From positions 1 to 64,000 of the IMG/VR virus record IMGVR_UViG_3300035211_000050: 64,000 nucleotides of DNA, one strand, 5' to 3'. Numbering within the stretch: the first letter of the stretch is position 1; each line of letters begins with the position of its first letter. The stretch comes from a virus. The translations under genes and the position numbers were made by a program. The notes under the pieces are model-generated. The model was given only the letters and a program-made list of their open reading frames with translations, ran no database searches and had not been told where the DNA came from. Of the stretch, positions 1 to 64,000 are shown in pieces.

Positions 1-382
1 TATCTCTTGCTGTTGTTCCTGTAGTTCCAGCAGCCCAGGCATTAATTGGTCTATTAAATCTCTTACCTATCCACCAGTCTGGATATCGGCCTGTAGCATG
101 AAGAGTCAATTCATAAGCGCCAATACCTTCTGACTTACCAATCCTATTTGCAGCCATAATACAGCGCTCAGAGAACTCGCTGCCTTTTTGAAAGAAAAGC
201 ATGTGCTTCTCATATTTATCTCTACTGAGCGGACCTGTGGCAGGATAATATTGATCAATCCGAATCTGCTTAATGCGAGAATCTTTTTCTTTCAAAAGTT
301 TTAAATAACCTTCCTTTTCATCACGAGATAATAAAGAAAGATTTGTTTTTGAAGGCTCGATATTTTGAGCTAAATTATTCAT
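1..382 (-). CDS. Terminase large subunit, N-terminal part (partial)
   Basis: ATP-driven motor that packages DNA into the prohead. Only the first 127 residues lie in the window; the gene runs off the left edge. Residues 78-85 (ANRIGKSE) form the variant Walker A loop seen in many phage terminases, followed by a stretch typical of the ATPase domain (GRYPDWWIGKRF). It starts at the ATG complementary to 380-382 and overlaps the end of the small subunit gene by 8 bases, as expected of a terminase pair. The nuclease domain is not visible. Confidence 0.85.
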   Translation of the reverse strand, partial: MNNLAQNIEPSKTNLSLLSRDEKEGYLKLLKEKDSRIKQIRIDQYYPATGPLSRDKYEKHMLFFQKGSEFSERCIMAANRIGKSEGIGAYELTLHATGRYPDWWIGKRFNRPINAWAAGTTGTTARD

Positions 383-899
383 TAACACCCACTGTTATAG
401 GATCTTCAATTTGCTTAATACCATTTTCAGATTCATTGCAAGGTATAAATTTTATTGGTTCTTCATCTGGAGCCGTTTGTGTACTAGCTATTGATTCTTC
501 TATTGCAGCGATCTCGGCATCAAGTTCCTCATCAGTCTTAGTTTTGTAAGTCATGTCGATATCTATTTTGTCGGTTGGTTTATAACCTGTTCTATCTAGC
601 ACATCCTTAACTGCACCAAGCTTAACTGAGGCTGGAATTTTTCCTTTAGGATCAAGTAAAGTCTTAAGAGTTTTTAGGGCATCTTTGTTCATTGAGACAA
701 GTTCTCTACGAACATCAATTGTGACTTCCTTAACTTTGTCAGATAAGCCATCTAGATAGGCTTTGCCAAGCGGAGAGGTTAATACATTTGTAATGGTCTG
801 CACATGAATATCTAGTTGCTCAGCTATTTCTTGTCTTGAGAAGCCATTAAAGGCAAGTTGTATAATATTCCTATGTTGAGCCTTTAACTCTTTAAGCAT
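375..899 (-). CDS. Terminase small subunit-like protein
   Basis: 174 residues. The N-terminus (about residues 8-45, FSRQEIAEQLDIHVQTITNV) is a clear helix-turn-helix, the DNA-recognition part of small terminases. The middle (KLGAVKDVLDRTGY) resembles the oligomerisation helix often found after it in such proteins, and the C-terminus is acidic. Position directly upstream of, and overlapping, the large subunit supports the call. AGGAAA lies 9 bases before the start. Probably recognises the packaging site. Confidence 0.75.
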   Translation of the reverse strand: MLKELKAQHRNIIQLAFNGFSRQEIAEQLDIHVQTITNVLTSPLGKAYLDGLSDKVKEVTIDVRRELVSMNKDALKTLKTLLDPKGKIPASVKLGAVKDVLDRTGYKPTDKIDIDMTYKTKTDEELDAEIAAIEESIASTQTAPDEEPIKFIPCNESENGIKQIEDPITVGVNE

Positions 900-944
900 G
901 ATCTACATTTCCTGTGTGATTAGAAAGTTTAATAGTTATAGCCG

Positions 945-973
945 ATTGTCTCATATTATAATAGTCTTGTCAA
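945..973 (-). promoter_or_regulatory. Possible sigma-70 promoter for terminase genes
   Basis: On the minus strand TTGACA is followed after 17 bases by GACAAT, a weak -10; a TATAAT lies between them at the wrong spacing. Upstream of the terminase small subunit. Tentative. Confidence 0.3.
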
Positions 974-1115
974 GCTTTTTCTGGGGCGTCAAATGCCTTT
1001 TTTAGGATTTTATAGTGGCATAATGCCGTATTTGAACTTTGGGCCGGTTATATAATTTGAAAGGCTGCTTAATTTATGGCTGGCCAAACTCATGATAAGT
1101 GAAATGAATTATGAT

Positions 1116-1130
1116 GCCTGACTAATCATC
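1116..1130 (+). repeat. 15-bp direct repeat GCCTGACTAATCATC, copy 1
   Basis: Exact 15-base repeat with a second copy at 1584-1598; a partial third, GCCTGATTAGTGA, starts near 1495. The copies bracket the sigma-54-like promoter cluster, so they may bind its activator or a repressor. Confidence 0.6.
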
Positions 1131-1148
1131 CCCATGCCTGGCTTGCTT

Positions 1149-1162
1149 GTTCATTTATGAAC
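1149..1162. repeat. GTTCA-N4-TGAAC palindrome, copy 1
   Basis: GTTCATTTATGAAC, one of seven copies of a 14-base palindrome in the window. This one is in the control region, 250 bases from the terminase start. Confidence 0.7.
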
Positions 1163-1369
1163 GGTGATTTTGTATGTTTGGCAATTAGTTGGTTGTTTAC
1201 AGTTGTCACTTAAAATGGTTTTATTCCACAGCTGTATATAGACAACCTGCTTTCCATATATGGAATCGAGGCATCGACTTATGGCAAGTTCTGTCCAGTT
1301 GATAATTGTTCCCTATACCATACTATATGGCCTTGCAAAAATTTTCATTTTCTCAAACATGGCGGCATA

Positions 1370-1385
1370 TGGCATGATTATTGCA
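1370..1385 (+). promoter_or_regulatory. Sigma-54-like promoter 1
   Basis: TGGCAT-N5-TTGCA matches the -24/-12 sigma-54 consensus (TGGCAC-N5-TTGCW) with the required GG-to-GC spacing. First of four in tandem. Confidence 0.5.
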
Positions 1386-1395
1386 TCTATTCAAT

Positions 1396-1411
1396 TGGCA
1401 TAGTCCTTGCA
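1396..1411 (+). promoter_or_regulatory. Sigma-54-like promoter 2
   Basis: TGGCAT-N5-TTGCA, 26 bases after the first element and with correct -24/-12 spacing. Confidence 0.5.
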
Positions 1412-1431
1412 TAACTAACCACAATTGGTAT

Positions 1432-1447
1432 TGCAAAGATCATGCCA
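1432..1447 (-). promoter_or_regulatory. Sigma-54-like element on minus strand
   Basis: On the minus strand TGGCAT-N5-TTGCA, again with exact spacing. It would fire toward the terminase genes. A weaker minus-strand version, AGGCAT-N5-TTGCC, lies at 1483-1498. Confidence 0.4.
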
Positions 1448-1453
1448 AGGCAT
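1442..1453. repeat. Inverted repeat ATGCC-AA-GGCAT
   Basis: Perfect 5-bp arms with a 2-base centre, overlapping the minus-strand sigma-54-like element. An operator-like dyad between promoters 2 and 3. Confidence 0.45.
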
Positions 1454-1464
1454 ATAACAATTAA

Positions 1465-1480
1465 TGGCACACATCTTGCA
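1465..1480 (+). promoter_or_regulatory. Sigma-54-like promoter 3
   Basis: TGGCAC-N5-TTGCA is a full match to the consensus core, followed by an A. Confidence 0.55.
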
Positions 1481-1535
1481 ATGGCAATAATCATGCCTGA
1501 TTAGTGAGAATCCTAATAGGCAAGCCGACACGGTT

Positions 1536-1551
1536 TGGCACACTTCTTGCA
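1536..1551 (+). promoter_or_regulatory. Sigma-54-like promoter 4
   Basis: TGGCAC-N5-TTGCA, full match to the consensus core. The spacer (ACTTC) is almost the same as that of promoter 3 (ACATC). Confidence 0.55.
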
Positions 1552-1583
1552 ATCCTTATTCTATACACCGGCAACGCCGTACG

Positions 1584-1598
1584 GCCTGACTAATCATC
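1584..1598 (+). repeat. 15-bp direct repeat GCCTGACTAATCATC, copy 2
   Basis: Exact second copy of 1116-1130. It directly follows the palindrome GCCGTACGGC (1576-1585), with which it shares two bases. Confidence 0.6.
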
Positions 1599-1705
1599 TC
1601 AAGCTGAATAATTCTTTAAGTGATTAAGAATTCATGCGTCAATCCGATTGATTAATCTAATAATTTCAGGTATTTAAAAAAGTTTAAAAATAAATAGAAA
1701 AATGG

Positions 1706-1734
1706 TTGACAAACGTTTTTGAATGATTTATTAT
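1706..1734 (+). promoter_or_regulatory. Strong sigma-70 promoter
   Basis: TTGACA, a 17-base spacer, then TATTAT. A perfect -35, ideal spacing and one mismatch in the -10. Transcription would start near 1741, just ahead of the paired GACGGTTAGGCCG boxes, and run into the small membrane gene at 1827 and the gene at 2020. Confidence 0.75.
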
Positions 1735-1746
1735 TTCTCATACCAT

Positions 1747-1785
1747 GACGGTTAGGCCGTTCAAACGGTTTGGACGGTTAGGCCG
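1747..1785 (+). promoter_or_regulatory. Paired operator-like repeats at the transcription start
   Basis: The 13-base word GACGGTTAGGCCG occurs at 1747-1759 and 1773-1785, a 26-base period. A third ACGGTT lies between them at 1765. Position just past the predicted start of the 1706 promoter suits a repressor or road-block site. Confidence 0.6.
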
Positions 1786-1826
1786 GTTAAAAGACTTTTA
1801 ACAAACTTTAATTAGGAAATGAAAAA

Positions 1827-1949
1827 ATGAGAAAGAAAATAATTTTTATTCTAAAAACAATTAGTCATTTCATTTTAGCGCTTAATTTATGTTTTATCAC
1901 AGCATTCATTATCTGTTGTGTTTATTGTATAATATCAATTTGGTTATAA
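1827..1949 (+). CDS. Small membrane protein, 40 aa
   Basis: Starts at ATG 1827 with AGGAA 8 bases upstream. The product is almost wholly hydrophobic after a short basic N-terminus (MRKK), giving one or two membrane helices with paired cysteines (IICCVYC). First gene behind the 1706 promoter. Function not recognised. Confidence 0.5.
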   Translation: MRKKIIFILKTISHFILALNLCFITAFIICCVYCIISIWL

Positions 1950-2001
1950 TGAATAAAAGCATTATGTTTTAACGGCCTGACGTAATCAGGATAACTTTAA
2001 A

Positions 2002-2019
2002 GATGAAAGGAGTTTCATC
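2002..2019 (+). promoter_or_regulatory. Shine-Dalgarno in a perfect hairpin loop
   Basis: GATGAAA-GGAG-TTTCATC: a 7-bp perfect stem with the ribosome-binding GGAG as its 4-base loop, ending one base before the ATG at 2020. Similar hairpins precede the starts at 11335, 18194 and 19198. Confidence 0.55.
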
Positions 2020-2430
2020 ATGGCAAAATCAATTTATGAAGTACTTGACAGTATGGTCACAGAGACAAGCGTTCCGGCAATCGGCAAAATGGTAGAACAT
2101 ACAATTCCTAGAGATCTTCTACCTACCAGCGCCGAGTTTGAAAATGAAGAAAAATTGCTTGATTGGGCACAGGCTAATGGTGTCCTTCATGCCTGTCTGC
2201 AAAGTGGAGTCCAGAAACGCCTTATTGACCTTAGAGCCAAATTTAAGGCCGTCAAGAAGGACGAGGAGTGGACAGTGGAAATGGGTCAAAAGGCCGTTGA
2301 TGAGTCAACATGGGATATCGTCAAGCGTCCAAAGGTTGCCAAATCTGACGAGGACATTGCTATGGAATACCTTGCCAGCCTGTCTGAAAAGGACCGTGAA
2401 AAATTTCTTGCTTCCATGAGCGCTGAATAA
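2020..2430 (+). CDS. Hypothetical protein with shared C-terminal tail, 136 aa
   Basis: Function not recognised. Soluble and charged, with less AT-rich codon use than the small genes to its right. The last 30 residues (SDEDIAMEYLASLSEKDREK) follow a pattern also found at the ends of the proteins at 7692, 17212 and 30803: an Ala/Leu helix, a short break, then a charged helix. First sizeable gene behind the 1706 promoter and probably well translated, given its hairpin-loop ribosome site. Confidence 0.75.
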   Translation: MAKSIYEVLDSMVTETSVPAIGKMVEHTIPRDLLPTSAEFENEEKLLDWAQANGVLHACLQSGVQKRLIDLRAKFKAVKKDEEWTVEMGQKAVDESTWDIVKRPKVAKSDEDIAMEYLASLSEKDREKFLASMSAE

Positions 2431-2491
2431 TTAACCATTAGAACGGGCCATAGAATTAAAGTTCTGTGGCCTGTCATAAGGGGATAAAATT

Positions 2492-2713
2492 ATGCCAACA
2501 AATAATGACAAATATATGCAAGAAATTGTCGATTTCATTAATGAAAATTTTCCAGAATGGGAACAGCAAGTTATATCTGATTCTGATGTAATTGAAATCT
2601 TAATCAGAAATCCTAATAGCTACGAATTGAGAAACGCTTTAATGGTTGATTATAACACATGGTATCCCGGAGAAATATTGATATATGATATTGTTATTAG
2701 AGATCGTAAGTAA
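2492..2713 (+). CDS. Hypothetical protein, 73 aa
   Basis: Acidic, soluble, no family recognised. Contains WYPGEILIYDIVIRDRK at the C-terminus. AAGGGG lies upstream at a suitable distance. Probably cotranscribed with the gene at 2020. Confidence 0.6.
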   Translation: MPTNNDKYMQEIVDFINENFPEWEQQVISDSDVIEILIRNPNSYELRNALMVDYNTWYPGEILIYDIVIRDRK

Positions 2714-2759
2714 AAAGCATATGCACATTAACAATGAATAATTAATAAGGATTTTAACA

Positions 2760-2846
2760 ATGGACAAAACGAACATCATTATAGATTGCCTGTTAGCAAT
2801 AATCATTTCAACATTGCTTTGCATCTTACTCAACATAACCTTTTAA
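2760..2846 (+). CDS. Tiny membrane peptide, 28 aa
   Basis: ATG at 2760 preceded by TAAGGA. After MDKTN the peptide is one hydrophobic helix (IIIDCLLAIIISTLLCILLN). Last gene before the gene-poor block; function unknown. Confidence 0.4.
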   Translation: MDKTNIIIDCLLAIIISTLLCILLNITF

Positions 2847-2870
2847 AATTACTCCCTGCCTGTAATCGCT

Positions 2871-2884
2871 GTTCACTTTTGAAC
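2871..2884. repeat. GTTCA-N4-TGAAC palindrome, copy 2
   Basis: GTTCACTTTTGAAC, 24 bases after the stop of the 28-aa gene. Flanks (cgct before, gcc after) resemble those of the other copies. Confidence 0.7.
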
Positions 2885-2927
2885 GCCAATTCTTTGCTTA
2901 AAGCCAATTAGAAAGGTGTCAAATTGA

Positions 2928-2980
2928 TGTGTATGCATGTTGACGTAAACATTAGTACCCCCCCTTTTCTGGTTGGAAAA
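2928..2980 (+). repeat. Left arm of 53-bp inverted repeat
   Basis: Pairs with 3114-3166 on the opposite strand: 42 of 53 positions agree by eye. It contains ATGTTGACGTAAACAT, a one-mismatch copy of the perfect palindrome in the right arm. Confidence 0.7.
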
Positions 2981-3113
2981 CACATACACCTATATTAGTA
3001 TAAAAATATATTGACTATATATATCTAATTAATTCACAGCTAGAACCAATTACAAGCTATATATATCTACTATATTCTATCAATATATAATCTCTCTAAT
3101 ATCCCTGTACTAA

Positions 3114-3166
3114 TTTTCCAGCCAGGTAAAGGGTAGCCCTAATGTTTACGTAAACATCTATACACA
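3114..3166 (-). repeat. Right arm of 53-bp inverted repeat
   Basis: Contains the perfect 16-base palindrome ATGTTTACGTAAACAT (3142-3157). The 133-base spacer between the arms (2981-3113) is very AT-rich, with many TATATA runs, like a DNA-unwinding element. A related but degenerate ATGTTTACACGTACAC occurs at 4077. Confidence 0.7.
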
Positions 3167-3225
3167 GGCAGGCGGGACCATAAAAATTTCCATATAACAC
3201 AAATTACAGCTATTTCAAACAGTTC

Positions 3226-3254
3226 TTGACAATAACAACACACCATGTTATTAT
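3226..3254 (+). promoter_or_regulatory. Sigma-70 promoter upstream of 3291
   Basis: TTGACA, 17 bases, TATTAT. Same layout as the promoter at 1706 and similar in sequence to the one at 4052 (shared CAAACAGTT before the -35). Confidence 0.7.
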
Positions 3255-3290
3255 CCCCCAATAATCCAACAACCAATTAAGAGGCTTAAA

Positions 3291-3977
3291 ATGACCATCT
3301 ACCTACCATATCAAAACTTAACACAATCAATTGACTGTCTTGATAATCGCCGACGAATAGAGCAAAAAAAGACCATACAAAAAATTTTAACCACTTTAGA
3401 TTATCCAAACACAAAATGGAGTGAGTCTTATCAAGCTACTAAATGGACAAATTATAAAAGAGTCCTATTATTCTTACATGACACAAGTAGTATAATTAGC
3501 ATTATTAAAGGATCTAAGACAGGACTAGACCTAATATTCTTTACTCCAGAATACTTTCCAAAATTAACAAAAAAGTCAATCTATAACATCTTTAAGCAAG
3601 CAAAACCAATTCAATATATACAACAAGTATTAGAACCTCAGATTATCAAAGAATATCCAGTATGGTTATCTCCAAAATACTGTGAAAATCAACAAGAGAA
3701 ATTATACACACTTGGTCAAGCAGACATACTTATTTCACAAATCAAAAAGCTGCCCTCCTACAAGAAAACATTTGACTGGAAAACTTATTATGACATTCCA
3801 ATCAGAATTAGTGAAATATCCAGACAACAAATTCTTGCCATACATAAAAAACATTTCCCTACATTAGATCTGCATACAAACAATCATTATAAGCAATTTT
3901 CAAATGCACAGCATAAATACATTTCAAAAGATCTTCAAAATAAAAGTTCATCAAATATTCCACCATTATTAAGGTAG
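3291..3977 (+). CDS. Possible pyrimidine-dimer glycosylase-like protein, 228 aa
   Basis: The first 70 residues (LPYQNLTQSIDCLDNRRR, then a QxxxxxxIL helix and ATKWTNYKRVLLFL) recall the T4 endonuclease V-like family (PF03013) of phage proteins, which often begin with a LPY...S...LD.kR..kQ pattern and are small DNA-repair enzymes. Thr2 could correspond to the T4 nucleophile. The remaining 150 basic residues are not recognised. Own promoter at 3226. Family assignment is inference from memory. Confidence 0.45.
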   Translation: MTIYLPYQNLTQSIDCLDNRRRIEQKKTIQKILTTLDYPNTKWSESYQATKWTNYKRVLLFLHDTSSIISIIKGSKTGLDLIFFTPEYFPKLTKKSIYNIFKQAKPIQYIQQVLEPQIIKEYPVWLSPKYCENQQEKLYTLGQADILISQIKKLPSYKKTFDWKTYYDIPIRISEISRQQILAIHKKHFPTLDLHTNNHYKQFSNAQHKYISKDLQNKSSSNIPPLLR

Positions 3978-4051
3978 GACAAAACAATTAATTGATAAAC
4001 GTAAAAGAAGTTAATCCCCCTCAAAAAGTTCCACCTACCTTCAAACAGTTG

Positions 4052-4080
4052 TTGACTCTCACAACGCAATGTGTTAATGT
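4052..4080 (+). promoter_or_regulatory. Sigma-70 promoter upstream of 4150
   Basis: TTGACT, 17 bases, TAATGT. Closely related to the promoter at 3226, suggesting duplication or common regulation. Confidence 0.6.
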
Positions 4081-4149
4081 TTACACGTACACACAAATAT
4101 ACATCTGAACAACACAAAACAGGCAATTTAAAGAAAAGGAATAATCATC

Positions 4150-4473
4150 ATGGAAAGAGCAGAATTAAAACAAAAACTTGAGCAAATCCAGTCAGATCAT
4201 CCACACTACTTTGCTGATCAACCAGAAGTACAAGACCTTACAAATAATCAATGGATTAATCTTGCTCGACCTTTTATATGGCATCAAGAAATTAAAGCAG
4301 AAGAAGTAGAAGTCTGGACAGATACATGGTATGGAAAAATAATGCTCATTTACAATGATGGTATATATCTAGGACAAAAAGAAGTTTATTCAGAAAATTT
4401 TGAATATATGGCCTTAAATAGTTATTGGTCAGAACCAGTTAAGCTTCTCAAACTTGTTAACACTTTGACTTAA
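4150..4473 (+). CDS. Hypothetical protein, 107 aa
   Basis: Acidic soluble protein rich in Trp and Tyr (WTDTWYGKIMLIYNDGIYLG). No family recognised. AAAGGA precedes the start. First gene behind the 4052 promoter. Confidence 0.65.
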   Translation: MERAELKQKLEQIQSDHPHYFADQPEVQDLTNNQWINLARPFIWHQEIKAEEVEVWTDTWYGKIMLIYNDGIYLGQKEVYSENFEYMALNSYWSEPVKLLKLVNTLT

Positions 4474-4497
4474 CAACCCAAAAATGGAGTTAATATC

Positions 4498-4698
4498 ATG
4501 ATTCAGCAATTTTCAGTATGTTCAGGAGAATTAAATTTACCAGACATGAACGGATTAGAAATCAAACCAAACTTGATTTTGATAGGCCAGCCAACACCAC
4601 GGCCTGATTTAGATCCAAACAAAATGGCTTGTCTTGCCAATATTAATGGTACGCTAAGTGTAGTAGAACTCAGTATAAATTTTAATTCAAAAAAATAA
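4498..4698 (+). CDS. Hypothetical protein, 66 aa
   Basis: Short, mostly beta-like composition; no family recognised. Ribosome site TGGAG upstream. Confidence 0.5.
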   Translation: MIQQFSVCSGELNLPDMNGLEIKPNLILIGQPTPRPDLDPNKMACLANINGTLSVVELSINFNSKK

Positions 4699-4712
4699 TA
4701 AAGAGCTAACAA

Positions 4713-4883
4713 ATGGACATCCAACAATTAATTGACAAGCTGACAGAATTTAAAGATGCCGGCTTTAAGACAGTTAATCTCAAAGTGTGGGACATAAATG
4801 AAGGCGGAAAACGCCCGGCAGACATTCATCTCATTCCTGACCCAGAAAGAAATAATCTATCACTGTCAGAAGATGTTTATTAA
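4713..4883 (+). CDS. Hypothetical protein, 56 aa
   Basis: ATG at 4713, stop at 4881. Begins with an amphipathic helix (IQQLIDKLTEFKDAGF) followed by VNLKVWDIN. The gene fills the gap between its neighbours exactly, which supports it. Function unknown. Confidence 0.5.
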   Translation: MDIQQLIDKLTEFKDAGFKTVNLKVWDINEGGKRPADIHLIPDPERNNLSLSEDVY

Positions 4884-4906
4884 ACCATTTAATTAAAAGG
4901 AGACAA

Positions 4907-5095
4907 ATGATGAAAAATTTAGATGAATTATTAGAAGAATGGTCAGTATGTCCTCCAGGTCTATGGGAAAATAATCACGGACCAAAAGAATGGTATGCAG
5001 TATGTAATAATGATGGTATTATTGCATATTTTGGCTCAGAAAAAGATGCTTTTGGTTTCAGGCTTTTTAAGATTAATCAGTTACTAAATACATAA
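4907..5095 (+). CDS. Hypothetical protein, 62 aa
   Basis: Small acidic protein with WENNHGPKEWYAVCNNDGIIAYFGS. AAGGAG lies 8 bases before the ATG. Function unknown. Confidence 0.55.
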   Translation: MMKNLDELLEEWSVCPPGLWENNHGPKEWYAVCNNDGIIAYFGSEKDAFGFRLFKINQLLNT

Positions 5096-5147
5096 AATTT
5101 CTAGCTATAAGAGGAAAAGCTAATAATTAATTAAAAAGGAGATCATC

Positions 5148-5423
5148 ATGCCAACACCTTACAAATTACATAAAAAAGGCAATTATATCGGTCGCATAAT
5201 CGCTATTGATTCAACAGATATGTACAGCAAACCAGACCATAAATACAGAATTCTTGGAGCTGTAGGAGAAGTTGATAAAGTCAGTCATACAGGAAATGGC
5301 ATGATTTCATGTTTTTTCTATCCTTTACAGCAGGCTAAAGAAAACAAAGGAAGGAATATCTTTAATGCAGCTCCTTACTACTTCATCAAAGTAAGAGTCC
5401 AGAAAATCAAAGAAAAACTCTAA
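5148..5423 (+). CDS. Hypothetical protein, 91 aa
   Basis: Basic, probably beta-rich small protein (YKLHKKGNYIGRIIAIDS). Good AAGGAG site. Function unknown. Confidence 0.6.
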   Translation: MPTPYKLHKKGNYIGRIIAIDSTDMYSKPDHKYRILGAVGEVDKVSHTGNGMISCFFYPLQQAKENKGRNIFNAAPYYFIKVRVQKIKEKL

Positions 5424-5441
5424 AATTGGAGTCAGCAAAAA

Positions 5442-5660
5442 ATGAAAAATATATGGGTAGCAATAAATCCAATAAATGATGATATCTTTCTACTGGAAAG
5501 TAGATCCATTCTTATAGAGTCTATAAAGCTTACATGGTCTAACACTGAAAGACCAATCATTGAAGAACAGCCCGGCAAAGTTATTGTATCTAACAAAGCA
5601 GGAAGAATATTATTAATTGCTACACTGAAAAGAATTGAAAACATTGTAACACATTTTTAA
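5442..5660 (+). CDS. Hypothetical protein, 72 aa
   Basis: Short protein of beta-strand-like segments. It is the colinear reading; the opposite-strand frame in the same place lacks a ribosome site. Function unknown. Confidence 0.5.
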   Translation: MKNIWVAINPINDDIFLLESRSILIESIKLTWSNTERPIIEEQPGKVIVSNKAGRILLIATLKRIENIVTHF

Positions 5661-5670
5661 GGACCTCATA

Positions 5671-5961
5671 ATGGCAATACTGAAAGTTATTTATGCATCT
5701 GACCAAGCATGGCTTCAAAAATATTATGACGAAGCCACACACTGGCTACCTGAAAATGATCTTAGCATCACACCATCTTATAAACCACCAGAAGTTATCT
5801 GCACTACAGCAGACACAATCCTTGAAACAATTGAAATATTGATCAAAAGTGGACATCTAGCACATAATGAAGTAGTCTATCTTGTCGTAGAAAATCCAAC
5901 TGTAACCATCGCTTATGTATTTAAGGAAGATGGCACTTTTAACAATTTTTTCAGAGTTTAA
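5671..5961 (+). CDS. Hypothetical protein, 96 aa
   Basis: Soluble protein (ILKVIYASDQAWLQKYYDEA). Function unknown. AAGGACC upstream of the ATG. Confidence 0.6.
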   Translation: MAILKVIYASDQAWLQKYYDEATHWLPENDLSITPSYKPPEVICTTADTILETIEILIKSGHLAHNEVVYLVVENPTVTIAYVFKEDGTFNNFFRV

Positions 5962-5962
5962 T

Positions 5963-6217
5963 ATGCAAAGAATGAAAAAATTAATTCTATTTGACTTAAC
6001 AATCATTTTTATTTTCATAATAACTTGTCATATTATTAATTGGTACAACATGCCAGCATATGCCATTGCCCCAACATTTAAACCATTACCAATAGAAATC
6101 AGGCATGCCATACTGAAATGTGGTCCATATTATCACTACAAAATATATCCAAACGGCAAATTGATGGTTTTCATAAATGGAAAGTGGTTAAACTTAAATT
6201 ATTCGGAGGATAAATAA
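5963..6217 (+). CDS. Membrane-anchored hypothetical protein, 84 aa
   Basis: The start at 5963 directly follows the previous stop; the longer frame from 5915 would lie inside the neighbour. An N-terminal hydrophobic helix (LILFDLTIIFIFIITCHI) follows a basic tip, then an exported or cytoplasmic domain of about 50 residues ending GKLMVFINGKWLNL. Function unknown. Confidence 0.55.
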   Translation: MQRMKKLILFDLTIIFIFIITCHIINWYNMPAYAIAPTFKPLPIEIRHAILKCGPYYHYKIYPNGKLMVFINGKWLNLNYSEDK

Positions 6218-6366
6218 TGGATATTAAAACAAGAATTAGCATCTTAATGAAATTATCATGGCCAGCCTTAAGACATTTGGCTAATAAATATGGCATAGAT
6301 TGTACTGCTGATAAGAATCATACAGCTAAACTTATAGCAACTTATGAAGCATATTATGTCAATTAA
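6217..6366 (+). CDS. Small hypothetical protein, 49 aa
   Basis: ATG overlaps the preceding TAA by one base and has GGAGG 7 bases upstream. Contains LRHLANKYGIDCTADKNHTA, reminiscent of short SAP or Rho-N type helices; weak evidence. Confidence 0.5.
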   Translation: MDIKTRISILMKLSWPALRHLANKYGIDCTADKNHTAKLIATYEAYYVN

Positions 6367-6715
6367 CGATAAGAAAGTAAGAGAGCAATTTAAAAAAGAT
6401 AAAAAGTTATGTATTTTTCTATTCAGAAAACATTGGCAACGAATGGCTAATGGAAAAGATAAATTTATCGTTTATGGTGAATTAAGAAAAAAATACTCCA
6501 AGAGATTAAAAAACATTAAAGACACTGGAGCAGACTGCTTCTTATGTGATTTCAGAAATACTTATCGATATATCGTTAATAGTAATTTATGTTTGAAGAC
6601 CTGCATAATAGATTGGAGTCCAAAAAAGAGTTGCCTTCAATGGCTTTGGCCAACTAACAAACTTGCCATTTCAAAACTTCCAACAAGACCTATGAAAGAT
6701 TTGGAATTAAAATAA
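6356..6715 (+). CDS. Hypothetical cysteine-containing basic protein, 120 aa
   Basis: ATG at 6356 overlaps the end of the previous gene. Strongly basic, with CFLCDF and further cysteines (LCLKTCIIDW) that might bind zinc. Function unknown. Confidence 0.5.
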   Translation: MSINDKKVREQFKKDKKLCIFLFRKHWQRMANGKDKFIVYGELRKKYSKRLKNIKDTGADCFLCDFRNTYRYIVNSNLCLKTCIIDWSPKKSCLQWLWPTNKLAISKLPTRPMKDLELK

Positions 6716-6733
6716 TTTAAAAAGGAAATAATT

Positions 6734-6916
6734 ATGCAAAAACTAACAATCACAATAGAGCGTAAAAATAATTCAGTTCATGGTGATTATTATGAAGTAA
6801 CTTGTTGTGATCAATCAGAAAAGTTTATGGCTCGTACAGATGATAGAAAAGGACAATTTACAGCAGGTCAAGCTGTAAAGAATTTTATCGAGAATGATTT
6901 AAATATAAAGGAGTAA
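6734..6916 (+). CDS. Hypothetical protein, 60 aa
   Basis: Compact beta-like protein (LTITIERKNNSVHGDYYEVT). AAAGGAA upstream. Function unknown. Confidence 0.55.
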   Translation: MQKLTITIERKNNSVHGDYYEVTCCDQSEKFMARTDDRKGQFTAGQAVKNFIENDLNIKE

Positions 6917-6921
6917 ACACC

Positions 6922-7272
6922 ATGCATTGTAAATACATAAAAGATCAAATCAGATACGAACATCAGATTATTCCAGGAATGCTTATTACTGAAGTATACT
7001 TTGCACACGATCCAAAAAAGATTTTTTCTCAAACATTCAAAGTTGATCACATTGAAGAACATGCAGGATTTAGACCTAAATCAAAGTTTATTCATTACTT
7101 AAGACACTCCTTTCATAATGATCAATTATGTTCCGATTATATATCTTTAGCTGATCATAATGTTCATCCATATGGTGGATATAATGACAACTTCTTCCGT
7201 TATCCAACAATTCAGGAAATCATAGCATTCAATAAAAGGAACAATCAAAATGTCAACGATTCAAGTAACTAA
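6922..7272 (+). CDS. Hypothetical histidine-rich protein, 116 aa
   Basis: Many His and Tyr residues (FIHYLRHSFHNDQLCSDY; DHNVHPYGGYND). AAAGGAG upstream. Overlaps the next start. No family recognised. Confidence 0.6.
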   Translation: MHCKYIKDQIRYEHQIIPGMLITEVYFAHDPKKIFSQTFKVDHIEEHAGFRPKSKFIHYLRHSFHNDQLCSDYISLADHNVHPYGGYNDNFFRYPTIQEIIAFNKRNNQNVNDSSN

Positions 7273-7459
7273 GCAATTTACAGCAGGCCCACTTAACGGA
7301 ATATCTGTCACAGAAACAGTTATTACAAACTTCCCCAATCTTTGGGTAGTTGGCACTGAAAGAATAGATTACATTACAGAAATACCATATAATGTAACAA
7401 ATGTTGAATTTATGAATAAAAAAACTGAAAAGGAGTATGAAAATGTCCAAACCGTTTAA
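7250..7459 (+). CDS. Hypothetical protein, 69 aa
   Basis: Contains KQFTAGPLNGISVTETV, a pattern seen in small uncharacterised phage proteins. AAAAGGAAC upstream of the ATG. Overlaps both neighbours. Confidence 0.55.
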   Translation: MSTIQVTKQFTAGPLNGISVTETVITNFPNLWVVGTERIDYITEIPYNVTNVEFMNKKTEKEYENVQTV

Positions 7460-7673
7460 GTACAATCAATTAAGTAGGATCAGCTGTGCGAAATGTGGAA
7501 AGAAGGTTAAATTAAATGTACTGGCAAGGAAGCCAGAAACAAGGCTTTGTTATAGATGTGGAGCAGATCAAAATAAGAATTCAACTGCTAGAGATGTTAG
7601 AAACAATCCAGCCTTGAAACGCAGACAATTACACTACAACCTCAAGAGTCAAGGCAAAGCAAATATAAAATAA
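7443..7673 (+). CDS. Small zinc-ribbon protein, 76 aa
   Basis: Start at 7443 chosen because AAGGAG sits 9 bases before it. Two CxxC knuckles (CAKCGKK and CYRCGAD) make a zinc ribbon followed by a basic tail. Likely binds nucleic acid or protein; role unknown. Confidence 0.6.
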   Translation: MSKPFKYNQLSRISCAKCGKKVKLNVLARKPETRLCYRCGADQNKNSTARDVRNNPALKRRQLHYNLKSQGKANIK

Positions 7674-7691
7674 AATTAAAAGGATCTAATC

Positions 7692-8045
7692 ATGCTCCCA
7701 TATCAGAAAGCAGAAAAGATTGCCGAACTTCAAGAAAAGAAGAAAGCTCTAAAAGAAGAAGTCAATAGAGCTTTTAAAAGAAGTACAGATTATTACCACT
7801 TACATAAGGCAGCAGAAGCCAAATATGATAAACTTAAAAATCAATATGAAGCTTTAGATCGGGAAGAAAAGTTTCTTTCAATAAATATAACCAGAGAAAC
7901 AATAAAAGATCCTACTAAGCCAAAAGAGAAAAAAGTTACTCCAGTTGATCCAAAAGCTCAGGCATTAAAGGCTTTAAATAATTTGCCACCAGCTGTTAGA
8001 GCAAAAATAATCGCTGGATTTAACAAGAAGAAGGAGAATGAATAA
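7692..8045 (+). CDS. Coiled-coil protein with shared C-terminal tail, 117 aa
   Basis: Residues 5-65 are a charged coiled coil (EKIAELQEKKKALKEEVNRA). The end (DPKAQALKALNNLPPAVRAK) matches the tail of the 129-aa protein at 17212 (KAMEALGNLPPDVREAVLAN) and, more loosely, those at 2020 and 30803. The rest of these proteins differs, so the tail may be a common docking peptide. Confidence 0.6.
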   Translation: MLPYQKAEKIAELQEKKKALKEEVNRAFKRSTDYYHLHKAAEAKYDKLKNQYEALDREEKFLSINITRETIKDPTKPKEKKVTPVDPKAQALKALNNLPPAVRAKIIAGFNKKKENE

Positions 8046-8046
8046 T

Positions 8047-8412
8047 ATGAAAATTATAGAAAAAGCTTCACCAAAGAAAAAACTTACTATGCCAAAATTT
8101 AACATAGGAGATATAGTATGTATGAAAGATGATTTTTCTTTCAATCCATGTTATAAAACTATGTCGATTGGGAAAATTGAAGCTATTCATATGCAAGTAG
8201 GGAATGAATTTGGTGCCAGATTTAATAGAAGACTTAACTCTTATGTAAGTAAAAGTTGTTTTGGCAGAATACTATATTCAATTTCAGGATTCTCTTTAAT
8301 GCCTGATGAAGATAAAATAGAACTCTTCACTAAGAAACATCTTAAAATTATGGCATCTTGGAAAAATTTATCAGATGAACAATTTACAAAAATTAGACTA
8401 AAAGGAAAATAA
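8047..8412 (+). CDS. Hypothetical protein, 121 aa
   Basis: AAGGAG ends only one base before the ATG at 8038 but 10 before the ATG at 8047, so 8047 is preferred. Basic; IGDIVCMKDDFSFNPCYKTM and a later barrel-like stretch resemble small beta-barrel proteins that carry SH3-like folds. Function unknown. Confidence 0.55.
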   Translation: MKIIEKASPKKKLTMPKFNIGDIVCMKDDFSFNPCYKTMSIGKIEAIHMQVGNEFGARFNRRLNSYVSKSCFGRILYSISGFSLMPDEDKIELFTKKHLKIMASWKNLSDEQFTKIRLKGK

Positions 8413-8415
8413 AAA

Positions 8416-8604
8416 ATGATCAGTAAAAGAACACTTGAGAAATGGCGCAAAGAGTCACTAAAAGTGCAGTCAGAGGAGCTTAATAATGAACAGATTCAAA
8501 TAGAATCTAGAGCAGATATGTATACTGTTTTAAAAGAGTTTAATTCTAGAATTATTAAATTGACTCAAGAACTGTTAGATCAGCAACTTTTAAACAAGAA
8601 ATAA
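8416..8604 (+). CDS. Hypothetical helical protein, 62 aa
   Basis: Two charged helices (LEKWRKESLKVQSEELNN and FNSRIIKLTQELLDQQLL). Function unknown. Confidence 0.5.
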   Translation: MISKRTLEKWRKESLKVQSEELNNEQIQIESRADMYTVLKEFNSRIIKLTQELLDQQLLNKK

Positions 8605-8615
8605 GGAGGCCAAGC

Positions 8616-8963
8616 ATGGCAATCAGAACAAAAGAAAAATATGACAGAATTCACGCACCTTTGAAACCAAAAAGCAGAGTTAAAAAGAAAGCAAAACTGA
8701 TTATTATAGACACAGTCAGAAATCCTATCAAGAAACTCATTCCTTTCATTCCTGATAAGGATAAAAGTCCAAAGCCAGTCTCACCAAGAACATTCAAAAG
8801 AAATATTAATCCACTTTCTTTATTGGAAATGTTTATACCCTCTTTTAAAGGTGGCAAGCCAATATATCCTTCTTCATTAAAAGGAGCAAAAAAGCATGCC
8901 GGAGAAGTCAGGCGAATCAAAAAGAATCAGCGCCGTCGTGCATATTTAAGATTGTGCAGATAA
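8616..8963 (+). CDS. Very basic hypothetical protein, 115 aa
   Basis: Lys/Arg- and Pro-rich throughout, probably largely disordered, with a C-terminal KKNQRRRAYLRL. TAAGGAGG precedes the start. Possibly nucleic-acid binding; function unknown. Confidence 0.55.
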   Translation: MAIRTKEKYDRIHAPLKPKSRVKKKAKLIIIDTVRNPIKKLIPFIPDKDKSPKPVSPRTFKRNINPLSLLEMFIPSFKGGKPIYPSSLKGAKKHAGEVRRIKKNQRRRAYLRLCR

Positions 8964-8984
8964 TTTGTAAAATAAAAACTTGCT

Positions 8985-8998
8985 GTTCATTTTTGAAC
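8985..8998. repeat. GTTCA-N4-TGAAC palindrome, copy 3
   Basis: GTTCATTTTTGAAC, 21 bases past the preceding stop. As RNA it extends to an 8-bp stem (GCU pairing GGC) with a UUUU loop. No U-tract follows. Confidence 0.7.
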
Positions 8999-9022
8999 GG
9001 CCATTATTTAAGGTAATAAATC

Positions 9023-9271
9023 ATGCAAAAAGCAAAAATTGACATTCAGCCTCAAAATACAAGATCATACACACTGATGGCTTTTCATGCATTAAATGGC
9101 CAAACCGGAAGTATTGTAAAAACAAATGAAATTGAAGGACTAAAGACTGAGCGTGTTCTAATTAAGTTTGATAAACCAATTGATGGCTTCTACAAGCATG
9201 GGACAAAACATACTTATTTTTGGTTCAACAAAGAAGATGTCAAAATACTTTCAGAAAAGGAACCATCATGA
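9023..9271 (+). CDS. Hypothetical protein, 82 aa
   Basis: Beta-rich small protein (VLIKFDKPIDGFYKHGTKHT). First gene after palindrome copy 3. Function unknown. Confidence 0.55.
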   Translation: MQKAKIDIQPQNTRSYTLMAFHALNGQTGSIVKTNEIEGLKTERVLIKFDKPIDGFYKHGTKHTYFWFNKEDVKILSEKEPS

Positions 9272-9453
9272 AAATATTAAAAACCTTATGGATTAAATTC
9301 AATTGTTTCATCGGTAATCATGATTGGACTTGCAAAGCTGAACAAGGCATCAAGCCAACAGAAGAAGAATTGAGAGATCCCATTGCAGGATTTAAACTTT
9401 ATGCTGGAATGTATTGCAAGCATTGCGGTCGTATTAGCAGATTGTCATTATAA
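9268..9453 (+). CDS. Small zinc-binding protein, 61 aa
   Basis: ATG at 9268 overlaps the preceding stop (ATGA). Possible ligands are HDWTC near residue 20 and MYCKHCGR near the end, so it may be a zinc knuckle. Function unknown. Confidence 0.5.
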   Translation: MKILKTLWIKFNCFIGNHDWTCKAEQGIKPTEEELRDPIAGFKLYAGMYCKHCGRISRLSL

Positions 9454-9473
9454 CAACTTTTAGGAGAATAAAA

Positions 9474-9830
9474 ATGCCAAATCCAACAATAACTTTCAGA
9501 CTATCTCCAAATCAAATAGCTCGCGGTCTTCAGGTTATTCGTAACCTTGAACCAAACTATCAACTTACCAGCATTTCAAAAATTGTTAAAACAATTTATC
9601 TTGATTATCTGGCAAAGATGACAGTAAACAAAGCGATTAATGTTCCACAAGAATATTTGGATGAAGTAAATATCCTGTTAGAAGGGACGCAGAAAAACTC
9701 AATAAAGAATTTCGATGCTCTCAAAGAATTTATTCAAACAAAAGAGGAAGAAAATGAAGAGATTCAAGAAGAGCCATCTGTAATTAATAGTGTAGAAGAT
9801 TTCAGTCCACCAAATGATTGGGATATTTAA
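9474..9830 (+). CDS. Possible ribbon-helix-helix protein, 118 aa
   Basis: N-terminal PTITFRLSPNQIARGLQVI, followed by SISKIVKTIYLDYLAKM, resembles a ribbon-helix-helix strand and helices; the C-terminus is acidic. It is paralogous to the protein at 11335 and shares the strand-helix start with that at 19928. Perhaps a transcriptional regulator; inference only. Confidence 0.55.
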   Translation: MPNPTITFRLSPNQIARGLQVIRNLEPNYQLTSISKIVKTIYLDYLAKMTVNKAINVPQEYLDEVNILLEGTQKNSIKNFDALKEFIQTKEEENEEIQEEPSVINSVEDFSPPNDWDI

Positions 9831-9845
9831 AAGGAGATATTATAA

Positions 9846-10253
9846 ATGAGAGATTTAGCAGAAATCAAAGAAGATATTGAACTTTTACGCAAAGCAGTAA
9901 AGAAATGGTCATTAATATCTGTCGGCCTAGGTGAAGATTTGGCATCAAGAAATTGTGCCTTATGTCAAGAATATAATCACCTTGGCTGCAGTAAAACATT
10001 TGTGCCAATAATTTCATGTCCTATAGCATCTTATACTCATTGTGATTCATACTCCTTCATGGCTTGTGGATGCACAAATACTCCATGGCAAGACTGGTCA
10101 AAGCATCAACTATTTATGCACAATACACATACTAGATATTCCAGAACAGTTAAATGTTCCATATGCCGTGAACTTGCCAATAAAGAACTTATGTTCCTTC
10201 AAAAGGTATTAGAAATTAATCTAGCAGAATATAAAAAATTAAAAGGAGCATAA
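9846..10253 (+). CDS. Cysteine-rich probable zinc protein, 135 aa
   Basis: Cysteine pairs CALCQ, GCSKTF, ISCPI, CGCTN and CSICRE suggest one or two structural zinc sites, framed by charged helices at both ends. AAGGAG upstream. No family recognised. Confidence 0.6.
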   Translation: MRDLAEIKEDIELLRKAVKKWSLISVGLGEDLASRNCALCQEYNHLGCSKTFVPIISCPIASYTHCDSYSFMACGCTNTPWQDWSKHQLFMHNTHTRYSRTVKCSICRELANKELMFLQKVLEINLAEYKKLKGA

Positions 10254-10256
10254 TCT

Positions 10257-10529
10257 ATGGATAGAATCAGAGTAAATAACGTCCTCCAAGGAAAAGTTGT
10301 CCTCAGAGATAAAAATTATGCCATCAGTTTTGTAACAAACTATGGAGTGGTAACAGTTCGCATGTTTGAACTTGATAAGTTTCTTGAACAAAATCCGCAC
10401 TTAAAACCAATCATGCAAAGCTCTGTAATTGAAGCCGATCAAATCATTGGAAAATACATAAATGTCAGGGATAAGGCAGCAAAGTATTTTACAAAAGCTA
10501 ATGAAGAAATCAGAATCAGGCTTTTCTAA
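10257..10529 (+). CDS. Hypothetical protein, 90 aa
   Basis: Basic, beta-strands then helix. Follows the previous gene by 3 bases, so probably translationally coupled. Function unknown. Confidence 0.55.
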   Translation: MDRIRVNNVLQGKVVLRDKNYAISFVTNYGVVTVRMFELDKFLEQNPHLKPIMQSSVIEADQIIGKYINVRDKAAKYFTKANEEIRIRLF

Positions 10530-10548
10530 TTAATTGAAGGAACTCAAA

Positions 10549-10872
10549 ATGGATCTAGAAAAAATAATTAAAGAAGAAGCTCCAAAGGCAGGCACTAATG
10601 ATAGTCATGATAATGCTTATGCAGAAGCTTTAAGAAATGCTTATATAAAATATAAAGATATTTTAACTAAAGAAGAAATAGAATTTCGTTGGAATATAGT
10701 CAAAGCTAAATATGATGGAACTCATAAATCAGTTGCAGAAACAATGATCTTATATTATTTATATGATGAAAAATTATTAGAAGAAAAAGAAAAGTTTAAT
10801 CAAATTATAAATCAAATAACACTTATAGCTTTTATGATTAGTTTAATAATTTGTATTCTTGTTAAATGCTAA
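10549..10872 (+). CDS. C-terminally membrane-anchored protein, 107 aa
   Basis: Start at 10549 rather than 10534, since GAAGGAAC lies before the later ATG. A charged soluble part is followed by a C-terminal hydrophobic helix (TLIAFMISLIICILVKC). Tail-anchor layout; function unknown. Confidence 0.5.
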   Translation: MDLEKIIKEEAPKAGTNDSHDNAYAEALRNAYIKYKDILTKEEIEFRWNIVKAKYDGTHKSVAETMILYYLYDEKLLEEKEKFNQIINQITLIAFMISLIICILVKC

Positions 10873-10884
10873 AAGAGAATGATC

Positions 10885-11103
10885 ATGAGATATTTAAATT
10901 CTATTAATGGTTTTCGCTGGATTTCTATAGGAAATAATGATCAAAGTCTTGCAAAAACCAATATTTGTGGAGAAGTATTTTGGATCAGAGAATGTGAAAA
11001 ACAAGAGAATGGATTTTGGAAAGGTATTGTTGATAATACTTTACTTTTTACAGATCAACATGGTCTTAATCTTAATGATGAAGTTATATTCATAATTTCA
11101 TAG
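10885..11103 (+). CDS. Hypothetical protein, 72 aa
   Basis: Small soluble protein with GFRWISIGNNDQSL at the start. Resembles its neighbour at 11115 in size and composition. Function unknown. Confidence 0.5.
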   Translation: MRYLNSINGFRWISIGNNDQSLAKTNICGEVFWIRECEKQENGFWKGIVDNTLLFTDQHGLNLNDEVIFIIS

Positions 11104-11114
11104 GAGAATTAATC

Positions 11115-11321
11115 ATGTCTTTATGGCAAAAATGGGATGGTAAAACAGATTTAGCTATGGTTGTTTTAGTAAAAACAGAAGATAATATTGTTATTACAGC
11201 TCAACAAGCAAAAGGATTAAATAATTATTGGGTAATTTATATTCCTGGAACACCTATACTATTTCAGCCAAGACTTGAATCAAAAGTAATAGAATATATC
11301 GATCTTAATTGTTTAAATTGA
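11115..11321 (+). CDS. Hypothetical protein, 68 aa
   Basis: Small protein (MSLWQKWDGKTDLAMVVLVK). TAGGAG upstream. Function unknown. Confidence 0.5.
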   Translation: MSLWQKWDGKTDLAMVVLVKTEDNIVITAQQAKGLNNYWVIYIPGTPILFQPRLESKVIEYIDLNCLN

Positions 11322-11333
11322 AAGGAGTTTCAA
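11318..11333 (+). promoter_or_regulatory. Shine-Dalgarno in a perfect hairpin loop
   Basis: TTGAAA-GGAG-TTTCAA, ending one base before the ATG at 11335. The inner 14 bases TGAAAGGAGTTTCA are identical to those before the gene at 2020. Confidence 0.55.
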
Positions 11334-11334
11334 A

Positions 11335-11610
11335 ATGTCTACAACCCCAATAACTTTTCGACTTTCACCAGAAGATTTGGCCAGCGCATTAGAAGGACTT
11401 ATTGATAACGGTCATAAAGAAGAAGATTTAAATTCAATAACTTCTATTGTCAGGACAACTTTCTTTTATGGTCTAATATATTTAAAGAAGAATCCTCAGA
11501 AAATAGCCAATGATTCGTCTTTAAAAAAGATTAAGCAAATCATGATTCAAAACAAGCAGAACAAAACTATCGGCATTAAGGATATTATGAATAAAACAAA
11601 TGAAGTATAA
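11335..11610 (+). CDS. Possible ribbon-helix-helix protein, 91 aa
   Basis: Paralogue of the protein at 9474: PITFRLSPEDLASALEGL, a SITSIVRTTFFYGLIYL helix, and a related Asn/Gln/Lys-rich second half. Its ribosome site is held in a hairpin loop, unlike that of its paralogue. Confidence 0.55.
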   Translation: MSTTPITFRLSPEDLASALEGLIDNGHKEEDLNSITSIVRTTFFYGLIYLKKNPQKIANDSSLKKIKQIMIQNKQNKTIGIKDIMNKTNEV

Positions 11611-11638
11611 AAATCAATCTTAAAAAGGAGAAAAAATT

Positions 11639-13693
11639 ATGTTTAGCAAAATGAAAAAGGAGTTTCAAGTGCATGTAACCACCATGCTAAGAAGCCAGAC
11701 GCATTTGTTTCTTGTCAATGCTGACAAGGACGAATTATGGAGACTTTACCTTGAAAGTTTTCCAGAAGACAATAACAGAACTTTTCGTAAGCGCAGGGAA
11801 CATGACTGCTCTTGCTGCCGACATTTCATTAAGAGATTCGGCAACATTGTGGCAATCAGAGATGACAAATTTATTTCAATCTGGGATTTTGAGTCTAATC
11901 AGGAAGAATACAATCCGTCATTAAAGGCAATGTCAGAATACATTCACAAGTGTGAAATTACTGAAGTTTTTATAACTTCAAATGGCAATCTTGGCACTGA
12001 TAAAAATCATGAACAGCTTAATTCATCAGAGATACTCACATGGGAACATTTCCATTTCAGACTGCCTGATTCTTTTGTAGTACATGTAAAAGAGGTAGAA
12101 TTAAACAGATTGCGCGGACAGTTTCGAGATGATAGAAACGTATTTCTGAGAGCATTAACAGAAATAACGCCAGAAGCTATTGAAACTGTCTTGGAATTAA
12201 TTCAGCAAAAAACTCTTTACAAAGGTCAGGAATGGAAAGCGATTCTTTTAAATTTGCAAAGGCTTCAAAAAGAATCCAAGACATTTGATAATGTTGGTGT
12301 CTGGGCATGGGAAAGAGCCATTGTAGTTGGCCCTGTTGTAAGCAGAATCCGCAACCACAGTATTGGAGTACTTCTTCAAGACATTAGTAAAGGAATTGAT
12401 TTGAATGATGCAGTTTCAAGATATGAAAAGATCGTAGCACCTTCAAATTATAAAAGACCAAAAGCAATTTTCACTACCAAAATGCTTCAGGATGCTCAAG
12501 ATAAGATTGTCGAACTTGGTCTTGAAAACAGCCTCGGCAGGCGCTATGCCAAGATTGAAGATATCACAGTAAATAATATCCTATTCGGTAACAAGGATAC
12601 TATAAAAAAGCTTAGCAATTTTGAGCAGGTTTTCGATAATATGGCTAAAGATACTCCGACAAAAGTACCAAATCTTGACAGATTATCTATTGTTGAAATT
12701 GATGATTTCATTTCTAATATAATGCCAAAATTAACCAATGTTGAAATTCTTATGGAAAACAGGCTTGAGCAGAACCTTGTATCTCTAATTGCTCCCATAG
12801 ATAAGAATGCACCAACACTTTTTAAGTGGGATAATGCATTCTCATGGGCCTATAATGGCAACATGACAGACTCAATGAAACAGCGTGTTCAAAAGGCAGG
12901 CGGTAACATAAATGGTGTTCTGCGTTTCAGCATTATGTGGAACGAAGCTGGTGATAATAACAATGATTTCGATGCTCATGCCGTGGAACCAAAAGGTGAT
13001 CATATTTTCTTCAAAAATAAGGGAAGAAAACACCCAAGTTCTGGAATGCTAGATGTAGATATTACAAGACCATTTGATTTACATCAAGTTCCTGATGGTG
13101 GCGCTGCTGTAGAGAATATTGTATGGACAGATAAAAATCATATGCTTGAAGGTATTTATCGTTTTTATGTCCATAACTTCAGTCATAACGGAGGAAAAAC
13201 CGGCTTCAGTGCTGAGATTGAATTTGATGGAACTATTCATAAATTCCATTATAACAGAGAATTGCGAAATGATGAAAATATTGCTGTAGCTGAAGTAATT
13301 TTACAGGATAACAAATTTACAATAAAGCCAGCATTACCATCAACTACAGCAAGCAAAAAACTGTGGAACATTTCAACACAGCACTTTCATCCAGTATCCA
13401 CTATCATGTATAGCCCAAATTACTGGAATGAGCAGAAGGGTATCGGCCACAGGCACGTATTCTTTATGATTAACGACTGCCTGAATGATTCAAATCCAAA
13501 TGGATTCTTCAATGAATTTCTCAAAGAAGATTTTATGGAATATAAAAGAGTTTTTGAAGCTCTAGGAAGTAAAATGCATGTAAAGGAGGATGAGAATCAA
13601 TTATCTGGACTTGGTTTCAGTACAACTAAGCACGATTATGTAGTTCTTCGTATTATTGGAAGTTTTAATCGTGTTATCAAAGTAAATTTTTAA
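11639..13693 (+). CDS. Large conserved phage protein with DUF2135-like domain, 684 aa
   Basis: Residues 55-80 carry a HDCSCCRHFIKRFGN motif, probably metal binding. Residues about 430-565 (NDFDAHAVEP, then LDVDITRP, ENIVWTD, GGKTGFSAEIEFDG) look like the calcium-binding beta sandwich of YfaP/DUF2135-type proteins. The C-terminal part includes MYSPNYWNEQKGIGHRHVFF. Proteins with this architecture recur in unrelated phages beside the small partner encoded next; function unknown. Codon use is less AT-rich than in the small genes upstream. Confidence 0.65.
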   Translation: MFSKMKKEFQVHVTTMLRSQTHLFLVNADKDELWRLYLESFPEDNNRTFRKRREHDCSCCRHFIKRFGNIVAIRDDKFISIWDFESNQEEYNPSLKAMSEYIHKCEITEVFITSNGNLGTDKNHEQLNSSEILTWEHFHFRLPDSFVVHVKEVELNRLRGQFRDDRNVFLRALTEITPEAIETVLELIQQKTLYKGQEWKAILLNLQRLQKESKTFDNVGVWAWERAIVVGPVVSRIRNHSIGVLLQDISKGIDLNDAVSRYEKIVAPSNYKRPKAIFTTKMLQDAQDKIVELGLENSLGRRYAKIEDITVNNILFGNKDTIKKLSNFEQVFDNMAKDTPTKVPNLDRLSIVEIDDFISNIMPKLTNVEILMENRLEQNLVSLIAPIDKNAPTLFKWDNAFSWAYNGNMTDSMKQRVQKAGGNINGVLRFSIMWNEAGDNNNDFDAHAVEPKGDHIFFKNKGRKHPSSGMLDVDITRPFDLHQVPDGGAAVENIVWTDKNHMLEGIYRFYVHNFSHNGGKTGFSAEIEFDGTIHKFHYNRELRNDENIAVAEVILQDNKFTIKPALPSTTASKKLWNISTQHFHPVSTIMYSPNYWNEQKGIGHRHVFFMINDCLNDSNPNGFFNEFLKEDFMEYKRVFEALGSKMHVKEDENQLSGLGFSTTKHDYVVLRIIGSFNRVIKVNF

Positions 13694-13721
13694 CAGACCA
13701 AATGGTCAAAGGAGACACAAA

Positions 13722-14102
13722 ATGAATATTTTTGAACAAGCAGCAAAAACAAAACTTCGCATCAATTACAAAGGTTTGATTACAGCAGAAGATCTATATG
13801 ATCTAACTATGAATGAGCTGAATGAGATTTACATTACTACAAATAAAGTCCTAAAAGACATGTCTTCTGAGGGCCTTATTTCAGAACCAGATGCTTCTAA
13901 AGGAACTGAAGGATTGCAGCTCATACTCGATCTGGTCAAGCATGTCTTTAAAGACAAGGAAAATGCAATGAAAGCCAAGCAGGATGAAGCGGCTCGCAAA
14001 GAAAAGAAGAGACGTATCATGGAAATTATCGCTGATAAAGAGGATGCTTCCCTGATGAGGAAGTCAAAAACAGATCTGTTGAAAATGCTGGAAGACCTGT
14101 AA
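13722..14102 (+). CDS. Partner of the 684-aa protein, 126 aa
   Basis: Opens with MNIFEQAAKTKLRINYKG and the LYDLTMNELNEIYI segment typical of a small conserved phage protein that travels with the large gene upstream. The C-terminal half is a charged helix. Coupled by a short gap with AAAGGAGA. Function unknown, but the repeated pairing suggests a complex. Confidence 0.6.
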   Translation: MNIFEQAAKTKLRINYKGLITAEDLYDLTMNELNEIYITTNKVLKDMSSEGLISEPDASKGTEGLQLILDLVKHVFKDKENAMKAKQDEAARKEKKRRIMEIIADKEDASLMRKSKTDLLKMLEDL

Positions 14103-14112
14103 ACCTATTTTA

Positions 14113-14152
14113 TAGGGACATTAATTAGCTAGATATAAAATTAGTGTCCCTA
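14113..14152 (+). terminator. Stem-loop after the 684/126-aa pair
   Basis: 14-bp arms (TAGGGACATTAATT with AATTAGTGTCCCTA, one wobble pair) around a 12-base loop, 10 bases past the stop. Only a weak U-rich tail (taatatatt), so termination is probable rather than certain. Confidence 0.55.
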
Positions 14153-14174
14153 ATATATTAAGTTAAGAAATATT

Positions 14175-14366
14175 ATGGTTTCATATCAACGTAATTGGCA
14201 GATTAAAAAGATAGCTCAAGGACTATGTAAAATTTGTGGAAAAGAAAAGATATTCAAAGCACAAAGATGTGAAAAGTGTTATGAAAAACATCTAATGTAT
14301 GCTAATGGTTGGAAAGGTATTAAATGGGAAACTCAGCAAAAGAAAAAAGACAAATGTCATGCTTAA
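14175..14366 (+). CDS. Small zinc-finger-like protein, 63 aa
   Basis: CKICGKEKIFKAQRCEKC forms two CxxC knuckles in a basic context, resembling endonuclease VII-like zinc clusters without the nuclease part. Function unknown. Confidence 0.5.
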   Translation: MVSYQRNWQIKKIAQGLCKICGKEKIFKAQRCEKCYEKHLMYANGWKGIKWETQQKKKDKCHA

Positions 14367-14407
14367 TAAACCAATTAAAATTTTTAATATTTAAGGAGTG
14401 TCAAAAA

Positions 14408-14731
14408 ATGATCAAATATGTAAAAATTCCTGGCTATGTTAATTTGGGTGAGTCTGAAATGTTTTCTCACCTATATCAATTCAAAGCATTAGAACCTGAT
14501 GAAAATAATTATTATAATATGATCTTTATCTGGGCATATATAGGTCCAGCAACTTTATGGCATGGAAATATTCTTGCCAAAACTAAAGAATGTATTTTTG
14601 TTGAAAAAGAGTTAGACCTTAAAGAGGCTGAAAGTATGATTGGCCCGATTAAAATAATAAGAAATTTTAAAGAATTCATCAAAAATAATGCTTTTGAATC
14701 ATCTTTTAAAGATTTTACTATTAAGGAATAA
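14408..14731 (+). CDS. Hypothetical protein, 107 aa
   Basis: Start at 14408 has AAGGAGTG before it; the longer in-frame reading overlaps the previous gene with no ribosome site. Contains ESMIGPIKIIRNFKEFIKNN. Function unknown. Confidence 0.55.
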   Translation: MIKYVKIPGYVNLGESEMFSHLYQFKALEPDENNYYNMIFIWAYIGPATLWHGNILAKTKECIFVEKELDLKEAESMIGPIKIIRNFKEFIKNNAFESSFKDFTIKE

Positions 14732-14735
14732 TCAA

Positions 14736-14951
14736 ATGGCAAACAATAGATGTTACTTAGTCCAAAAAGATAATTTAAAAAATATGATTCTTTTAGCAAA
14801 ATATTATCCAGATACAGGCTGGTGTTTATATCATTCAGAAGGAGAACTTACTGAATGGTTAGATTCTTTTTCTGATAAGTCTCCATATGGATTAACAAAC
14901 TTTACTATTCGATTTGAAACAAATAATTTTGATGATGAGCCAGAAGTTTAG
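14736..14951 (+). CDS. Hypothetical protein, 71 aa
   Basis: Start at 14736 is preceded by AAGGAA. Small soluble protein with acidic C-terminus. Function unknown. Confidence 0.5.
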   Translation: MANNRCYLVQKDNLKNMILLAKYYPDTGWCLYHSEGELTEWLDSFSDKSPYGLTNFTIRFETNNFDDEPEV

Positions 14952-14983
14952 ACAGATTAAAATTAGTTAAAAGGAAAATAATT

Positions 14984-16537
14984 ATGATAAAATATAAAGG
15001 AAAAATTCTCACAGGTGAACAGGAAGCCCATATAAATACTATCATATCAACTAATCAAGACTTTGCAATCCAAGCACCTCCGGGTTCTGGCAAGACTTTT
15101 CTTCTATTAGCTCTAGCTAGAAAATTAAAAGGCTATGGGCTATCAATATCTTTCAATAAAATCTTGGCAGACGAAGCCAGTGGGAAGTTTTGTAATTCAG
15201 TAACAGCTAAAACTGGTCATGCTCTTGCTTATGGTGAAGTAGGCTATAAATATAAAAGCAAGTTACGCAAATTAACAGGAAAACACCTTGCGGATACAGA
15301 GGATATCGGCGACTGGCAACCTTATAACACGCCAGCAAACAAGGGATACTTAATCCTAAATACAATACGCAAATATTGTTATTCGGCAGACAAAGAAATT
15401 GATATTCAGCATGTTCCAAAGCTTACAATTCTGAATGAAGAAAATCTTGATCTGATGAAAGAAGATTTAATAAGTCATTCAAAAGTAATCTTTAAAAAAA
15501 TGGCTAACTTATCTAATGATCTGCCAATAACTCATGATATTTACTTAAAATTATGGGCACTTCGCAATCCGATCTTAAAAAAGGATTATATCTTTTTTGA
15601 TGAATACCAAGACAGCAATCCAGTTATTGCGAATGTAATCAAAGCTCAACAATGCCAAAAGATTTTTGTAGGTGATCAATTTCAACAAATCTATAGCTGG
15701 CGAGGTGCAGTAAATGCACTTAAAGACAAGTCATTGGACATGTTATACATTACACAATCTTTCCGATTTGGTCAATCCATAGCAGACATGGCTAACAAGA
15801 TTATTACCAGCTATTATCCAACTGATTTTCATTATGTTCCATTTCATGGAAATCCAGAAGTTGAGTCAACTGTGTCATATGACCATAAAGAAGTCGATTG
15901 TATCATTTGTAGGACAAATAAAACAGTAATATCTGAAACCATTAAAATGCTATCTTCAGACAAAGAGGTTTATATTCTCGGAGGTACTTCACAGCTTGAA
16001 TATCTCATAGACTCTATTCATCGCTTAAAGATTCAAGGCTATTCCAATCATCCAGACCTATTCCTTTTTAGCAGTTATGCCGATATGAAGGAATATGCCG
16101 ATTCGCCCATGGGCGGAGATTTGAAACCGATCTTAAAGTTAATAGATACATATAGTAGGGAACGCTTACTTAATATTTTAAGCTCAACTGCGCAAGATGC
16201 TTCAAAAGCTGACATAACTGTCACTACTTGCCATAAAGCAAAAGGTTTAGAATGGCCAAGAGTTAGGCTGGCAAATGATTTTAAATCTCCAAGTGAAGAT
16301 GGTATTCCATCAACTGAGGAAACCAACATTCTTTACGTAGCCGCATCCAGAGCATTGCATAATCTTGATTTAAGCTATTGTAATGCCTGTCAGCCAGAGA
16401 TATTAGAAAAGGCTCGCAAATTGAATGAAGAACAATATTTGATTGATCAGAAAGTTTCAGAACAATTTAAAATGAAAGCAAGTGATATTGCATTATTACA
16501 AAAGAAACTTGTTTTTGATAATGATCTGCCATCTTAA
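14984..16537 (+). CDS. UvrD/Rep-like SF1 DNA helicase, 517 aa
   Basis: ATP-dependent 3-5 helicase for replication or recombination. Walker A is APPGSGKTF (residues 31-39); motif II is FFDEYQDSNP; motif III is GDQFQQIYSWRGA; a VTTCHKAKGLEWPRV motif V and LYVAASRAL motif VI complete the set. It is shorter than bacterial UvrD because the accessory subdomains are reduced. Followed closely by the HD protein gene. Confidence 0.85.
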   Translation: MIKYKGKILTGEQEAHINTIISTNQDFAIQAPPGSGKTFLLLALARKLKGYGLSISFNKILADEASGKFCNSVTAKTGHALAYGEVGYKYKSKLRKLTGKHLADTEDIGDWQPYNTPANKGYLILNTIRKYCYSADKEIDIQHVPKLTILNEENLDLMKEDLISHSKVIFKKMANLSNDLPITHDIYLKLWALRNPILKKDYIFFDEYQDSNPVIANVIKAQQCQKIFVGDQFQQIYSWRGAVNALKDKSLDMLYITQSFRFGQSIADMANKIITSYYPTDFHYVPFHGNPEVESTVSYDHKEVDCIICRTNKTVISETIKMLSSDKEVYILGGTSQLEYLIDSIHRLKIQGYSNHPDLFLFSSYADMKEYADSPMGGDLKPILKLIDTYSRERLLNILSSTAQDASKADITVTTCHKAKGLEWPRVRLANDFKSPSEDGIPSTEETNILYVAASRALHNLDLSYCNACQPEILEKARKLNEEQYLIDQKVSEQFKMKASDIALLQKKLVFDNDLPS

Positions 16538-16549
16538 CAAGGAGCCAAT

Positions 16550-16993
16550 ATGTTTGACAAATTAATCAATGTTAAAGACGATTTCAATAATGCTTTTACT
16601 ATTGCAGTCTTTGCACATTTGGACCAAAAAGACAAGGCAGGAATGCCATACATTTTACATCCAATAAGAATTTTCAACCAAGTCCATACAAATAAATCAA
16701 AAATAGCAGCACTTCTTCATGATGTCATTAAAGATTCTATTTTAACGCTTGAAAAATTAAAGCCTTACTTTTCTGAAGATATTATTGAAGCTTTAGATGC
16801 TCTTACAAGACGAAAAGGAGAAGAATATCAGGATTATTTAGCCAGAGTTAAAGAAAATGCACTTGCAATGAAGATAAAATATTTTGATTTGAAACATAAT
16901 CTAAATCCTGAAAGATTAAAACAACTAAAACTTTCTACAAGAGTCAGACTTAATAGGAAATATGACGAGGCTCTAAAATATCTATTAAGTTAA
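16550..16993 (+). CDS. MESH1/SpoT-like HD phosphohydrolase, 147 aa
   Basis: Resembles small alarmone hydrolases that remove the 3-prime pyrophosphate of (p)ppGpp. Visible ligands: H23 (FAHLDQ), H37 (HPIRIF), H57-D58 (LLHDV) and D113 with KHN. The glutamate of the usual HDxxED catalytic motif is replaced by lysine (HDVIKD, residues 57-62), so activity may be altered or lost. It may alter the starvation signal or bind rather than cleave a nucleotide. TAACAAGGAG upstream. Confidence 0.7.
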   Translation: MFDKLINVKDDFNNAFTIAVFAHLDQKDKAGMPYILHPIRIFNQVHTNKSKIAALLHDVIKDSILTLEKLKPYFSEDIIEALDALTRRKGEEYQDYLARVKENALAMKIKYFDLKHNLNPERLKQLKLSTRVRLNRKYDEALKYLLS

Positions 16994-17044
16994 CCTTTTA
17001 AGATAAAGCCTGCCTCAAAATAAATAAAATATTTTAAAAAGTTG

Positions 17045-17073
17045 TTGACAAAAGCCGTAAAAAAAGCTATATT
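17045..17073 (+). promoter_or_regulatory. Sigma-70 promoter upstream of 17212
   Basis: TTGACA, 17 bases, TATATT. The transcript would have a leader of about 130 bases containing an extra AAAGGAG followed by a short open frame; possible leader control. Confidence 0.7.
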
Positions 17074-17211
17074 TGTCCGGTTATATATACAAAAGGAGTG
17101 TTTTTAAGGCAAATTGATTTGGTTATTTTTAGTTTGGGCATCGTGTCCATTTAGCGCGCTGATAGGATTCAGCATATTATTAACTTTTTTATTTTTTAAA
17201 GGAGATAGCTT

Positions 17212-17601
17212 ATGAGTCAAATTAAAGTCGTTTCAAATGCAGCAGGCAGGGAAATTTCAATAGATGAGCCGGTAGTTCTAGGACTCACAACTATTGAGGA
17301 TCTTGTCGAATCACTCGGCGAAGATCTTGCAGTAAACATGATCAAGAATCAGCTCAAAGTATCTTTCAGAGCCGTCATTCGAAGGAAGCTTGAAGAAAAA
17401 GACGACAATGAAGAATTTGCTAATAGCGATGAAGCCATTCTTGCCGATGATTATTCTGACTGGAAACCTACCCTGAGAGTTACCAAATCTGCCGAGGAAA
17501 AAGCAATGGAAGCTCTTGGAAATCTGCCGCCTGACGTCAGAGAGGCCGTTCTGGCAAACTTTGCAAATTCAGAAAATGATGCTGAGGAGATCGAGGAATA
17601 A
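17212..17601 (+). CDS. Hypothetical protein with shared C-terminal tail, 129 aa
   Basis: Acidic soluble protein. The end (EKAMEALGNLPPDVREAVLA) is nearly the same as that of the 117-aa protein at 7692 and similar to those at 2020 and 30803. Own strong promoter and AAAGGAGA site, and relatively GC-rich codons, all suggesting high expression. Function unknown. Confidence 0.75.
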   Translation: MSQIKVVSNAAGREISIDEPVVLGLTTIEDLVESLGEDLAVNMIKNQLKVSFRAVIRRKLEEKDDNEEFANSDEAILADDYSDWKPTLRVTKSAEEKAMEALGNLPPDVREAVLANFANSENDAEEIEE

Positions 17602-17620
17602 TCTCCAGACCTGGGAGGGT

Positions 17621-17650
17621 ATGTCTTTATATTTCCTGATGTAAAGACAT
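17621..17650 (+). terminator. Stem-loop after 17601
   Basis: ATGTCTTTA pairs perfectly with TAAAGACAT across a 12-base loop, 19 bases past the stop. Followed by A-rich, not U-rich, sequence; may end or stabilise the transcript. Confidence 0.45.
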
Positions 17651-17683
17651 TAAAAAAATACTGGAACATATGATAGAGCGATT

Positions 17684-17907
17684 ATAACATGGTACCCAGT
17701 CCTAACAGCTAATCTTATGTTGGTTTTAAACCAGGTAGCCAGATATACCTGACTCTGGCAAATCAAATAATAAGCTCCTGCGATTATAAAAGATTGCCAC
17801 TTACCAAAAGGCTCAAAGGAGCTTATTATTTTAACTAAGTGAGTATGACCAGAGGTAAGTGTACTGCGCAGTGGCCACTTTAACGCAAGGCGTGACGTCA
17901 TACTCAC
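17684..17907 (+). ncRNA. Candidate structured RNA with two branched domains
   Basis: Domain 1: 15-bp perfect stem 17765-17779 with 17817-17831, enclosing a GCGAT/ATTGC hairpin and a CC-AAAA-GG hairpin. Domain 2: 11-bp perfect stem 17839-17849 with 17897-17907, enclosing AAGTG/CACTT around the palindrome ACTGCGCAGT and an ACGC-AAG-GCGT hairpin. Upstream, 17732-17737 can pair with 17746-17751 while 17738-17743 can pair with 17754-17759: interleaved stems that must either alternate or form a pseudoknot. No tRNA T-loop or acceptor stem is present. Strand and function are inferred from the direction of neighbouring genes; a DNA role (origin, recombination site) is possible. Confidence 0.5.
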
Positions 17908-17930
17908 ATTATTTTTAAGGAAGGAGTGTT

Positions 17931-18173
17931 ATGCCAGATATCGAAGAAAGAATAAAAGATATTATAAGTTATTTCTTTCAAGTACCAAAAGAGAATCTTT
18001 TCTTAACAACATCTTTTATTATTGATCTTGGAGCAGATTCTTTTGATCTTATTGAAATTGCTATGGAAATAGAAGAAGAATATGATATTTCCATTCCTAA
18101 TCCTGATGAATTCTCTATAATTGAAGACCTCATAAAATTCATTAATAAAGAAATAGCTCGTCCCAGCAAATAA
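17931..18173 (+). CDS. acpP: Acyl carrier protein, 80 aa
   Basis: Carries acyl chains on a phosphopantetheine arm. The DLGADSFDLIE motif places the modified serine at residue 37, as in bacterial AcpP (Ser36). Length and acidic helical composition are typical. No other fatty-acid gene is nearby, so it would depend on the host synthase. It may redirect host lipid metabolism or recruit host ACP partners. AAGGAGTG upstream; directly follows the structured segment. Confidence 0.85.
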   Translation: MPDIEERIKDIISYFFQVPKENLFLTTSFIIDLGADSFDLIEIAMEIEEEYDISIPNPDEFSIIEDLIKFINKEIARPSK

Positions 18174-18175
18174 TT

Positions 18176-18196
18176 TTTGAAAGGAATTTTCAAATG
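18176..18196 (+). promoter_or_regulatory. Shine-Dalgarno in a perfect hairpin loop, copy A
   Basis: TTTGAAA-GGAAT-TTTCAAA then ATG: a 7-bp stem with the ribosome site in the loop. The same 21 bases occur before the next gene, at 19180-19200. Confidence 0.6.
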
Positions 18197-19171
18197 GATT
18201 ATAGAAAGAAAATAGATTATTCATCCCTGTCAACTTACATGTCTTGTCCAAGAGAATTCCTCTTTCAATATGTTATGAATCTCCGGCCTTTAGGACAATC
18301 CATCCATTTAGTATTCGGTTCCTGCTGGCATTACGGCCTTGAAGTAACTTACAATCTACTTAAAGAAAATCCAAAATTAACATCATTAGACTGTGCTATA
18401 AGTTCTATCAAAGCTTTCAACGCTTTATGGGAATTAGACGGCGCTCCATTTTGGAAAAATGAAGATATAATATTTCCAAAATCTCCAGGCCATGCAGCAA
18501 ATATGTATAAAGCCTATTGGGATAGATTCTTAAAGCATGATATAGAACAACATTCAATCATCGGTGTAGAAGTTCCATTTGCAATTGATTTATCTTTATA
18601 TGAAAAAGGTCTTCCTAATTATACAGGTAAAATCGATTTAATATTATCCAATGGTGCTAATGGAATAGATATTATAGATCACAAAACAGCTAAAGCCATA
18701 TATAAAACCAGCCCACAAACATATGAAATGTCTTTCCAGTCAGATGGTTATCTAACTGCCGGCAGAATCTACTATGATAAAATTCCATCAATTACTTATC
18801 GGATAGCCCTCTGTCAAAAATCAAAGATTGACTTTCATCCAATTATTGTTAATAAACGAGCTGCAGCAATTGATCACTTCTTAAATAATCTGATTCATTA
18901 TAGTAAAGAGATTTATAATAATCTAAATTTATTTGAGGAAGATAAGATAGCCTGCAAAGATCGTAAAGATATTTTAAAATCATTTCCTCGCTGTCCGGGA
19001 TATTCATGCACAACATTCAGCACTGTCTGTGCTTATCATGATTTATGTGTCTTACGAAATAATCCATTACTTTGGATTGATCGGGCGCCCCAAGGATTTC
19101 ATTTTGATGAGTGGGACCCTGACAAAGTAGATGCAAAAACAAAGAAAAGATTAGCAGAGGTATTAAAATAA
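18194..19171 (+). CDS. Cas4/RecB-like PD-(D/E)XK nuclease, 325 aa
   Basis: Exonuclease of the family used by phages with Sak4-type recombinases. SYSSLSTYMSCPREFLF gives the N-terminal cysteine (C18). The active site is GKIDLIL plus DIIDHKTAKA (D162, K164), followed by an FQSDGYL motif. A C-terminal cluster (CPGYSCTTFSTVCAYHDLC) completes a probable 4Fe-4S site. Likely resects DNA ends for annealing with the ATPase at 21018. No CRISPR context. Confidence 0.8.
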   Translation: MDYRKKIDYSSLSTYMSCPREFLFQYVMNLRPLGQSIHLVFGSCWHYGLEVTYNLLKENPKLTSLDCAISSIKAFNALWELDGAPFWKNEDIIFPKSPGHAANMYKAYWDRFLKHDIEQHSIIGVEVPFAIDLSLYEKGLPNYTGKIDLILSNGANGIDIIDHKTAKAIYKTSPQTYEMSFQSDGYLTAGRIYYDKIPSITYRIALCQKSKIDFHPIIVNKRAAAIDHFLNNLIHYSKEIYNNLNLFEEDKIACKDRKDILKSFPRCPGYSCTTFSTVCAYHDLCVLRNNPLLWIDRAPQGFHFDEWDPDKVDAKTKKRLAEVLK

Positions 19172-19179
19172 TAACTTAA

Positions 19180-19200
19180 TTTGAAAGGAATTTTCAAATG
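19180..19200 (+). promoter_or_regulatory. Shine-Dalgarno in a perfect hairpin loop, copy B
   Basis: Identical over 21 bases to 18176-18196, so the nuclease gene is bracketed by an exact direct repeat. Confidence 0.6.
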
Positions 19201-19881
19201 ATCTCACTTATTTGTTTTGAAAGTGATTTATTAATACCAAAAGAAGAAGCAGAGAAGTTAAATCTCAAGTATGAAATACCAAGTAATTTTGGCTACAATA
19301 ATTCCGGACAATTAGAAATAATGAATTCTTGGGATTATTTTAAAGATGATTGTATTGAAAAAAATGGAAAGTATTATAAAAATCAGGCAGAGTTGGAAAA
19401 AGAAAAACCAGCACCAATTTCTAACTATAATCTTTATACAAAATATACAAGTGATATTGATTATGCATTAGTAAAACAAGATAATCATTTAGTTGATTTA
19501 AATATTTTTGCTCCAAAGTGTAAATACAAATTCTTTCTTAAAGAAACTATTAGATCAGAAGAGCCGACAATAAATAATATTCAAATCATTTTACATACAC
19601 TTGAGGAAAAAGCAGCAAAATTAATCAGCTTAGTAGATGAGATTCAAAACACTACCTTTAATTCAAAAACTAATGTTCATGTAGGCGGTGGATTGATTAC
19701 AACATATAATGATTTAAAGTTAAAAGAAAATGCTTGCACAGATGAATTGCAAACAGAACTCAATAATGGCTGGCGAATAATAGCTGCATGCGTCCAACCA
19801 AATCAGCGCCGGCCTGATTATATTCTTGGCCGGTACAATCCACAACTTGAAGTAGATAGTAAACCAAATGCGGATAGATAA
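19198..19881 (+). CDS. Hypothetical protein with DUF4177-like end, 227 aa
   Basis: Mostly unrecognised. The last 60 residues (DELQTELNNGWRIIAACVQP) match the pattern of short domains with a GWRI core found in many phage and bacterial small proteins (DUF1737/DUF4177 type). Function unknown. Confidence 0.55.
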   Translation: MISLICFESDLLIPKEEAEKLNLKYEIPSNFGYNNSGQLEIMNSWDYFKDDCIEKNGKYYKNQAELEKEKPAPISNYNLYTKYTSDIDYALVKQDNHLVDLNIFAPKCKYKFFLKETIRSEEPTINNIQIILHTLEEKAAKLISLVDEIQNTTFNSKTNVHVGGGLITTYNDLKLKENACTDELQTELNNGWRIIAACVQPNQRRPDYILGRYNPQLEVDSKPNADR

Positions 19882-19927
19882 ATTATGTTATTTTATATTT
19901 TACTATTATTATTAGGATGGTTATTAA

Positions 19928-20170
19928 ATGAATAAAGTATCTTTATATCTTTCTCCAAAACAAGTAAAACATATGATTATGGGTCTAGCTGATTTACCAC
20001 AAGAATATGATTTTAATACTATGAATGGACGGCTAGAAATAATCATTTCACAAGAAAAGAATCTTTTAGAAAAAGCCAAATTGCAAGAGTTCTTACGAGA
20101 AAGATTTTCCTTGCCTGAAAGAATGGAAAATAATCAGCAAATAATTAAAACCTATACAAAGAGTTCATAA
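19928..20170 (+). CDS. Hypothetical protein, 80 aa
   Basis: KVSLYLSPKQVKHMIMGLADL resembles the strand-helix start of the proteins at 9474 and 11335, so it may be a distant member of that family. Helical, charged C-terminus. A 16-aa hydrophobic frame at 19885-19935 overlaps its start and could be a leader. Confidence 0.5.
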   Translation: MNKVSLYLSPKQVKHMIMGLADLPQEYDFNTMNGRLEIIISQEKNLLEKAKLQEFLRERFSLPERMENNQQIIKTYTKSS

Positions 20171-20491
20171 ATGGATACTTTTCAAAAAGAAGTTATAACG
20201 ACAACCATTCGACATATGTTTGAAAGTGCTAATTTTAGTATTTGTACTATTGATAGCTGTTTAAAAATTACTGGAGCAATTCCAAACAAAAATGATTACA
20301 ATGCTCTAAGTGCTTTACATTGCATTAAGTGGAATGAAATGTCTGAAAAGCTCAGGCAAGAAGTATATGAGAAAACAATCGCAATGCTTTCAGGTAATGG
20401 CTTTGATTTATCAACAATTGAATTATCTTTTAATCAACAAGAGGGAGTCTTTGAGACATCAAAAAGAAAAAGATTTCGTTTATTAGGATAA
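20171..20491 (+). CDS. Hypothetical protein, 106 aa
   Basis: Starts directly after the previous stop. Helical, soluble, no family recognised. Confidence 0.55.
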   Translation: MDTFQKEVITTTIRHMFESANFSICTIDSCLKITGAIPNKNDYNALSALHCIKWNEMSEKLRQEVYEKTIAMLSGNGFDLSTIELSFNQQEGVFETSKRKRFRLLG

Positions 20492-20495
20492 TACG

Positions 20496-20858
20496 ATGAA
20501 AAATAAAGAACTTAATAGATGGCTTGCTGAAAATGTAATGAACTATCATGATAATAATGGATATAAAGATGGCGGTTATTTATGGTGGTTTGAAGAATAC
20601 ATGAAAGCCTTTCCTTTAATAAGACAACAAGAATGGACACCAACAACTAATATATCTCAAGCATTCATGTGTCTTGAAGAAATTCTTATTAGAAGTTGGG
20701 AGTTAAGAAAAACATCTGGTGGTGAAAAAATTCAATATCATTGCCATTATGATTATGGAAAACATACATCAGAAGATACAATAGAAATGGCTATATGTAT
20801 GGCAGCTTATTGTGCAAAATCAGGCAAGTCCAGATTTACTTTACATTCTATTAAATAA
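20496..20858 (+). CDS. Hypothetical protein, possibly phage ABA-sandwich type, 120 aa
   Basis: WTPTTNISQAFMCLEEILI and a C-terminal helix resemble the small alpha-beta-alpha proteins common in phages (PF18066-like). Tentative. Function unknown. Confidence 0.45.
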   Translation: MKNKELNRWLAENVMNYHDNNGYKDGGYLWWFEEYMKAFPLIRQQEWTPTTNISQAFMCLEEILIRSWELRKTSGGEKIQYHCHYDYGKHTSEDTIEMAICMAAYCAKSGKSRFTLHSIK

Positions 20859-20875
20859 TTAAGGAGTTAAATAAT

Positions 20876-21040
20876 ATGGTAAATTTATTTCAAATGGAAA
20901 GAATGGGAATTCCATATAATAATGCTGATAGTCTTAAAAGAGTTAATAATAAAGAAGATTATGAAATAAAAATTTTAAAAGAAAAACTTAAAGAGAAATC
21001 TAATAAGGAGCCACAAAATGACGGACCAGCCAAAATTTAA
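20876..21040 (+). CDS. Small charged protein, 54 aa
   Basis: ATG 20876 with AAGGAG upstream; overlaps the start of the Sak4-like gene by 23 bases. C-terminal half is a Lys/Glu helix. Function unknown; may mainly couple translation. Confidence 0.5.
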   Translation: MVNLFQMERMGIPYNNADSLKRVNNKEDYEIKILKEKLKEKSNKEPQNDGPAKI

Positions 21041-21800
21041 TAAGAAACCACTTGCAGAAAAGCCTCGTAAGTTTGATCTCAAATTCTTACTTACGGGCAA
21101 TTCAGGTAGCGGAAAGACCCACTTAACAGCAACTTATGATCTAGGTCCGATTCATTATTATATGATAGATAAAGGAGGCGAAAAGACCATAGAGAAAATT
21201 GCAAAGAATCGAAAAGATATTACAATAGATAATTTCTCTGCAAATGATATAAAGTTCTCAGACTTCTGGAAACAATTCCAAGAAGATGAAAAGGCAGGAT
21301 TCTTTGATTGGCTGGCTGAAAATAACGGTTTGTTAGTTTATGATTCTTTAACTAATGCCAACAAGAAAGCTATTGCAGAGATCGAAAAGAAATCAGGAAT
21401 AACTCCATCAGGAATTGGCAAAGCTATTGATATGAAAAAAGGTATGGCTCAACCACATTGGGGACAGCTTCTTAACTGGATGACAACTTTAGTAACTGCC
21501 TTACAAGAACTTCCATGTGCCGTAGCAGTTACAGTCCATCTTCATACCTTGATGAATAGTGATCAAGAAGTTGTTGCTCGATATCCTGCTGTTAATGGGC
21601 AGTTCAGGCAAACTTTAGCTACTGATTTTGATGAAGCATATCTTCTTACTGCCAAAGGAGATAAGCGTGTAATCTATTTTACAGAAAAACTTTCTTTTGA
21701 AGCCAAGTCAAGAGTATTTGATATGACTAAAATTGAGGGAGCTACAATGAATGATATTGCTAAAGCTTATTTGGCTGGCAAGACTAAGATTCAACCATAA
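21018..21800 (+). CDS. Sak4-like AAA/RecA-fold ATPase, 260 aa
   Basis: Single-strand annealing recombinase family. Walker A is GNSGSGKT (27-34); LLVYDSLTNANKKA is the Walker B region; AVAVTVHLHT follows. Phages with this protein commonly carry a Cas4-like nuclease and a single-strand binding protein, both present here (18194, 23445). The C-terminal 17 codons are echoed by a diverged copy at 22040-22090. Confidence 0.75.
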   Translation: MTDQPKFNKKPLAEKPRKFDLKFLLTGNSGSGKTHLTATYDLGPIHYYMIDKGGEKTIEKIAKNRKDITIDNFSANDIKFSDFWKQFQEDEKAGFFDWLAENNGLLVYDSLTNANKKAIAEIEKKSGITPSGIGKAIDMKKGMAQPHWGQLLNWMTTLVTALQELPCAVAVTVHLHTLMNSDQEVVARYPAVNGQFRQTLATDFDEAYLLTAKGDKRVIYFTEKLSFEAKSRVFDMTKIEGATMNDIAKAYLAGKTKIQP

Positions 21801-21818
21801 ATTAAGTTTGGATAACAA

Positions 21819-22040
21819 ATGATAACTAGTGGTTATAATGTATTAGCTCCTGGAATAAAAGCATTCGTAGAATTTCATGATTGTACTTATCAACAAAGTA
21901 CCCATAAAGCTTTTTGTTGTTTTAAAGATAATAAAATTGAAATAGATAAAGAATCTATTTTATTAGAAGCAGCAAAGGAGAATTATAAAGGAGCATTGGC
22001 TATAGTATTAAAAGCTATTACAAAAGCAAAGGCGCAATAA
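21819..22040 (+). CDS. Hypothetical protein inserted behind the ATPase gene, 73 aa
   Basis: Unknown protein (FHDCTYQQSTHKAFCCFKDN). It sits between the true 3-prime end of the ATPase gene and a second, diverged copy of that end, so it appears to be a later insertion. Confidence 0.5.
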   Translation: MITSGYNVLAPGIKAFVEFHDCTYQQSTHKAFCCFKDNKIEIDKESILLEAAKENYKGALAIVLKAITKAKAQ

Positions 22041-22090
22041 TGGGCAATCTCGCTAAGGCTTACTTTGCAGGCAAAACAGTTATTAATTAA
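22040..22090 (+). pseudogene. Diverged second copy of the ATPase 3-prime end
   Basis: Frame MGNLAKAYFAGKTVIN aligns with the ATPase end MNDIAKAYLAGKTKIQP at 11 of 16 positions, with many synonymous base changes (for example GCTAAGGCTTAC against GCTAAAGCTTAT). It is therefore a tail from a related gene rather than a fresh duplication. Confidence 0.65.
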
Positions 22091-22107
22091 GGAGTAAAAT
22101 AATTATC

Positions 22108-22335
22108 ATGCAAGATGGGACAGCAGTTGGAATATTATTAGATATTAATTGGACATTAACAACAATTCTTGTAGCAAAAGTACTTGATGAAGAAGAAACA
22201 AATCTTTTTTTCAATATATGTAGAGAAAGACTTCTTGAACAAAATTTTTTATCATCAGACATAGACGAGATAATAAACACTTTAAAAGAAAGTATTAATA
22301 AAATAAGGAGAGGTTATGAAAAGATGGGTAAATGA
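22108..22335 (+). CDS. Hypothetical protein, 75 aa
   Basis: Hydrophobic centre and helical charged C-terminus. Overlaps the next gene by 20 bases. Function unknown. Confidence 0.5.
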   Translation: MQDGTAVGILLDINWTLTTILVAKVLDEEETNLFFNICRERLLEQNFLSSDIDEIINTLKESINKIRRGYEKMGK

Positions 22336-22639
22336 TTATAAAATTGCGGAAAGGGTTTATAAAGGCTACCGGCCTGTAATTCCATTAGAAATTAAAAAAG
22401 TTAGTCTTGAACGAGATGATATGGCAATTCTAATGGAAATGCCGGATGCAGATTATAAAAGTAATCAAGAGAATAATCAGATCATAAATGATACTCGTTC
22501 TCCAGGAGGTGGGTTTGATTTAACTCGTTATGTTCAACAGGAATTTAGAGTAAAAATAATGAATCTTTCTGCTTTTTGGTTCTTAAAAGTTTTTATTAGA
22601 AAGTTTTTTAATAAAAATTATATACCAAAATTTAATTAA
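22316..22639 (+). CDS. Basic hypothetical protein, 107 aa
   Basis: ATAAGGAGAGG lies ahead of the ATG. Central RSPGGGFDLTRYVQQEF, basic ends. Function unknown. Confidence 0.5.
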   Translation: MKRWVNDYKIAERVYKGYRPVIPLEIKKVSLERDDMAILMEMPDADYKSNQENNQIINDTRSPGGGFDLTRYVQQEFRVKIMNLSAFWFLKVFIRKFFNKNYIPKFN

Positions 22640-22651
22640 GGAGAAAAAATA

Positions 22652-22873
22652 ATGGAAGCATTTGCAGATTATAGAACTGTAGAACAGGAAATTGTAAATA
22701 ATTTATCTTTTCTTATTAAAATAAAAATGAATTTACTACATGTAGAACAAGTATCTCCAGGATGTAATCCTGATGATATGGATGATAAAATTAAACTTTA
22801 TAAAAAACAAATAAATTTTTTACTTCATATGCGCCAAGAATTTGAATGCATAATGACTGATGTAATACTTTAA
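22652..22873 (+). CDS. Helical hypothetical protein, 73 aa
   Basis: All-helical (VEQEIVNNLSFLIKIKMNLL; YKKQINFLLHMRQEFECI). TAAGGAG upstream. Function unknown. Confidence 0.5.
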   Translation: MEAFADYRTVEQEIVNNLSFLIKIKMNLLHVEQVSPGCNPDDMDDKIKLYKKQINFLLHMRQEFECIMTDVIL

Positions 22874-22886
22874 AAGGAATTATCTT

Positions 22887-23120
22887 ATGCCAAGAATAGC
22901 ACGTTTAATAATTTATGAAGGTTCAGATATTGATTTAGCAAAGCAATTAGCTCAATCAATGCCTGAAGGAATTAATGAAAAATCTAAAGTGAAAATAACT
23001 ATTATAAAATTATCGAAAGAGCCAGTATTAAATGCTTTTGTGGAAGGAGCATTAATAGAACTTCAAGGTGAGTCAAAAGAACCTTTAATATCTGATCCAA
23101 TTGATTTATTAAAGAAATAA
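22887..23120 (+). CDS. Hypothetical protein, 77 aa
   Basis: Strand-helix-strand pattern (ARLIIYEGSDIDLAKQLAQS, then VKITIIKL). AAAAGGAA upstream. Function unknown. Confidence 0.5.
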   Translation: MPRIARLIIYEGSDIDLAKQLAQSMPEGINEKSKVKITIIKLSKEPVLNAFVEGALIELQGESKEPLISDPIDLLKK

Positions 23121-23145
23121 ATAAAATATAATAAAGGAGAATAAT

Positions 23146-23352
23146 ATGGAAAAAACTAAAGGAAAAGAGTTTAAATTGTTATTAAAAGTTGAAGCACCAG
23201 TTGGAGGAAGAAAATCGACAACTTTAAAAGAATTAAAACATATACTAAATAAGAGTTCTTTTTTTACTCCACATAATATTGATTTTGAAAAGCATACTAT
23301 GGAAATCACATATCACGAATATTCAAAAGAAGAATTACAAAAAAGTTCTTAA
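23146..23352 (+). CDS. Hypothetical protein, 68 aa
   Basis: Small basic protein. AAAGGAGA upstream. Function unknown. A short GATCTT/AAGATC stem with TTTT after it lies 20 bases past the stop. Confidence 0.5.
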   Translation: MEKTKGKEFKLLLKVEAPVGGRKSTTLKELKHILNKSSFFTPHNIDFEKHTMEITYHEYSKEELQKSS

Positions 23353-23444
23353 TAAAGAACGTCAAAAGCAGACCGATCTTTAAATAAGATCTTTTACATA
23401 AAGGGTAGTACATATTATTAACATTTAAAACAAGGAGATTTAAA

Positions 23445-23867
23445 ATGGGACTTATTCCAAATCTGTCAGATATTCCTGACAAAAAGCCGGTAGAAGCTGG
23501 AGAGTATGATCTTAGAATCAGCAAAGCAAAAGAGACAAAATCAACTAAATCTGGCCGCTATGGTTGTCAGCTGATCATTGCGATTGATGGTGAAGACAAT
23601 GCTTCTGATATCTTTCACACTCTATGGTATGGTAATTTCAAAGATTATCAAGGAGATGATCCAGAGAAGAGTAATACAATGTGGCGCATGGTAAAAGACT
23701 TTCTTCGCGCTGTCGGACTTGATCCGGAAGAAGAGACTGATGAATCAGATCTTATTGGACTGGAATTTACAGCTGAGATAGGTTTTAATGACGGAATGGA
23801 CACTGATGAAGATGGCAATCCTATCCAAGTTGGGCCACCAAAAAATGAGATCCTTCGGGTAGTATAG
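23445..23867 (+). CDS. Probable single-strand DNA-binding protein, 140 aa
   Basis: VEAGEYDLRISKAKETKSTK and the following YGCQLIIAIDG match the beta-barrel start of phage DUF669-type OB-fold proteins, with an LVGLxFTAEI-like later strand (LIGLEFTAEIG) and acidic segments. Partner of the Sak4-like ATPase and nuclease in recombination. Less AT-rich codons than its neighbours and AAGGAG upstream suggest high expression. A GTTCA-N4-TGAAC palindrome follows the stop. Confidence 0.65.
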   Translation: MGLIPNLSDIPDKKPVEAGEYDLRISKAKETKSTKSGRYGCQLIIAIDGEDNASDIFHTLWYGNFKDYQGDDPEKSNTMWRMVKDFLRAVGLDPEEETDESDLIGLEFTAEIGFNDGMDTDEDGNPIQVGPPKNEILRVV

Positions 23868-23886
23868 TAAAATTTTAAAACTGGCT

Positions 23887-23900
23887 GTTCATTTTTGAAC
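23887..23900. repeat. GTTCA-N4-TGAAC palindrome, copy 4
   Basis: GTTCATTTTTGAAC, 19 bases after the stop of the single-strand binding protein gene; same core as copy 3. Confidence 0.7.
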
Positions 23901-24091
23901 GTCAAGTAATTTTTGTTTGGCCTTGCGGAGCCATCTTAATATTAACTTTTTTTGTAGATTTAAAAGTTTACATACGAAAAACGGCAATGTATGAGTGAGT
24001 GTCTGATCAGATGGTAAGTAGCTTAACTGTTGGGAACTTGGAAGAGATTGCAACAGAGGCCAAATTTTATTTCAAAGAAAGGAGATTAAAA

Positions 24092-24238
24092 ATGAGAACA
24101 TCCCTAGCTTTAATAGCCATTGCAGTTGTTAATAAAGTATTTGCTCTCACAGATTTTCATCTTATTGTATTATGTATTCTACTTCTTTTTTGTATTATTT
24201 TTGATATTGTTGATTTTACTAAAACAATTGTAAATTAA
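24092..24238 (+). CDS. Small membrane protein, 48 aa
   Basis: ATG at 24092 has AAAGGAG before it; the longer frame starts at a GTG without ribosome site. Two hydrophobic helices (LALIAIAVVNKVFAL and LIVLCILLLFCIIFDIV). Function unknown. Confidence 0.55.
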   Translation: MRTSLALIAIAVVNKVFALTDFHLIVLCILLLFCIIFDIVDFTKTIVN

Positions 24239-24255
24239 AAAGAAAGGGGATTAAG

Positions 24256-24561
24256 ATGAAACCTTGTGATTGTAAAGATAGTATTGATACAAATAAATTA
24301 TCCGAACAAGGAATATCTATCAATGATTGGCATTTTTTAGTTAAACCAAATTCAGCAATTATTGCAAATCGAACAACAGAATTTCATATTCCTATGTCAA
24401 TATTTAAAAGGTTTTCTGAATTTTATTTAACTGATCAATTGCCTATTTTTTATATTTGTAAATGTGGTCATGAGATAGAATTTAATAATAATATAAATAT
24501 CGAACATTATCCTTGTCCAAAATGTAAAAGACGTGGCCAATGGATAAAACAACCATTTTAA
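24256..24561 (+). CDS. Zinc-ribbon hypothetical protein, 101 aa
   Basis: C-terminal CKCGHEIEF plus CPKCKRRGQW form a zinc ribbon; an N-terminal CDC may add ligands. Followed by another zinc-ribbon gene. Function unknown. Confidence 0.55.
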   Translation: MKPCDCKDSIDTNKLSEQGISINDWHFLVKPNSAIIANRTTEFHIPMSIFKRFSEFYLTDQLPIFYICKCGHEIEFNNNINIEHYPCPKCKRRGQWIKQPF

Positions 24562-24574
24562 TTAAAAGGTTATT

Positions 24575-24769
24575 ATGCTTTGTCCAAAATGTAACTCAAA
24601 ATTAAAATGTTTCAATTCGAGACAGATAGATAATATTTCTCGTTTTAGAGAATACGCTTGCAATAATTGTGGAGTAACATACATTTCAAATGAAAAACTT
24701 GAGAAGACTGTGGGAAGGAAATTAGAAGAAATTCCAACCAGAGCAAAAAGAAAAAGGAAAATAAAATGA
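24575..24769 (+). CDS. Small zinc-ribbon protein, 64 aa
   Basis: MLCPKCNSKL and YACNNCGVTY make two CxxC knuckles with a basic C-terminus (RAKRKRKIK), as in transcription-type ribbons. The stop overlaps the next start (ATGA). Confidence 0.6.
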   Translation: MLCPKCNSKLKCFNSRQIDNISRFREYACNNCGVTYISNEKLEKTVGRKLEEIPTRAKRKRKIK

Positions 24770-24942
24770 TAATGCCATACGGAAAATTCAAAGGAAAAGA
24801 CTTTACAGATATACCAAGTAGTTATCTCAAGTGGATTGCTGAAAATATTAGTGATGAATATAAGAAAGAAGAATCTCTATGCCTGGCTGCTGATAAAGAA
24901 TACCAGTTCAGGGAAAAGAATGGCATGCACTTTGAAGATTAA
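24766..24942 (+). CDS. DUF3820-like protein, 58 aa
   Basis: MPYGKFKGKDFTDIPSSYLK followed by WIAENI is characteristic of the small DUF3820 family, often fused to or near exonucleases in phages. ATG at 24766 overlaps the previous stop. Function unknown. Confidence 0.65.
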   Translation: MIMPYGKFKGKDFTDIPSSYLKWIAENISDEYKKEESLCLAADKEYQFREKNGMHFED

Positions 24943-24944
24943 TT

Positions 24945-25169
24945 ATGGATATGTATCATATACAAGAAACATTTATTTATTGTTGTAAATGTAAGAAAGA
25001 TATTGCTGTATCTAGAGTAACTGTTCCAGACGGGCAAGAATTTTTAAAATATAATCCTCTTGCTAATGGTTGGCAAATTTTTACTTTTAAAGGTGTTTTA
25101 CGTTACATATGTCCAAAACATTCTTTAAAAATACATATGACTATAGATAATGAGCTTTATAAGGACTAA
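24945..25169 (+). CDS. Hypothetical cysteine-containing protein, 74 aa
   Basis: CCKCKKDI near the start and RYICPKH near the end suggest one zinc site. Function unknown. Confidence 0.5.
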   Translation: MDMYHIQETFIYCCKCKKDIAVSRVTVPDGQEFLKYNPLANGWQIFTFKGVLRYICPKHSLKIHMTIDNELYKD

Positions 25170-25172
25170 CAA

Positions 25173-25373
25173 ATGAAAAGAAGAAGAAAATTATCTGAAG
25201 CACAGAAACTGGCAATGAACCGTAATACCAGTAAAGGTCAAATTATGTTTTCAATAGGAAGTTTAACACATATTCTATCTCATGGCCACATAACTAAAGA
25301 TGAAGCTGAAAAGTTAAAAGTTGTTAAAGATTTCTTACAACAAATAATTAAAGAATGGAAACCGACAATATGA
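25173..25373 (+). CDS. Basic helical protein, 66 aa
   Basis: Starts KRRRKLSEAQKLAMNRNTSK, then two helices. Function unknown. Overlaps the next gene. Confidence 0.5.
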   Translation: MKRRRKLSEAQKLAMNRNTSKGQIMFSIGSLTHILSHGHITKDEAEKLKVVKDFLQQIIKEWKPTI

Positions 25374-25615
25374 TTAGATTTACTGAAAATTTATGGTATA
25401 CATTTCATAAGAATCCACCATTTTATGAGGCTAAAATGATATCAGATATTCTTATTCTTTATGGTCCTGGTAATGATGTAAAGCATTCTAATATTGTATG
25501 GGCTAGTAACAGATTAACACATTTTATGGATACTAAATTAAAAACTGTACGAAAAAAGTTATTTAAAAATATAAAAGATGAAGTTATACAATATAAGGAG
25601 AATAAAAATGAATAA
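25370..25615 (+). CDS. Hypothetical protein, 81 aa
   Basis: Start at 25370 (MIRFTENLWYTF) preferred to 25355 because it gives less overlap; neither has a clear ribosome site. Function unknown. Confidence 0.45.
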   Translation: MIRFTENLWYTFHKNPPFYEAKMISDILILYGPGNDVKHSNIVWASNRLTHFMDTKLKTVRKKLFKNIKDEVIQYKENKNE

Positions 25616-26228
25616 TTCTTATTGGGGAAATAATCAATTAGTTCCAACTACAGGAGAACCAAAGCAGAATAAAGAAATTATGATTCATGAACCAGCAATT
25701 ATGCGTCAAGTTAATAATCGTATATATTTTTATGCTGAAATAGATCGGGCAAATATTTTACAATTAAATCAAGCTATTCGAGATCAAAGTCATCAATTAC
25801 AACATATGGCTAAAATAGAAGGAAGAGATCCTTCCCCAATATTTTTACATATCAATAGTTATGGTGGAAGTATTTTTCATGGATTGGCTGCTATGGATGA
25901 AATTCTTAATTGTGGAATTAATGTTATTACAATAATTGATGGATGTTGTGCAAGTGCTGGAACATTTTTAAGTATTGTTGGAAAGAAAAGATTTATAAAT
26001 AAACATGCCTTTATGCTTATACATCAACTTTCATCATTTATGTGGGGTAAATATGAAGAATTTAAAGATGAAATGACTAACCAAGAAAGATTAATGAAAA
26101 TGATAAAAGATATATATAATGAATATACAAAAGTCCCTGAAGAAAAATTAGAAGAGATATTAAAACATGATTTATGGTTTGATGCAGAAACATGCCTTAA
26201 ATATTCATTAGTAGATAAAATTATTTAA
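25608..26228 (+). CDS. ClpP-like serine protease, 206 aa
   Basis: Catalytic Ser116 in CCASAGTFL, His139 in FMLIHQLSS and an Asp near 188-192 (DLWFDAE) match ClpP; PIFLHINSYGGSIFHGLAAM is the substrate-binding strand and helix. The start at 25608 has AAGGAG. It lies far from the head genes, so it is more likely to act with a host Clp ATPase or on regulators than as the prohead protease. Confidence 0.8.
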   Translation: MNNSYWGNNQLVPTTGEPKQNKEIMIHEPAIMRQVNNRIYFYAEIDRANILQLNQAIRDQSHQLQHMAKIEGRDPSPIFLHINSYGGSIFHGLAAMDEILNCGINVITIIDGCCASAGTFLSIVGKKRFINKHAFMLIHQLSSFMWGKYEEFKDEMTNQERLMKMIKDIYNEYTKVPEEKLEEILKHDLWFDAETCLKYSLVDKII

Positions 26229-26238
26229 GAGGAATAAT

Positions 26239-26421
26239 ATGAATATTCCAAAAAGAAAACAAGAACATGATTTTCCTGATGCCTTCAGTTATGAGGCTTA
26301 CATAGATGAACTCTATTTAGAATTACAGGCAGTTAAATTTGCTATACTAAAATTCTGTAGCGAGCCTAGAAGAGATGAATTAATTTCACAATTCATGAAA
26401 AGATTTAAGGAGAAATTATAA
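26239..26421 (+). CDS. Hypothetical helical protein, 60 aa
   Basis: Charged helical protein (SYEAYIDELYLELQAVKFAI). Its stop overlaps the next start. Function unknown. Confidence 0.5.
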   Translation: MNIPKRKQEHDFPDAFSYEAYIDELYLELQAVKFAILKFCSEPRRDELISQFMKRFKEKL

Positions 26422-26951
26422 TGATAATTTTATTAGATTTAGACGGTGTAATAATAGATCTTGTTAAAGGCGTTTGTGAATGGTTTAATGTTCCCCATGA
26501 GCCTGAAAAAGTAACTCATTGGGATGCTTTTCCTGAAATTACAAATACAACTTCTGAAGAATTTTGGAGCAGTATAAAAATGCCTAACTTCTGGGAAGGT
26601 TTAGAATTTTATCCTGATGCAAAGAACTTCATTAGTGAATTACAAAAACATGGCAAAGTAGTTCTATGCACATCTCCTGCTTATGGCTGTGCTGGATATA
26701 AGCAGAACTGGATTCAAAAGAACTTGCCTGAATTTTTCTATTCAGGTGATTATATAATTACTCCTAATAAAGAAAATTGTGCTCATCAGAATACCTTATT
26801 AATTGATGATTCAGATAATAATTGTAAAAAGTTTCGTCATGCAGGAGGCCATACTTTATTATATCCACAACCTTGGAATGATGATAGAAAGACTAAAGTT
26901 AATAAAAATGATCTTATTTTAAGTGAGTTAAAATATGACTTCAACTTTTAG
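26421..26951 (+). CDS. 5'(3')-deoxyribonucleotidase-like HAD phosphatase, 176 aa
   Basis: HAD family. Nucleophile motif LLDLDGVIID (D6, D8), a later LCTSPAYG motif and LIDDSDNNC acid motif are those of NT5C-type enzymes that dephosphorylate dNMPs. With ThyX it may tune the dUMP/dTMP pools. Confidence 0.75.
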   Translation: MIILLDLDGVIIDLVKGVCEWFNVPHEPEKVTHWDAFPEITNTTSEEFWSSIKMPNFWEGLEFYPDAKNFISELQKHGKVVLCTSPAYGCAGYKQNWIQKNLPEFFYSGDYIITPNKENCAHQNTLLIDDSDNNCKKFRHAGGHTLLYPQPWNDDRKTKVNKNDLILSELKYDFNF

Positions 26952-27201
26952 CAATGAAAATAAAACATTAACTATAGAAGTTCTTCAAGAAGCAATAAAG
27001 AAACTTGACCAGACTAAAAGACCTTTCTTTATGTACTCGACATTTTGTCCAATAGATAAAGTTATTAAAAGTAAGAAATTAGATCAAGAGGCTGAGAGGT
27101 TTATGTCAAGTTTTAATTCAAAATTTCATGAGTTACTTATAATACATCCAAAATGGAAAGAATATTTAGAAAAAAGATTTAAAGGATTATATGATGACTA
27201 A
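26935..27201 (+). CDS. Hypothetical protein, 88 aa
   Basis: Overlaps both neighbours. Helical, ending KWKEYLEKRFKGLYDD. Function unknown. Confidence 0.5.
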   Translation: MTSTFSNENKTLTIEVLQEAIKKLDQTKRPFFMYSTFCPIDKVIKSKKLDQEAERFMSSFNSKFHELLIIHPKWKEYLEKRFKGLYDD

Positions 27202-27898
27202 AACATCTTTAGGAAATAGAATGAAAGAAAATTACGAATATAGTTGTCAATCTAAATTACTTCGACGAGTACCTGTAATTATTCGTTTAGATGGCAAAGC
27301 TTTTCATACATTTACAAAAAATTGCATTAAACCTTTTGATGATTTTTTACGTGAAGCAATGGAACAAACTACCATAAAATTATGTAAAGAAATTCAAGGA
27401 GCTAAATGTGGTTATGTACAATCAGATGAAATATCTATTTTATTAACTGATTTTGATCGACTAAATACCAATGCTTGGTTTGATTATAATATACAAAAAA
27501 TAGTTTCTATTAGTGCAAGCATGACATCTACAAAATTTAATGCTTTTTATAATACTGGCTCTAATTTAGCTCTCTTTGATTCAAGAGCTTTTAATATACC
27601 AAAAGAAGAAACTTGCAACTACTTCATTTGGAGACAGCAAGACTGGATAAGAAATTCACTTCAAATGCTTGCAAGAGAATACTATTCTCATAAAGAGTTA
27701 TACCAGAAAAAGACTTCTGATATTCATGAAATGTTACATGAAAAGAATATAAATTGGAATAATATTGCTGATAAATGGAAAAATGGTAGTTTTATTTTTT
27801 ATCATAATCATGACCTTAAGTGGAAAATTAGACATGATATTATTTTTACTCAAGATAGATTTAGTATTGAGCAGTTCAATATTCCTATAGAGGATTAA
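27191..27898 (+). CDS. Thg1-like 3'-5' nucleotidyltransferase, 235 aa
   Basis: Family of tRNA-His guanylyltransferase and bacterial/phage Thg1-like proteins, which add nucleotides to RNA 5-prime ends. VIIRLDGKAFHTFT (D34) and GYVQSDEISILL (D79, E80) supply the two-metal site with the spacing of human Thg1. Could repair 5-prime-truncated tRNAs. A polynucleotide-kinase-like gene lies 3.5 kb downstream. Confidence 0.8.
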   Translation: MMTKTSLGNRMKENYEYSCQSKLLRRVPVIIRLDGKAFHTFTKNCIKPFDDFLREAMEQTTIKLCKEIQGAKCGYVQSDEISILLTDFDRLNTNAWFDYNIQKIVSISASMTSTKFNAFYNTGSNLALFDSRAFNIPKEETCNYFIWRQQDWIRNSLQMLAREYYSHKELYQKKTSDIHEMLHEKNINWNNIADKWKNGSFIFYHNHDLKWKIRHDIIFTQDRFSIEQFNIPIED

Positions 27899-27903
27899 TT
27901 ATA

Positions 27904-28887
27904 ATGACTAAAGAAGAGTTGATTCAAAAAATAACTGAAGCAAATATAGCCTATTCATCTGGCATTCCATTCATGACGGATTCAGAATATGATGTTTTGT
28001 GGCAAGAGCTTTATGTAATAGATCCAACTAATGATCTTTTATATCATACAGCGAAGAATACATATGCCGGCGGTTCCATGATTAAACATAAGTACCAAGT
28101 ATTTGGAACTCAAAAAGCATTCAACATGGACGATTTAAAACCATTCTTAATACGTTTTGGAGATCAGCCAATTGTTATCGAACCAAAATATGATGGTTGC
28201 GCTGCAGTAATGACTCTAACAAAGAATGGCTGGCTTCTAGTCAAGGAAGGTGATGGAAAATTTGGTGAAGATATATCTCATTTACTTCCAATAATTAAAG
28301 AACCTTTTGAAGTAAGACATTTTCAAACAGTTGAATTATTAATTCCTTGGGAAGATTGGGATTCATCTTTTGGTGCAAATCCTCGTAATGTAGTAGCAGG
28401 CTGGTTAGCCCGTAAATATGAAGCACCACCAATAAAGATTACTTCAGTGCCACATAACTTTGGTCCATTAAGTGAGACTTATAATTACGATGGAGATCTA
28501 GATTCATTAAGTGAAAAACTATTAACTCTTTTTGCTGAATGGAATAAGATTTATCCAATGGATGGCTTAATGCTAAAACCATTAGACGAGCAAACCAGAT
28601 TAATCGCTAGCAATAATGGTCAAGTTAATAATTGGTCAATCGCTTGGAAGCCACCAATACAAACCAAGTGGACAACTGTAACTGATATTGAATGGAACGT
28701 GTCACGTTTAGGCCGAGTTATTCCTACAATAATTTATGACCCTATCGAATTATGTGGCACTACAAATAGTCGAGTCACTGGAAATAATGCCTTATGGATA
28801 GTTGAAAGGCAAATAAAAATTGGGAGCAAAATCTTAGTTGGTAAAGCAGGAGAAATTATACCTAAAATTCTTGATGTAAAAAACTAA
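27904..28887 (+). CDS. ligA: NAD-dependent DNA ligase, N-terminal half, 327 aa
   Basis: Contains a Ia-like start (MTDSEYDVLWQEL), the adenylation motif EPKYDGCAAVM with nucleophile K95, and the start of the OB fold ending AGEIIPKILDV. The frame stops just where the zinc finger should begin. The zinc, HhH and BRCT part is a separate frame at 29575, with an HNH gene between. Either two polypeptides assemble or the RNA is joined. Confidence 0.8.
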   Translation: MTKEELIQKITEANIAYSSGIPFMTDSEYDVLWQELYVIDPTNDLLYHTAKNTYAGGSMIKHKYQVFGTQKAFNMDDLKPFLIRFGDQPIVIEPKYDGCAAVMTLTKNGWLLVKEGDGKFGEDISHLLPIIKEPFEVRHFQTVELLIPWEDWDSSFGANPRNVVAGWLARKYEAPPIKITSVPHNFGPLSETYNYDGDLDSLSEKLLTLFAEWNKIYPMDGLMLKPLDEQTRLIASNNGQVNNWSIAWKPPIQTKWTTVTDIEWNVSRLGRVIPTIIYDPIELCGTTNSRVTGNNALWIVERQIKIGSKILVGKAGEIIPKILDVKN

Positions 28888-29066
28888 TGGTTTTGAATAA
28901 CATCAGTTTATATGGATTTTTGGCTTTGCCCGGACGGTTTGTAAAAATCGTTTTTATGGGGCCTAGCGTGGCCGTGGTTGGACGTAACCGGATTATGCGT
29001 GTATCTGTACGGACGTTTTTTTTGACGTCACCACGTCAATATTTTTGAACCATTGAGGAGTAATAA
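28888..29066. other. Non-coding insert between ligase half and HNH gene
   Basis: 179 bases, less AT-rich than the flanks, with several stems (GATGT/ACATC with AAAAC/GTTTT inside it; GCCC/GGGGC; GACGT/ACGTC). No clear group I core was recognised. It ends in AAAGGAG-like GAGGAG before the HNH start. Confidence 0.4.
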
Positions 29067-29558
29067 ATGTATGATATAAGAAAATTTAAAACATTTTCAA
29101 TATTTAAAGAAAAATTCTTATCAAAAATACCAAAAGAATATTTTACAAAAGAATATGAAGATAAATGTTGGCTTTGGAAAGGTGGAGGACATTCTGCGGG
29201 CTATGGTAGAGTTTATTGGGATGATAAAAGATATTTTGCACATCAAATTTCTTATATCATTTTTAATGGAATAATTCCAGATGGTAAAGTTATCAGACAT
29301 ACTTGTAATAATCCTATTTGTATAAATCCTAAACATTTAATTTTAGGTTATAAATATGAAAACTCTATTGATATGGTTAAAGCAAATAGACAAGCTCATC
29401 AAAGGTTAAATGAAGAGGCTGTCAAAGTTATTAAATGGATGTTGAAATATAAATATAAAAAAGGATTAGGAAATAAATTAGCAAAGTTATATAACGTAAA
29501 ACGAAACACTATTTCAAATATTAAAAATAATCATAGTTGGGCATGGCTAAAAGTATAA
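29067..29558 (+). CDS. HNH homing endonuclease, 163 aa
   Basis: HNH_3-type core: AHQISYIIFNG, then RHTCNNPICINPKHLILG, then a C-terminal helix-turn-helix (NKLAKLYNVKRNTISNIK) that would set target specificity. Sits between the two halves of the ligase gene, where such genes often insert. Ends 16 bases before the second ligase half. Confidence 0.85.
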   Translation: MYDIRKFKTFSIFKEKFLSKIPKEYFTKEYEDKCWLWKGGGHSAGYGRVYWDDKRYFAHQISYIIFNGIIPDGKVIRHTCNNPICINPKHLILGYKYENSIDMVKANRQAHQRLNEEAVKVIKWMLKYKYKKGLGNKLAKLYNVKRNTISNIKNNHSWAWLKV

Positions 29559-29574
29559 ATAAAAGGTAATTTAA

Positions 29575-30345
29575 ATGGAAAATTTAACGCCAAAAAATTG
29601 TCCAAAATGTAATGAACCTCTTGAATGGGAAGGAGTTCATCTCATATGTCATGGAGAGAAATGTATTTCTAAAATCATAACATCTATTCATTATTTCTAT
29701 ACTGATAAAGGAATAATGATAGATGGTATAGGACCTATGGTAATTGAAAAGTTATTGCAAAATGACAAAATTTATAAAGTTCTTTCAGTTAAACCATGGG
29801 CATTACTCGATCCACTTGCTTATAATATCACTATAGAAGCATATAATATATTAGGAAGAAAGACATATGATCATATAATGGATGGTATTAAGCAAACATA
29901 TGGAACAAAAACTATGGTAAACTTTATAGCTGGCTTAGGCTTGCCAGGTTTAGGTTATAAAAATGCTTTACGTCTTTGCCAGTATATTAAGACAGGTAAG
30001 TTAAATTATCACGTACCTTTGAAGGCTAGAGAAAGCTTTCTTGAAGCAGTAGTTGCTTTTAATGATGCATCAGGTGAAATGAAAAATTTCTCTTTCGCTC
30101 CAATACCTTCACCTGCTAAAGCCATTTATTGTATTACAGGAACTCTATCAATGTCACGAAATGAAATGGTAGAATTCTTATCTAAATATGATTATGAGTT
30201 TACACCTCACATGAATAAAGAAACAAATTATCTGATCGTTGGTGAAGATCCAGGTAATATAAAAATAAAGTTTGCAGAGAAATATAATATTCCACAAATA
30301 ACAGAAGAACAATTTATGAAACTTTTGGACAAGGAAATGAAATGA
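29575..30345 (+). CDS. ligA: NAD-dependent DNA ligase, C-terminal half, 256 aa
   Basis: Zinc finger (CPKCNEPLEWEGVHLICHGEKC with four cysteines), helix-hairpin-helix repeats (IDGIGPMVIEKLL; GLGLPGLGYKNALRLC) and a BRCT domain (residues about 178-255, AIYCITGTLSMSRNEMVEFL). Continues exactly where the N-terminal half ends. It has its own ATG with AAAGGTAA upstream. The last 25 bases are repeated at 30543. Confidence 0.8.
   Translation: MENLTPKNCPKCNEPLEWEGVHLICHGEKCISKIITSIHYFYTDKGIMIDGIGPMVIEKLLQNDKIYKVLSVKPWALLDPLAYNITIEAYNILGRKTYDHIMDGIKQTYGTKTMVNFIAGLGLPGLGYKNALRLCQYIKTGKLNYHVPLKARESFLEAVVAFNDASGEMKNFSFAPIPSPAKAIYCITGTLSMSRNEMVEFLSKYDYEFTPHMNKETNYLIVGEDPGNIKIKFAEKYNIPQITEEQFMKLLDKEMK
30311..30335 (+). 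repeat. 25-bp direct repeat at ligase 3-prime end, copy 1
   Basis: Encodes FMKLLDKE, the ligase C-terminus. Perfectly repeated at 30543-30567, 232 bases on. Confidence 0.8.
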
Positions 30346-30551
30346 AATTATTTTTAAAAAGAACAATTGCTATAGATCATTTATTTATACCTAAAATAAT
30401 TTCTTATATAGCTTTATATAAATTTTCAAATGCATGTGGTTGGTGTTTTTGGACTCATTTAATATCAATTTTGAAATATAATAATACTTTTCTTTTTATG
30501 TTATTTCCTGCATGGAATACTCCTTTATGGGTATGGGAGATAAATTTATGA
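30342..30551 (+). CDS. Inserted small membrane protein, 69 aa
   Basis: Starts over the ligase stop and ends inside the second copy of the ligase 3-prime end, so it fills the insert exactly. Aromatic, hydrophobic protein with probable membrane segments (WCFWTHLISILKYNNTFLFM). Function unknown. Confidence 0.5.
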   Translation: MKLFLKRTIAIDHLFIPKIISYIALYKFSNACGWCFWTHLISILKYNNTFLFMLFPAWNTPLWVWEINL

Positions 30552-30567
30552 AACTTTTGGACAAGGA
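30543..30567 (+). repeat. 25-bp direct repeat, copy 2
   Basis: Exact copy of 30311-30335; frame would read MKLLDKEI then stop. Shows that the 232-bp segment was added behind the ligase. Confidence 0.8.
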
Positions 30568-30576
30568 GATTTAACA

Positions 30577-30786
30577 ATGACAACTGAAAACTGTAATAGT
30601 AAGATTACTGCCAGAATAGATGATCATACTTATGAAGTAGTAATGGGGCATTTCCATCATGGGCAGCAAACTTTATTCTTAAGAAAGCTTTTTGATTCCA
30701 TAAAAAAGTTAATTGAGCAGGATAAATTTGGTGAGGTTGCAGACTATCTTTATAAAGAAACTGATCTGACTTTACCTGGCAAATAA
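30577..30786 (+). CDS. Hypothetical protein, 69 aa
   Basis: SKITARIDDHTYEVVMGHFH followed by helices; might be ribbon-helix-helix-like. AAGGAG upstream. Function unknown. Confidence 0.55.
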   Translation: MTTENCNSKITARIDDHTYEVVMGHFHHGQQTLFLRKLFDSIKKLIEQDKFGEVADYLYKETDLTLPGK

Positions 30787-30802
30787 ATGAAAGGAATATC
30801 TT

Positions 30803-31090
30803 ATGCCATTAATGGATCGTATATACTGCAAGTCATTTCTTGAAATGAATTATCTTGAACAATCAAGATTAATTGATAAAGTTCGGACTATCAGAAGCTC
30901 TGCTTTGAATGCTGCAAAAGTATCAGCTCAAAAGATTACTAAGTCAGCAATGAAGAATATCTCTAAACACAGTGGTACTAAACGTGGAAAGAAGATGATG
31001 AAAGATCCTACTAAAGCAGCAAAGAAGGCACTGGCTAAATTAACTCCAGATCAAATAGCAGCAATAACTAAAAAGTTAAAAGGATTATAA
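30803..31090 (+). CDS. Basic protein with shared C-terminal tail, 95 aa
   Basis: Lys-rich. The end (DPTKAAKKALAKLTPDQIAA) follows the same pattern as the tails of the proteins at 2020, 7692 and 17212. Function unknown. Confidence 0.6.
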   Translation: MPLMDRIYCKSFLEMNYLEQSRLIDKVRTIRSSALNAAKVSAQKITKSAMKNISKHSGTKRGKKMMKDPTKAAKKALAKLTPDQIAAITKKLKGL

Positions 31091-31091
31091 A

Positions 31092-31373
31092 ATGCTTACT
31101 CCGGCTAATTATTCTAAATTAAATTTTATTGAAAAAGCTAATTTACGTAAAGCATATATAGTAGAACAGAAAAGACTGTGTTGGTATTGTAAGCATAATA
31201 TACATAAGCCAGCGCCAGATTTTATAATGGAGAAACCAATCAATAAGAAACTATTTCCAGAAAACTTTTTTAATTCACCAATTCATTTACATCATGATCA
31301 TGAGACAGGCAAAACAATTGGTGCTGTCCATTGTCATTGTAATGCAGTATTATGGCAGTTTGAAGGAAAGTAA
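31092..31373 (+). CDS. Endonuclease VII-like HNH protein, 93 aa
   Basis: CWYCKHNI and CHCNAVLWQ provide the zinc cysteines; IHLHHDHETGKTIGAVH is the nuclease core seen in the T4 endonuclease VII family (usually HVDHDHxTGxVRGLLCxxCN). May resolve branched DNA before packaging. Short for the family. Confidence 0.7.
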   Translation: MLTPANYSKLNFIEKANLRKAYIVEQKRLCWYCKHNIHKPAPDFIMEKPINKKLFPENFFNSPIHLHHDHETGKTIGAVHCHCNAVLWQFEGK

Positions 31374-31431
31374 ATTATGGAATATCCAAAATGGAATACA
31401 AAGTTTAAAACAAAATAAAAGGAGCTAAATT

Positions 31432-31821
31432 ATGCAAAACTTATTAGTTACGATCGGCCTACCAAGAAGTGGAAAGTCCACATGGGCAAAGCAACAAAAC
31501 TTACCAATCGTTAATAGAGATTCTATCCGTCTCGCTCTTCATGGCAAACCATATCTTCAAGAAGCTGAACCAATGGTAACAGTCTTAGAAGATATTATGA
31601 TCAAATCATTATTTCTTGCCGGACATGAAGAGATCATTATTGATGCTACAAATACAACAAAAGAAAGACGTCAGCGCTGGGAAGACTCTCCATATGAGGT
31701 AGATTATGTAGTATTTCCAATAGCAAAAGCAGCATGTATTCAAAGAGCTAAAGATTCTGACAGAGAAGATCTGATTCCCATAATTGAAAATATGGCAAAA
31801 AAGATAGATTATAATATATAA
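31432..31821 (+). CDS. Polynucleotide kinase-like P-loop kinase, 129 aa
   Basis: Walker A GLPRSGKST (9-17), NRDSIRLAL and IIIDATNTTKERRQRW match the kinase domain of phage Pnkp-type enzymes, which phosphorylate 5-prime hydroxyl ends. There is no phosphatase domain. Possible partner of the Thg1-like protein in RNA repair, or of the ligase in DNA repair. Confidence 0.75.
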   Translation: MQNLLVTIGLPRSGKSTWAKQQNLPIVNRDSIRLALHGKPYLQEAEPMVTVLEDIMIKSLFLAGHEEIIIDATNTTKERRQRWEDSPYEVDYVVFPIAKAACIQRAKDSDREDLIPIIENMAKKIDYNI

Positions 31822-31832
31822 AAGGAGTTCTT

Positions 31833-32063
31833 ATGGGACTTTTAAATACAGAAGATGCAATAAATAATGCCATGTTAAATGGTTTAAGTAATTCTTTTAA
31901 GGCAGAATTAAAAGGTTTTTTAATGGAGAAAGCTGAAAAAGAAGTAGATCAAATAGTATCTATTATTTCAAAAAGGCTTGAATTAAAAATACGACAATCA
32001 ACAAGTCAGTTAAGTGATCCTAGATTTATTAAACTTGAATGGATATTTAGAAAGGAAAATTAA
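31833..32063 (+). CDS. Hypothetical helical protein, 76 aa
   Basis: Mostly amphipathic helix. AAAGGAG upstream. Function unknown. Confidence 0.5.
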   Translation: MGLLNTEDAINNAMLNGLSNSFKAELKGFLMEKAEKEVDQIVSIISKRLELKIRQSTSQLSDPRFIKLEWIFRKEN

Positions 32064-32066
32064 ATT

Positions 32067-33482
32067 ATGCAATTATTTCAAATTGAAGAACGCAATATCA
32101 GTGCCATCATAATCAAAAATCGTACTCGTACAGATATCGGCGACATTACTACTTTAGCAGATAACATTGATATGGTAGGCCAGCTATCTCCGATAATCAT
32201 CGATAGTGATAATAACTTAATCGATGGCTTGCGTAGAACAGAAGCAATGAAACATCTTGGCAGAACATCTATTGAGGTTAGAGTTGCAGATGGTATTACT
32301 AAAGATGATACTTTCTTAATTGAACTTCTTTCTAATATGGATCGTAAGGAGTTCACATGGTATGAAGAAATAGAACTCAAGGCAAAACTTCATAATTATT
32401 GGAAAGCTTCTGCAGAAAAAGAAAAGAAGTCCTGGGGATACCGTGAAACCTCTAAACGCCTCCGCTGTTCATTAGGTGGCCTTTCAACTGATCTTGCCTT
32501 TGCTGAAGCATTGAAAGTATTCCCTATGTTAAAAGAACATACAACTAAAGGCCGTGCTCGTGAGGCATACAAATCAATGGGCAAGCAAGCCGCTGCTTTA
32601 CAACGCTTAGATAATTTGAACGATGAGGAAAAAGAAAGACTTAAAAAACTTCAGCATGGTATGCTAGATATAAAGCCAAAAGAAGTTTTGAAGCAACAAG
32701 ATTCAGAGAGAACAAAAGAAGCCAGTGAAAAAGTAAGTTCTCTTTTAGAAGAAGAAGAAAAACAGTCAAAAAGTGAAGTTGTTGTAACTTATGTGGCTGA
32801 AAATTATAAAACATTCATTGAAAAGTTTCCTGATAATACTGTGGGCATGGTAGAACTTGACCCACCATATGCAATTGATTTTGAAAACACTTATGGAAAG
32901 GCTTCCAAGATTGAAAGCAAAGCAACAGACTGGACAGAGCAAGAATTGTTTGAGTTCTATTATAATTATTTGTCTCTCATATATCAAAAGATGCTTGATG
33001 CAAGTTGGGTACTCTGCTGGACAGGCAAGGAACATTATATGCAGATCAACAAAATTGCCGAAGAGACAGGATTCAGAATTCAACAACCTGGTTCATGGCC
33101 TAAGCCAGGTGGAAGTACTAATCAAGCAAAGAAATGTATGATATCTAATTGGGAAATGTTCTTACTTTTCAGTAAAGGTGAGGCACAGTTTAACACTCCA
33201 AGTATGTATTCATCAATTCCACAAATGGCAACTAATCCATCCAGCAAAAGAATCCACCAATGGGAAAAACCTATTGAAGTTTATGATTACTTTCTTAAAG
33301 CCTTAAGCAAGCCAGGCACATTCTTCTTGAGTCCTTTTGCTGGTAGTGGTAATTGCTTAATCAGTGCTGCCAAACATAAAATGATCCCTTATGGCTGTGA
33401 TAAGACTTCAAAATATATTCCACAATTTTATGAGAGACTTAATAATTATTTAGGACTAAAGGCAAATGTGAAAGGGTTATAA
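32067..33482 (+). CDS. ParB-like/DNA methyltransferase fusion, 471 aa
   Basis: Residues 1-110 are a ParB-N-like domain (PIIIDSDNNLIDGLRR, then VRVADG), followed by a helical linker with HTH-like repeats. Residues about 240-465 form an N6-adenine or N4-cytosine methyltransferase: DPPY at 265-268 (motif IV) and LSPFAGSGNCL (motif I) toward the C-terminus, a beta-class order. No cognate restriction enzyme is seen, so it is an orphan enzyme for protection or regulation. Its 3-prime end is echoed at 33668. Confidence 0.8.
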   Translation: MQLFQIEERNISAIIIKNRTRTDIGDITTLADNIDMVGQLSPIIIDSDNNLIDGLRRTEAMKHLGRTSIEVRVADGITKDDTFLIELLSNMDRKEFTWYEEIELKAKLHNYWKASAEKEKKSWGYRETSKRLRCSLGGLSTDLAFAEALKVFPMLKEHTTKGRAREAYKSMGKQAAALQRLDNLNDEEKERLKKLQHGMLDIKPKEVLKQQDSERTKEASEKVSSLLEEEEKQSKSEVVVTYVAENYKTFIEKFPDNTVGMVELDPPYAIDFENTYGKASKIESKATDWTEQELFEFYYNYLSLIYQKMLDASWVLCWTGKEHYMQINKIAEETGFRIQQPGSWPKPGGSTNQAKKCMISNWEMFLLFSKGEAQFNTPSMYSSIPQMATNPSSKRIHQWEKPIEVYDYFLKALSKPGTFFLSPFAGSGNCLISAAKHKMIPYGCDKTSKYIPQFYERLNNYLGLKANVKGL

Positions 33483-33486
33483 AATG
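33458..33486 (+). repeat. Methyltransferase 3-prime end repeat, copy 1
   Basis: Codes for KANVKGL and stop, then the next ATG. A 29-base stretch that matches 33669-33697 at 24 positions. Confidence 0.7.
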
Positions 33487-33669
33487 CGTTTAAATATTGA
33501 ATGGATTGCTCCTTGGCGTTTTGGAAAACCTATAAAAAATTGGTTATTTAAAATACATGGAAAGTCAACTTATGATCCTACTTGTTGGGGTATATGGATT
33601 TTTGGTTTTTATATTCACTGGACATCTCAAGCAACAAGACATGGTTTTGGATTTAATATTCAATTTTAA
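33484..33669 (+). CDS. Inserted small aromatic protein, 61 aa
   Basis: Trp/Phe-rich (WGIWIFGFYIHWTSQA). It lies between the methyltransferase gene and a diverged copy of that gene's end, the same arrangement as at 21819 and 30342. Function unknown. Confidence 0.5.
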   Translation: MRLNIEWIAPWRFGKPIKNWLFKIHGKSTYDPTCWGIWIFGFYIHWTSQATRHGFGFNIQF

Positions 33670-33697
33670 AAAGCAAATGTGAATGGATTGTAATATG
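33669..33697 (+). repeat. Methyltransferase 3-prime end repeat, copy 2
   Basis: Would read KANVNGL then stop; 24 of 29 bases match copy 1. It directly precedes the ATG of the next small gene. Confidence 0.7.
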
Positions 33698-33802
33698 TGG
33701 AACTATATAATTTATTGGATTTTATTTCCAGCAATAATAGCTTTTATTTTAGGCTTACTTATTGGTTATTTTATATTGCCAATAATTAATAGGGACAAAT
33801 AA
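33695..33802 (+). CDS. Small membrane protein, 35 aa
   Basis: ATG 33695. One hydrophobic helix (LFPAIIAFILGLLIGYFILP) between aromatic and charged ends. Function unknown. Confidence 0.45.
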   Translation: MWNYIIYWILFPAIIAFILGLLIGYFILPIINRDK

Positions 33803-33803
33803 T

Positions 33804-34058
33804 ATGCCAAATTATCAATCAGGACAAATAATGAAATCTAAAAAGAATATCAAGTGTTGCTTACATAAGAACATCATTCCACTTGAATATTCTTTTTCTC
33901 GTAAGACTTGGCCCAATGGGTATAAAGCAGACCCAGATTATAATCCAGTAAATTTAATTGGTGCCGATACAATGAGAGTGAAAACTTATCTTTGTCTTGA
34001 TTGTAAGTGTGAAATCAAAGCTCCAGATCCTGGACACTGTAAGAAGGATATCTTATAA
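33804..34058 (+). CDS. Small zinc-binding protein, 84 aa
   Basis: CCLHKN, CLDCKCEI and a final C suggest a zinc site. An internal ATG at 33831 is an alternative start. Overlaps the next gene. Function unknown. Confidence 0.5.
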   Translation: MPNYQSGQIMKSKKNIKCCLHKNIIPLEYSFSRKTWPNGYKADPDYNPVNLIGADTMRVKTYLCLDCKCEIKAPDPGHCKKDIL

Positions 34059-34342
34059 TGGAAATACGAAAAATTAGTATAGATGACATAAATGGTTATC
34101 TACACTTTCATAGTTATGACGAAAATGATCCTATTACAAGAAAAACAAAAATAGCATTACGTGGTTTATTAGTCCATGAATTTTGTCATGGTTTTATAGA
34201 TATTCAAAGAATTTCAGAAAATTATAATGCTTTAACATGTCGTTCTTGTAAAATGAGAATTCCTTTTCCAATAGAAGTTAAAACATATGGACAATTAAAA
34301 AATTATTTATTAAAAAGAAAATTAATCCATGAAAAGAAATAA
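34058..34342 (+). CDS. Hypothetical protein, 94 aa
   Basis: HEFCHGFIDIQR and CRSCKM may bind zinc. Overlaps both neighbours. Function unknown. Confidence 0.5.
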   Translation: MEIRKISIDDINGYLHFHSYDENDPITRKTKIALRGLLVHEFCHGFIDIQRISENYNALTCRSCKMRIPFPIEVKTYGQLKNYLLKRKLIHEKK

Positions 34343-34625
34343 GAAAAAGAAAAAATTTCGTGCTCATACCAAGAATAGATTACAAGAAAGATATGATGTT
34401 AACTTCAATCATGAAGATTTAAAAATTCTTAAGGGGCTAATACGAGCTGGTAAATCAGAAATAGTTAAAGCATATTCAAATGCCAGGAAAGTTCATAAAG
34501 TTAATTATAAAGGAATGGATATATTAGTTTTATATAATAAGAACCTTCAAGAAATAGCTACAGTATTTGAATATAAAAATAATATTATTGAAAATCGTTT
34601 TAATAAGCTACTTAAAAAAGATTAA
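34329..34625 (+). CDS. Hypothetical protein, 98 aa, possibly RelE/DUF4258-like
   Basis: AHTKNRLQERYDVNF, then GLIRAGKSEIVKAYSNARKV, then MDILVLYNK and IATVFEY have the helix-then-strands order of small RelE-fold or DUF4258 proteins. Speculative. Very basic N-terminus. Confidence 0.45.
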   Translation: MKRNKKKKKFRAHTKNRLQERYDVNFNHEDLKILKGLIRAGKSEIVKAYSNARKVHKVNYKGMDILVLYNKNLQEIATVFEYKNNIIENRFNKLLKKD

Positions 34626-34634
34626 GGATAACCA

Positions 34635-37172
34635 ATGATCATACCTAAAATTAGTACCACATCAAAATCAAAGAAAGAAGAGAAAAGTTCATTTAATGCC
34701 TTAGCAATTGAATGTCCACCAACTGATAATATAAGTACTGCAATGATTGCTATGGTAGGTGAGGCACCATCTGATATTGAATTAGTAAAACAAGAACCTT
34801 TCGTAGGTCCAGCAGGATCTCAACTCAATCGTATATGTGCAGCATGTAGAATTGCTCGTTATCAAATCTATATGACAAATGCCTGTAAAGCAAAGCTACC
34901 TAAAAATGATGCAAACAAATTATGGACTACTAAAGGATATAGGCATCCCGATTGGGGAACCTTACAGAATCGATTAATAGATGAACTTGCTGAATTCCCA
35001 GGCAAGGTAATAATGCTTCTTGGTGCCACAGCTATGAAGTTATTAATTGACGAACCAAGGTTTGATTCCATAACTAAGTATCGCGGATCATTCTATCCAG
35101 CTGAAAACTTTCCACATCTTAAAGAGAAGTTAGCAGGAAAAATTATTGGCTTGTCATATCATCCAGAATACACCCAAGCATATAAACATCCAATTCATTT
35201 CTATACAATGATTGCGGATTTTCAAAAAGCATTAAAAATTATTGAAAATCCAGAACTTCTTAAAGATAATGTAGACATCAAAATCAATCCAAGTCTCGAT
35301 GACATTTTAAAATTTTACGCAGAAATTTCTACAAAAGAATTTGTTGGCTATGATATTGAAGCCACGCCAGAATTTATTACATGCTTTTCCTTGGCATTTT
35401 ATGATGCGATTACTGATAGAATAAAATCTATGTCAATACCATTATTAAATAACCAAGGTAGTATGTGGTCAGTTGAAGAAGAATTAAAAATATGGGCTGG
35501 CCTGGCTAAGATATTAGAAGATCCAAAGATAAAAATTATCTGTCAGAATGGAATGTTTGATATCATGTATACTTTACGAACTATGAATATCAAAACAGAT
35601 AACTTTTATTTCGATACTATGCTTGCCCAACATAGATGTTATACAGAACTTCCAAAAGGTTTAGATTATCTTACCTCAACATATACTTATTATCCATACT
35701 ATAAAGATGAAGGTAAATTATCCCACCTTAAAATTATTAAAGACTGGCCACAGTATTGGACATACAATGCTAAGGATGCCGCATATCTCTTACCTATCTC
35801 AGAAGCTTTAATGAAAGAACTTGAAGAATTTGAATCTGCAGATGCCATGACATATATGATGGACTTGCATAAACCATTAATGGAAATGGAATATAATGGC
35901 ATCTTAACAGATCCAAAAGGCATAAAGGATTGCAAGAAAAAATATGAAAAGTTTATAATAGCATTACAGCATGGTCTTAATAAATTAGCAAATAAAGAAC
36001 TTAATACAAATTCATCTAAACAAATGATTGCCTATTTTTATGGTACTTTAATGATAAAGCCATACATAAATCGAGCAACAGGCAATGCCACTTGTAACGC
36101 CGTAGCTCTACATCGTATTGCCAAGAAAGGAATTAAAGGATCTGGTGAAGCAAAAATAATTATTAAAATGCGAAAGTATGGAAAACTTTTATCTACTTAC
36201 TTTAATGTAGCTGTAGATGCAGATAATAGATTACGTTGTAGTCATAAGATTACTGGAACAGTTTCTGGAAGAATAGCTACTGAAGGAACATTCTTTGGAA
36301 CAGGAACAAATCTTCAAAACCAGCCTTATATCTTTAAATATTATCTTATCGCAGATCCTGACTGGATATTATGTGAAGCCGATCTTGCTAAAGCTGAAGC
36401 TCATGTAGTTGCATATCTTACACAAGATGCAAACATGATAGAATCATTTGAATCGGGTGTAGATGTCCATTCATTTAATGCTAGTAAGATTTTTAATGTT
36501 CCTATTGAAGAAGTCATTCATGAGGCTAAAACAAAGAAAGTTGATCAAAGAAGTACTATGCGTTATATGGGAAAGAAAGTTGTCCACGCCTCGAATTATA
36601 ATATGGGAGCACAAACATTTTCAGATCAATTAGCTGTTGAAGAAGTCTTTATTTCCCAATCAGAATGTAAACAATTACTTCAAAATTATCAGGATAGATT
36701 TCCCGGCCTAAAAAGATGGCATCAATCAATTGAAAATGAAGTTTCACAATCCAGAATATTATATAATTTATTTAACTCTCCAAGAAGATTCCTTGGCGAG
36801 ATGGGACCAGCATTATTTCGTAATGCTTATAGCTATAAACCTCAATCAACTGTAGCAGAATTATTAAATCGTGGACTTATTAAAATGGCTAATGATCCCA
36901 GGCTTGGCAAAGATGGCTATGATATTCGATTATTAACAACTGTTCATGATTCAGTATTATTTATGTTTCACAAAAGTAAACTTCCACAATTACTTCAAAT
37001 ACTTCTCATCATTAAAGATCATATGACTCATACATTTACTTATAAAGGTAGATCTTTTACCATTGGATTAGATGCCAAGATTGGCACTCAATGGGCAGGC
37101 AATACAGCAGAAATTGCAAAGTTTACCAAAAATAATATTGATATGGCTATTAAAAAGATTGGAGTTTTATAA
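34635..37172 (+). CDS. Uracil-DNA glycosylase / family A DNA polymerase fusion, 845 aa
   Basis: Replicative polymerase. Residues 35-200 form a family 4-like uracil glycosylase domain (VGEAPSDIEL, EPFVGPAGSQL at 54-64, LSYHPEYT near 175). The 3-5 exonuclease starts at VGYDIEAT (D240, E242). Polymerase motif A is EADLAKAEAHVV (D583, E587) and motif C VHDS (771-773, Ser in place of the usual Glu). Fusion of glycosylase-like and polymerase domains is known in SPO1-type phages; whether the glycosylase is active cannot be told. Confidence 0.85.
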   Translation: MIIPKISTTSKSKKEEKSSFNALAIECPPTDNISTAMIAMVGEAPSDIELVKQEPFVGPAGSQLNRICAACRIARYQIYMTNACKAKLPKNDANKLWTTKGYRHPDWGTLQNRLIDELAEFPGKVIMLLGATAMKLLIDEPRFDSITKYRGSFYPAENFPHLKEKLAGKIIGLSYHPEYTQAYKHPIHFYTMIADFQKALKIIENPELLKDNVDIKINPSLDDILKFYAEISTKEFVGYDIEATPEFITCFSLAFYDAITDRIKSMSIPLLNNQGSMWSVEEELKIWAGLAKILEDPKIKIICQNGMFDIMYTLRTMNIKTDNFYFDTMLAQHRCYTELPKGLDYLTSTYTYYPYYKDEGKLSHLKIIKDWPQYWTYNAKDAAYLLPISEALMKELEEFESADAMTYMMDLHKPLMEMEYNGILTDPKGIKDCKKKYEKFIIALQHGLNKLANKELNTNSSKQMIAYFYGTLMIKPYINRATGNATCNAVALHRIAKKGIKGSGEAKIIIKMRKYGKLLSTYFNVAVDADNRLRCSHKITGTVSGRIATEGTFFGTGTNLQNQPYIFKYYLIADPDWILCEADLAKAEAHVVAYLTQDANMIESFESGVDVHSFNASKIFNVPIEEVIHEAKTKKVDQRSTMRYMGKKVVHASNYNMGAQTFSDQLAVEEVFISQSECKQLLQNYQDRFPGLKRWHQSIENEVSQSRILYNLFNSPRRFLGEMGPALFRNAYSYKPQSTVAELLNRGLIKMANDPRLGKDGYDIRLLTTVHDSVLFMFHKSKLPQLLQILLIIKDHMTHTFTYKGRSFTIGLDAKIGTQWAGNTAEIAKFTKNNIDMAIKKIGVL

Positions 37173-37351
37173 TGCTTAAATTTTTTAAATTTATCTCAGC
37201 ACTTTTTCATATAAGACAAAAAGATGTTTGTGAATTATCACAAGATATGGGACTATACGATTTTCATGATTATAGAGATAGTACTTTAGGAGAACCTATA
37301 CATTGGTATTTACTTGAATGTAAACATTGTGGTAAAAAATTCTATATATAA
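37172..37351 (+). CDS. Hypothetical protein, 59 aa
   Basis: ATG overlaps the polymerase stop by one base. Ends CKHCGKKFYI, a single CxxC knuckle. Function unknown. Confidence 0.5.
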   Translation: MLKFFKFISALFHIRQKDVCELSQDMGLYDFHDYRDSTLGEPIHWYLLECKHCGKKFYI

Positions 37352-37448
37352 TCTGAAAAAGATTTTAAAAATGTTAATAAAATTATAAGAGCACTTAATT
37401 CAAAATAACAATTGGAACTAATTAAAATTATCATAAAGGAACTTTAAA

Positions 37449-37676
37449 ATGATTTTTGGAAAATCTTATAGAGAAAAATATATTGCTGAACAGAAAAAAT
37501 TAGAAAAACTAAAAAATAAAATATGGTTTGCTTGGTATCCTGTAAAAGAAAATTATGGTCGATTTGTCTGGCTTCAAAAAATAAAAGTTGATTATGGTAT
37601 TTATAATCATTCAGGATATTTAATAAATCCAAAGGAAAAACCAATTTATCATCTACTAAGTCACGATCAGAACTAA
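37449..37676 (+). CDS. Hypothetical basic protein, 75 aa
   Basis: Lys-rich helix then Trp/Tyr-rich part (IWFAWYPVKENYGRFVWLQK). AAAGGAA upstream. Function unknown. Confidence 0.5.
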   Translation: MIFGKSYREKYIAEQKKLEKLKNKIWFAWYPVKENYGRFVWLQKIKVDYGIYNHSGYLINPKEKPIYHLLSHDQN

Positions 37677-37712
37677 TTAACAGTTATTTCACATATTAAG
37701 GATTATCACTCT

Positions 37713-38975
37713 ATGGCTCGACAACTTTCTGATTGGCTCGAATATTACATGAAATATACTCAAAGAACTGAACCGCCTGAATTATATCATTTATGGTCAG
37801 GCTTAGCAGCAATAGCTTCTGCACTTCGCCGCAAGTGTTATTGTAATTGGGGAGCATTGCGGGGACTAATTTATCCAAATATGTTTATTGCTTTGGTTGG
37901 TCCACCTGGAGGTCGTAAAGGAACTGCTATGAGAATAGCAAAAGGTTTTGTACAAAAACTTGATATCCCTATGGGTGCAGATTCACTTGGCTCAACTCAG
38001 GCACTATATAAAGAATTAATGGATAGTGAAGATTCTTATGTGACTGAAAATGGCATCACTAAAAAACATAAGAGTGTTTCCATATGGGCTGAAGAATTTC
38101 AAGTATTTTTATCTGACAGAGATCAAATGCTTATTCCATCATTAACTGATTTATTTGACTGTGCAGACATATGGAAATATAAAACTATTAGTCGGAAAAC
38201 TGAAGATATTTCTAATTGCTGGATTCATATATTAGGAGCAATAACTCCAGACCTTCTTCAGGAATGCCTGACTCGTACAGCAGTAGGTGGTGGTCTTATA
38301 TCTAGAATTATTTTTGTAGTTGGACAGGGACCGAAACAAAGAAGAGCATTACAATTTTTAACTAAAGAAGAGCAAGAAATTCAACAAAAATTAGAAAATG
38401 ATATACAAGAAATTGCTAACTTATCTGGAACATTTCAACTAAGTAAAGAATTTTTAAAAGCTTATGTTCGCTGGTATGAGCATGAGTATGATGATTCAGG
38501 CGTACCTTCAGATAAGTTTCTTGGATATAATCACAGGCGTCCATTACATTTGAATAAAGTATGTATGTTATTATCGGCATCAGAATCAAATGAGTTAATT
38601 TTAACTGAAGAACATTTTGAAAAAGCTTTAGCTGTAATGCAAATAACAGAACAAGAAATGCCAAATGCATTTTATGGCCTTGGGTTATCAAGCCAGGCAA
38701 ATGTATATGCAAAAATCTTAAGTTTCATTGAGGCAAGAGATGCTTTTGATTGGAGTGAATTAGTACGTAGTTTTCATCTTGATGTAGAAAATATTACGCA
38801 GTTACGAGGATATGTTGAGATGGCAGAACAGTCCGGATTAATTACAGCTGAAGAATCTGCAACTACTTGTAAATATACAACTATTAAAAAACCAAAGGCT
38901 CAACGAGATCCAAGTTACATTGAGAAAACTATTTTTAGATTAATGGATAGAAATATTATTAAGGAGATAAAATAA
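37713..38975 (+). CDS. DUF3987-type P-loop ATPase, 420 aa
   Basis: PELYHLWSGLAAIASALRRK followed by the P-loop GPPGGRKGT (63-71) is characteristic of DUF3987 proteins, thought to act as replication helicases or primase partners. A CWIHILGAITPDLL segment follows. C-terminal HTH-like region. Located between polymerase and exonuclease, consistent with a replisome role. No separate primase is recognised in the window. Confidence 0.7.
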   Translation: MARQLSDWLEYYMKYTQRTEPPELYHLWSGLAAIASALRRKCYCNWGALRGLIYPNMFIALVGPPGGRKGTAMRIAKGFVQKLDIPMGADSLGSTQALYKELMDSEDSYVTENGITKKHKSVSIWAEEFQVFLSDRDQMLIPSLTDLFDCADIWKYKTISRKTEDISNCWIHILGAITPDLLQECLTRTAVGGGLISRIIFVVGQGPKQRRALQFLTKEEQEIQQKLENDIQEIANLSGTFQLSKEFLKAYVRWYEHEYDDSGVPSDKFLGYNHRRPLHLNKVCMLLSASESNELILTEEHFEKALAVMQITEQEMPNAFYGLGLSSQANVYAKILSFIEARDAFDWSELVRSFHLDVENITQLRGYVEMAEQSGLITAEESATTCKYTTIKKPKAQRDPSYIEKTIFRLMDRNIIKEIK

Positions 38976-39466
38976 TGTTAGCAGAAACTTATGAACTACT
39001 TAAATATTTGGAAGAACAAATATCTTTTAAGCATACAACAACAATTCTTCTACATAATAACTCATTAACATTACAAATATTTTTTAGAAAAGATGATACT
39101 CCATATTATTATCAACAAGCATTAACTAAAAAAGATATAGATGATGTTGTTAATAATGAAAGATTTTTTCTAGATTTATTTACAGCTAGTTTAGAAGAAT
39201 TTTATTTACTAGCTAATACATCAAATTTTGAAGAAAGTGAATTAATTAATCAAACAATTATAAAGGAGGAAAATATAGAAGATTCAGTCAAAAAGCAAAT
39301 GAAAGATTCAGACATGATTTTTACTCAAATATCCACATCAGCAATTGATAATTTTGCAGAAGCTAAACAACTTATAGTTAAGTTATATGTTCCTGATATG
39401 ACAATATCACGAGCAGGCATAAGTCATGTATTAAAAAGACTTGAAGAATATTATAGTGAAAATTAA
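38975..39466 (+). CDS. Hypothetical protein, 163 aa
   Basis: Acidic, helical. Start overlaps the preceding stop. Function unknown. Confidence 0.55.
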   Translation: MLAETYELLKYLEEQISFKHTTTILLHNNSLTLQIFFRKDDTPYYYQQALTKKDIDDVVNNERFFLDLFTASLEEFYLLANTSNFEESELINQTIIKEENIEDSVKKQMKDSDMIFTQISTSAIDNFAEAKQLIVKLYVPDMTISRAGISHVLKRLEEYYSEN

Positions 39467-39519
39467 CTGGTTTAAGCAATAGTGCAATAAACATTAAAAT
39501 AATTATAAGGAGAATTAAA

Positions 39520-40302
39520 ATGGATGGAACAGACGAATGTAAAGATGCAATAGAAGAAGATGTACAATCTGCAGGAATGAAAGAAGTTCATGAAAATAAT
39601 TATGGAACTTCTGTCGGAGAAACTTTATCAGAAATTAAAGCTGACGTAGATCAAGCGTATGAAAAAATTAAAGAATTATCAGATTTACCAAAAATCTTAT
39701 TCTTTGATACTGAGACATCTGGATTCATTAAAAAGGACTTGCCTGCCGATCATCCAGATCAGGCATGGACAGTTCAGATCGGTGCCTTATTAACTGATAC
39801 TGAGGGCAAACAGATTGATAGCATGAATGTAATTATCAAAGCTAATGGCAGAGAGATGAATCCATTTGCAGAAGAAGTCCATGGCATATCTGTTGAAAGA
39901 GCTGATGAAGAAGGTATTGAAGAGCTTGAAGCTGCTGAACAGTTCGGCCTGTTATTACGTCAAGCAAGTATGGTTGTTGGACATAACTTTGATTTCGACT
40001 GGAAGTATGCTCAGCATCTTTTAGAAAGAAATATAGATAAGCTATCTGATGAAGCTAGATCTGCTTTCTATCTAGATTTGCCAAACTATTGTACTATGAA
40101 AGATAAAGCAATAGTAAAATTCTGTGGATTGAAAAACAAAGCTAACAAGCCGAAATGGCCAAAGAATACAGAACTTCATTCTATTTTATTTGGAGAAGAT
40201 TTTGATGCTCATGATGCTTTCAATGATATTATTGCTACCGCAAGAAATTATTTTGAACTTATTAAAAGAGGCATCATTGAGGATAAGTTGGCAACCGAAT
40301 AA
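39520..40302 (+). CDS. DnaQ-like DEDDh 3'-5' exonuclease, 260 aa
   Basis: FFDTETSGF (D63, E65), VVGHNFDFDWKY and HDAFNDIIATARNY give the three Exo motifs with the final histidine. An acidic 55-residue N-terminal extension precedes the domain. Probably processes DNA ends or RNA primers. A GTTCA-N4-TGAAC palindrome begins 5 bases after the stop. Confidence 0.8.
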   Translation: MDGTDECKDAIEEDVQSAGMKEVHENNYGTSVGETLSEIKADVDQAYEKIKELSDLPKILFFDTETSGFIKKDLPADHPDQAWTVQIGALLTDTEGKQIDSMNVIIKANGREMNPFAEEVHGISVERADEEGIEELEAAEQFGLLLRQASMVVGHNFDFDWKYAQHLLERNIDKLSDEARSAFYLDLPNYCTMKDKAIVKFCGLKNKANKPKWPKNTELHSILFGEDFDAHDAFNDIIATARNYFELIKRGIIEDKLATE

Positions 40303-40307
40303 TCGCT

Positions 40308-40321
40308 GTTCATTTATGAAC
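40308..40321. repeat. GTTCA-N4-TGAAC palindrome, copy 5
   Basis: GTTCATTTATGAAC, same core as copy 1, between the exonuclease and the DUF3310 gene. Confidence 0.7.
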
Positions 40322-40361
40322 ACCAAGTAGATCTATAATAACTTATTAGGGAGAGATAATT

Positions 40362-40700
40362 ATGGGTGATAGACCAGATTTGGCAGCACCAAGAAAGTTA
40401 GGTGAAAAAGAAGAAGTAGTTTTTGGTAATACTGATATCAATCATCCAAAAGTTGATATTACTTTATCAAAAAAAGAATCAAATCCTTTAGCAGAACAAA
40501 TTGGAGGAGGTCATTATAAAGGTTTTACTATCCAGCCAGTTGAGTTCATTACAAAGAATAATCTCAGCTTTCTCCAGGGATGTATTATCAAAAGAATTTG
40601 CCGTTATAATCTTAAAGGAACTCCTTTAGAGGATCTTCAAAAGATTAAACATGAAGTTGATCTTTTAATTGAACTAGATGGATTGGAGAGAAACTTATGA
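40362..40700 (+). CDS. DUF3310 protein, 112 aa
   Basis: The motif IGGGHYKGFTIQPVEFI, then FLQGCIIKRICRYNLKG and DLQKIKHEVDLLIEL, defines the DUF3310 family found near nucleotide-metabolism genes in phages. The first 45 residues are a variable, charged extension. Overlaps the thyX start. Confidence 0.75.
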   Translation: MGDRPDLAAPRKLGEKEEVVFGNTDINHPKVDITLSKKESNPLAEQIGGGHYKGFTIQPVEFITKNNLSFLQGCIIKRICRYNLKGTPLEDLQKIKHEVDLLIELDGLERNL

Positions 40701-41380
40701 TATTAATAAAACCAAGTTTTGAAATTTTGAAAATAATGTGTAACTATATAGATCTTGATCAAATGATAAAAGAAGATCCATTACAATTAATAGAGTATGC
40801 AGGCAGGACTTGCTACAAATCAGAAGATAAAATAACTCCAGACTCTGCTAAAGATTTTGTAAAAAGAATTCTCAAGAGTGGCCATGAATCAGTAATTGAA
40901 CACTCTGCAATGACAGTCAAAGTCATCTGTGATCGCGGTGTAACTCATGAAATTGTTCGTCATAGGATAGGATCTTATTCTCAGGAAAGTACAAGATATG
41001 TGAATTATAAAGGAGGATGTACCTTTGTGATTCCACCTTGGATAAAAACAATTATTTCTGGACAATTCAAAATTAAGTCTACTATGAAACTAACAAATTG
41101 TAATGATGCTACAGAACAATGGTTTAATGCTATGTTATATGCAGAAGCTGCTTATACAAGATTATTAGATGAAGGTTGGACTCCACAACAAGCCCGTTCA
41201 GTCCTTCCCAATTCAACCAAGACTGAAATAGTCATAACATATAACTTTCGTGAGTGGAGGCATTTCTTCAAATTAAGAACATCAAATGCTGCACATCCAC
41301 AGATGCAAGAAATTGCCAGACCATTACTTGATAAGTGTAAAGAATTAATTCCAGTCATCTTTGATGACATTACATATTAA
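40697..41380 (+). CDS. thyX: Flavin-dependent thymidylate synthase, 227 aa
   Basis: Makes dTMP from dUMP with FAD and methylenetetrahydrofolate. The signature RHRIGSYSQESTRY starts at residue 88; LPNSTKTEIVITYNFREW and RTSNAAHPQMQEIA complete the active site. Length is normal. ATG overlaps the previous stop. Works with the deoxyribonucleotidase and polymerase. Confidence 0.95.
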   Translation: MILIKPSFEILKIMCNYIDLDQMIKEDPLQLIEYAGRTCYKSEDKITPDSAKDFVKRILKSGHESVIEHSAMTVKVICDRGVTHEIVRHRIGSYSQESTRYVNYKGGCTFVIPPWIKTIISGQFKIKSTMKLTNCNDATEQWFNAMLYAEAAYTRLLDEGWTPQQARSVLPNSTKTEIVITYNFREWRHFFKLRTSNAAHPQMQEIARPLLDKCKELIPVIFDDITY

Positions 41381-41483
41381 TCCTATGGCTATTCTTTTTG
41401 ATTCGTTAGTCTTATTTATTGTTATCAATAGCAAATAGAAGCATATACGATCTATAAGGTTTAGCCTTGTAAAGGAGACAGGC

Positions 41484-41720
41484 ATGGCAAGACAAGCTAA
41501 TGGATATTGCGTAAGATGTAAAAAAGATTTTACAACTGTAATTCCTTCTGATGCTTCAATACCAGACCTTTGCAGTGATTGTCAACAAAAGGCACAAGAT
41601 GAAGAAAGAAAAATTTATTTTCTTCAATTGGATAAAATGCCCATAGAAAATCGGTTAAGAAGAATCGAGGAATGGCTTTATGATTATCAACCTTCTATCG
41701 ATATAAAGCAAAAGTTTTAA
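41484..41720 (+). CDS. Small zinc-ribbon protein, 78 aa
   Basis: CVRCKKDF and CSDCQQKA, then a helical half. AAAGGAGA upstream. Function unknown. Confidence 0.55.
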   Translation: MARQANGYCVRCKKDFTTVIPSDASIPDLCSDCQQKAQDEERKIYFLQLDKMPIENRLRRIEEWLYDYQPSIDIKQKF

Positions 41721-41736
41721 TCTTAAGGAGACTCAA

Positions 41737-42027
41737 ATGAAGAAGAAAAAAATATTTCAAATTTTAATAATCATTATCTTTTTTGTTATTTTTTCAGCGA
41801 ATACATATTCTGAGGAGGCTACTACAGAAGTAATCACAAGCAAGCAGTTACTCGAAGCTCAGATTATGGCTAGCCAGGAAAAGCTTCAAAGACTGCAAAT
41901 AGAATTTGAATTGACAAAACAGAATTTAAATATCTTGCAAAGCAGATATAAGCAGGAGCTGAAAAAAGAAGAAGATAAAAAGAATGCAGAGAATGAAAAG
42001 AAAGATAAAAAGAAAAAGAAGAAATAA
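41737..42027 (+). CDS. Exported or anchored coiled-coil protein, 96 aa
   Basis: Basic tip (MKKKK), hydrophobic helix (IIIIFFVIFSANTYS) and then a long coiled coil ending in a Lys-rich run. Could be a cleaved signal peptide or an inner-membrane anchor; the layout resembles i-spanins. It lies beside, but on the opposite strand to, the lysis genes. AAGGAG upstream. Confidence 0.5.
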   Translation: MKKKKIFQILIIIIFFVIFSANTYSEEATTEVITSKQLLEAQIMASQEKLQRLQIEFELTKQNLNILQSRYKQELKKEEDKKNAENEKKDKKKKKK

Positions 42028-42032
42028 TATAA

Positions 42033-42061
42033 TGGCTGGAAGATATCATTTCCTCCAGCCA
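42033..42061. terminator. Bidirectional terminator between convergent arms
   Basis: TGGCTGGA pairs perfectly with TCCAGCCA over a 13-base loop, 5 bases past the last rightward stop and 20 before the last leftward stop. Confidence 0.6.
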
Positions 42062-42081
42062 ATAAAATTTAATTAAAATAC

Positions 42082-42297
42082 TTATTTTTCAGGTTTTTCT
42101 TTCTCGTCAATCTTTGATTGTGTATCATGGGAAGATGGCCTGATGAACTCAAGAGCATTATTAAAAACCATATAAATTTTCATCAATACTTTAATTTTAA
42201 ATTGGTTTGAAATACTTTTAAGCATTATCAAGAAGATTCCCATAGCCAGCCAGTTTCCATCTATAAATTCTTTTACTGGAATATCTAATGAAATCAT
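42082..42297 (-). CDS. Membrane protein, holin candidate, 71 aa
   Basis: One hydrophobic stretch (WLAMGIFLIMLKSISNQF) followed by a charged C-terminus (KIDEKEKPEK). AGGAGC upstream. Last gene of the leftward arm and near the endopeptidase, so a lysis role is possible but unproven. Confidence 0.45.
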   Translation of the reverse strand: MISLDIPVKEFIDGNWLAMGIFLIMLKSISNQFKIKVLMKIYMVFNNALEFIRPSSHDTQSKIDEKEKPEK

Positions 42298-42306
42298 AAC
42301 AAGCTC

Positions 42307-42465
42307 CTATTTAAAAAACTCTTCTGGGTCCTTGTCAATAAAAAGTGCCCTGACATCTTCCACTGTAATTTCTTTTTCCTGCATGGCATTAGCAATGGAA
42401 ATAATCGCTGTTGGGCCGTACTTTAAAACACTGATGATAATTTCTAATATTAATGCTTCAGTCAT
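42307..42465 (-). CDS. Small hypothetical protein, 52 aa
   Basis: ATG at 42465 with AAAGGAG upstream, stop at 42307. N-terminal hydrophobic helix (ALILEIIISVLKYGPTAIIS) and an acidic end (VRALFIDKDPEEFFK). Possibly membrane associated; overlaps the lipoprotein gene end. Confidence 0.5.
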   Translation of the reverse strand: MTEALILEIIISVLKYGPTAIISIANAMQEKEITVEDVRALFIDKDPEEFFK

Positions 42466-42842
42466 TTTGAATCTCCTTTGTCCACATAAGGTTCAACAAG
42501 CTGAAGAAGTTCAGTTAATAGCACAGTGGTTCTTGTCAAATTAACAAGATAATCCTTTTCCTTTGCAATCTCTTCAGATTGTTTGTAAAGAAGAAAAGCT
42601 TCTACGGTAAGATTATGTGCTTTTCTATACTCCCTCGCCTTTGCCACGATTTCATCCTTCACGGCCTCTGGAACTTTACCTTGCTTGTAAAGGTCTCCAA
42701 TAATTGACAACGTTGTTTCATATGTTGTCTGACTAATTGCCAATGTTGAATAAGTAGTCTGCTCCATTTTACTGGCACAACCAGACAATAAAATCATTAA
42801 CATAATAAAACTGGCCAAGTTAAAATATTTAATTCTCCTCAT
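42462..42842 (-). CDS. Lipoprotein, 126 aa
   Basis: Signal with lipobox LLSGC predicts lipidation of the cysteine and outer-membrane anchoring, followed by helical segments. In the lysis region, so an outer-membrane spanin or other envelope role is possible. AGGAGA upstream. Confidence 0.6.
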   Translation of the reverse strand: MRRIKYFNLASFIMLMILLSGCASKMEQTTYSTLAISQTTYETTLSIIGDLYKQGKVPEAVKDEIVAKAREYRKAHNLTVEAFLLYKQSEEIAKEKDYLVNLTRTTVLLTELLQLVEPYVDKGDSK

Positions 42843-42864
42843 AACTATCTCCTATAATTAAAGA

Positions 42865-43278
42865 TTAACTCCAAAAGAAAACATGTCTCTTTATCCAGGC
42901 AATAATTCTCTCATACCATTTTAAATGTGCTGGCGGTGCTGGAGCAACTCTTGTATCAAAATGCTTTGTAACTTCATTTGAGTAATCAGATTCAAGACCT
43001 GATGTATCAAAAGCTGTAACTACCCAATAAAAATCAGATTCAGCATCATCAGGCACATTTAATTCACTTTGATAATTAGTTACAAGACCTAAAACTGCTG
43101 CTGGAGTTTCATAATTACCTGACTCTGTACTTATGTAAACTTTATATCCAGCAAGATCAGGTTCAGAATTAGCATCCCATGTCAGAGTATATCCTTTTAC
43201 TTCTGCATAACTGCTGCAACACATGGAAAATAATAAACCTATTGTAAACAATAAAACTTTAAAAATACTTTTCTTCAT
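42865..43278 (-). CDS. Secreted fibronectin type III-like protein, 137 aa
   Basis: Signal peptide (KVLLFTIGLLFSMCCSSYA) then one Fn3-like beta sandwich (LTWDANSEPDLAGYKVYIST; FYWVVTAFDTSGLESDYSNE) and a basic, aromatic C-terminal helix. Exported carbohydrate- or protein-binding protein; unusual in a phage lysis cluster. Confidence 0.6.
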   Translation of the reverse strand: MKKSIFKVLLFTIGLLFSMCCSSYAEVKGYTLTWDANSEPDLAGYKVYISTESGNYETPAAVLGLVTNYQSELNVPDDAESDFYWVVTAFDTSGLESDYSNEVTKHFDTRVAPAPPAHLKWYERIIAWIKRHVFFWS

Positions 43279-43293
43279 AATTTTCTCCTTTAA

Positions 43294-43644
43294 TTAATAT
43301 GGCCAAAGAACTTCTTGAGGATTCTCAAACCTGCTACCTAAATGAATGAATGTCTTTGCAACACCAATACGTCTAAATCCTACCTTGAAAGCCGCCTGTA
43401 ATATTTTAAAACGTAACGAAGAATTTCTACAACTAATATCAATACCTTCTCCAGTTAAATGATCAGATGTCTCTTTACCTCCTTCCTTCTTATTATGCTC
43501 CTCACATCTACAGGCAGAGTTAACTATTAATGGCTGGCCTACAGTATAGCGTAGAAAATTTATTCGCTCTAAAAAATCTTCTTCAATATTATAAAGGCCA
43601 CAGCAAGGACATTTTAATTCATCTTCTGTAAAATAACTTTTCAT
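43294..43644 (-). CDS. Peptidase M15-type endolysin, 116 aa
   Basis: L,D- or D,D-peptidase that cuts peptidoglycan cross-links. SACRCEEHNKKEGG, SDHLTGEGIDIS and TFIHLGSRF hold the zinc ligands (His, Asp, His) of the M15_3 family. Length is typical of single-domain phage lysins. No signal peptide, so it needs a holin. Confidence 0.8.
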   Translation of the reverse strand: MKSYFTEDELKCPCCGLYNIEEDFLERINFLRYTVGQPLIVNSACRCEEHNKKEGGKETSDHLTGEGIDISCRNSSLRFKILQAAFKVGFRRIGVAKTFIHLGSRFENPQEVLWPY

Positions 43645-43646
43645 GA

Positions 43647-43808
43647 TTATCGATCCTGTAATCTTTTAATGTTTGCAGATGCATTATTACACAAGTCAGG
43701 TATCTTACTCTTATTTTCTTGATAAGCAATAAGAATAGCTTTTAAGACTGCCTGAAACATATCAAATAAACTATCTATATCATAATCTTTCTTTACAGTA
43801 TTTTCCAT
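43647..43808 (-). CDS. Small hypothetical protein, 53 aa
   Basis: ATG at 43808 with GAGGT upstream; stop at 43647. Helical (IDSLFDMFQAVLKAILIAYQ). Fills the gap between the lysin and the next gene. Function unknown. Confidence 0.5.
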   Translation of the reverse strand: MENTVKKDYDIDSLFDMFQAVLKAILIAYQENKSKIPDLCNNASANIKRLQDR

Positions 43809-43816
43809 TATACACC

Positions 43817-44077
43817 TCATTTAAAAAGGCCAGATAGATAACCTCCTATTACACCAGTCATTCCAGCAAAACCTTTATCTGTTAATCTTCGCTTGTCAAC
43901 CTTCTTATCAATTGAATTAATCTTTTCTGTACAAGCACAAACCTGAGCTTCAAACTTTGAATTTAAAGTGTCAATAGAACTACTGATATTATCCAACATA
44001 TCAAAAGTAAGAGCTGATTTAGTTTTTTCATCTGCATCAACATAAGTTTCTTTTTTTATTCCATGGTCATTTCCCAC
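43817..44077 (-). CDS. Coiled-coil protein with hydrophobic end, 86 aa
   Basis: Central coiled coil (MLDNISSSIDTLNSKFEAQV) and a C-terminal GFAGMTGVIGGYLSGLF that might insert in membrane. Possible lysis accessory; function unknown. Confidence 0.5.
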   Translation of the reverse strand: MGNDHGIKKETYVDADEKTKSALTFDMLDNISSSIDTLNSKFEAQVCACTEKINSIDKKVDKRRLTDKGFAGMTGVIGGYLSGLFK

Positions 44078-44109
44078 AACATTTCTCCCTCAAAAAATGT
44101 TAAATAATA

Positions 44110-47100
44110 TTACTTTTCAATTGAGTTAAAATAATTCTGTCTTAATTGTTTTTGTCGCTCTTTTAACTGACCAATTCTCTTTCTTACGCTTGTAGTTTGC
44201 TTAAGCTTTTCTAACCTATTGATTAATGTAGTTATACTGTTTATAGAACTTGCAAAACCCTCATAATGTTTCATCTGCCTAAATTCTGTAATGTTATCTT
44301 TAATAAAACCTCTCTTGTCTTCTGCTTTATCAAAAGAACTCTTAAATTTTCTAAACTTCTTTCCGGCATCTTTAAAGTCCTGTTCTTCTATAGATGGCCG
44401 ATATTCACTTCCTCGCCCAACATGCCAGTAAAGAAGCTTGCCAATAAATGGTAATGATTCTAAAAGCCTAGAATTTTCAACATCAAATATCTCACCACTC
44501 ATTACATCTTTACTTAAGGCATTTACAAATTTAACTGGAGGTAAAATCATCTGACTTATAGCTGTACCAATTCCTTCTCTTCTTGCCTGCATTCTGACGA
44601 ATCTATTTGCGCCTCCCATAGTTAGAAAGTTTTCAATTACATTATCACTAAACTTAATATCCTTTCCTAACATAAAGTCTTTTATTTCATCTGCGCCGGC
44701 ATTAGCTAAAGTAAGCAAACCCATTAATTTAACCATATTGCCCATTGCTCTTAACTTCTGATTAGCATTACCTCTCTTAAGATCACGCCAAACTTCATTA
44801 CGAAATACATCAAATTGTTTTATCGTATATGTTTTTAGCATATACAAAATTCTCCAATTCCCCCCTTTAAGATAATACTCTGGCATTTCAGAAAGTGCTA
44901 CTGGCTGGAAATCTAACAATCTTGAATACAATAGCATCTTGACATTCTCTGAAGGATTATCAGCTAATATATCATTAATAACTTCATTAGATTTACTTCC
45001 AAAAAGTGGTCTTATCTTTTTTAATAATTCTGCCCTACCTTCTTCTGAACTGGCCTGACGTTTGAAAGCATCAAAAGCATTATTAATCAGAACCTCTTTA
45101 CCAATAGAATCAATTTTTTCAAGCCCTGTATATTTGAACACTTTAGAAACTAGATTACTTAAAGAATCAAAGTCAGCAAATTCTTGTGCCATTCTTTCAA
45201 TACCTAAATCCTCTTTAGTAATTTTTGAATTCTTAAATATTGCATTCGTTAAATTTTTTACATTGCTTGGTAAATTTCTAGGGTCAAAAATATTCCCTAC
45301 ATACATAGCCCAGGCAAGATCACCTACCTGAGTTACAGCAGCTACTGGATTACCCATAACATCAATATAAGCAATATTCTTATACGCATGAACAATCCCA
45401 GTTGTGCCTCTCTCATGAAATCTAGATTCAAGAATATCACGAACTGCCTGCTCATCTTTCTTATGTAACTTTCCATCAAGCATCAAATCATTAATATATA
45501 CACCAATATTTTCTGTATAATCTCTTTGGTTCTTATACTTCTCAATGGCAGCATCATAATCTCTGATGTTCTCTTCAAGTAAATCCATTCTAGCTATATG
45601 AGCATCAGCCAATGCTTGCTGTGCCTCATCTAAAATTGGTTCACTATTTTCAAAACCAGACAGCTTTTCAAGCTTAATTAATTCCGTTTGTGCTAATGAT
45701 CTTTTTTGTTTTAATCGAGAAATTCGTTCAGGAACTTTACCAAAGAATCTTCGAGCTTCTATCTTCTTAGTCATTGAATAAAGATATTGCATTAAAGCAG
45801 CATCAGAATCCATATAAAACTTTGCATATTCTTCTGGAATAGTCTCAAATACTCTACTCTGAATATTGCCAGGCCCAGCAATTCCTTTATACGTACCAAG
45901 AATAATATTACTAATAATATCTGCACGAACATCTGGATATCTATAATTAAACTCAGATACAGTTATTCCAAGCTTATCTGCTTTAGCTTTAATAGCTTCT
46001 GTAAAGACAGGCCGCTTAGAAATCTCTTGAGTTGCTTGCAAGAAGCCTTCCTGATCTTTTAGAATACGAGGCCAATAGTCTTCAATAAAACCTACATCAA
46101 GACCAACATCAATGGCATCCTGCCTGATTTGATTTAAGACTTCTCGTGTTTTATTATAAGAATCTAAGATATCATACTTTTCAGCAAGTTGAGTAATCTT
46201 TCCTAAATCAGAATTCTTACGTGCCCAATCCCAGGCAGACTTATCTTCTATTGACATTTCCTTTTTAGCTTTTTTCATCATTGGATATGCATTATTCAAG
46301 GCACTAGTAATTTTCATACTTGTGACAAAATCCAATTTACGAAGCTTATTAGATATGTCTTCTAAACCAATATTTTTAAGTCTAGTAGATACAGGCGTAA
46401 GACTTTTGTCAGTCATTAATTTCATATCAGATAATTTCATTCGTAATGACTGACCAATCTTTTTTAAGATATTTGATTTCTGTTGATAGATTTCATTATA
46501 CTGTTCATCTGAAAGTTTCTGTTCAGGCAGAGGCTCACGAGTTTCAAACATCGGAAGATTAGATTGCTCTTCAATGCCTGATTCTCTTTCAAATATTTTT
46601 CCACTCTCAGCTTCTCTAGCCAAGCCAGTCGCAGTCTGAGCTTCTGGATTACCAGTAAGAAATCTCTTACCTGTTAAGTAAAGTTGGTTAAAGAAGTCCA
46701 TGATTTTTTGAATCATTTTATTAAAAGTAGAATTGTTACGATAAGATTCTCTATCTTTCATTATTCGAGCAAACATCTTTGCACGATTTTCACGCATTGC
46801 CTGAATAGAATCTTTGTGCTTACTTGGAGTAAATCCTAACTTGCCGGCCTTTCTTAATTTATTAAACTCTCTATTCAGTGCGGCATCATCCTCTTTTGTA
46901 ATCATTCCAAGATTATCAAGCACATGTTTATTTTCATGCCAGAGAGTTTCATTGTCTGCAAAATTGGCATCGAGCATAATATTAGATCCTATTGTAACTC
47001 CTAGAATCTTTCCATCTTCTGACATCTCGCCTGATTGGATGGCCATTTCAATAAAATCATTTCCGGCATCTTTAATATTTTGAATGGTAAGTCCGCTACC

Positions 47101-47703
47101 ATTTTTGAATCTCACAGCTATTGTATTGTCACTATCAATAAAAACATTCTGATTAGGAAACATCTTTTTAATTTCGTTAATATCTAATCCTTGATCAGGC
47201 GCTTGATTTTCACGAATTTCCATATTAAATCTTTCAGGATTTTCCTTAGCTTCAATAACTTCACGCATAAATTGAGCTTGAGTAGTAACTTCTTGAAACT
47301 GATCCATTAACTCAAACTTTTTAGCTTTATCAGATTCTTCTGAAGCTTGACTATAAATAGTATCTGCTTCTTGTAATAATTGATCTCTACGATTTTGAAC
47401 TTCTTCAAGCTGTTCAGGAGTAGCAATCTTTGAAAATTCTACAGCATCAACAGTATTTTTAAGTTCAGGAATATTTATTTCTTCAACAATCTCTTCTGGA
47501 ATAACTGCGCCAGCTTCTGTAGCTTTATTAATTATATCTTGCTGTTCTTCTAATAAAGAATTAAAATGTCCATCAACTGCAAAGACTTCTGCCTGATGTC
47601 CACTATAACCATTATCATTAAGTTCTTTAAGTAAGGCTTTAATAGCAACATTATCTGCTGGATCAATTTTGTGTAGTCTCAAACAATTTGCAAGAGGTTT
47701 CAT
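44110..47703 (-). CDS. Giant virion protein with metallopeptidase motif, 1197 aa
   Basis: Probably an ejection or internal virion protein. Residues 235-320 form a zinc peptidase-like unit: HENKH at 256-260 (HExxH) and a third ligand candidate E305 in RENRAKMFARIM. Coiled coils flank it. The later part (GNPVAAVTQVGDLAWAMYVG and following) resembles the LPD38-type region of phage polyvalent proteins. Could trim the cell wall or a head protein during DNA entry. Confidence 0.6.
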   Translation of the reverse strand: MKPLANCLRLHKIDPADNVAIKALLKELNDNGYSGHQAEVFAVDGHFNSLLEEQQDIINKATEAGAVIPEEIVEEINIPELKNTVDAVEFSKIATPEQLEEVQNRRDQLLQEADTIYSQASEESDKAKKFELMDQFQEVTTQAQFMREVIEAKENPERFNMEIRENQAPDQGLDINEIKKMFPNQNVFIDSDNTIAVRFKNGSGLTIQNIKDAGNDFIEMAIQSGEMSEDGKILGVTIGSNIMLDANFADNETLWHENKHVLDNLGMITKEDDAALNREFNKLRKAGKLGFTPSKHKDSIQAMRENRAKMFARIMKDRESYRNNSTFNKMIQKIMDFFNQLYLTGKRFLTGNPEAQTATGLAREAESGKIFERESGIEEQSNLPMFETREPLPEQKLSDEQYNEIYQQKSNILKKIGQSLRMKLSDMKLMTDKSLTPVSTRLKNIGLEDISNKLRKLDFVTSMKITSALNNAYPMMKKAKKEMSIEDKSAWDWARKNSDLGKITQLAEKYDILDSYNKTREVLNQIRQDAIDVGLDVGFIEDYWPRILKDQEGFLQATQEISKRPVFTEAIKAKADKLGITVSEFNYRYPDVRADIISNIILGTYKGIAGPGNIQSRVFETIPEEYAKFYMDSDAALMQYLYSMTKKIEARRFFGKVPERISRLKQKRSLAQTELIKLEKLSGFENSEPILDEAQQALADAHIARMDLLEENIRDYDAAIEKYKNQRDYTENIGVYINDLMLDGKLHKKDEQAVRDILESRFHERGTTGIVHAYKNIAYIDVMGNPVAAVTQVGDLAWAMYVGNIFDPRNLPSNVKNLTNAIFKNSKITKEDLGIERMAQEFADFDSLSNLVSKVFKYTGLEKIDSIGKEVLINNAFDAFKRQASSEEGRAELLKKIRPLFGSKSNEVINDILADNPSENVKMLLYSRLLDFQPVALSEMPEYYLKGGNWRILYMLKTYTIKQFDVFRNEVWRDLKRGNANQKLRAMGNMVKLMGLLTLANAGADEIKDFMLGKDIKFSDNVIENFLTMGGANRFVRMQARREGIGTAISQMILPPVKFVNALSKDVMSGEIFDVENSRLLESLPFIGKLLYWHVGRGSEYRPSIEEQDFKDAGKKFRKFKSSFDKAEDKRGFIKDNITEFRQMKHYEGFASSINSITTLINRLEKLKQTTSVRKRIGQLKERQKQLRQNYFNSIEK

Positions 47704-48035
47704 TATATCATCCCCGAAAGTGTAAGTATTTCTAATATTTCAAACATTTCCTGATCTTCTTGTCTTAATAATTTATAATTATCTTTAGTTATTATTGGAT
47801 CATCCCACATACTCCAAGCACTCTGAGGATAATCAGCTGTACCATTTCCTCCACCACCACTTGAAGGAATAATTACTGGAGTACTTGGTTCTAATGGGTT
47901 TCCCCAAGAATATTCTTTCCATATATTATCAGACCAAGCAAATTCTTTCCAAGCCCAAGGTTGAGTTCTACTTCCCCAAGAAAGAGTTTTCCAGGTAAAA
48001 GTTTTCCAGGCAAGACCTTTCCAAGCATATCCCAT
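47703..48035 (-). CDS. Tryptophan-repeat protein, 110 aa
   Basis: Tryptophans at 5, 10, 15 and 20, then 27, 29, 34, 39 and 44, mostly every fifth residue (AWKGLAWKTFTWKTLSW). A Gly/Ser linker and a short acidic domain follow. Sits among tail genes. Periodic Trp suggests stacking on glycan or a short solenoid. Confidence 0.6.
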   Translation of the reverse strand: MGYAWKGLAWKTFTWKTLSWGSRTQPWAWKEFAWSDNIWKEYSWGNPLEPSTPVIIPSSGGGGNGTADYPQSAWSMWDDPIITKDNYKLLRQEDQEMFEILEILTLSGMI

Positions 48036-48587
48036 TTATACAGGTCCCCAAGGATCACCTTCAACACCAGTCCCTTCAACAGAAACTCCATTAATTTTTC
48101 CTACATCTACTTTTCCAGCCGTTAGATTAATAATTCCAGTAATAGCAGCCTGAATTTCTGCAGAGCTAAGATCATTCAATGCAGCAATCAAGGCTGGTAT
48201 TGTCGTTCCAGTATCTTCTAAAATAGCAGCAATTTCAGTATCAAGATAATTAAGAATAGATGTTTGATTTGTGGCTGTTGCAGGATCAGCTGGAAGATTA
48301 GTAGTCTTCTCATTAATAGCTTGTAAGATTCCAGCAACTTCAGCAGCACATGGAACATATTTCTCTCCTGCTGGTTGATTAGAACCTCCATAAGCACGAC
48401 CTGCATAATTCTCTGTGTTATCAGCAGCAGCATATGTATACTTATAAAATCCATCACCAACTTCTGACATAGCAACATCAGTAATCACAAGAGAATTATC
48501 TGACAAGTCTCTAATTCTAATTGTTGGAGATAACCCTGTTTTTGGTTCTCCATATTCAGTAAAGTATGCAACAAAAAGTAAAGCCAT
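48036..48587 (-). CDS. Tail-associated protein, 183 aa
   Basis: N-terminal beta domain (ISPTIRIRDL-like TGLSPTIRIRDL, GFYKYTYA) followed by EVAGILQAINEKTTNLPADP, a linker commonly found in fibre and baseplate proteins. Small Gly-rich end. Probably a structural component of the tail. Confidence 0.55.
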   Translation of the reverse strand: MALLFVAYFTEYGEPKTGLSPTIRIRDLSDNSLVITDVAMSEVGDGFYKYTYAAADNTENYAGRAYGGSNQPAGEKYVPCAAEVAGILQAINEKTTNLPADPATATNQTSILNYLDTEIAAILEDTGTTIPALIAALNDLSSAEIQAAITGIINLTAGKVDVGKINGVSVEGTGVEGDPWGPV

Positions 48588-48607
48588 TTTAGTTTCCTTA
48601 ATTTATA

Positions 48608-49996
48608 TTATTCGAAATAAGTATCTGCCTTCCTAAGTTTATTTGTATCTTCGATTATTTTTATTCTTTCACTCAATTCATTATTAATGATTATTTGTTC
48701 TTGCACTGCTTTAGTAAGAACTGATATCATAGCTCCAAGATCCCTTCCATCATTTCTTTGAGTAAATTCAGGCAATGTTGAATGATCTATATTTCCATTA
48801 ACACCTTTAATTTTAGATATTTCTACTAAAGCTTCACCTTCATAGAATGGTGTTCGGTCAGTAAATGAATCTGCTGAGACATCTCCAGAAAACCAAGCAT
48901 TACCATTTGCATAAAAAAGAACTAAATCATCATGACTATGTAAGCCAAAAGTAAGTGCATTACTTGCTGAATTATCTCCTGCATATTTAAATCCAATATA
49001 ACCAGAATTAGCATTTGCTTTTTCCTGACCAAACATATGAATTACTCTATTACCTGTTGTAAGATTTGGATGTAATGCTAGAGAAGCCCAACTAAATGTA
49101 GTATTTGCCGTTCCATTTAATGTTAATATTGGAGTAGCATCACCACCAAGTCCTGATGCTTCAACGTTACCTGTGAATACAGCACCTCCACTATCAAGCA
49201 ATCTGAACTCTTCTGTGCTTGTAAAATTATATAACTGTAAATATCCGGAAGTATTATTATATCCAACATATGCTTTATTAGCACCACTAACTTGTGAATA
49301 CACTCCAGCTGCAGTACTATTAATATAAACAGGCCCTGAAAATACAGAATGTCCATCATTCCAAAGAACTAATTGATCTGTTAGAGCTCCACCTCCAGAA
49401 CTTGTTCTAAGATGTATTTTACCTTCGTAAGAAGATCCTCCTATTGAATCCAAATAAGTATCTACATAAGGATAATTATACACTGTAGATAACTTTGACA
49501 TATAATCTTGACCTGAACCTGCAGATAATCCTAGAAAACCATTTGAAGAATATAGATTTTTTGTTAATACAATATCTCCATCAGACTCAATCTGCATTGC
49601 ATCAGTATCAGACGCAGAACCAATATAACCATCATCAGGAATTATAAGATTACCTGTTAATGATAAATTATTAAATGTTGGATTGGCATCAGTAGTAAGA
49701 TCTTGATTAAGAACACTAGCTGACTCAACTGTTAGAGATCCTGAAAGAGTAATTGTCTGACTTTGAATTGTCACAAGATTACTTAAAGAAATAATTGCAT
49801 CCTCTATTGTAGCTTTTGTAGTAGCATCAATATTATCAAGACCATTTAGATAACTATCCCCTTGCATATCGAGAACAGTAACATCAATAGCATCAGCAGT
49901 TTTACCTTCACGAACAAGTTGTCCATCTGCAGCAAATGTAACAGATGAAAACAATAACAGAGTACTAATAAGTCCTACTAATTTCTTTGCAAACAT
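48608..49996 (-). CDS. Tail fibre-like protein with signal peptide, 462 aa
   Basis: Beta-rich, Gly/Ser/Thr-rich body (LTGNLIIPDDGYIGSASDTD, then LHLRTSSGGG-like repeats) with a C-terminal coiled coil (AVQEQIIINNELSERIKIIE) like the chaperone-linked ends of fibres. The first 22 residues (KKLVGLISTLLLFSSVTFA) form a textbook Sec signal, odd for a virion fibre. GGAGAGG upstream. Confidence 0.6.
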   Translation of the reverse strand: MFAKKLVGLISTLLLFSSVTFAADGQLVREGKTADAIDVTVLDMQGDSYLNGLDNIDATTKATIEDAIISLSNLVTIQSQTITLSGSLTVESASVLNQDLTTDANPTFNNLSLTGNLIIPDDGYIGSASDTDAMQIESDGDIVLTKNLYSSNGFLGLSAGSGQDYMSKLSTVYNYPYVDTYLDSIGGSSYEGKIHLRTSSGGGALTDQLVLWNDGHSVFSGPVYINSTAAGVYSQVSGANKAYVGYNNTSGYLQLYNFTSTEEFRLLDSGGAVFTGNVEASGLGGDATPILTLNGTANTTFSWASLALHPNLTTGNRVIHMFGQEKANANSGYIGFKYAGDNSASNALTFGLHSHDDLVLFYANGNAWFSGDVSADSFTDRTPFYEGEALVEISKIKGVNGNIDHSTLPEFTQRNDGRDLGAMISVLTKAVQEQIIINNELSERIKIIEDTNKLRKADTYFE

Positions 49997-50297
49997 CGTT
50001 TCCCTCTCCTATTAATGTTAATGTTATATCACCACTAAGAACGCATTCTAATTCATAGGCTAACTTTATATTAGCACTATCTGGAACAGTTATTGTATCT
50101 CCGGCATCAGCTTCTAAAACAATAATTTTACCATCAGCTAATCCAGTAACTTGATCCAATTGATCTTCTGTACCAGATTCTGCTTGAAGAATCTTTCTGC
50201 CAGAACCCAATACAGCGACAACACCACTAGAGATTTCAAGAGTTTCCTTGATATCACGTTCAACATAATTGCCTGTTCTTCCAAAGACAAAAGCCAT
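49965..50297 (-). CDS. Small structural protein, 110 aa
   Basis: Beta-rich (IVLEADAGDTITVPDSANIK). Similar short domains occur in fibre genes. Overlaps the fibre-like gene by 32 bases. Function unknown. Confidence 0.5.
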   Translation of the reverse strand: MAFVFGRTGNYVERDIKETLEISSGVVAVLGSGRKILQAESGTEDQLDQVTGLADGKIIVLEADAGDTITVPDSANIKLAYELECVLSGDITLTLIGEGNDVCKEISRTY

Positions 50298-50310
50298 TTA
50301 ATATTCCTCC

Positions 50311-50649
50311 TTAATCATACCATTCAAACTCGTATTTAATCGCTACATTATTTTTATCTCTAATTGGTGTAACACATTTTAGTTTTTTCTTTTCAGGAGT
50401 ATTAACAATAATCTCCTTGCTTTTAATTGTTCTTATTAACTCATTTATTAAATATACATTTTCTTTAGGAACGTTATTAGAAGATTCTATGAAATCTTTT
50501 ATAGAAGTAATAGCATAGACAACATTCTTCATTAGATCTTCTAATTTAATTTCCTTTTTATCATTCTTTAATTCCTGCCGCTTCTTTTTTATTTCAGCAA
50601 TTCTTATGTCTTTTTCTGACATAACATCTGTCAATTGTCGTTGTTTCAT
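50311..50649 (-). CDS. Coiled-coil hypothetical protein, 112 aa
   Basis: Charged helices (EKDIRIAEIKKKRQELKNDK) then a basic beta end. Within the virion cluster; perhaps a tail or assembly factor. Confidence 0.5.
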   Translation of the reverse strand: MKQRQLTDVMSEKDIRIAEIKKKRQELKNDKKEIKLEDLMKNVVYAITSIKDFIESSNNVPKENVYLINELIRTIKSKEIIVNTPEKKKLKCVTPIRDKNNVAIKYEFEWYD

Positions 50650-50653
50650 AATA

Positions 50654-53203
50654 TTATCCTGCTAAACAATCTAAAAGTTTTCCAATGGTTTCTTGCTGTT
50701 CAGCATTTTCCATATAAGCTTCATAGGCATCAATTTCAATTTCCTCTATGCCTTCTTTGGTAGATACTGATACAGGCATCTTAATAGTAACTCCTTTAAG
50801 AGCTTCTAATTGTTTAGGTGAAAAAGAAATAGTATTTGGTGCATTTACTTCAGGCTTAGGCTTTAAATAAGGTTTATCTGATTTAAAATCAGTTCCTACA
50901 TCAATGCCAAGAGTATTTTTAACATAGGCTGCTCTGGAGCGAATAAAAGCTTCTTCTCCAGGCCCGCCTTTTAAATTGTCTGGAACAGTCATTAATATCT
51001 CAGCTTTACGTTCAGGAGATATCTTCTTAGTTTTTACAAGTTCATTCTTATCTTTTATTCCATACTCTTTGTAAAGTTCATTAATAACCTCAGACTGCTT
51101 GGCAATAGTTTCTTTATTTAAATCAATTGTTTTTTCTTCAACAGGAGTTTCTTTTACTTCTGTTTGTTTAAGTTCAATATTACCAACAAGATGGCCTTTT
51201 GAATCATACCAATTATCACCATATTTTAGAAAGAATTTTCCGTCTTCTGATTCAAAAACATTCTCTTCATTTGGAACTTGTTTAACAGTAATCTTTTTTG
51301 CCTTTGTATACAATGGCTTTTTAGTTCTTTTATCATCACCAAGCCAATCTTTAAACTCTTCTTGATTCATCTCAGTAACAGAACCAAAGCCTTGCCAGCC
51401 ATCATCATAATTTTCCATATAAATATTTTTAGCTTCTTCTGCAGACTCGGCACCCATAACTACTTTATGTTCATCAAATTTTCCTGTCTTAGGATTTACT
51501 TGATCAACAATATAGATACGAGGACTTGTAGTTGTGCCTGGCTTAATGAATACATCAATCTGATCTCCGTCTCTTCCTTCAGTGTTAGAGAAATATCCAT
51601 AATGATCATTCATCTTACTTTCCCATTTCTCACCGTCAGAGTCAACTCCAGATCTTGTAGAGCCAGCAGGATTTTCAATCTTAATATTAAAATCATCTAC
51701 CTTAACAGATGCCTTCTTATAATTTCCAGCTTCCTTTTGAGCTTCACTTGGGTTCAGATTAACATCAGCCTTTTTTACTTGAGAATCAATATCTTGATTA
51801 GTCTCTTCACCTACTTGCTGTTCATCTGTGAACGAACTTGTCAAGCGCTCTTTCAATTTTGAATAAGCATCAATCTTTGTTTGGACTCCTTTGATAACAT
51901 CATCCACAGGTATATTTTCTTCTACAGCCATTGCTGCTAAAGAGTCTTGATTATTCAAAAGATTATTATGGTCTGTAATTTTTTGATCTATCTTATTCAT
52001 AGAAGCCTGAACAACTTCAGGTCCATTAGAGATAATATTCTTAGCTTGAGCTTCTATTGGATCATCAGGTGTTGAAGAACTACTTTCTCTTGATAAAATA
52101 ACATTAGCACCTGCGCCGGCACTACCACCAACAGCGCCTGCAGACATGCTTTCAACTATTCTTTCAACATTTTCTACAGTCAATAATTCTTCATCAGTAT
52201 TGGCCACAGTATTTAGAATACTAAGAAGTTCCTGACCACCTTCTTGCAAAGCTTCTTCAGGGATATTTTGTAATAGTTCTTTTGCTGATTTCTTAGCAAG
52301 TCCTTTTGCACCCTTAGTTAAGGAATCAATAAAAGTACTAACTAATCTGCTATTACCACCAAGAAACTCTAAAGAAGTTGCCAAAGAGCCAAAGAATAAT
52401 GCAGTTTCTGGAGCATCAATACCTTTCTCTACAAATAAGTCTGCATACATGCCACCAGATTCCATTGGCAATACAGCTGCTGCAATACCAGCTTTAGAGC
52501 CTAATTTCTTCAGCGCTTGTTTGGTAACTTGTCTTCTCAGTTCCTTTTCTGTAATTCCTTTAATTCCTTTTTTAAGACCTTCCTTAACCAGCTTGTCGAT
52601 ACTTTTCTTTAGTACAGTACGGCCGGCAAGACCTCCAATACCACCAGCTACAGTTCCAGGACCTGGGGCAGCTGCTGAACCTACTGCTGCACCGGCGACT
52701 GCACCAAGAGCAGCTTCAACCATACTCGGAACAAGCTCACCTAAAGTTCCTTGTGCCCAATCAATTGTATCACCAATACCTGCTTTACCAGTGTAAATAT
52801 CTTTAAAAGAAACTTTCTTAGGATACTTTTCAGCCTCTTCAATATTTCTTTTATAGCCTTTAATACCATGAGTTTGAAGAACCTCTCCAAGAGAATCAAG
52901 ACCAACTTTTTTAAGTCCACTACCTGCTAATGCCTCAGCACCATATGCAGTTGCCTGTAAGTTTTGCAGACCTCGCTTAACGCCAGGCATAAAATCTGAA
53001 TCCGTTGTAGGAACTTTATCTGCTGCACTAACTTCACGTGCTTTCCTACTTAAAGAAAGAAGTTCATCTTTTGTATGAATATGTCGATTTGGTTCACTAT
53101 GAGCTATTTTGATCCCTTCAAATAATTCTTCCTTTTCCTCATCTGAAGAGGTACTATCAAAATAACTTTTATATTGTTGTCGTGCTTGTTCTGTAAGAGC
53201 CAT
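50654..53203 (-). CDS. Polyvalent-type virion protein with InPase-like domain, 849 aa
   Basis: Residues 165-195 are a Gly/Ala-rich hydrophobic segment, suited to membrane passage. Residues about 484-632 match the inorganic-pyrophosphatase-like domain of phage polyvalent proteins (EAGNYKKASV, IKIENPAGSTRSG, DHYGYFSNTEGRDGDQIDVF, FDEHKVVMGA). The C-terminus (ALKGVTIKMPV to LLDCLAG) is also typical of those proteins. Likely co-injected with DNA. Confidence 0.7.
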   Translation of the reverse strand: MALTEQARQQYKSYFDSTSSDEEKEELFEGIKIAHSEPNRHIHTKDELLSLSRKAREVSAADKVPTTDSDFMPGVKRGLQNLQATAYGAEALAGSGLKKVGLDSLGEVLQTHGIKGYKRNIEEAEKYPKKVSFKDIYTGKAGIGDTIDWAQGTLGELVPSMVEAALGAVAGAAVGSAAAPGPGTVAGGIGGLAGRTVLKKSIDKLVKEGLKKGIKGITEKELRRQVTKQALKKLGSKAGIAAAVLPMESGGMYADLFVEKGIDAPETALFFGSLATSLEFLGGNSRLVSTFIDSLTKGAKGLAKKSAKELLQNIPEEALQEGGQELLSILNTVANTDEELLTVENVERIVESMSAGAVGGSAGAGANVILSRESSSSTPDDPIEAQAKNIISNGPEVVQASMNKIDQKITDHNNLLNNQDSLAAMAVEENIPVDDVIKGVQTKIDAYSKLKERLTSSFTDEQQVGEETNQDIDSQVKKADVNLNPSEAQKEAGNYKKASVKVDDFNIKIENPAGSTRSGVDSDGEKWESKMNDHYGYFSNTEGRDGDQIDVFIKPGTTTSPRIYIVDQVNPKTGKFDEHKVVMGAESAEEAKNIYMENYDDGWQGFGSVTEMNQEEFKDWLGDDKRTKKPLYTKAKKITVKQVPNEENVFESEDGKFFLKYGDNWYDSKGHLVGNIELKQTEVKETPVEEKTIDLNKETIAKQSEVINELYKEYGIKDKNELVKTKKISPERKAEILMTVPDNLKGGPGEEAFIRSRAAYVKNTLGIDVGTDFKSDKPYLKPKPEVNAPNTISFSPKQLEALKGVTIKMPVSVSTKEGIEEIEIDAYEAYMENAEQQETIGKLLDCLAG
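51820..51833. repeat. GTTCA-N4-TGAAC palindrome, copy 6
   Basis: GTTCATCTGTGAAC inside the coding region of the 849-aa protein, the only intragenic copy found. May be chance. Confidence 0.5.
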
Positions 53204-53235
53204 ATAACACCTATCAATTAAATAGAATTATCTTC

Positions 53236-53865
53236 TTAATCCAGGTCAAGAAAATTACTTGATCTATCTCTTCCAAAGAAAAAGTCTTCATCAGATGTAT
53301 CAAATGTTCCTGCAGCAGTTCCACGTCTTCGCTGTTCTGGAGTATTAATATTAACATAATCAATTGGCATACCTGTCTTATCTGTAGCAGGCTGAAAAAT
53401 TGGTTTTCTTAATTCAGCATTACGCTTTCTACGATTTTCTTCAGACTCGCCGACATAACGATCTAATTGTAAATCCATCTCAGCATCTCTTGTAGCACCG
53501 ATTCTTCTTAATGATTCACGATCTTTAGCTTTCTGCCTGATCATTGCATTGGCATCTGCAAGTTCCTGCAAATTCATTGCTCCAGCACTACTCTCACGAG
53601 TCTGTTCAATTTGACCTAGATTACGTAGATTTTGTTCTTCAAGACCATATTCACCTGCCATACTTGTTGTAGAACTACTACCACGATTCTTCAATTCCTG
53701 TTCAACAAGCGGAGCAAGATTTTTCATGGTATGATATGCAAATGTTCTACCTTTTGAAGTGTAATCTCCTTCACGAAATGTCTCTACAGCATCTTTATAC
53801 TCATTGATTAAAGAGGACAAATCAGGTCTTTTCTTATTCTCTTCATTATTAATATCTCGTAACAT
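53236..53865 (-). CDS. Hypothetical virion-region protein, 209 aa
   Basis: Charged and helical, Arg/Glu-rich, probably partly disordered (RRGTAAGTFDTSDEDFFFGR near the end). Lies upstream of the 849-aa gene in transcription order; may be an ejection protein partner. Confidence 0.55.
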   Translation of the reverse strand: MLRDINNEENKKRPDLSSLINEYKDAVETFREGDYTSKGRTFAYHTMKNLAPLVEQELKNRGSSSTTSMAGEYGLEEQNLRNLGQIEQTRESSAGAMNLQELADANAMIRQKAKDRESLRRIGATRDAEMDLQLDRYVGESEENRRKRNAELRKPIFQPATDKTGMPIDYVNINTPEQRRRGTAAGTFDTSDEDFFFGRDRSSNFLDLD

Positions 53866-53881
53866 ATTTTACTCCATAAAT

Positions 53882-54685
53882 TTATATTGACCAATATGAA
53901 TTTTCTGCTAATACTTTAAGCCATCGTTGCTGGGCAATAATAAAAACTCCACTAGTATAAAAATCCCAGGACCATAAAAGACCATTAGCAGTTAACCAAT
54001 TTTGGAAAGCACTTCTAATGCTACCATTACTAAATAAAATACTATCAACAATCCATAGTGGAGCATATATTTTCATGGCATAACTTGGAGCATTTTGTAG
54101 TACAATAGAACCTACTCTTTCTGTCCAGTATTGAAGATCTGTCCAAGAATCCTCTACATCATCTCCACCATAAAAATTAACATAATCTAAACCATCAGGT
54201 AATCCATAAGGAGCTACAACATCTAACGCAGTCCCTGTTTGAATAACTACTCTTGATGGAAAAATTAAAGCACTAGCTCCACCATATGAATTCCAAAGAG
54301 CTAAATCTTCAAGCCAAGCAGCTTCATTTGAGGCATAATATGATGTTGCTGCAAGAACATTAACCATTCCAAGCTGTTGTAGTTTTTCTTTTGGCTCCTC
54401 TAAAATTTCTTTAGGTGTAACTGGAGTTATTATCGGAGAATTAATATTCACAAAAATGAGGCCATGATTTACTTGAATATCTATAGCCTCACCGCTTGGC
54501 AACTTCATATGTTTATTCTGAATCTGTTGAGAAAGCTGATTGAATCTATTTGCATTATTAATCTCTAACATCCTTCCAACTTGCTGCTTAGCATAATTAA
54601 TTAATGATTTAGACCTTTCTTTATCTCCAGAAAGATTAAATCTCATAGGAATTCTAGGAGCACTATATTTAGAAAACTCAACCAT
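53882..54685 (-). CDS. Hypothetical structural protein, 267 aa
   Basis: Tyr/Trp-rich C-terminal half (YVNFYGGDDVEDSWTDLQYW; GLLWSWDFYTSGVFII). No family recognised. Position between tail and ejection genes suggests a tail component. Confidence 0.55.
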   Translation of the reverse strand: MVEFSKYSAPRIPMRFNLSGDKERSKSLINYAKQQVGRMLEINNANRFNQLSQQIQNKHMKLPSGEAIDIQVNHGLIFVNINSPIITPVTPKEILEEPKEKLQQLGMVNVLAATSYYASNEAAWLEDLALWNSYGGASALIFPSRVVIQTGTALDVVAPYGLPDGLDYVNFYGGDDVEDSWTDLQYWTERVGSIVLQNAPSYAMKIYAPLWIVDSILFSNGSIRSAFQNWLTANGLLWSWDFYTSGVFIIAQQRWLKVLAENSYWSI

Positions 54686-54688
54686 ATA

Positions 54689-55603
54689 TTATGCTTCTTC
54701 AATAAAAGGATGATATTCAGAAAGGCTATTGGATATTGCCTCACTTCTGCTAAGTGAATCAGATTGACTTGTGCTGTAACCCCAAGACATTCCAACATTC
54801 ATAGCTCCATAAGCACTTGCCAGGGCTTGAACAACAACAGTTGCTTTAGCTTCAGCAATCTTTTCAGCTAAACCTCGTTCAGCCCCATAAGCTTCAACCT
54901 CAGCACTAATGCCACGAACTTTAGAATCAAATGCAGCTACAGCAGCTTCAAATACTCTAATGATATAATCTTTTGCAGCTTTTGCAGCATCCAAACTGAG
55001 TGTATTTGCTTGAGATAGAAAGTTACGCAAAATTTGTTCAAGTTGCGTACCTGATTGCAGTGCCAGCTCTTTTGCTTTTGTTGCAAGTTCAAAATCCTTA
55101 GCGAGTAAGTTATCTAAAGCAGTCTGATCTTGCTCTGCAATGTCACGAGCAAATTCAGTTTCCATTGCAGCAACATGGCCAGCAGGTAGATTAAATCCAG
55201 TTGCTCCTACATTATCCAGAGCAGTTTGATAGGCACGAGACTGATTCAATACACGCTGTGCCTGCTCTCGATTAACAACAGCATTATAAACAGTACTCGA
55301 TAAACCAGTTCCCCCATCAATATCTGTCTGAATTCGATTAAAAAGTAATGTCCACATTGCCACAGAAGGTTCTTCAGCAGTCCATGAAAAAGTTGTCGAT
55401 GGCTCTGTAGGTGCTGTAGGATATACATCATTTGGAGTGAATGGAGTATTTTCAATATCAAGATCAGCTAAGGCATCTTCAAGATTTGAAAATTGTGTAT
55501 CTGCATGTGTTCTCAACCAGTCAAAAACTTCTTCAATTTCATCCTCACTACTTGGAACACCTACAGTAACATGTCTATTTAGACGATCAACATAATCACT
55601 CAT
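54689..55603 (-). CDS. Helical tail protein, 304 aa
   Basis: Ala-rich coiled-coil centre (about 130-260) and a Ser-rich end (MSWGYSTSQSDSLSRSEAIS). Similar proteins occur in podoviral tail clusters; may be a tail tube or needle component. Function inferred from context. Confidence 0.55.
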   Translation of the reverse strand: MSDYVDRLNRHVTVGVPSSEDEIEEVFDWLRTHADTQFSNLEDALADLDIENTPFTPNDVYPTAPTEPSTTFSWTAEEPSVAMWTLLFNRIQTDIDGGTGLSSTVYNAVVNREQAQRVLNQSRAYQTALDNVGATGFNLPAGHVAAMETEFARDIAEQDQTALDNLLAKDFELATKAKELALQSGTQLEQILRNFLSQANTLSLDAAKAAKDYIIRVFEAAVAAFDSKVRGISAEVEAYGAERGLAEKIAEAKATVVVQALASAYGAMNVGMSWGYSTSQSDSLSRSEAISNSLSEYHPFIEEA

Positions 55604-55604
55604 A

Positions 55605-55901
55605 TTATCTCCTTCTCACAGGATTATAAATAACTGATAATTTTTCAAGAATAAAATCATATTCACTGGAAATATTAATTGTCCAATAAATTCCTGTTTG
55701 AGAATATTGAATTGGCATCTTAATTAATTGATATCCAGTCCCATTAGGAGTAACAGTATATACTACCGAAGCACTTCGATCTGTTGTAATAGTTACAGTA
55801 AAAGCATAATCAGTATCGATTAATATATACAGATATCTATGCTTCTTATCTTGTGTTACTCCATAATTTGTTGTCGCAAATGTAACTGTTTTAGTTGCCA
55901 T
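55605..55901 (-). CDS. Small beta-rich structural protein, 98 aa
   Basis: Strand-rich (YLYILIDTDYAFTVTITTDR). Between two tail genes with 2-base gaps. Possibly a tail or fibre accessory. Confidence 0.5.
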   Translation of the reverse strand: MATKTVTFATTNYGVTQDKKHRYLYILIDTDYAFTVTITTDRSASVVYTVTPNGTGYQLIKMPIQYSQTGIYWTINISSEYDFILEKLSVIYNPVRRR

Positions 55902-55903
55902 AA

Positions 55904-57568
55904 TTAGCTTCCATCCGACCAGCCATTAGTAGTTACAATCCATTGACCTGAATTCTGATCATCATAAGTTAATTCAGCCCAATCACCATTTGTGCTTGCA
56001 TTAGTTATTTTATTTCCACCAGAAAGAGCTGTATTATCTAATACCATTATTTCAGTTCCATCAGGATCAACACTAACTGCAACAGCACCACGAGTAATAA
56101 CCTTTAAATGCATTCCATCCACAATAGCAGGTAATGTTATTGTACATGCTCCAGTAACATAAATAAGAGAACCATAACATTGTGCCGCTGTTAACAATTG
56201 ATTTGTAGAATAAGTATATACAGTAATTGCACTATTAACACTAGCATCAACATATGCTTTTACGGATTGCTGTGTAGGCACTTTTGTATCATCATCAGAT
56301 GACAAATCATCTTCATCAATAACCCATCCATAAGATGATACATCAGTAACAGCAACAATTTTGGCTAAAATATAAGTCCAGATTCTACTTATTGCAGATT
56401 TTCTATTAGTCCCACTAGCGCCATCATCTACTAGAATTAAATCTGCATCAGCTAAGGCAGCACTAATATCACTACCTCCGTCAAGGTCTATATCAGTAAT
56501 ATCGCCATCCCAACCACCTCCAGAAGCATCAACATAAGCCTTAACACTTTGCTGAGTTGGCACCTTTGTAGCTGAATCACTGACCATAGTATCTTCATCA
56601 ACAACAAATCCCCAACCGCTTGTAGAAGTGATAGCGGCAATCTTTGCTAAGACATATGTCCATACACGACTTAGAGCTGATTTACGGTTTGTACCTCCAG
56701 CGCCATCATCGACAATTATAAGATCCGCATCTGCTAGAGCTGCTCCAATATCTGTACCACCATCAATATCAATGTCAGTAATATCACCATCCCAAACAGT
56801 ACTTGTGAGAAGTTGATATTCATTTGGAATCCACTCATATAGAAGACCAGTATCCTGAGCAACATAGATAATCTCTTCAGTACCAGTCCCAGGAAAGCTG
56901 GTATAATCAGCATAAAATAGAACTCCAAGAACTTCATCCAATGCTGTTTCAAGAGTAGTGATTTCAGCAGCAGTATCAGCAGGTAAATTATCAACTTTTG
57001 TTTTTTGTGCATCAGTAAAATTATTATCCGATAATACTTTATCACCTGATGCATTAACTTTATTCTCGATAGTATCTACTAATGCTTTATCAGCCGCAGA
57101 GTAATTAACATCACTGAGTACCTTAGCTCCATCAACATCAACTTTTAATGCCAGGCCAGCGGTCAATTCAGCAGGTGTAGCATAATCATCAGGATCAAAA
57201 GCTTTTACATCTGCTAAATTAGTTACTTCTGAGTCCATTAAAGCACCTGCAGCAGTAACATTTGTTGCATCAGTTACATCTGCCCCAGCTTCAATAGCAT
57301 CTAATTTTGTTTTATCACCATCCTCAAAAGCACCTTCAGATGGCACACTTTGGTAATCAGTATCAGCTACGGCAGCAGAAATATTACCTGCCCCATCTGA
57401 TTTTACAATACCAGTAACAGCACCAACAATTGGATCTTCTTCTAATGAAGGAACATCACTTTCTTCTGCTTTATCAGTATTGAGTGCGTCAAAATTGGCA
57501 TTGATTTTATCTTTCTCATTTTCCCAATAGACACCTGTACCTGAATCAATATCTTGTATTATACTCAT
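55904..57568 (-). CDS. Tail fibre protein with internal duplication, 554 aa
   Basis: N-terminal YWENEKDKINANFDALN is a common fibre-attachment start; repeats of the LxDVNYSAADKALVDTIENK type follow. Residues 259-349 and 353-443 are a near-identical 91-residue duplication (WDGDITDIDxDGG to VPTQQSVKAYVDAS). The end is a beta domain. Likely receptor binding or structural fibre. ATG overlaps the previous stop (ATGA). Confidence 0.75.
   Translation of the reverse strand: MSIIQDIDSGTGVYWENEKDKINANFDALNTDKAEESDVPSLEEDPIVGAVTGIVKSDGAGNISAAVADTDYQSVPSEGAFEDGDKTKLDAIEAGADVTDATNVTAAGALMDSEVTNLADVKAFDPDDYATPAELTAGLALKVDVDGAKVLSDVNYSAADKALVDTIENKVNASGDKVLSDNNFTDAQKTKVDNLPADTAAEITTLETALDEVLGVLFYADYTSFPGTGTEEIIYVAQDTGLLYEWIPNEYQLLTSTVWDGDITDIDIDGGTDIGAALADADLIIVDDGAGGTNRKSALSRVWTYVLAKIAAITSTSGWGFVVDEDTMVSDSATKVPTQQSVKAYVDASGGGWDGDITDIDLDGGSDISAALADADLILVDDGASGTNRKSAISRIWTYILAKIVAVTDVSSYGWVIDEDDLSSDDDTKVPTQQSVKAYVDASVNSAITVYTYSTNQLLTAAQCYGSLIYVTGACTITLPAIVDGMHLKVITRGAVAVSVDPDGTEIMVLDNTALSGGNKITNASTNGDWAELTYDDQNSGQWIVTTNGWSDGS
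56240..56512 (-). repeat. Fibre internal duplication, second unit
   Basis: Codes for residues 353-443. Protein highly similar to the first unit but with many silent differences, so the duplication is not recent or its copies evolve under selection for protein. Confidence 0.75.
56522..56794 (-). repeat. Fibre internal duplication, first unit
   Basis: Codes for residues 259-349; paired with 56240-56512 and separated by three glycines. Confidence 0.75.
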
Positions 57569-58716
57569 GAGCTCACCATTTCTAAATCAGTTAACATTTC
57601 TAAAGAACTTAACATCTCTAATCCGGAAGTAATTGCTGTAGCAGCACCCCAAATAAGTGAAAGTCCTGAAGAGTTTGCTCCAACTAATTCTCCATTCTCT
57701 GTAGCAAGCAGACTATCAAATCCACCATACCACTCTGTAACAGCTTTTCCACCAGGATTTCCAGCTTTTCCTTGAACAATTATTCCGCTAGAACTACCTG
57801 ACATAAAAGCTAATGATTCTTCAAAGACTGTAAGAGTAGCGCAATCTACAGAAGGAGTATATCTTTGTTCAGTTAAATTGATAACATTTCCATCTGGTAA
57901 TCCAATACAAAGACCCTTTGTAGTATTAAACAATAAAGAATTTTGTTCTGTCTCTAATCCGAAATTTCTAGGATTGATTAGCAAGGGATTGCTTCCATAT
58001 TCAATAGCTGGATATGATAAAACCTTTCGCAATATCCATTCATTCGGATTGTTGCCGGCCAAAAAGTAAGTAGCGGTTTCATCACTTACATAGGTACCAT
58101 TCTCAACTGTACGCACCATAAGAAGATCAGACTCAAATCTTCTCCAGCCTCTAATGGAATTATATAGTCCGACAAGATATGGCTCTGTAAAGATTAGTTC
58201 ATCTCCATAGGATAATAAAATTCTGCCTGACAAAACATCAATATGAGTTCCAACAGGAGGAGTTACCATTTGACTTAAATCTTCACGGCCTGTCCATATG
58301 TTATAAGGCCAAGCATATCTTGTGGTATTTACAATGTAACCACGATTTGTACCGTTAGTATAATAAACTCTATCACCAAGTTTGGCAAAACTTACTTTTA
58401 CACCCTTAGATAATCCAGTAACAACATTCTGAAAAGTAAATTGACCACTTGATAATGTTACATAATAAATAACACTATCACTAGTTCTGTCATTAACAAC
58501 ATAAAATCCGCTATCAACTGGATATAAGGAGTGAAAAGCACCTGAAATTTCTACTGAAGAATCAGGCACAGTTTTGAGCAAACCATTATCATCAACATAA
58601 ACATTACTTGCAACTTCTAAACCGATTAAACCTTTGCCATCAAATTCGATCCTTGTGGAATCGACAAGATTATTTATTCCGATTGTAGAAGTAAATATTG
58701 TTATATCTGTAGTCAT
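57565..58716 (-). CDS. Tail protein, propeller-like, 383 aa
   Basis: Many short beta repeats (GFYVVNDRTSDSVIYYVTLS, RVYYTNGTNRGYIV) like podoviral tail hub or stabiliser proteins. The C-terminus has a three-fold EML/LEM repeat (LEMLSSLEMLTDLEMVSS). Follows the adaptor gene in transcription order. Confidence 0.6.
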   Translation of the reverse strand: MTTDITIFTSTIGINNLVDSTRIEFDGKGLIGLEVASNVYVDDNGLLKTVPDSSVEISGAFHSLYPVDSGFYVVNDRTSDSVIYYVTLSSGQFTFQNVVTGLSKGVKVSFAKLGDRVYYTNGTNRGYIVNTTRYAWPYNIWTGREDLSQMVTPPVGTHIDVLSGRILLSYGDELIFTEPYLVGLYNSIRGWRRFESDLLMVRTVENGTYVSDETATYFLAGNNPNEWILRKVLSYPAIEYGSNPLLINPRNFGLETEQNSLLFNTTKGLCIGLPDGNVINLTEQRYTPSVDCATLTVFEESLAFMSGSSSGIIVQGKAGNPGGKAVTEWYGGFDSLLATENGELVGANSSGLSLIWGAATAITSGLEMLSSLEMLTDLEMVSS

Positions 58717-58718
58717 AT

Positions 58719-59375
58719 TTAATCATCTTTTAATGCGTTATATGGTCTAGCTTCATAAGGAATGAAAAGCTCAAGCAGCTTAATAGCTCTTTGAAGACGA
58801 TCTAGATATTTATCTGTATTTGGAGTATCTCCTTCAAGACCATCTTCGATTAATTCAAATATTCTCCAACAAGTATGATTAACTAAAAGTCCTCGATGTA
58901 AATGCTTTGGAATTCCATCAGGAGTATCTGCATCATCTGACATATCTTCAGGGAATCTATAATAATGAATTGTAAGTGATTTTGCTGTAGTTGGAATTCC
59001 CTGATAATAAAAATTACCACCTAATTCACAGCATTCTACGACAGGACCAGATGAATCGAGTAATGGATATATCTCACTAAATGAAATAAAGGACTCAGCA
59101 ATATCAATTTCATTGCCTTCTGGAGAAGCTACAAATTGAAGCTCGCGCTGAAAATCTGTTGGCATTGCTACATAAGCAGCATCAGTAACAGTATCAATTG
59201 TATCGATAGTTAATAAGCCAGGCAGTGGAGGAGTTATCCAATCACCTAAAGAAGACTGAACTCCTCCAGCAATTTCAAGTTGTGATTCATTTAACTTAGC
59301 TCCGATATCAGCACTTGAAAAAGAATCATCTTGAATAATCTCTGCAACAGCAGTAATTAATTCTGAGTATTGCAT
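58719..59375 (-). CDS. Head-tail adaptor / tail tubular A-like protein, 218 aa
   Basis: Helical start (YSELITAVAEIIQDDSFSSADI), a central beta insert with MPTDFQRELQFV, and a C-terminal YLDRLQRAIKLLELF helix match the T7 gp11-type adaptors of podoviruses. Would attach to the portal ring. Confidence 0.65.
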   Translation of the reverse strand: MQYSELITAVAEIIQDDSFSSADIGAKLNESQLEIAGGVQSSLGDWITPPLPGLLTIDTIDTVTDAAYVAMPTDFQRELQFVASPEGNEIDIAESFISFSEIYPLLDSSGPVVECCELGGNFYYQGIPTTAKSLTIHYYRFPEDMSDDADTPDGIPKHLHRGLLVNHTCWRIFELIEDGLEGDTPNTDKYLDRLQRAIKLLELFIPYEARPYNALKDD

Positions 59376-59386
59376 AATAAAGTTCC

Positions 59387-59641
59387 TTATTTAGGAAAGA
59401 GTTCATCCATTATAGCTTTGTTTCTTCTCTTCCTACTGGTGATCTGCTTTGCTCTTGCTCCGGCATTAAATGCACTTTTATCTTTCATTTTTGTACCCTC
59501 GTTTAGATCCTTAAGAGTATTCTTCCGCCTTTTCTGAATGGCAGAAGTAGCAATAGCAGCATTACCAGTTTCATCATATACACTTTTCCATTGGACATGC
59601 TCATCATCGGATAAGTTTAATCCATCAATTTTTCTAGGCAT
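59387..59641 (-). CDS. Small basic structural-region protein, 84 aa
   Basis: Lys/Arg-rich (AGARAKQITSRKRRNKAIMD). Function unknown; conserved position between adaptor and zinc protein is plausible. Confidence 0.5.
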   Translation of the reverse strand: MPRKIDGLNLSDDEHVQWKSVYDETGNAAIATSAIQKRRKNTLKDLNEGTKMKDKSAFNAGARAKQITSRKRRNKAIMDELFPK

Positions 59642-59949
59642 TATAAATCATCTCCTGTAATTGGTGTTGTAATAAAATACCCATCTGTTGGTTCTGTAGG
59701 AGTCGCTGTAAGTTCCAAAGTTTCTGAATCTACAGAAGAAACAAAATTTAGAGATTCCTCTTTTCGTAAAACAGGCACAGACTGCTTTTCTCCAAGAGGT
59801 TTAGGAGGTTTGAAATGTTCATGTTTAGGTTCCCAACAAGTATCTGCACAGACAAGGAAATTATCCCATGTCATTCTGCACTCAGAGGCTAATCTTTTGA
59901 ACCCACACCTGTCACAAATAACAAAATAATCTCCAGGAACGTAAGTCAT
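59641..59949 (-). CDS. Conserved phage zinc protein, 102 aa
   Basis: ICDRCGFKRLASECRMTWDN with CADTCWEPKHEHF is a zinc-binding pattern known from many podoviral head/tail clusters. Function unknown. Stop overlaps the next start. Confidence 0.65.
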   Translation of the reverse strand: MTYVPGDYFVICDRCGFKRLASECRMTWDNFLVCADTCWEPKHEHFKPPKPLGEKQSVPVLRKEESLNFVSSVDSETLELTATPTEPTDGYFITTPITGDDL

Positions 59950-59963
59950 TATAGACCTCTAAC

Positions 59964-60344
59964 TTATTTAGAAAGTTCTAAAATAATACTATAAGAATCA
60001 CCAGAAGAATGTCCTACTGTAGTAAACAATAGATCTCCTGTAACACCAGTACCAGCATTATTTACAATTCCTCCAAAAGAAGTAAAGTCAAGACAACCAA
60101 CTTGATCAGCGCCAAGAGCAAAAGCAAGTACATTAGCTGTGGCATCCCATAACATTTGTACTGCCATACCATTTGTTGCATACCAGATTTTAGTAATTTT
60201 GACTTTGGTAGGAGTATTAACAAGAGCACTTACATCTACTTTAACAACAGCGCTCTCACCAGTACCATCTGAAATGTTGGTAAGTTTTATGATTGTTTTC
60301 TTTGATCCATCAAACAGAGTTTGAGAAGTGACTGCATCAGACAT
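59964..60344 (-). CDS. Small head-associated protein, 126 aa
   Basis: Beta-rich, with KLTNISDGTGESAVVKVDVS and TKVKITKIWYATNGMAVQML, typical of a conserved structural protein near podoviral capsid genes; perhaps decoration. AAGGAG upstream. Confidence 0.6.
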   Translation of the reverse strand: MSDAVTSQTLFDGSKKTIIKLTNISDGTGESAVVKVDVSALVNTPTKVKITKIWYATNGMAVQMLWDATANVLAFALGADQVGCLDFTSFGGIVNNAGTGVTGDLLFTTVGHSSGDSYSIILELSK

Positions 60345-60371
60345 GATATTACTCCTTGATAATGGTAGTTA

Positions 60372-60401
60372 AATGGTCCCTACAAGATTGCAAGGACCAT
60401 T
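60372..60401. terminator. Stem-loop between 60344 and 60426
   Basis: AATGGTCC pairs with GGACCATT across 14 bases. Lies in the gap before the 126-aa gene; may attenuate transcription. No long U-tract on either strand. Confidence 0.4.
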
Positions 60402-60425
60402 AGAATAATCAGCAAGTTCAAATTA

Positions 60426-61415
60426 TCATGAACCATCAACTGCTACAGCAAGACCAGTAGTCGGATCAGCAGGAACAGATCCACCAACAACATATACACC
60501 ACTGCTGGCTGTTGCAAGAGCACTGATATCAAGATAAGCTGGATCAATAACAAGGATCTTGCCTTCTGTCTGTGCGGCATCTAATGAGATCGCTACTGCA
60601 GGATCAGCTGAGGCAAGAATGGCATTCATAAAGAGAGGCTTTCTGAGAATCATTCTACGCTCAACATCTGTTGCAGTTGTGCTATGAATGCAAGAAGTAG
60701 CATTTGTAGCAGCTTTGGTAAGAAATTCACAATTATTAAACTCTACATCGCGGGCAGCTTTTCCGGTAATTGTTTCTCTGGTCAACAATACACAAGGCCT
60801 GGATTTACTTGATCCACCTTTTTCATTAACCAGGTCACCAAAAACACAGAAATTGTACTGAGAGCTGTCACCATTACAAAGAAGTTCAGCAGCTAAATCA
60901 TCTGTAAGATCAGTTGATTTGAAGATCTCACAGAAGTTCATTACAGTGTACTCACCACCATCAGCAAAGGCATAAATGCCTTCTGCGACTGTATTGGCAT
61001 TGATAACTTTTATATTGCTAAAGCTGTTGCGAACTCCGGTATTGAGAATCGTTGCAATGTTGGAAGAGCCGGAAGATAATGTAGAACTGATCTTCGCATT
61101 CTGCCCAAACATTCTTCCACCAGGATCATAACCAAATATATGCATGCGGTTTTTATCTACTGTCAGCATCTCTGTCAATACATGAGTGCTGTTGCCCATT
61201 AGAGCAATTCCTTGATTTTTGTTTGAAGTAATCTTTGACTCCGCATAAGCAATGGTTTTCCATGGACGATTGACAGCATTAGATTTCACACCAACACCAT
61301 CACTACCATTACCATAATCCACGAAGAAACATTCCGTAATTCCTTGAGGAAATCCATTAATCATTGGAATACCATCCCATGTTGGTATCCCTTTTCCAAA
61401 ATTAAATCTTCCCAT
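60426..61415 (-). CDS. Beta-helix-like head protein, 329 aa
   Basis: Short, repeated beta turns with Asn/Gly (HIFGYDPGGRMFGQNAKIS; NFCEIFKSTDL; VEFNNCEFLTK) suggest a right-handed parallel beta helix. Directly behind the capsid gene, where decoration or head-fibre proteins are found. Not obviously enzymatic. AAGGAG upstream. Confidence 0.6.
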   Translation of the reverse strand: MGRFNFGKGIPTWDGIPMINGFPQGITECFFVDYGNGSDGVGVKSNAVNRPWKTIAYAESKITSNKNQGIALMGNSTHVLTEMLTVDKNRMHIFGYDPGGRMFGQNAKISSTLSSGSSNIATILNTGVRNSFSNIKVINANTVAEGIYAFADGGEYTVMNFCEIFKSTDLTDDLAAELLCNGDSSQYNFCVFGDLVNEKGGSSKSRPCVLLTRETITGKAARDVEFNNCEFLTKAATNATSCIHSTTATDVERRMILRKPLFMNAILASADPAVAISLDAAQTEGKILVIDPAYLDISALATASSGVYVVGGSVPADPTTGLAVAVDGS

Positions 61416-61436
61416 AGTAATCTACTCCTTTTAGAG

Positions 61437-61465
61437 TGGCTACCCCTACCAATTAGAGGTAGCCA
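61437..61465. terminator. Stem-loop after the capsid gene
   Basis: TGGCTACC pairs with GGTAGCCA around a 13-base loop. Placed between capsid and beta-helix genes, it may reduce read-through so that capsid is made in excess. Confidence 0.45.
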
Positions 61466-61492
61466 GATTAGTTATTAAAATAAATACTTGCC

Positions 61493-61506
61493 GTTCACAA
61501 ATGAAC
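61493..61506. repeat. GTTCA-N4-TGAAC palindrome, copy 7
   Basis: GTTCACAAATGAAC, 9 bases past the capsid stop. On the coding strand it reads GTTCATTTGTGAAC followed by ggcaag, the same flank as the rightward copies. Confidence 0.7.
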
Positions 61507-61515
61507 AACAATTAG

Positions 61516-62436
61516 TTATGCTCCGGGAGATCCGAAAATTCCTCTTGGATCGGTCCAACCAAATGAACCTCTGAATGTTGCCTTGAATTTGGCGTTCTCA
61601 GTATCGAAATCATTCTCAGATCCGAAAGCATCAGCGCGCCTTTCCATGTACTTCAGGCCATCAGGACAATTGGTTTTAATAAACCAAGCATCAGTATCAG
61701 TCAGATAATGATTTACAGCAATGCCTTTCGGAAACTTCTTTGTAGCTTTAATGGCATTTATATCATTATTAGCTGTTCCTGACTGGCCAATGGATTCGAG
61801 AATCCTAAATGCATCAAATTCCAAATCCGGAGGAATAATAAGCTGCTGAGGCATAATTGCTATTGTAAGACCACGATCAGTCTTAAACGCAGCAATATCG
61901 ATACAAGCCTGCTCAAGAGCTTCTTCACTCAGGTCAGCGGCAGTTGCAAGTTCATTTCTCCATGTACCGCCTGACTTATTCGGATGGTCATCAGCGCACA
62001 ACTCTTTACCATCAGAATTAGCTCCCATAGTATAAGAACTATTGAAAGCTCTATTGAGTATATTAGCTCCAACAATTTCTTTGGTCTGCCGAATTGAGAA
62101 AGCAAGAGCATTTGCTCGCCTCAGAGAAACTGTAACCGCAATACCATCTTCATACATCTCACGAGTTATGATAAAACCAAGTCCGTAAGTAATATGAACA
62201 TAGCGATTAACAAATGCCTGTTCCTGAGAATCGTAAGCAATTCCACTGCCCTCAGTCTTTATTGCAGCAAGACCAAATCCAGTTACACCGGCCTCTTCTT
62301 CATAGGCCCGGCCGGATTTCATTACTTCAAAGATATCCTTGTATTCAATTGGATATTCTTTGTACTTCTGGCCAAACCAGGTTCTGACACCTGGAATCAA
62401 ATCTTTCGCAAAATTACTGGTTGAAATAACTCCCAT
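61516..62436 (-). CDS. Major capsid protein, HK97 fold, 306 aa
   Basis: Forms the icosahedral shell. YGLGFIITREMYEDG (E-loop/spine region), ADLSEEALEQACIDIAAF and LKYMERRADAFGSENDFDTE are typical of capsid proteins in podoviruses that lack a long N-terminal scaffold. Less AT-rich codons, as expected for a very abundant protein. AAGGAGGG upstream. Confidence 0.9.
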   Translation of the reverse strand: MGVISTSNFAKDLIPGVRTWFGQKYKEYPIEYKDIFEVMKSGRAYEEEAGVTGFGLAAIKTEGSGIAYDSQEQAFVNRYVHITYGLGFIITREMYEDGIAVTVSLRRANALAFSIRQTKEIVGANILNRAFNSSYTMGANSDGKELCADDHPNKSGGTWRNELATAADLSEEALEQACIDIAAFKTDRGLTIAIMPQQLIIPPDLEFDAFRILESIGQSGTANNDINAIKATKKFPKGIAVNHYLTDTDAWFIKTNCPDGLKYMERRADAFGSENDFDTENAKFKATFRGSFGWTDPRGIFGSPGA

Positions 62437-62450
62437 AGTATGATCCCTCC

Positions 62451-63053
62451 TTATACGTCAACGACTGTAACTTGTTCACGATAAGCATGCTCAGCAAGGA
62501 GGACTTCCCATTTACAATGTTCACCAAGAACATTATCCTCGCGATTCACTGCACGCAAAATTCTGAGATTCCCAGCAGTATCAGTACCAGTATCACTGGA
62601 ATCAATTTCAATACCGCTAAGTCCAGTAGTCGTACTACCACCACCATCAACAAAGTTTGCCGCAAGGCCAACCATGTCAGCAGTAATAGTATTACCATCA
62701 CTGTCTTCCTGAACCTCAAAAATAACAAATGGATCATCAACAACAAGAGCATACATTGCTGTACTTGCCACACGATACTTCATGTTGGGATTATCAGGAT
62801 TGCCCATAACCTGGGGCTGTAAACCAAATCCAATAATTACACCAACATTTGTAACATCTCCAGCATCCGATTTTGCAATAGAAGGATATTTCCCTGAAGC
62901 ATCTGCAGATCCAGCCAATTTAACAATGTCACCTATAAACATTGCATCAGTATCAGTAGCTGGAATATAATACACATTTGCTTTTCCATTCCATGGACTG
63001 CCATTCAAGTTTTTGATTGGTTTAAGTCCAGAAGGTCTATCTAAATTTGCCAT
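62451..63053 (-). CDS. Head-associated protein, 200 aa
   Basis: Beta-rich; PSGLKPIKNLNGSPWNGKAN at the start and KYRVASTAMYALVVDDPFVI in the middle. A homologous type of protein is regularly found directly before the capsid gene in podoviruses; probably decoration or assembly. Confidence 0.65.
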   Translation of the reverse strand: MANLDRPSGLKPIKNLNGSPWNGKANVYYIPATDTDAMFIGDIVKLAGSADASGKYPSIAKSDAGDVTNVGVIIGFGLQPQVMGNPDNPNMKYRVASTAMYALVVDDPFVIFEVQEDSDGNTITADMVGLAANFVDGGGSTTTGLSGIEIDSSDTGTDTAGNLRILRAVNREDNVLGEHCKWEVLLAEHAYREQVTVVDV

Positions 63054-63071
63054 ATTTTACCTCACTAAAAG

Positions 63072-63473
63072 TTATGAAATTTGCACTTTTCCGTGAAGTC
63101 CATCAGCTTCTGACTGAGTAGAGTTCCTATTAATTTCTTTCTCAATTGCAGTAATTTTATCCTGAGCAATTTTTTGATCCTCATTATAAAATTCTTCAGG
63201 AATTTCCATAAGAACTTTTCTCTGCCCATCGCCTTGAGAACTTACACTGCTTCCAAGTTGATTTGGTTTCCCAATTTTTTCATCACCAACTTGAATATCC
63301 TCTTCCACGATTGAATAACCAGCATCTTTAAAACGCTGAATACGATCTCCCTTATCGTTAACGAATCGGCGCACGAAGCCAGTCCTTTTCGGTGCAGTTA
63401 ATACGTTACGTGTTCCCAATGGAATTCTTTTCCGAGATTCTTCCTTCTTAACATTTGTTGCTTGCTCAGTCAT
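63072..63473 (-). CDS. Conserved head-region protein, 133 aa
   Basis: KRIPLGTRNVLTAPKRTGFV with RRFVNDKGDRIQRFKDAGYS is a pattern of small podoviral proteins encoded between scaffold and capsid. Role unknown. Confidence 0.6.
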   Translation of the reverse strand: MTEQATNVKKEESRKRIPLGTRNVLTAPKRTGFVRRFVNDKGDRIQRFKDAGYSIVEEDIQVGDEKIGKPNQLGSSVSSQGDGQRKVLMEIPEEFYNEDQKIAQDKITAIEKEINRNSTQSEADGLHGKVQIS

Positions 63474-63474
63474 T

Positions 63475-64000
63475 TTATGCCTCCTGCATTTTTGCTACAT
63501 CACTTATATATTGTTCTTCTGTCATCACTCCAGATTTTACAAATTGATTCATAATTGCTGTTTGTTCTGGAGTAAGATCTGCTTTTGTAAAAGTAGGTTT
63601 TTCATTCCCAGGTTTTCTAGCACTTTCTACAGGGCTAGCAGGGCCAATTACTTTTTTCTGCCCATTATTGTTTTCGTCCTTATCAGAAAGATTCTCAAGC
63701 TTATCTTTCTTTACTTCTTTATCATTCTTTACTTCGTTTGGTTTTTTAAACTTTTCAGGGAATACTTCCTCTACTTTTTTTCGAACCATTTTATAGATTC
63801 GTTCTAATGGAGCGCCCTTATAATCCTGGGCAACTGTCTCAGCATAAGCAGCCATATCATCATCTATCAGATACCACTGGTTATCTTTGACCCAATCATC
63901 AAAAACAGGGTTATTAGAAGATGGTTTTTCAGTTATTGGTTCTTCCATGTCCTTCTGTAAGTCATCAATCTTTTTGTCAATTGCATCTACCGTATCAACA
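63475..64000 (-). CDS. Scaffold-like protein, C-terminal part (partial)
   Basis: The frame is open to the right edge with no stop. The ATG at 63948 is internal: upstream codons continue a coiled coil (VDTVDAIDKKIDDLQKD), so the true start lies outside. Highly charged and helical; the end (LTPEQTAIMNQFVKSGVMTE) resembles scaffold C-termini that bind capsid. Position before the capsid cluster agrees. Confidence 0.65.
   Translation of the reverse strand, partial: VDTVDAIDKKIDDLQKDMEEPITEKPSSNNPVFDDWVKDNQWYLIDDDMAAYAETVAQDYKGAPLERIYKMVRKKVEEVFPEKFKKPNEVKNDKEVKKDKLENLSDKDENNNGQKKVIGPASPVESARKPGNEKPTFTKADLTPEQTAIMNQFVKSGVMTEEQYISDVAKMQEA

What the first reader, a model, noticed from the sequence alone, without database searches (positions are those of the whole stretch)
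17602..17930. Unexplained highly structured non-coding segment before the acyl carrier protein gene
Two adjacent branched domains closed by perfect stems of 15 and 11 bp, each with internal hairpins, preceded by interleaved 6-bp stems (17732-17737 with 17746-17751; 17738-17743 with 17754-17759) that can alternate or form a pseudoknot. No tRNA or known phage RNA features were recognised. It could be a regulatory RNA, a leader switch for the acyl carrier protein and nuclease operon, or a DNA structure such as an origin or recombination site.
Basis: partly seen in the sequence, partly recalled or inferred. Interest (0 to 1): 0.65.

Follow-up and report, generated by a model that had tools for sequence, protein, structure and literature searches.

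The report
New pseudoknotted RNA module in phages
The segment is a genuine structured phage RNA whose core, a previously undescribed pseudoknotted motif of about 100 bases, also occurs in unrelated viruses with matching base-pair changes; it sits in a gene gap where related phages swap in different folded RNAs, and its exact job is still unknown.

Summary
Window 17602-17930 is non-coding, matches no Rfam family and folds far better than shuffles (z about -5 to -6). Its 15-bp stem exceeds every one of 500 shuffles (longest 12).

The important part is 17657-17759. But CAGGTA pairs with 17659-17664 (P1), and the P2 loop kisses GTTGG at 17719-17723. The same fold was found in two viruses of the window's lineage and in two viruses sharing no clear homology at the locus. 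Six pairs change on both sides, and sliding the pairing by one column drops cells paired from 98.8% to 44%.

In one lineage the motif is a clean present/absent cassette between near-identical flanks. All surveyed relatives carry some folded element in the same slot: simple hairpins, stems of 14-15 bp, a cloverleaf, or tRNA-Leu-like RNAs without a normal anticodon arm. Most have a sigma-70-like promoter before the upstream gene.

Best reading: an exchangeable intercistronic RNA module that separates the 129-aa gene's message from the downstream nuclease operon. An ACP-specific switch is not supported. Function is inferred, not shown. It is a new RNA family, but with only five sequences from four lineages.

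The parts
17045..17073 (+). sigma-70-like promoter TTGACA-17-TATATT upstream of the 129-aa gene; the transcript should run through the gene into the segment
   Evidence: 11 of 12 consensus matches; comparable promoters lie about 100-185 nt upstream of the gene in most relatives
17212..17601 (+). 129-aa orphan protein gene that always precedes the RNA slot
   Evidence: homologues in all relatives; no Pfam or PHROG family; AF2 pLDDT 86, no fold match
17621..17650 (+). 5' hairpin of 13 pairs (ATGTCTTTATATT/GATGTAAAGACAT, with wobble)
   Evidence: MFE and centroid; no homologue to test it
17657..17759 (+). conserved pseudoknotted RNA motif: AUACYGRAAC-[apical helix]-GUUGGUNUUAAAYCRGGUA-[P2 5']-AUA-N-CCURACUC-[P2 3']
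   Evidence: homologues in L016, L017, L107, L111; model scores 76-96 bits against a next best of 18 in 535 kb; covariation
17659..17664 (+). P1 5' strand UACUGG, pairs with 17731-17737 (CCAGGUA, one G bulged)
   Evidence: two pairs with double-sided change (U-A/C-G, G-C/A-U), 100% paired in 5 sequences
17668..17718 (+). apical helix P3 with symmetric internal loops
   Evidence: fold; similar internal loops in L111 by eye (AGCgaTTAtaAC..GTccTAAcaGCT against CGCgaTTAaaAC..GTccTAAtaGCG); shorter in L016, L017 and L107
17719..17723 (+). GUUGG, pairs with the P2 loop CCUGAC (17748-17753): kissing pseudoknot
   Evidence: pairs in all 5 sequences, one U-A to U-G change
17738..17759 (+). P2 hairpin GCCAGA/UCUGGC (17738-43:17754-59)
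   Evidence: four of six pairs with double-sided change
17765..17831 (+). domain 2, closed by a perfect 15-bp stem, with inner hairpins
   Evidence: exceeds all 500 shuffles; 14-15 bp perfect stems of unrelated sequence in the same slot of L003, L069, L073, L092
17839..17907 (+). domain 3, closed by a perfect 11-bp stem, ending 23 nt before the ACP start codon
17798..17861 (+). possible 8-bp loop-loop pairing between domains 2 and 3: CACUUACC 17798-17805 with GGUAAGUG 17854-17861
   Evidence: complementary; 1.2% of loop shuffles do as well; no homologue to test it
17931..18173 (+). acyl carrier protein gene directly downstream (window-specific)
   Evidence: Pfam PF00550; PHROG acyl carrier protein; not found in relatives
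18194..19171 (+). PD-(D/E)XK exonuclease gene, the conserved downstream neighbour of the slot
   Evidence: Pfam PF12705; present after the slot in all relatives

Best explanation
The segment is the folded intercistronic part of a phage transcript that starts upstream of a 129-aa gene. Its core (17657-17759) is a new structured RNA motif: a stem P1 with an apical helix, an adjacent hairpin P2, and a kissing pseudoknot between the P2 loop and the P1 inner loop. Two further stem-closed domains follow. The motif behaves as a discrete cassette, present or absent in near-identical phages and shared with unrelated viruses. Most likely it works as RNA, as one of several exchangeable, very stable modules placed between the 129-aa gene and the downstream nuclease operon. 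There it would separate the two messages as a barrier or processing site and stabilise the upstream 3' end, possibly by binding a protein. Shown: the fold, its conservation, its modularity and its position. Inferred: transcription, and the punctuation/stability role.
For: Covariation: 98.8% of cells paired, six pairs with double-sided change, score 0.412 against a shuffled mean of 0.156 (0/500 reach it); slid by one column at most 44% paired. The P1 5' strand, P2 and the pseudoknot 3' strand were not part of the pattern that found L107 and L111. Unrelated hosts of the motif: L107 and L111 share no protein with the window at the locus beyond a 24%-identical DNA polymerase. Present/absent cassette: L017 against L010, L041, L012, with near-identical flanks on both sides. 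Slot: in all surveyed relatives the 129-aa to nuclease gap begins with a folded element, namely a hairpin (L002, L003, L091, L093), a 14-15 bp stem (L069, L073, L092), a cloverleaf element, or tRNA-like RNAs. A promoter lies upstream of the 129-aa gene in most relatives.
Against: Only five sequences in four lineages. No transcript data. Domains 2 and 3 have no homologues, so their pairing rests on thermodynamics and stem length. Slot z-scores of several relatives are weak (-0.7 to -2). The L111 copy has no unusual MFE (z about 0), though MFE cannot see the pseudoknot. Sharing between unrelated viruses could also mean a trans-acting RNA.
Confidence: 0.45

Rival explanations
1. A trans-acting non-coding RNA, processed from the transcript, of the kind of the large ornate phage RNAs GOLLD and ROOL, or a decoy of host RNA-binding factors.
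For: Relatives place tRNA-like RNAs with rebuilt middles in the same slot. The motif moves between unrelated viruses with no constant downstream gene and can be lost with its flanks intact. In L107 it sits in a 380-nt gap followed by a 150-nt stem-closed domain.
Against: In L111, L016 and L017 the motif ends about 15 nt before a ribosome-binding site, which looks like a leader. There is no sign of a dedicated promoter or terminator around it.
Confidence: 0.25
2. A cis-acting translational operator of the T4 gene 32 type: a protein binds the leader pseudoknot and spreads over the ribosome-binding site of a replication gene.
For: L111: motif between the SSB-like gene and the DNA polymerase gene, just upstream of the polymerase ribosome-binding site. 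L016/L017: motif just upstream of the nuclease ribosome-binding site. T4 gp32 binds a 5' pseudoknot and then the unstructured sequence around the RBS (PMC535899).
Against: In the window 172 nt and two domains separate it from the ACP start. Near-identical phages have the same nuclease leader without the motif. DNA polymerase relatives of L111 lack it. The downstream genes differ.
Confidence: 0.18
3. A small self-cleaving ribozyme or a metabolite riboswitch.
For: Two covarying stems, a pseudoknot and strongly conserved joining nucleotides (AAC, NUUAAA, AUA, CURACUC) in unrelated contexts.
Against: No Rfam ribozyme or riboswitch matches. Gene context is inconsistent, which argues against a riboswitch. 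Cleavage cannot be tested here.
Confidence: 0.08
4. A DNA-level element (origin or recombination site), or a chance fold.
For: Inverted repeats; cassette-like gain and loss.
Against: Pairing is kept with G-U pairs, a bulge and a pseudoknot, as expected of RNA. A better origin candidate lies at 880-2020. The 15-bp stem is beyond 500 shuffles.
Confidence: 0.04

Closest known systems
T4/RB69 gene 32 translational operator (leader RNA pseudoknot)
   Same: Pseudoknot in a phage replication-gene leader; in L111 next to an SSB-like gene and just upstream of an RBS
   Different: About 100 nt with P1, apical helix and kissing loop, against about 28 nt in T4; no constant downstream gene; in the window not adjacent to an RBS; no protein shown
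GOLLD and ROOL large ornate phage RNAs
   Same: Phage-encoded, elaborate, function unknown; GOLLD sometimes has tRNAs embedded, and relatives here carry tRNA-like RNAs in the same slot
   Different: Much shorter, different sequence, no Rfam match, lies in a replication/nuclease region rather than a tRNA island
Small pseudoknotted ribozymes and riboswitches (pistol, preQ1 classes)
   Same: Compact size, two stems plus a pseudoknot
   Different: Different order of elements and different conserved nucleotides (from memory); no covariance-model match
tRNA-punctuation processing sites and intercistronic stabilising hairpins
   Same: Position between two coding units; relatives use tRNA-like RNAs or plain hairpins there
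   Different: The window has no tRNA-like part; processing not shown

Membership tests
Any Rfam 15 family | Covariance-model score at or above the gathering threshold | tested here: not met
   Window: no match; window segment, L111 and L107 at E up to 5: only chance-level hits of unrelated families; L107 and L111 whole loci: none
tRNA / tmRNA | Cloverleaf with D and T arms and anticodon, or tmRNA domain | tested here: not met
   ARAGORN 0 genes in the window; RF00005 best window match 11.5 bits at 37013-37057
T4 gene 32 type operator | Pseudoknot upstream of an unstructured A/U-rich RBS region of the same gene | tested here: inconclusive
   Position fits L111, L016 and L017 but not the window, where two folded domains intervene
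T4 gene 32 type operator | Binding and autogenous repression by the phage SSB | not testable with these tools
   Needs binding and reporter assays
GOLLD / ROOL | Match to the family covariance model, several hundred nt | tested here: not met
   No Rfam match; segment is 329 nt
Intrinsic terminator | GC-rich stem with small loop followed by a T run | tested here: not met
   Only three weak terminator-like sites in 16500-18300 (1.0 expected); the two in the segment do not use the full 15- or 11-bp closing stems as simple hairpins
Self-cleaving ribozyme | Site-specific cleavage in Mg2+ | not testable with these tools
Riboswitch | Consistent downstream gene class | tested here: not met
   Downstream genes: ACP, exonuclease, DNA polymerase, hypothetical

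The most novel reading that the evidence does not exclude
The slot is a hypervariable RNA locus of an uncultivated phage clade, in which an arms race or modular exchange swaps whole RNA domains (the new pseudoknot, tRNA-Leu-like RNAs without an anticodon arm, a cloverleaf), all acting in trans on one host target such as an RNA-targeting defence; the pseudoknot motif would then be a new class of mobile effector RNA.
Probability: 0.13. Interest if true: 0.88.

Novelty: new variant of a known kind. Interest (0 to 1): 0.58.

Why it matters
A new covariation-supported RNA motif, shared by unrelated phages and moving as a cassette, is a concrete object for biochemistry: transcripts of about 100 nt can be probed, tested for cleavage and used as bait. 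It also points to a locus where one phage clade exchanges structured RNAs, including tRNA-like RNAs without a normal anticodon arm. That could reveal how phages use RNA for message punctuation, regulation or counter-defence.

Tried and rejected
Known-RNA assignment: Rfam at gathering and permissive thresholds, ARAGORN, literature search for the core sequence: nothing. Similar DNA in cultured phages and plasmids: no usable match; the Klebsiella plasmid hit scored 15 bits with broken pairs. Motif upstream of DNA polymerases of L111's relatives: absent. Motif in 295 Bacteroidia-class and 395 Bacteroidota-phylum genomes: none, but without a positive control this shows little. A second pattern added no true member; its other hits look like coding or unrelated sequence. 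Function of the 129-aa protein by fold: no match. ACP-based search for close relatives: only 26-residue matches in unrelated 157-162 kb viruses. A cloverleaf count for element C was first entered with the wrong length, and one arm is still off register in the accepted count.

Full report
What was checked. The window is part of a 68.9-kb virus record. The segment 17602-17930 lies between a 129-aa gene (17212-17601) and genes for an acyl carrier protein (17931-18173) and a PD-(D/E)XK exonuclease (18194-19171). It has no Rfam or tRNA match and no similar DNA among cultured phages. The fold energy is 5.8 standard deviations below shuffles. The 15-bp stem exceeds the longest perfect stem in each of 500 shuffles (maximum 12).

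Relatives. Searches with the nuclease, the 129-aa protein and the neighbouring AAA ATPase gave about 35 contigs of an uncultivated phage lineage with conserved order: UvrD-like helicase, 129-aa gene, variable slot, nuclease, ATPase. In all relatives examined the slot starts with a folded element, but the elements are not homologous to each other. They are simple hairpins (L002, L003, L091, L093), perfect 14-15 bp stems closing larger loops (L069, L073, L092; L003 also has 15 bp), a 90-nt cloverleaf element, and tRNA-Leu-like RNAs whose anticodon arm is replaced by unrelated structured sequence. The ACP gene is not in these relatives.

The conserved core. BLAST linked window 17710-17760 to L016 and L017, where a base pair is exchanged (TCCAGA/TCTGGA against GCCAGA/TCTGGC). 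A pattern search with GTTGGTNTTAAAYCNGGTA gave 20 viral contigs. Two of them, L107 (100-kb virus) and L111 (43-kb virus with a family-A DNA polymerase), also hold the rest of the motif. L107 and L111 share no protein with the window at the locus except a 24%-identical DNA polymerase. Aligning the five sequences shows AUACYGRAAC-[apical helix]-GUUGGUNUUAAAYCRGGUA-[P2]-AUA-N-CCURACUC-[P2'].

Structure. P1 pairs UACYGR with YCRGGUA (one bulged G). P2 is the hairpin directly after it. GUUGG pairs with CCURAC in the P2 loop. In the five sequences 98.8% of cells pair, six pairs change on both sides, and the covariation score is 0.412 against 0.156 for shuffles (0 of 500 as high). Sliding the pairing by one column gives at most 44% paired. 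The P1 5' strand, P2 and CCURAC were outside the search pattern, so their match is independent evidence. The invariance of the core between them is partly imposed by the pattern. A covariance model scores the five at 76-96 bits and the next best sequence at 18 bits in 535 kb.

Modularity and context. L017 and the near-identical L010, L041 and L012 have the same cloverleaf on one side and the same nuclease leader on the other, but only L017 holds the motif. So it is a discrete cassette that the nuclease gene does not need. In L111 it lies between the SSB-like gene and the DNA polymerase gene, ending shortly before the polymerase ribosome-binding site; relatives of that polymerase lack it. In L107 it lies in a 380-nt gap and is followed by a domain closed by a 9-bp stem, like domains 2 and 3 in the window. 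In the window, domains 2 and 3 separate it from the ACP gene. Their loops could pair over 8 bp (1.2% of shuffles), which cannot be tested without homologues.

Expression. A near-consensus sigma-70 promoter (17045-17073) lies upstream of the 129-aa gene, and similar promoters are found at about the same distance in most relatives. This predicts a transcript through the 129-aa gene into the segment. It is a prediction, not a measurement.

Interpretation. What is shown: a real, conserved, pseudoknotted RNA fold; its occurrence in at least four viral lineages; its cassette-like gain or loss; and its placement in a slot that always holds some folded RNA. The simplest role that fits all relatives is intercistronic punctuation or 3'-end stabilisation, using whatever stable RNA is at hand. 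A trans-acting RNA, a T4 gene 32-like operator (PMC535899) and a ribozyme remain open. GOLLD and ROOL (PMC12286853) are the nearest precedents for elaborate phage RNAs of unknown function, but no family match exists. Because the downstream genes differ (ACP, exonuclease, DNA polymerase, hypothetical), a gene-specific riboswitch, including an ACP switch, is unlikely.

Limits. There are five sequences, of which L016 and L017 are close relatives. Viral collection scans were exhausted. Scans of 295 Bacteroidia-class and 395 Bacteroidota-phylum genomes found nothing but have no positive control. Domains 2 and 3 and the 5' hairpin have no homologues.

Noticed in passing
L012:6465, L016:6373 and 7968, L018:3090, L022:6383 and 9723, L025:4569, L031:5474 and 10232, L041:5756 and 7247, L096, L104: tRNA-Leu-like RNAs with canonical acceptor, D and T arms but no encoded CCA, and 49-150 nt of unrelated structured sequence in place of the anticodon arm; some reach the Rfam tRNA threshold, ARAGORN does not see them.
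   Followed up: partly
L017, L019, L020, L021, L073 and others, in the slot before the nuclease gene: A conserved cloverleaf-like element of about 90 nt (TGCCGG...TGCGCACCAT...GACG...AATCGGC), no Rfam match at gathering score; one arm has five pairs with double-sided change.
   Followed up: partly
window 18170-18196 and the start of the nuclease gene in relatives: A small hairpin holding the ribosome-binding site just before the nuclease start codon (TTGAAAGGATTTTTCAA, GAGAGGATTTCTC, CATAAAGGATTTTTATG), kept with changed pairs in most relatives: likely translational control.
   Followed up: partly
window 880-2020: About 1.1 kb without clear genes, with repeated inverted copies of GGCATGATTATTGC (1370-1497); a candidate replication origin or control region.
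   Followed up: no
window 2928-3166: Inverted repeat with 96-nt arms (71% complementary, 47 nt apart) in a gap: another large hairpin.
   Followed up: no
L123: A contig binned to a Bacteroidales MAG carries the same ATPase (78%) and nuclease region, with the tail of a tRNA-like element just before the nuclease; a weak hint at the host.
   Followed up: no
window 16550-16993 and 17931-18173: An HD-type phosphohydrolase gene and the acyl carrier protein gene flank the region in the window but were not found at this locus in relatives: probable recent acquisitions.
   Followed up: no
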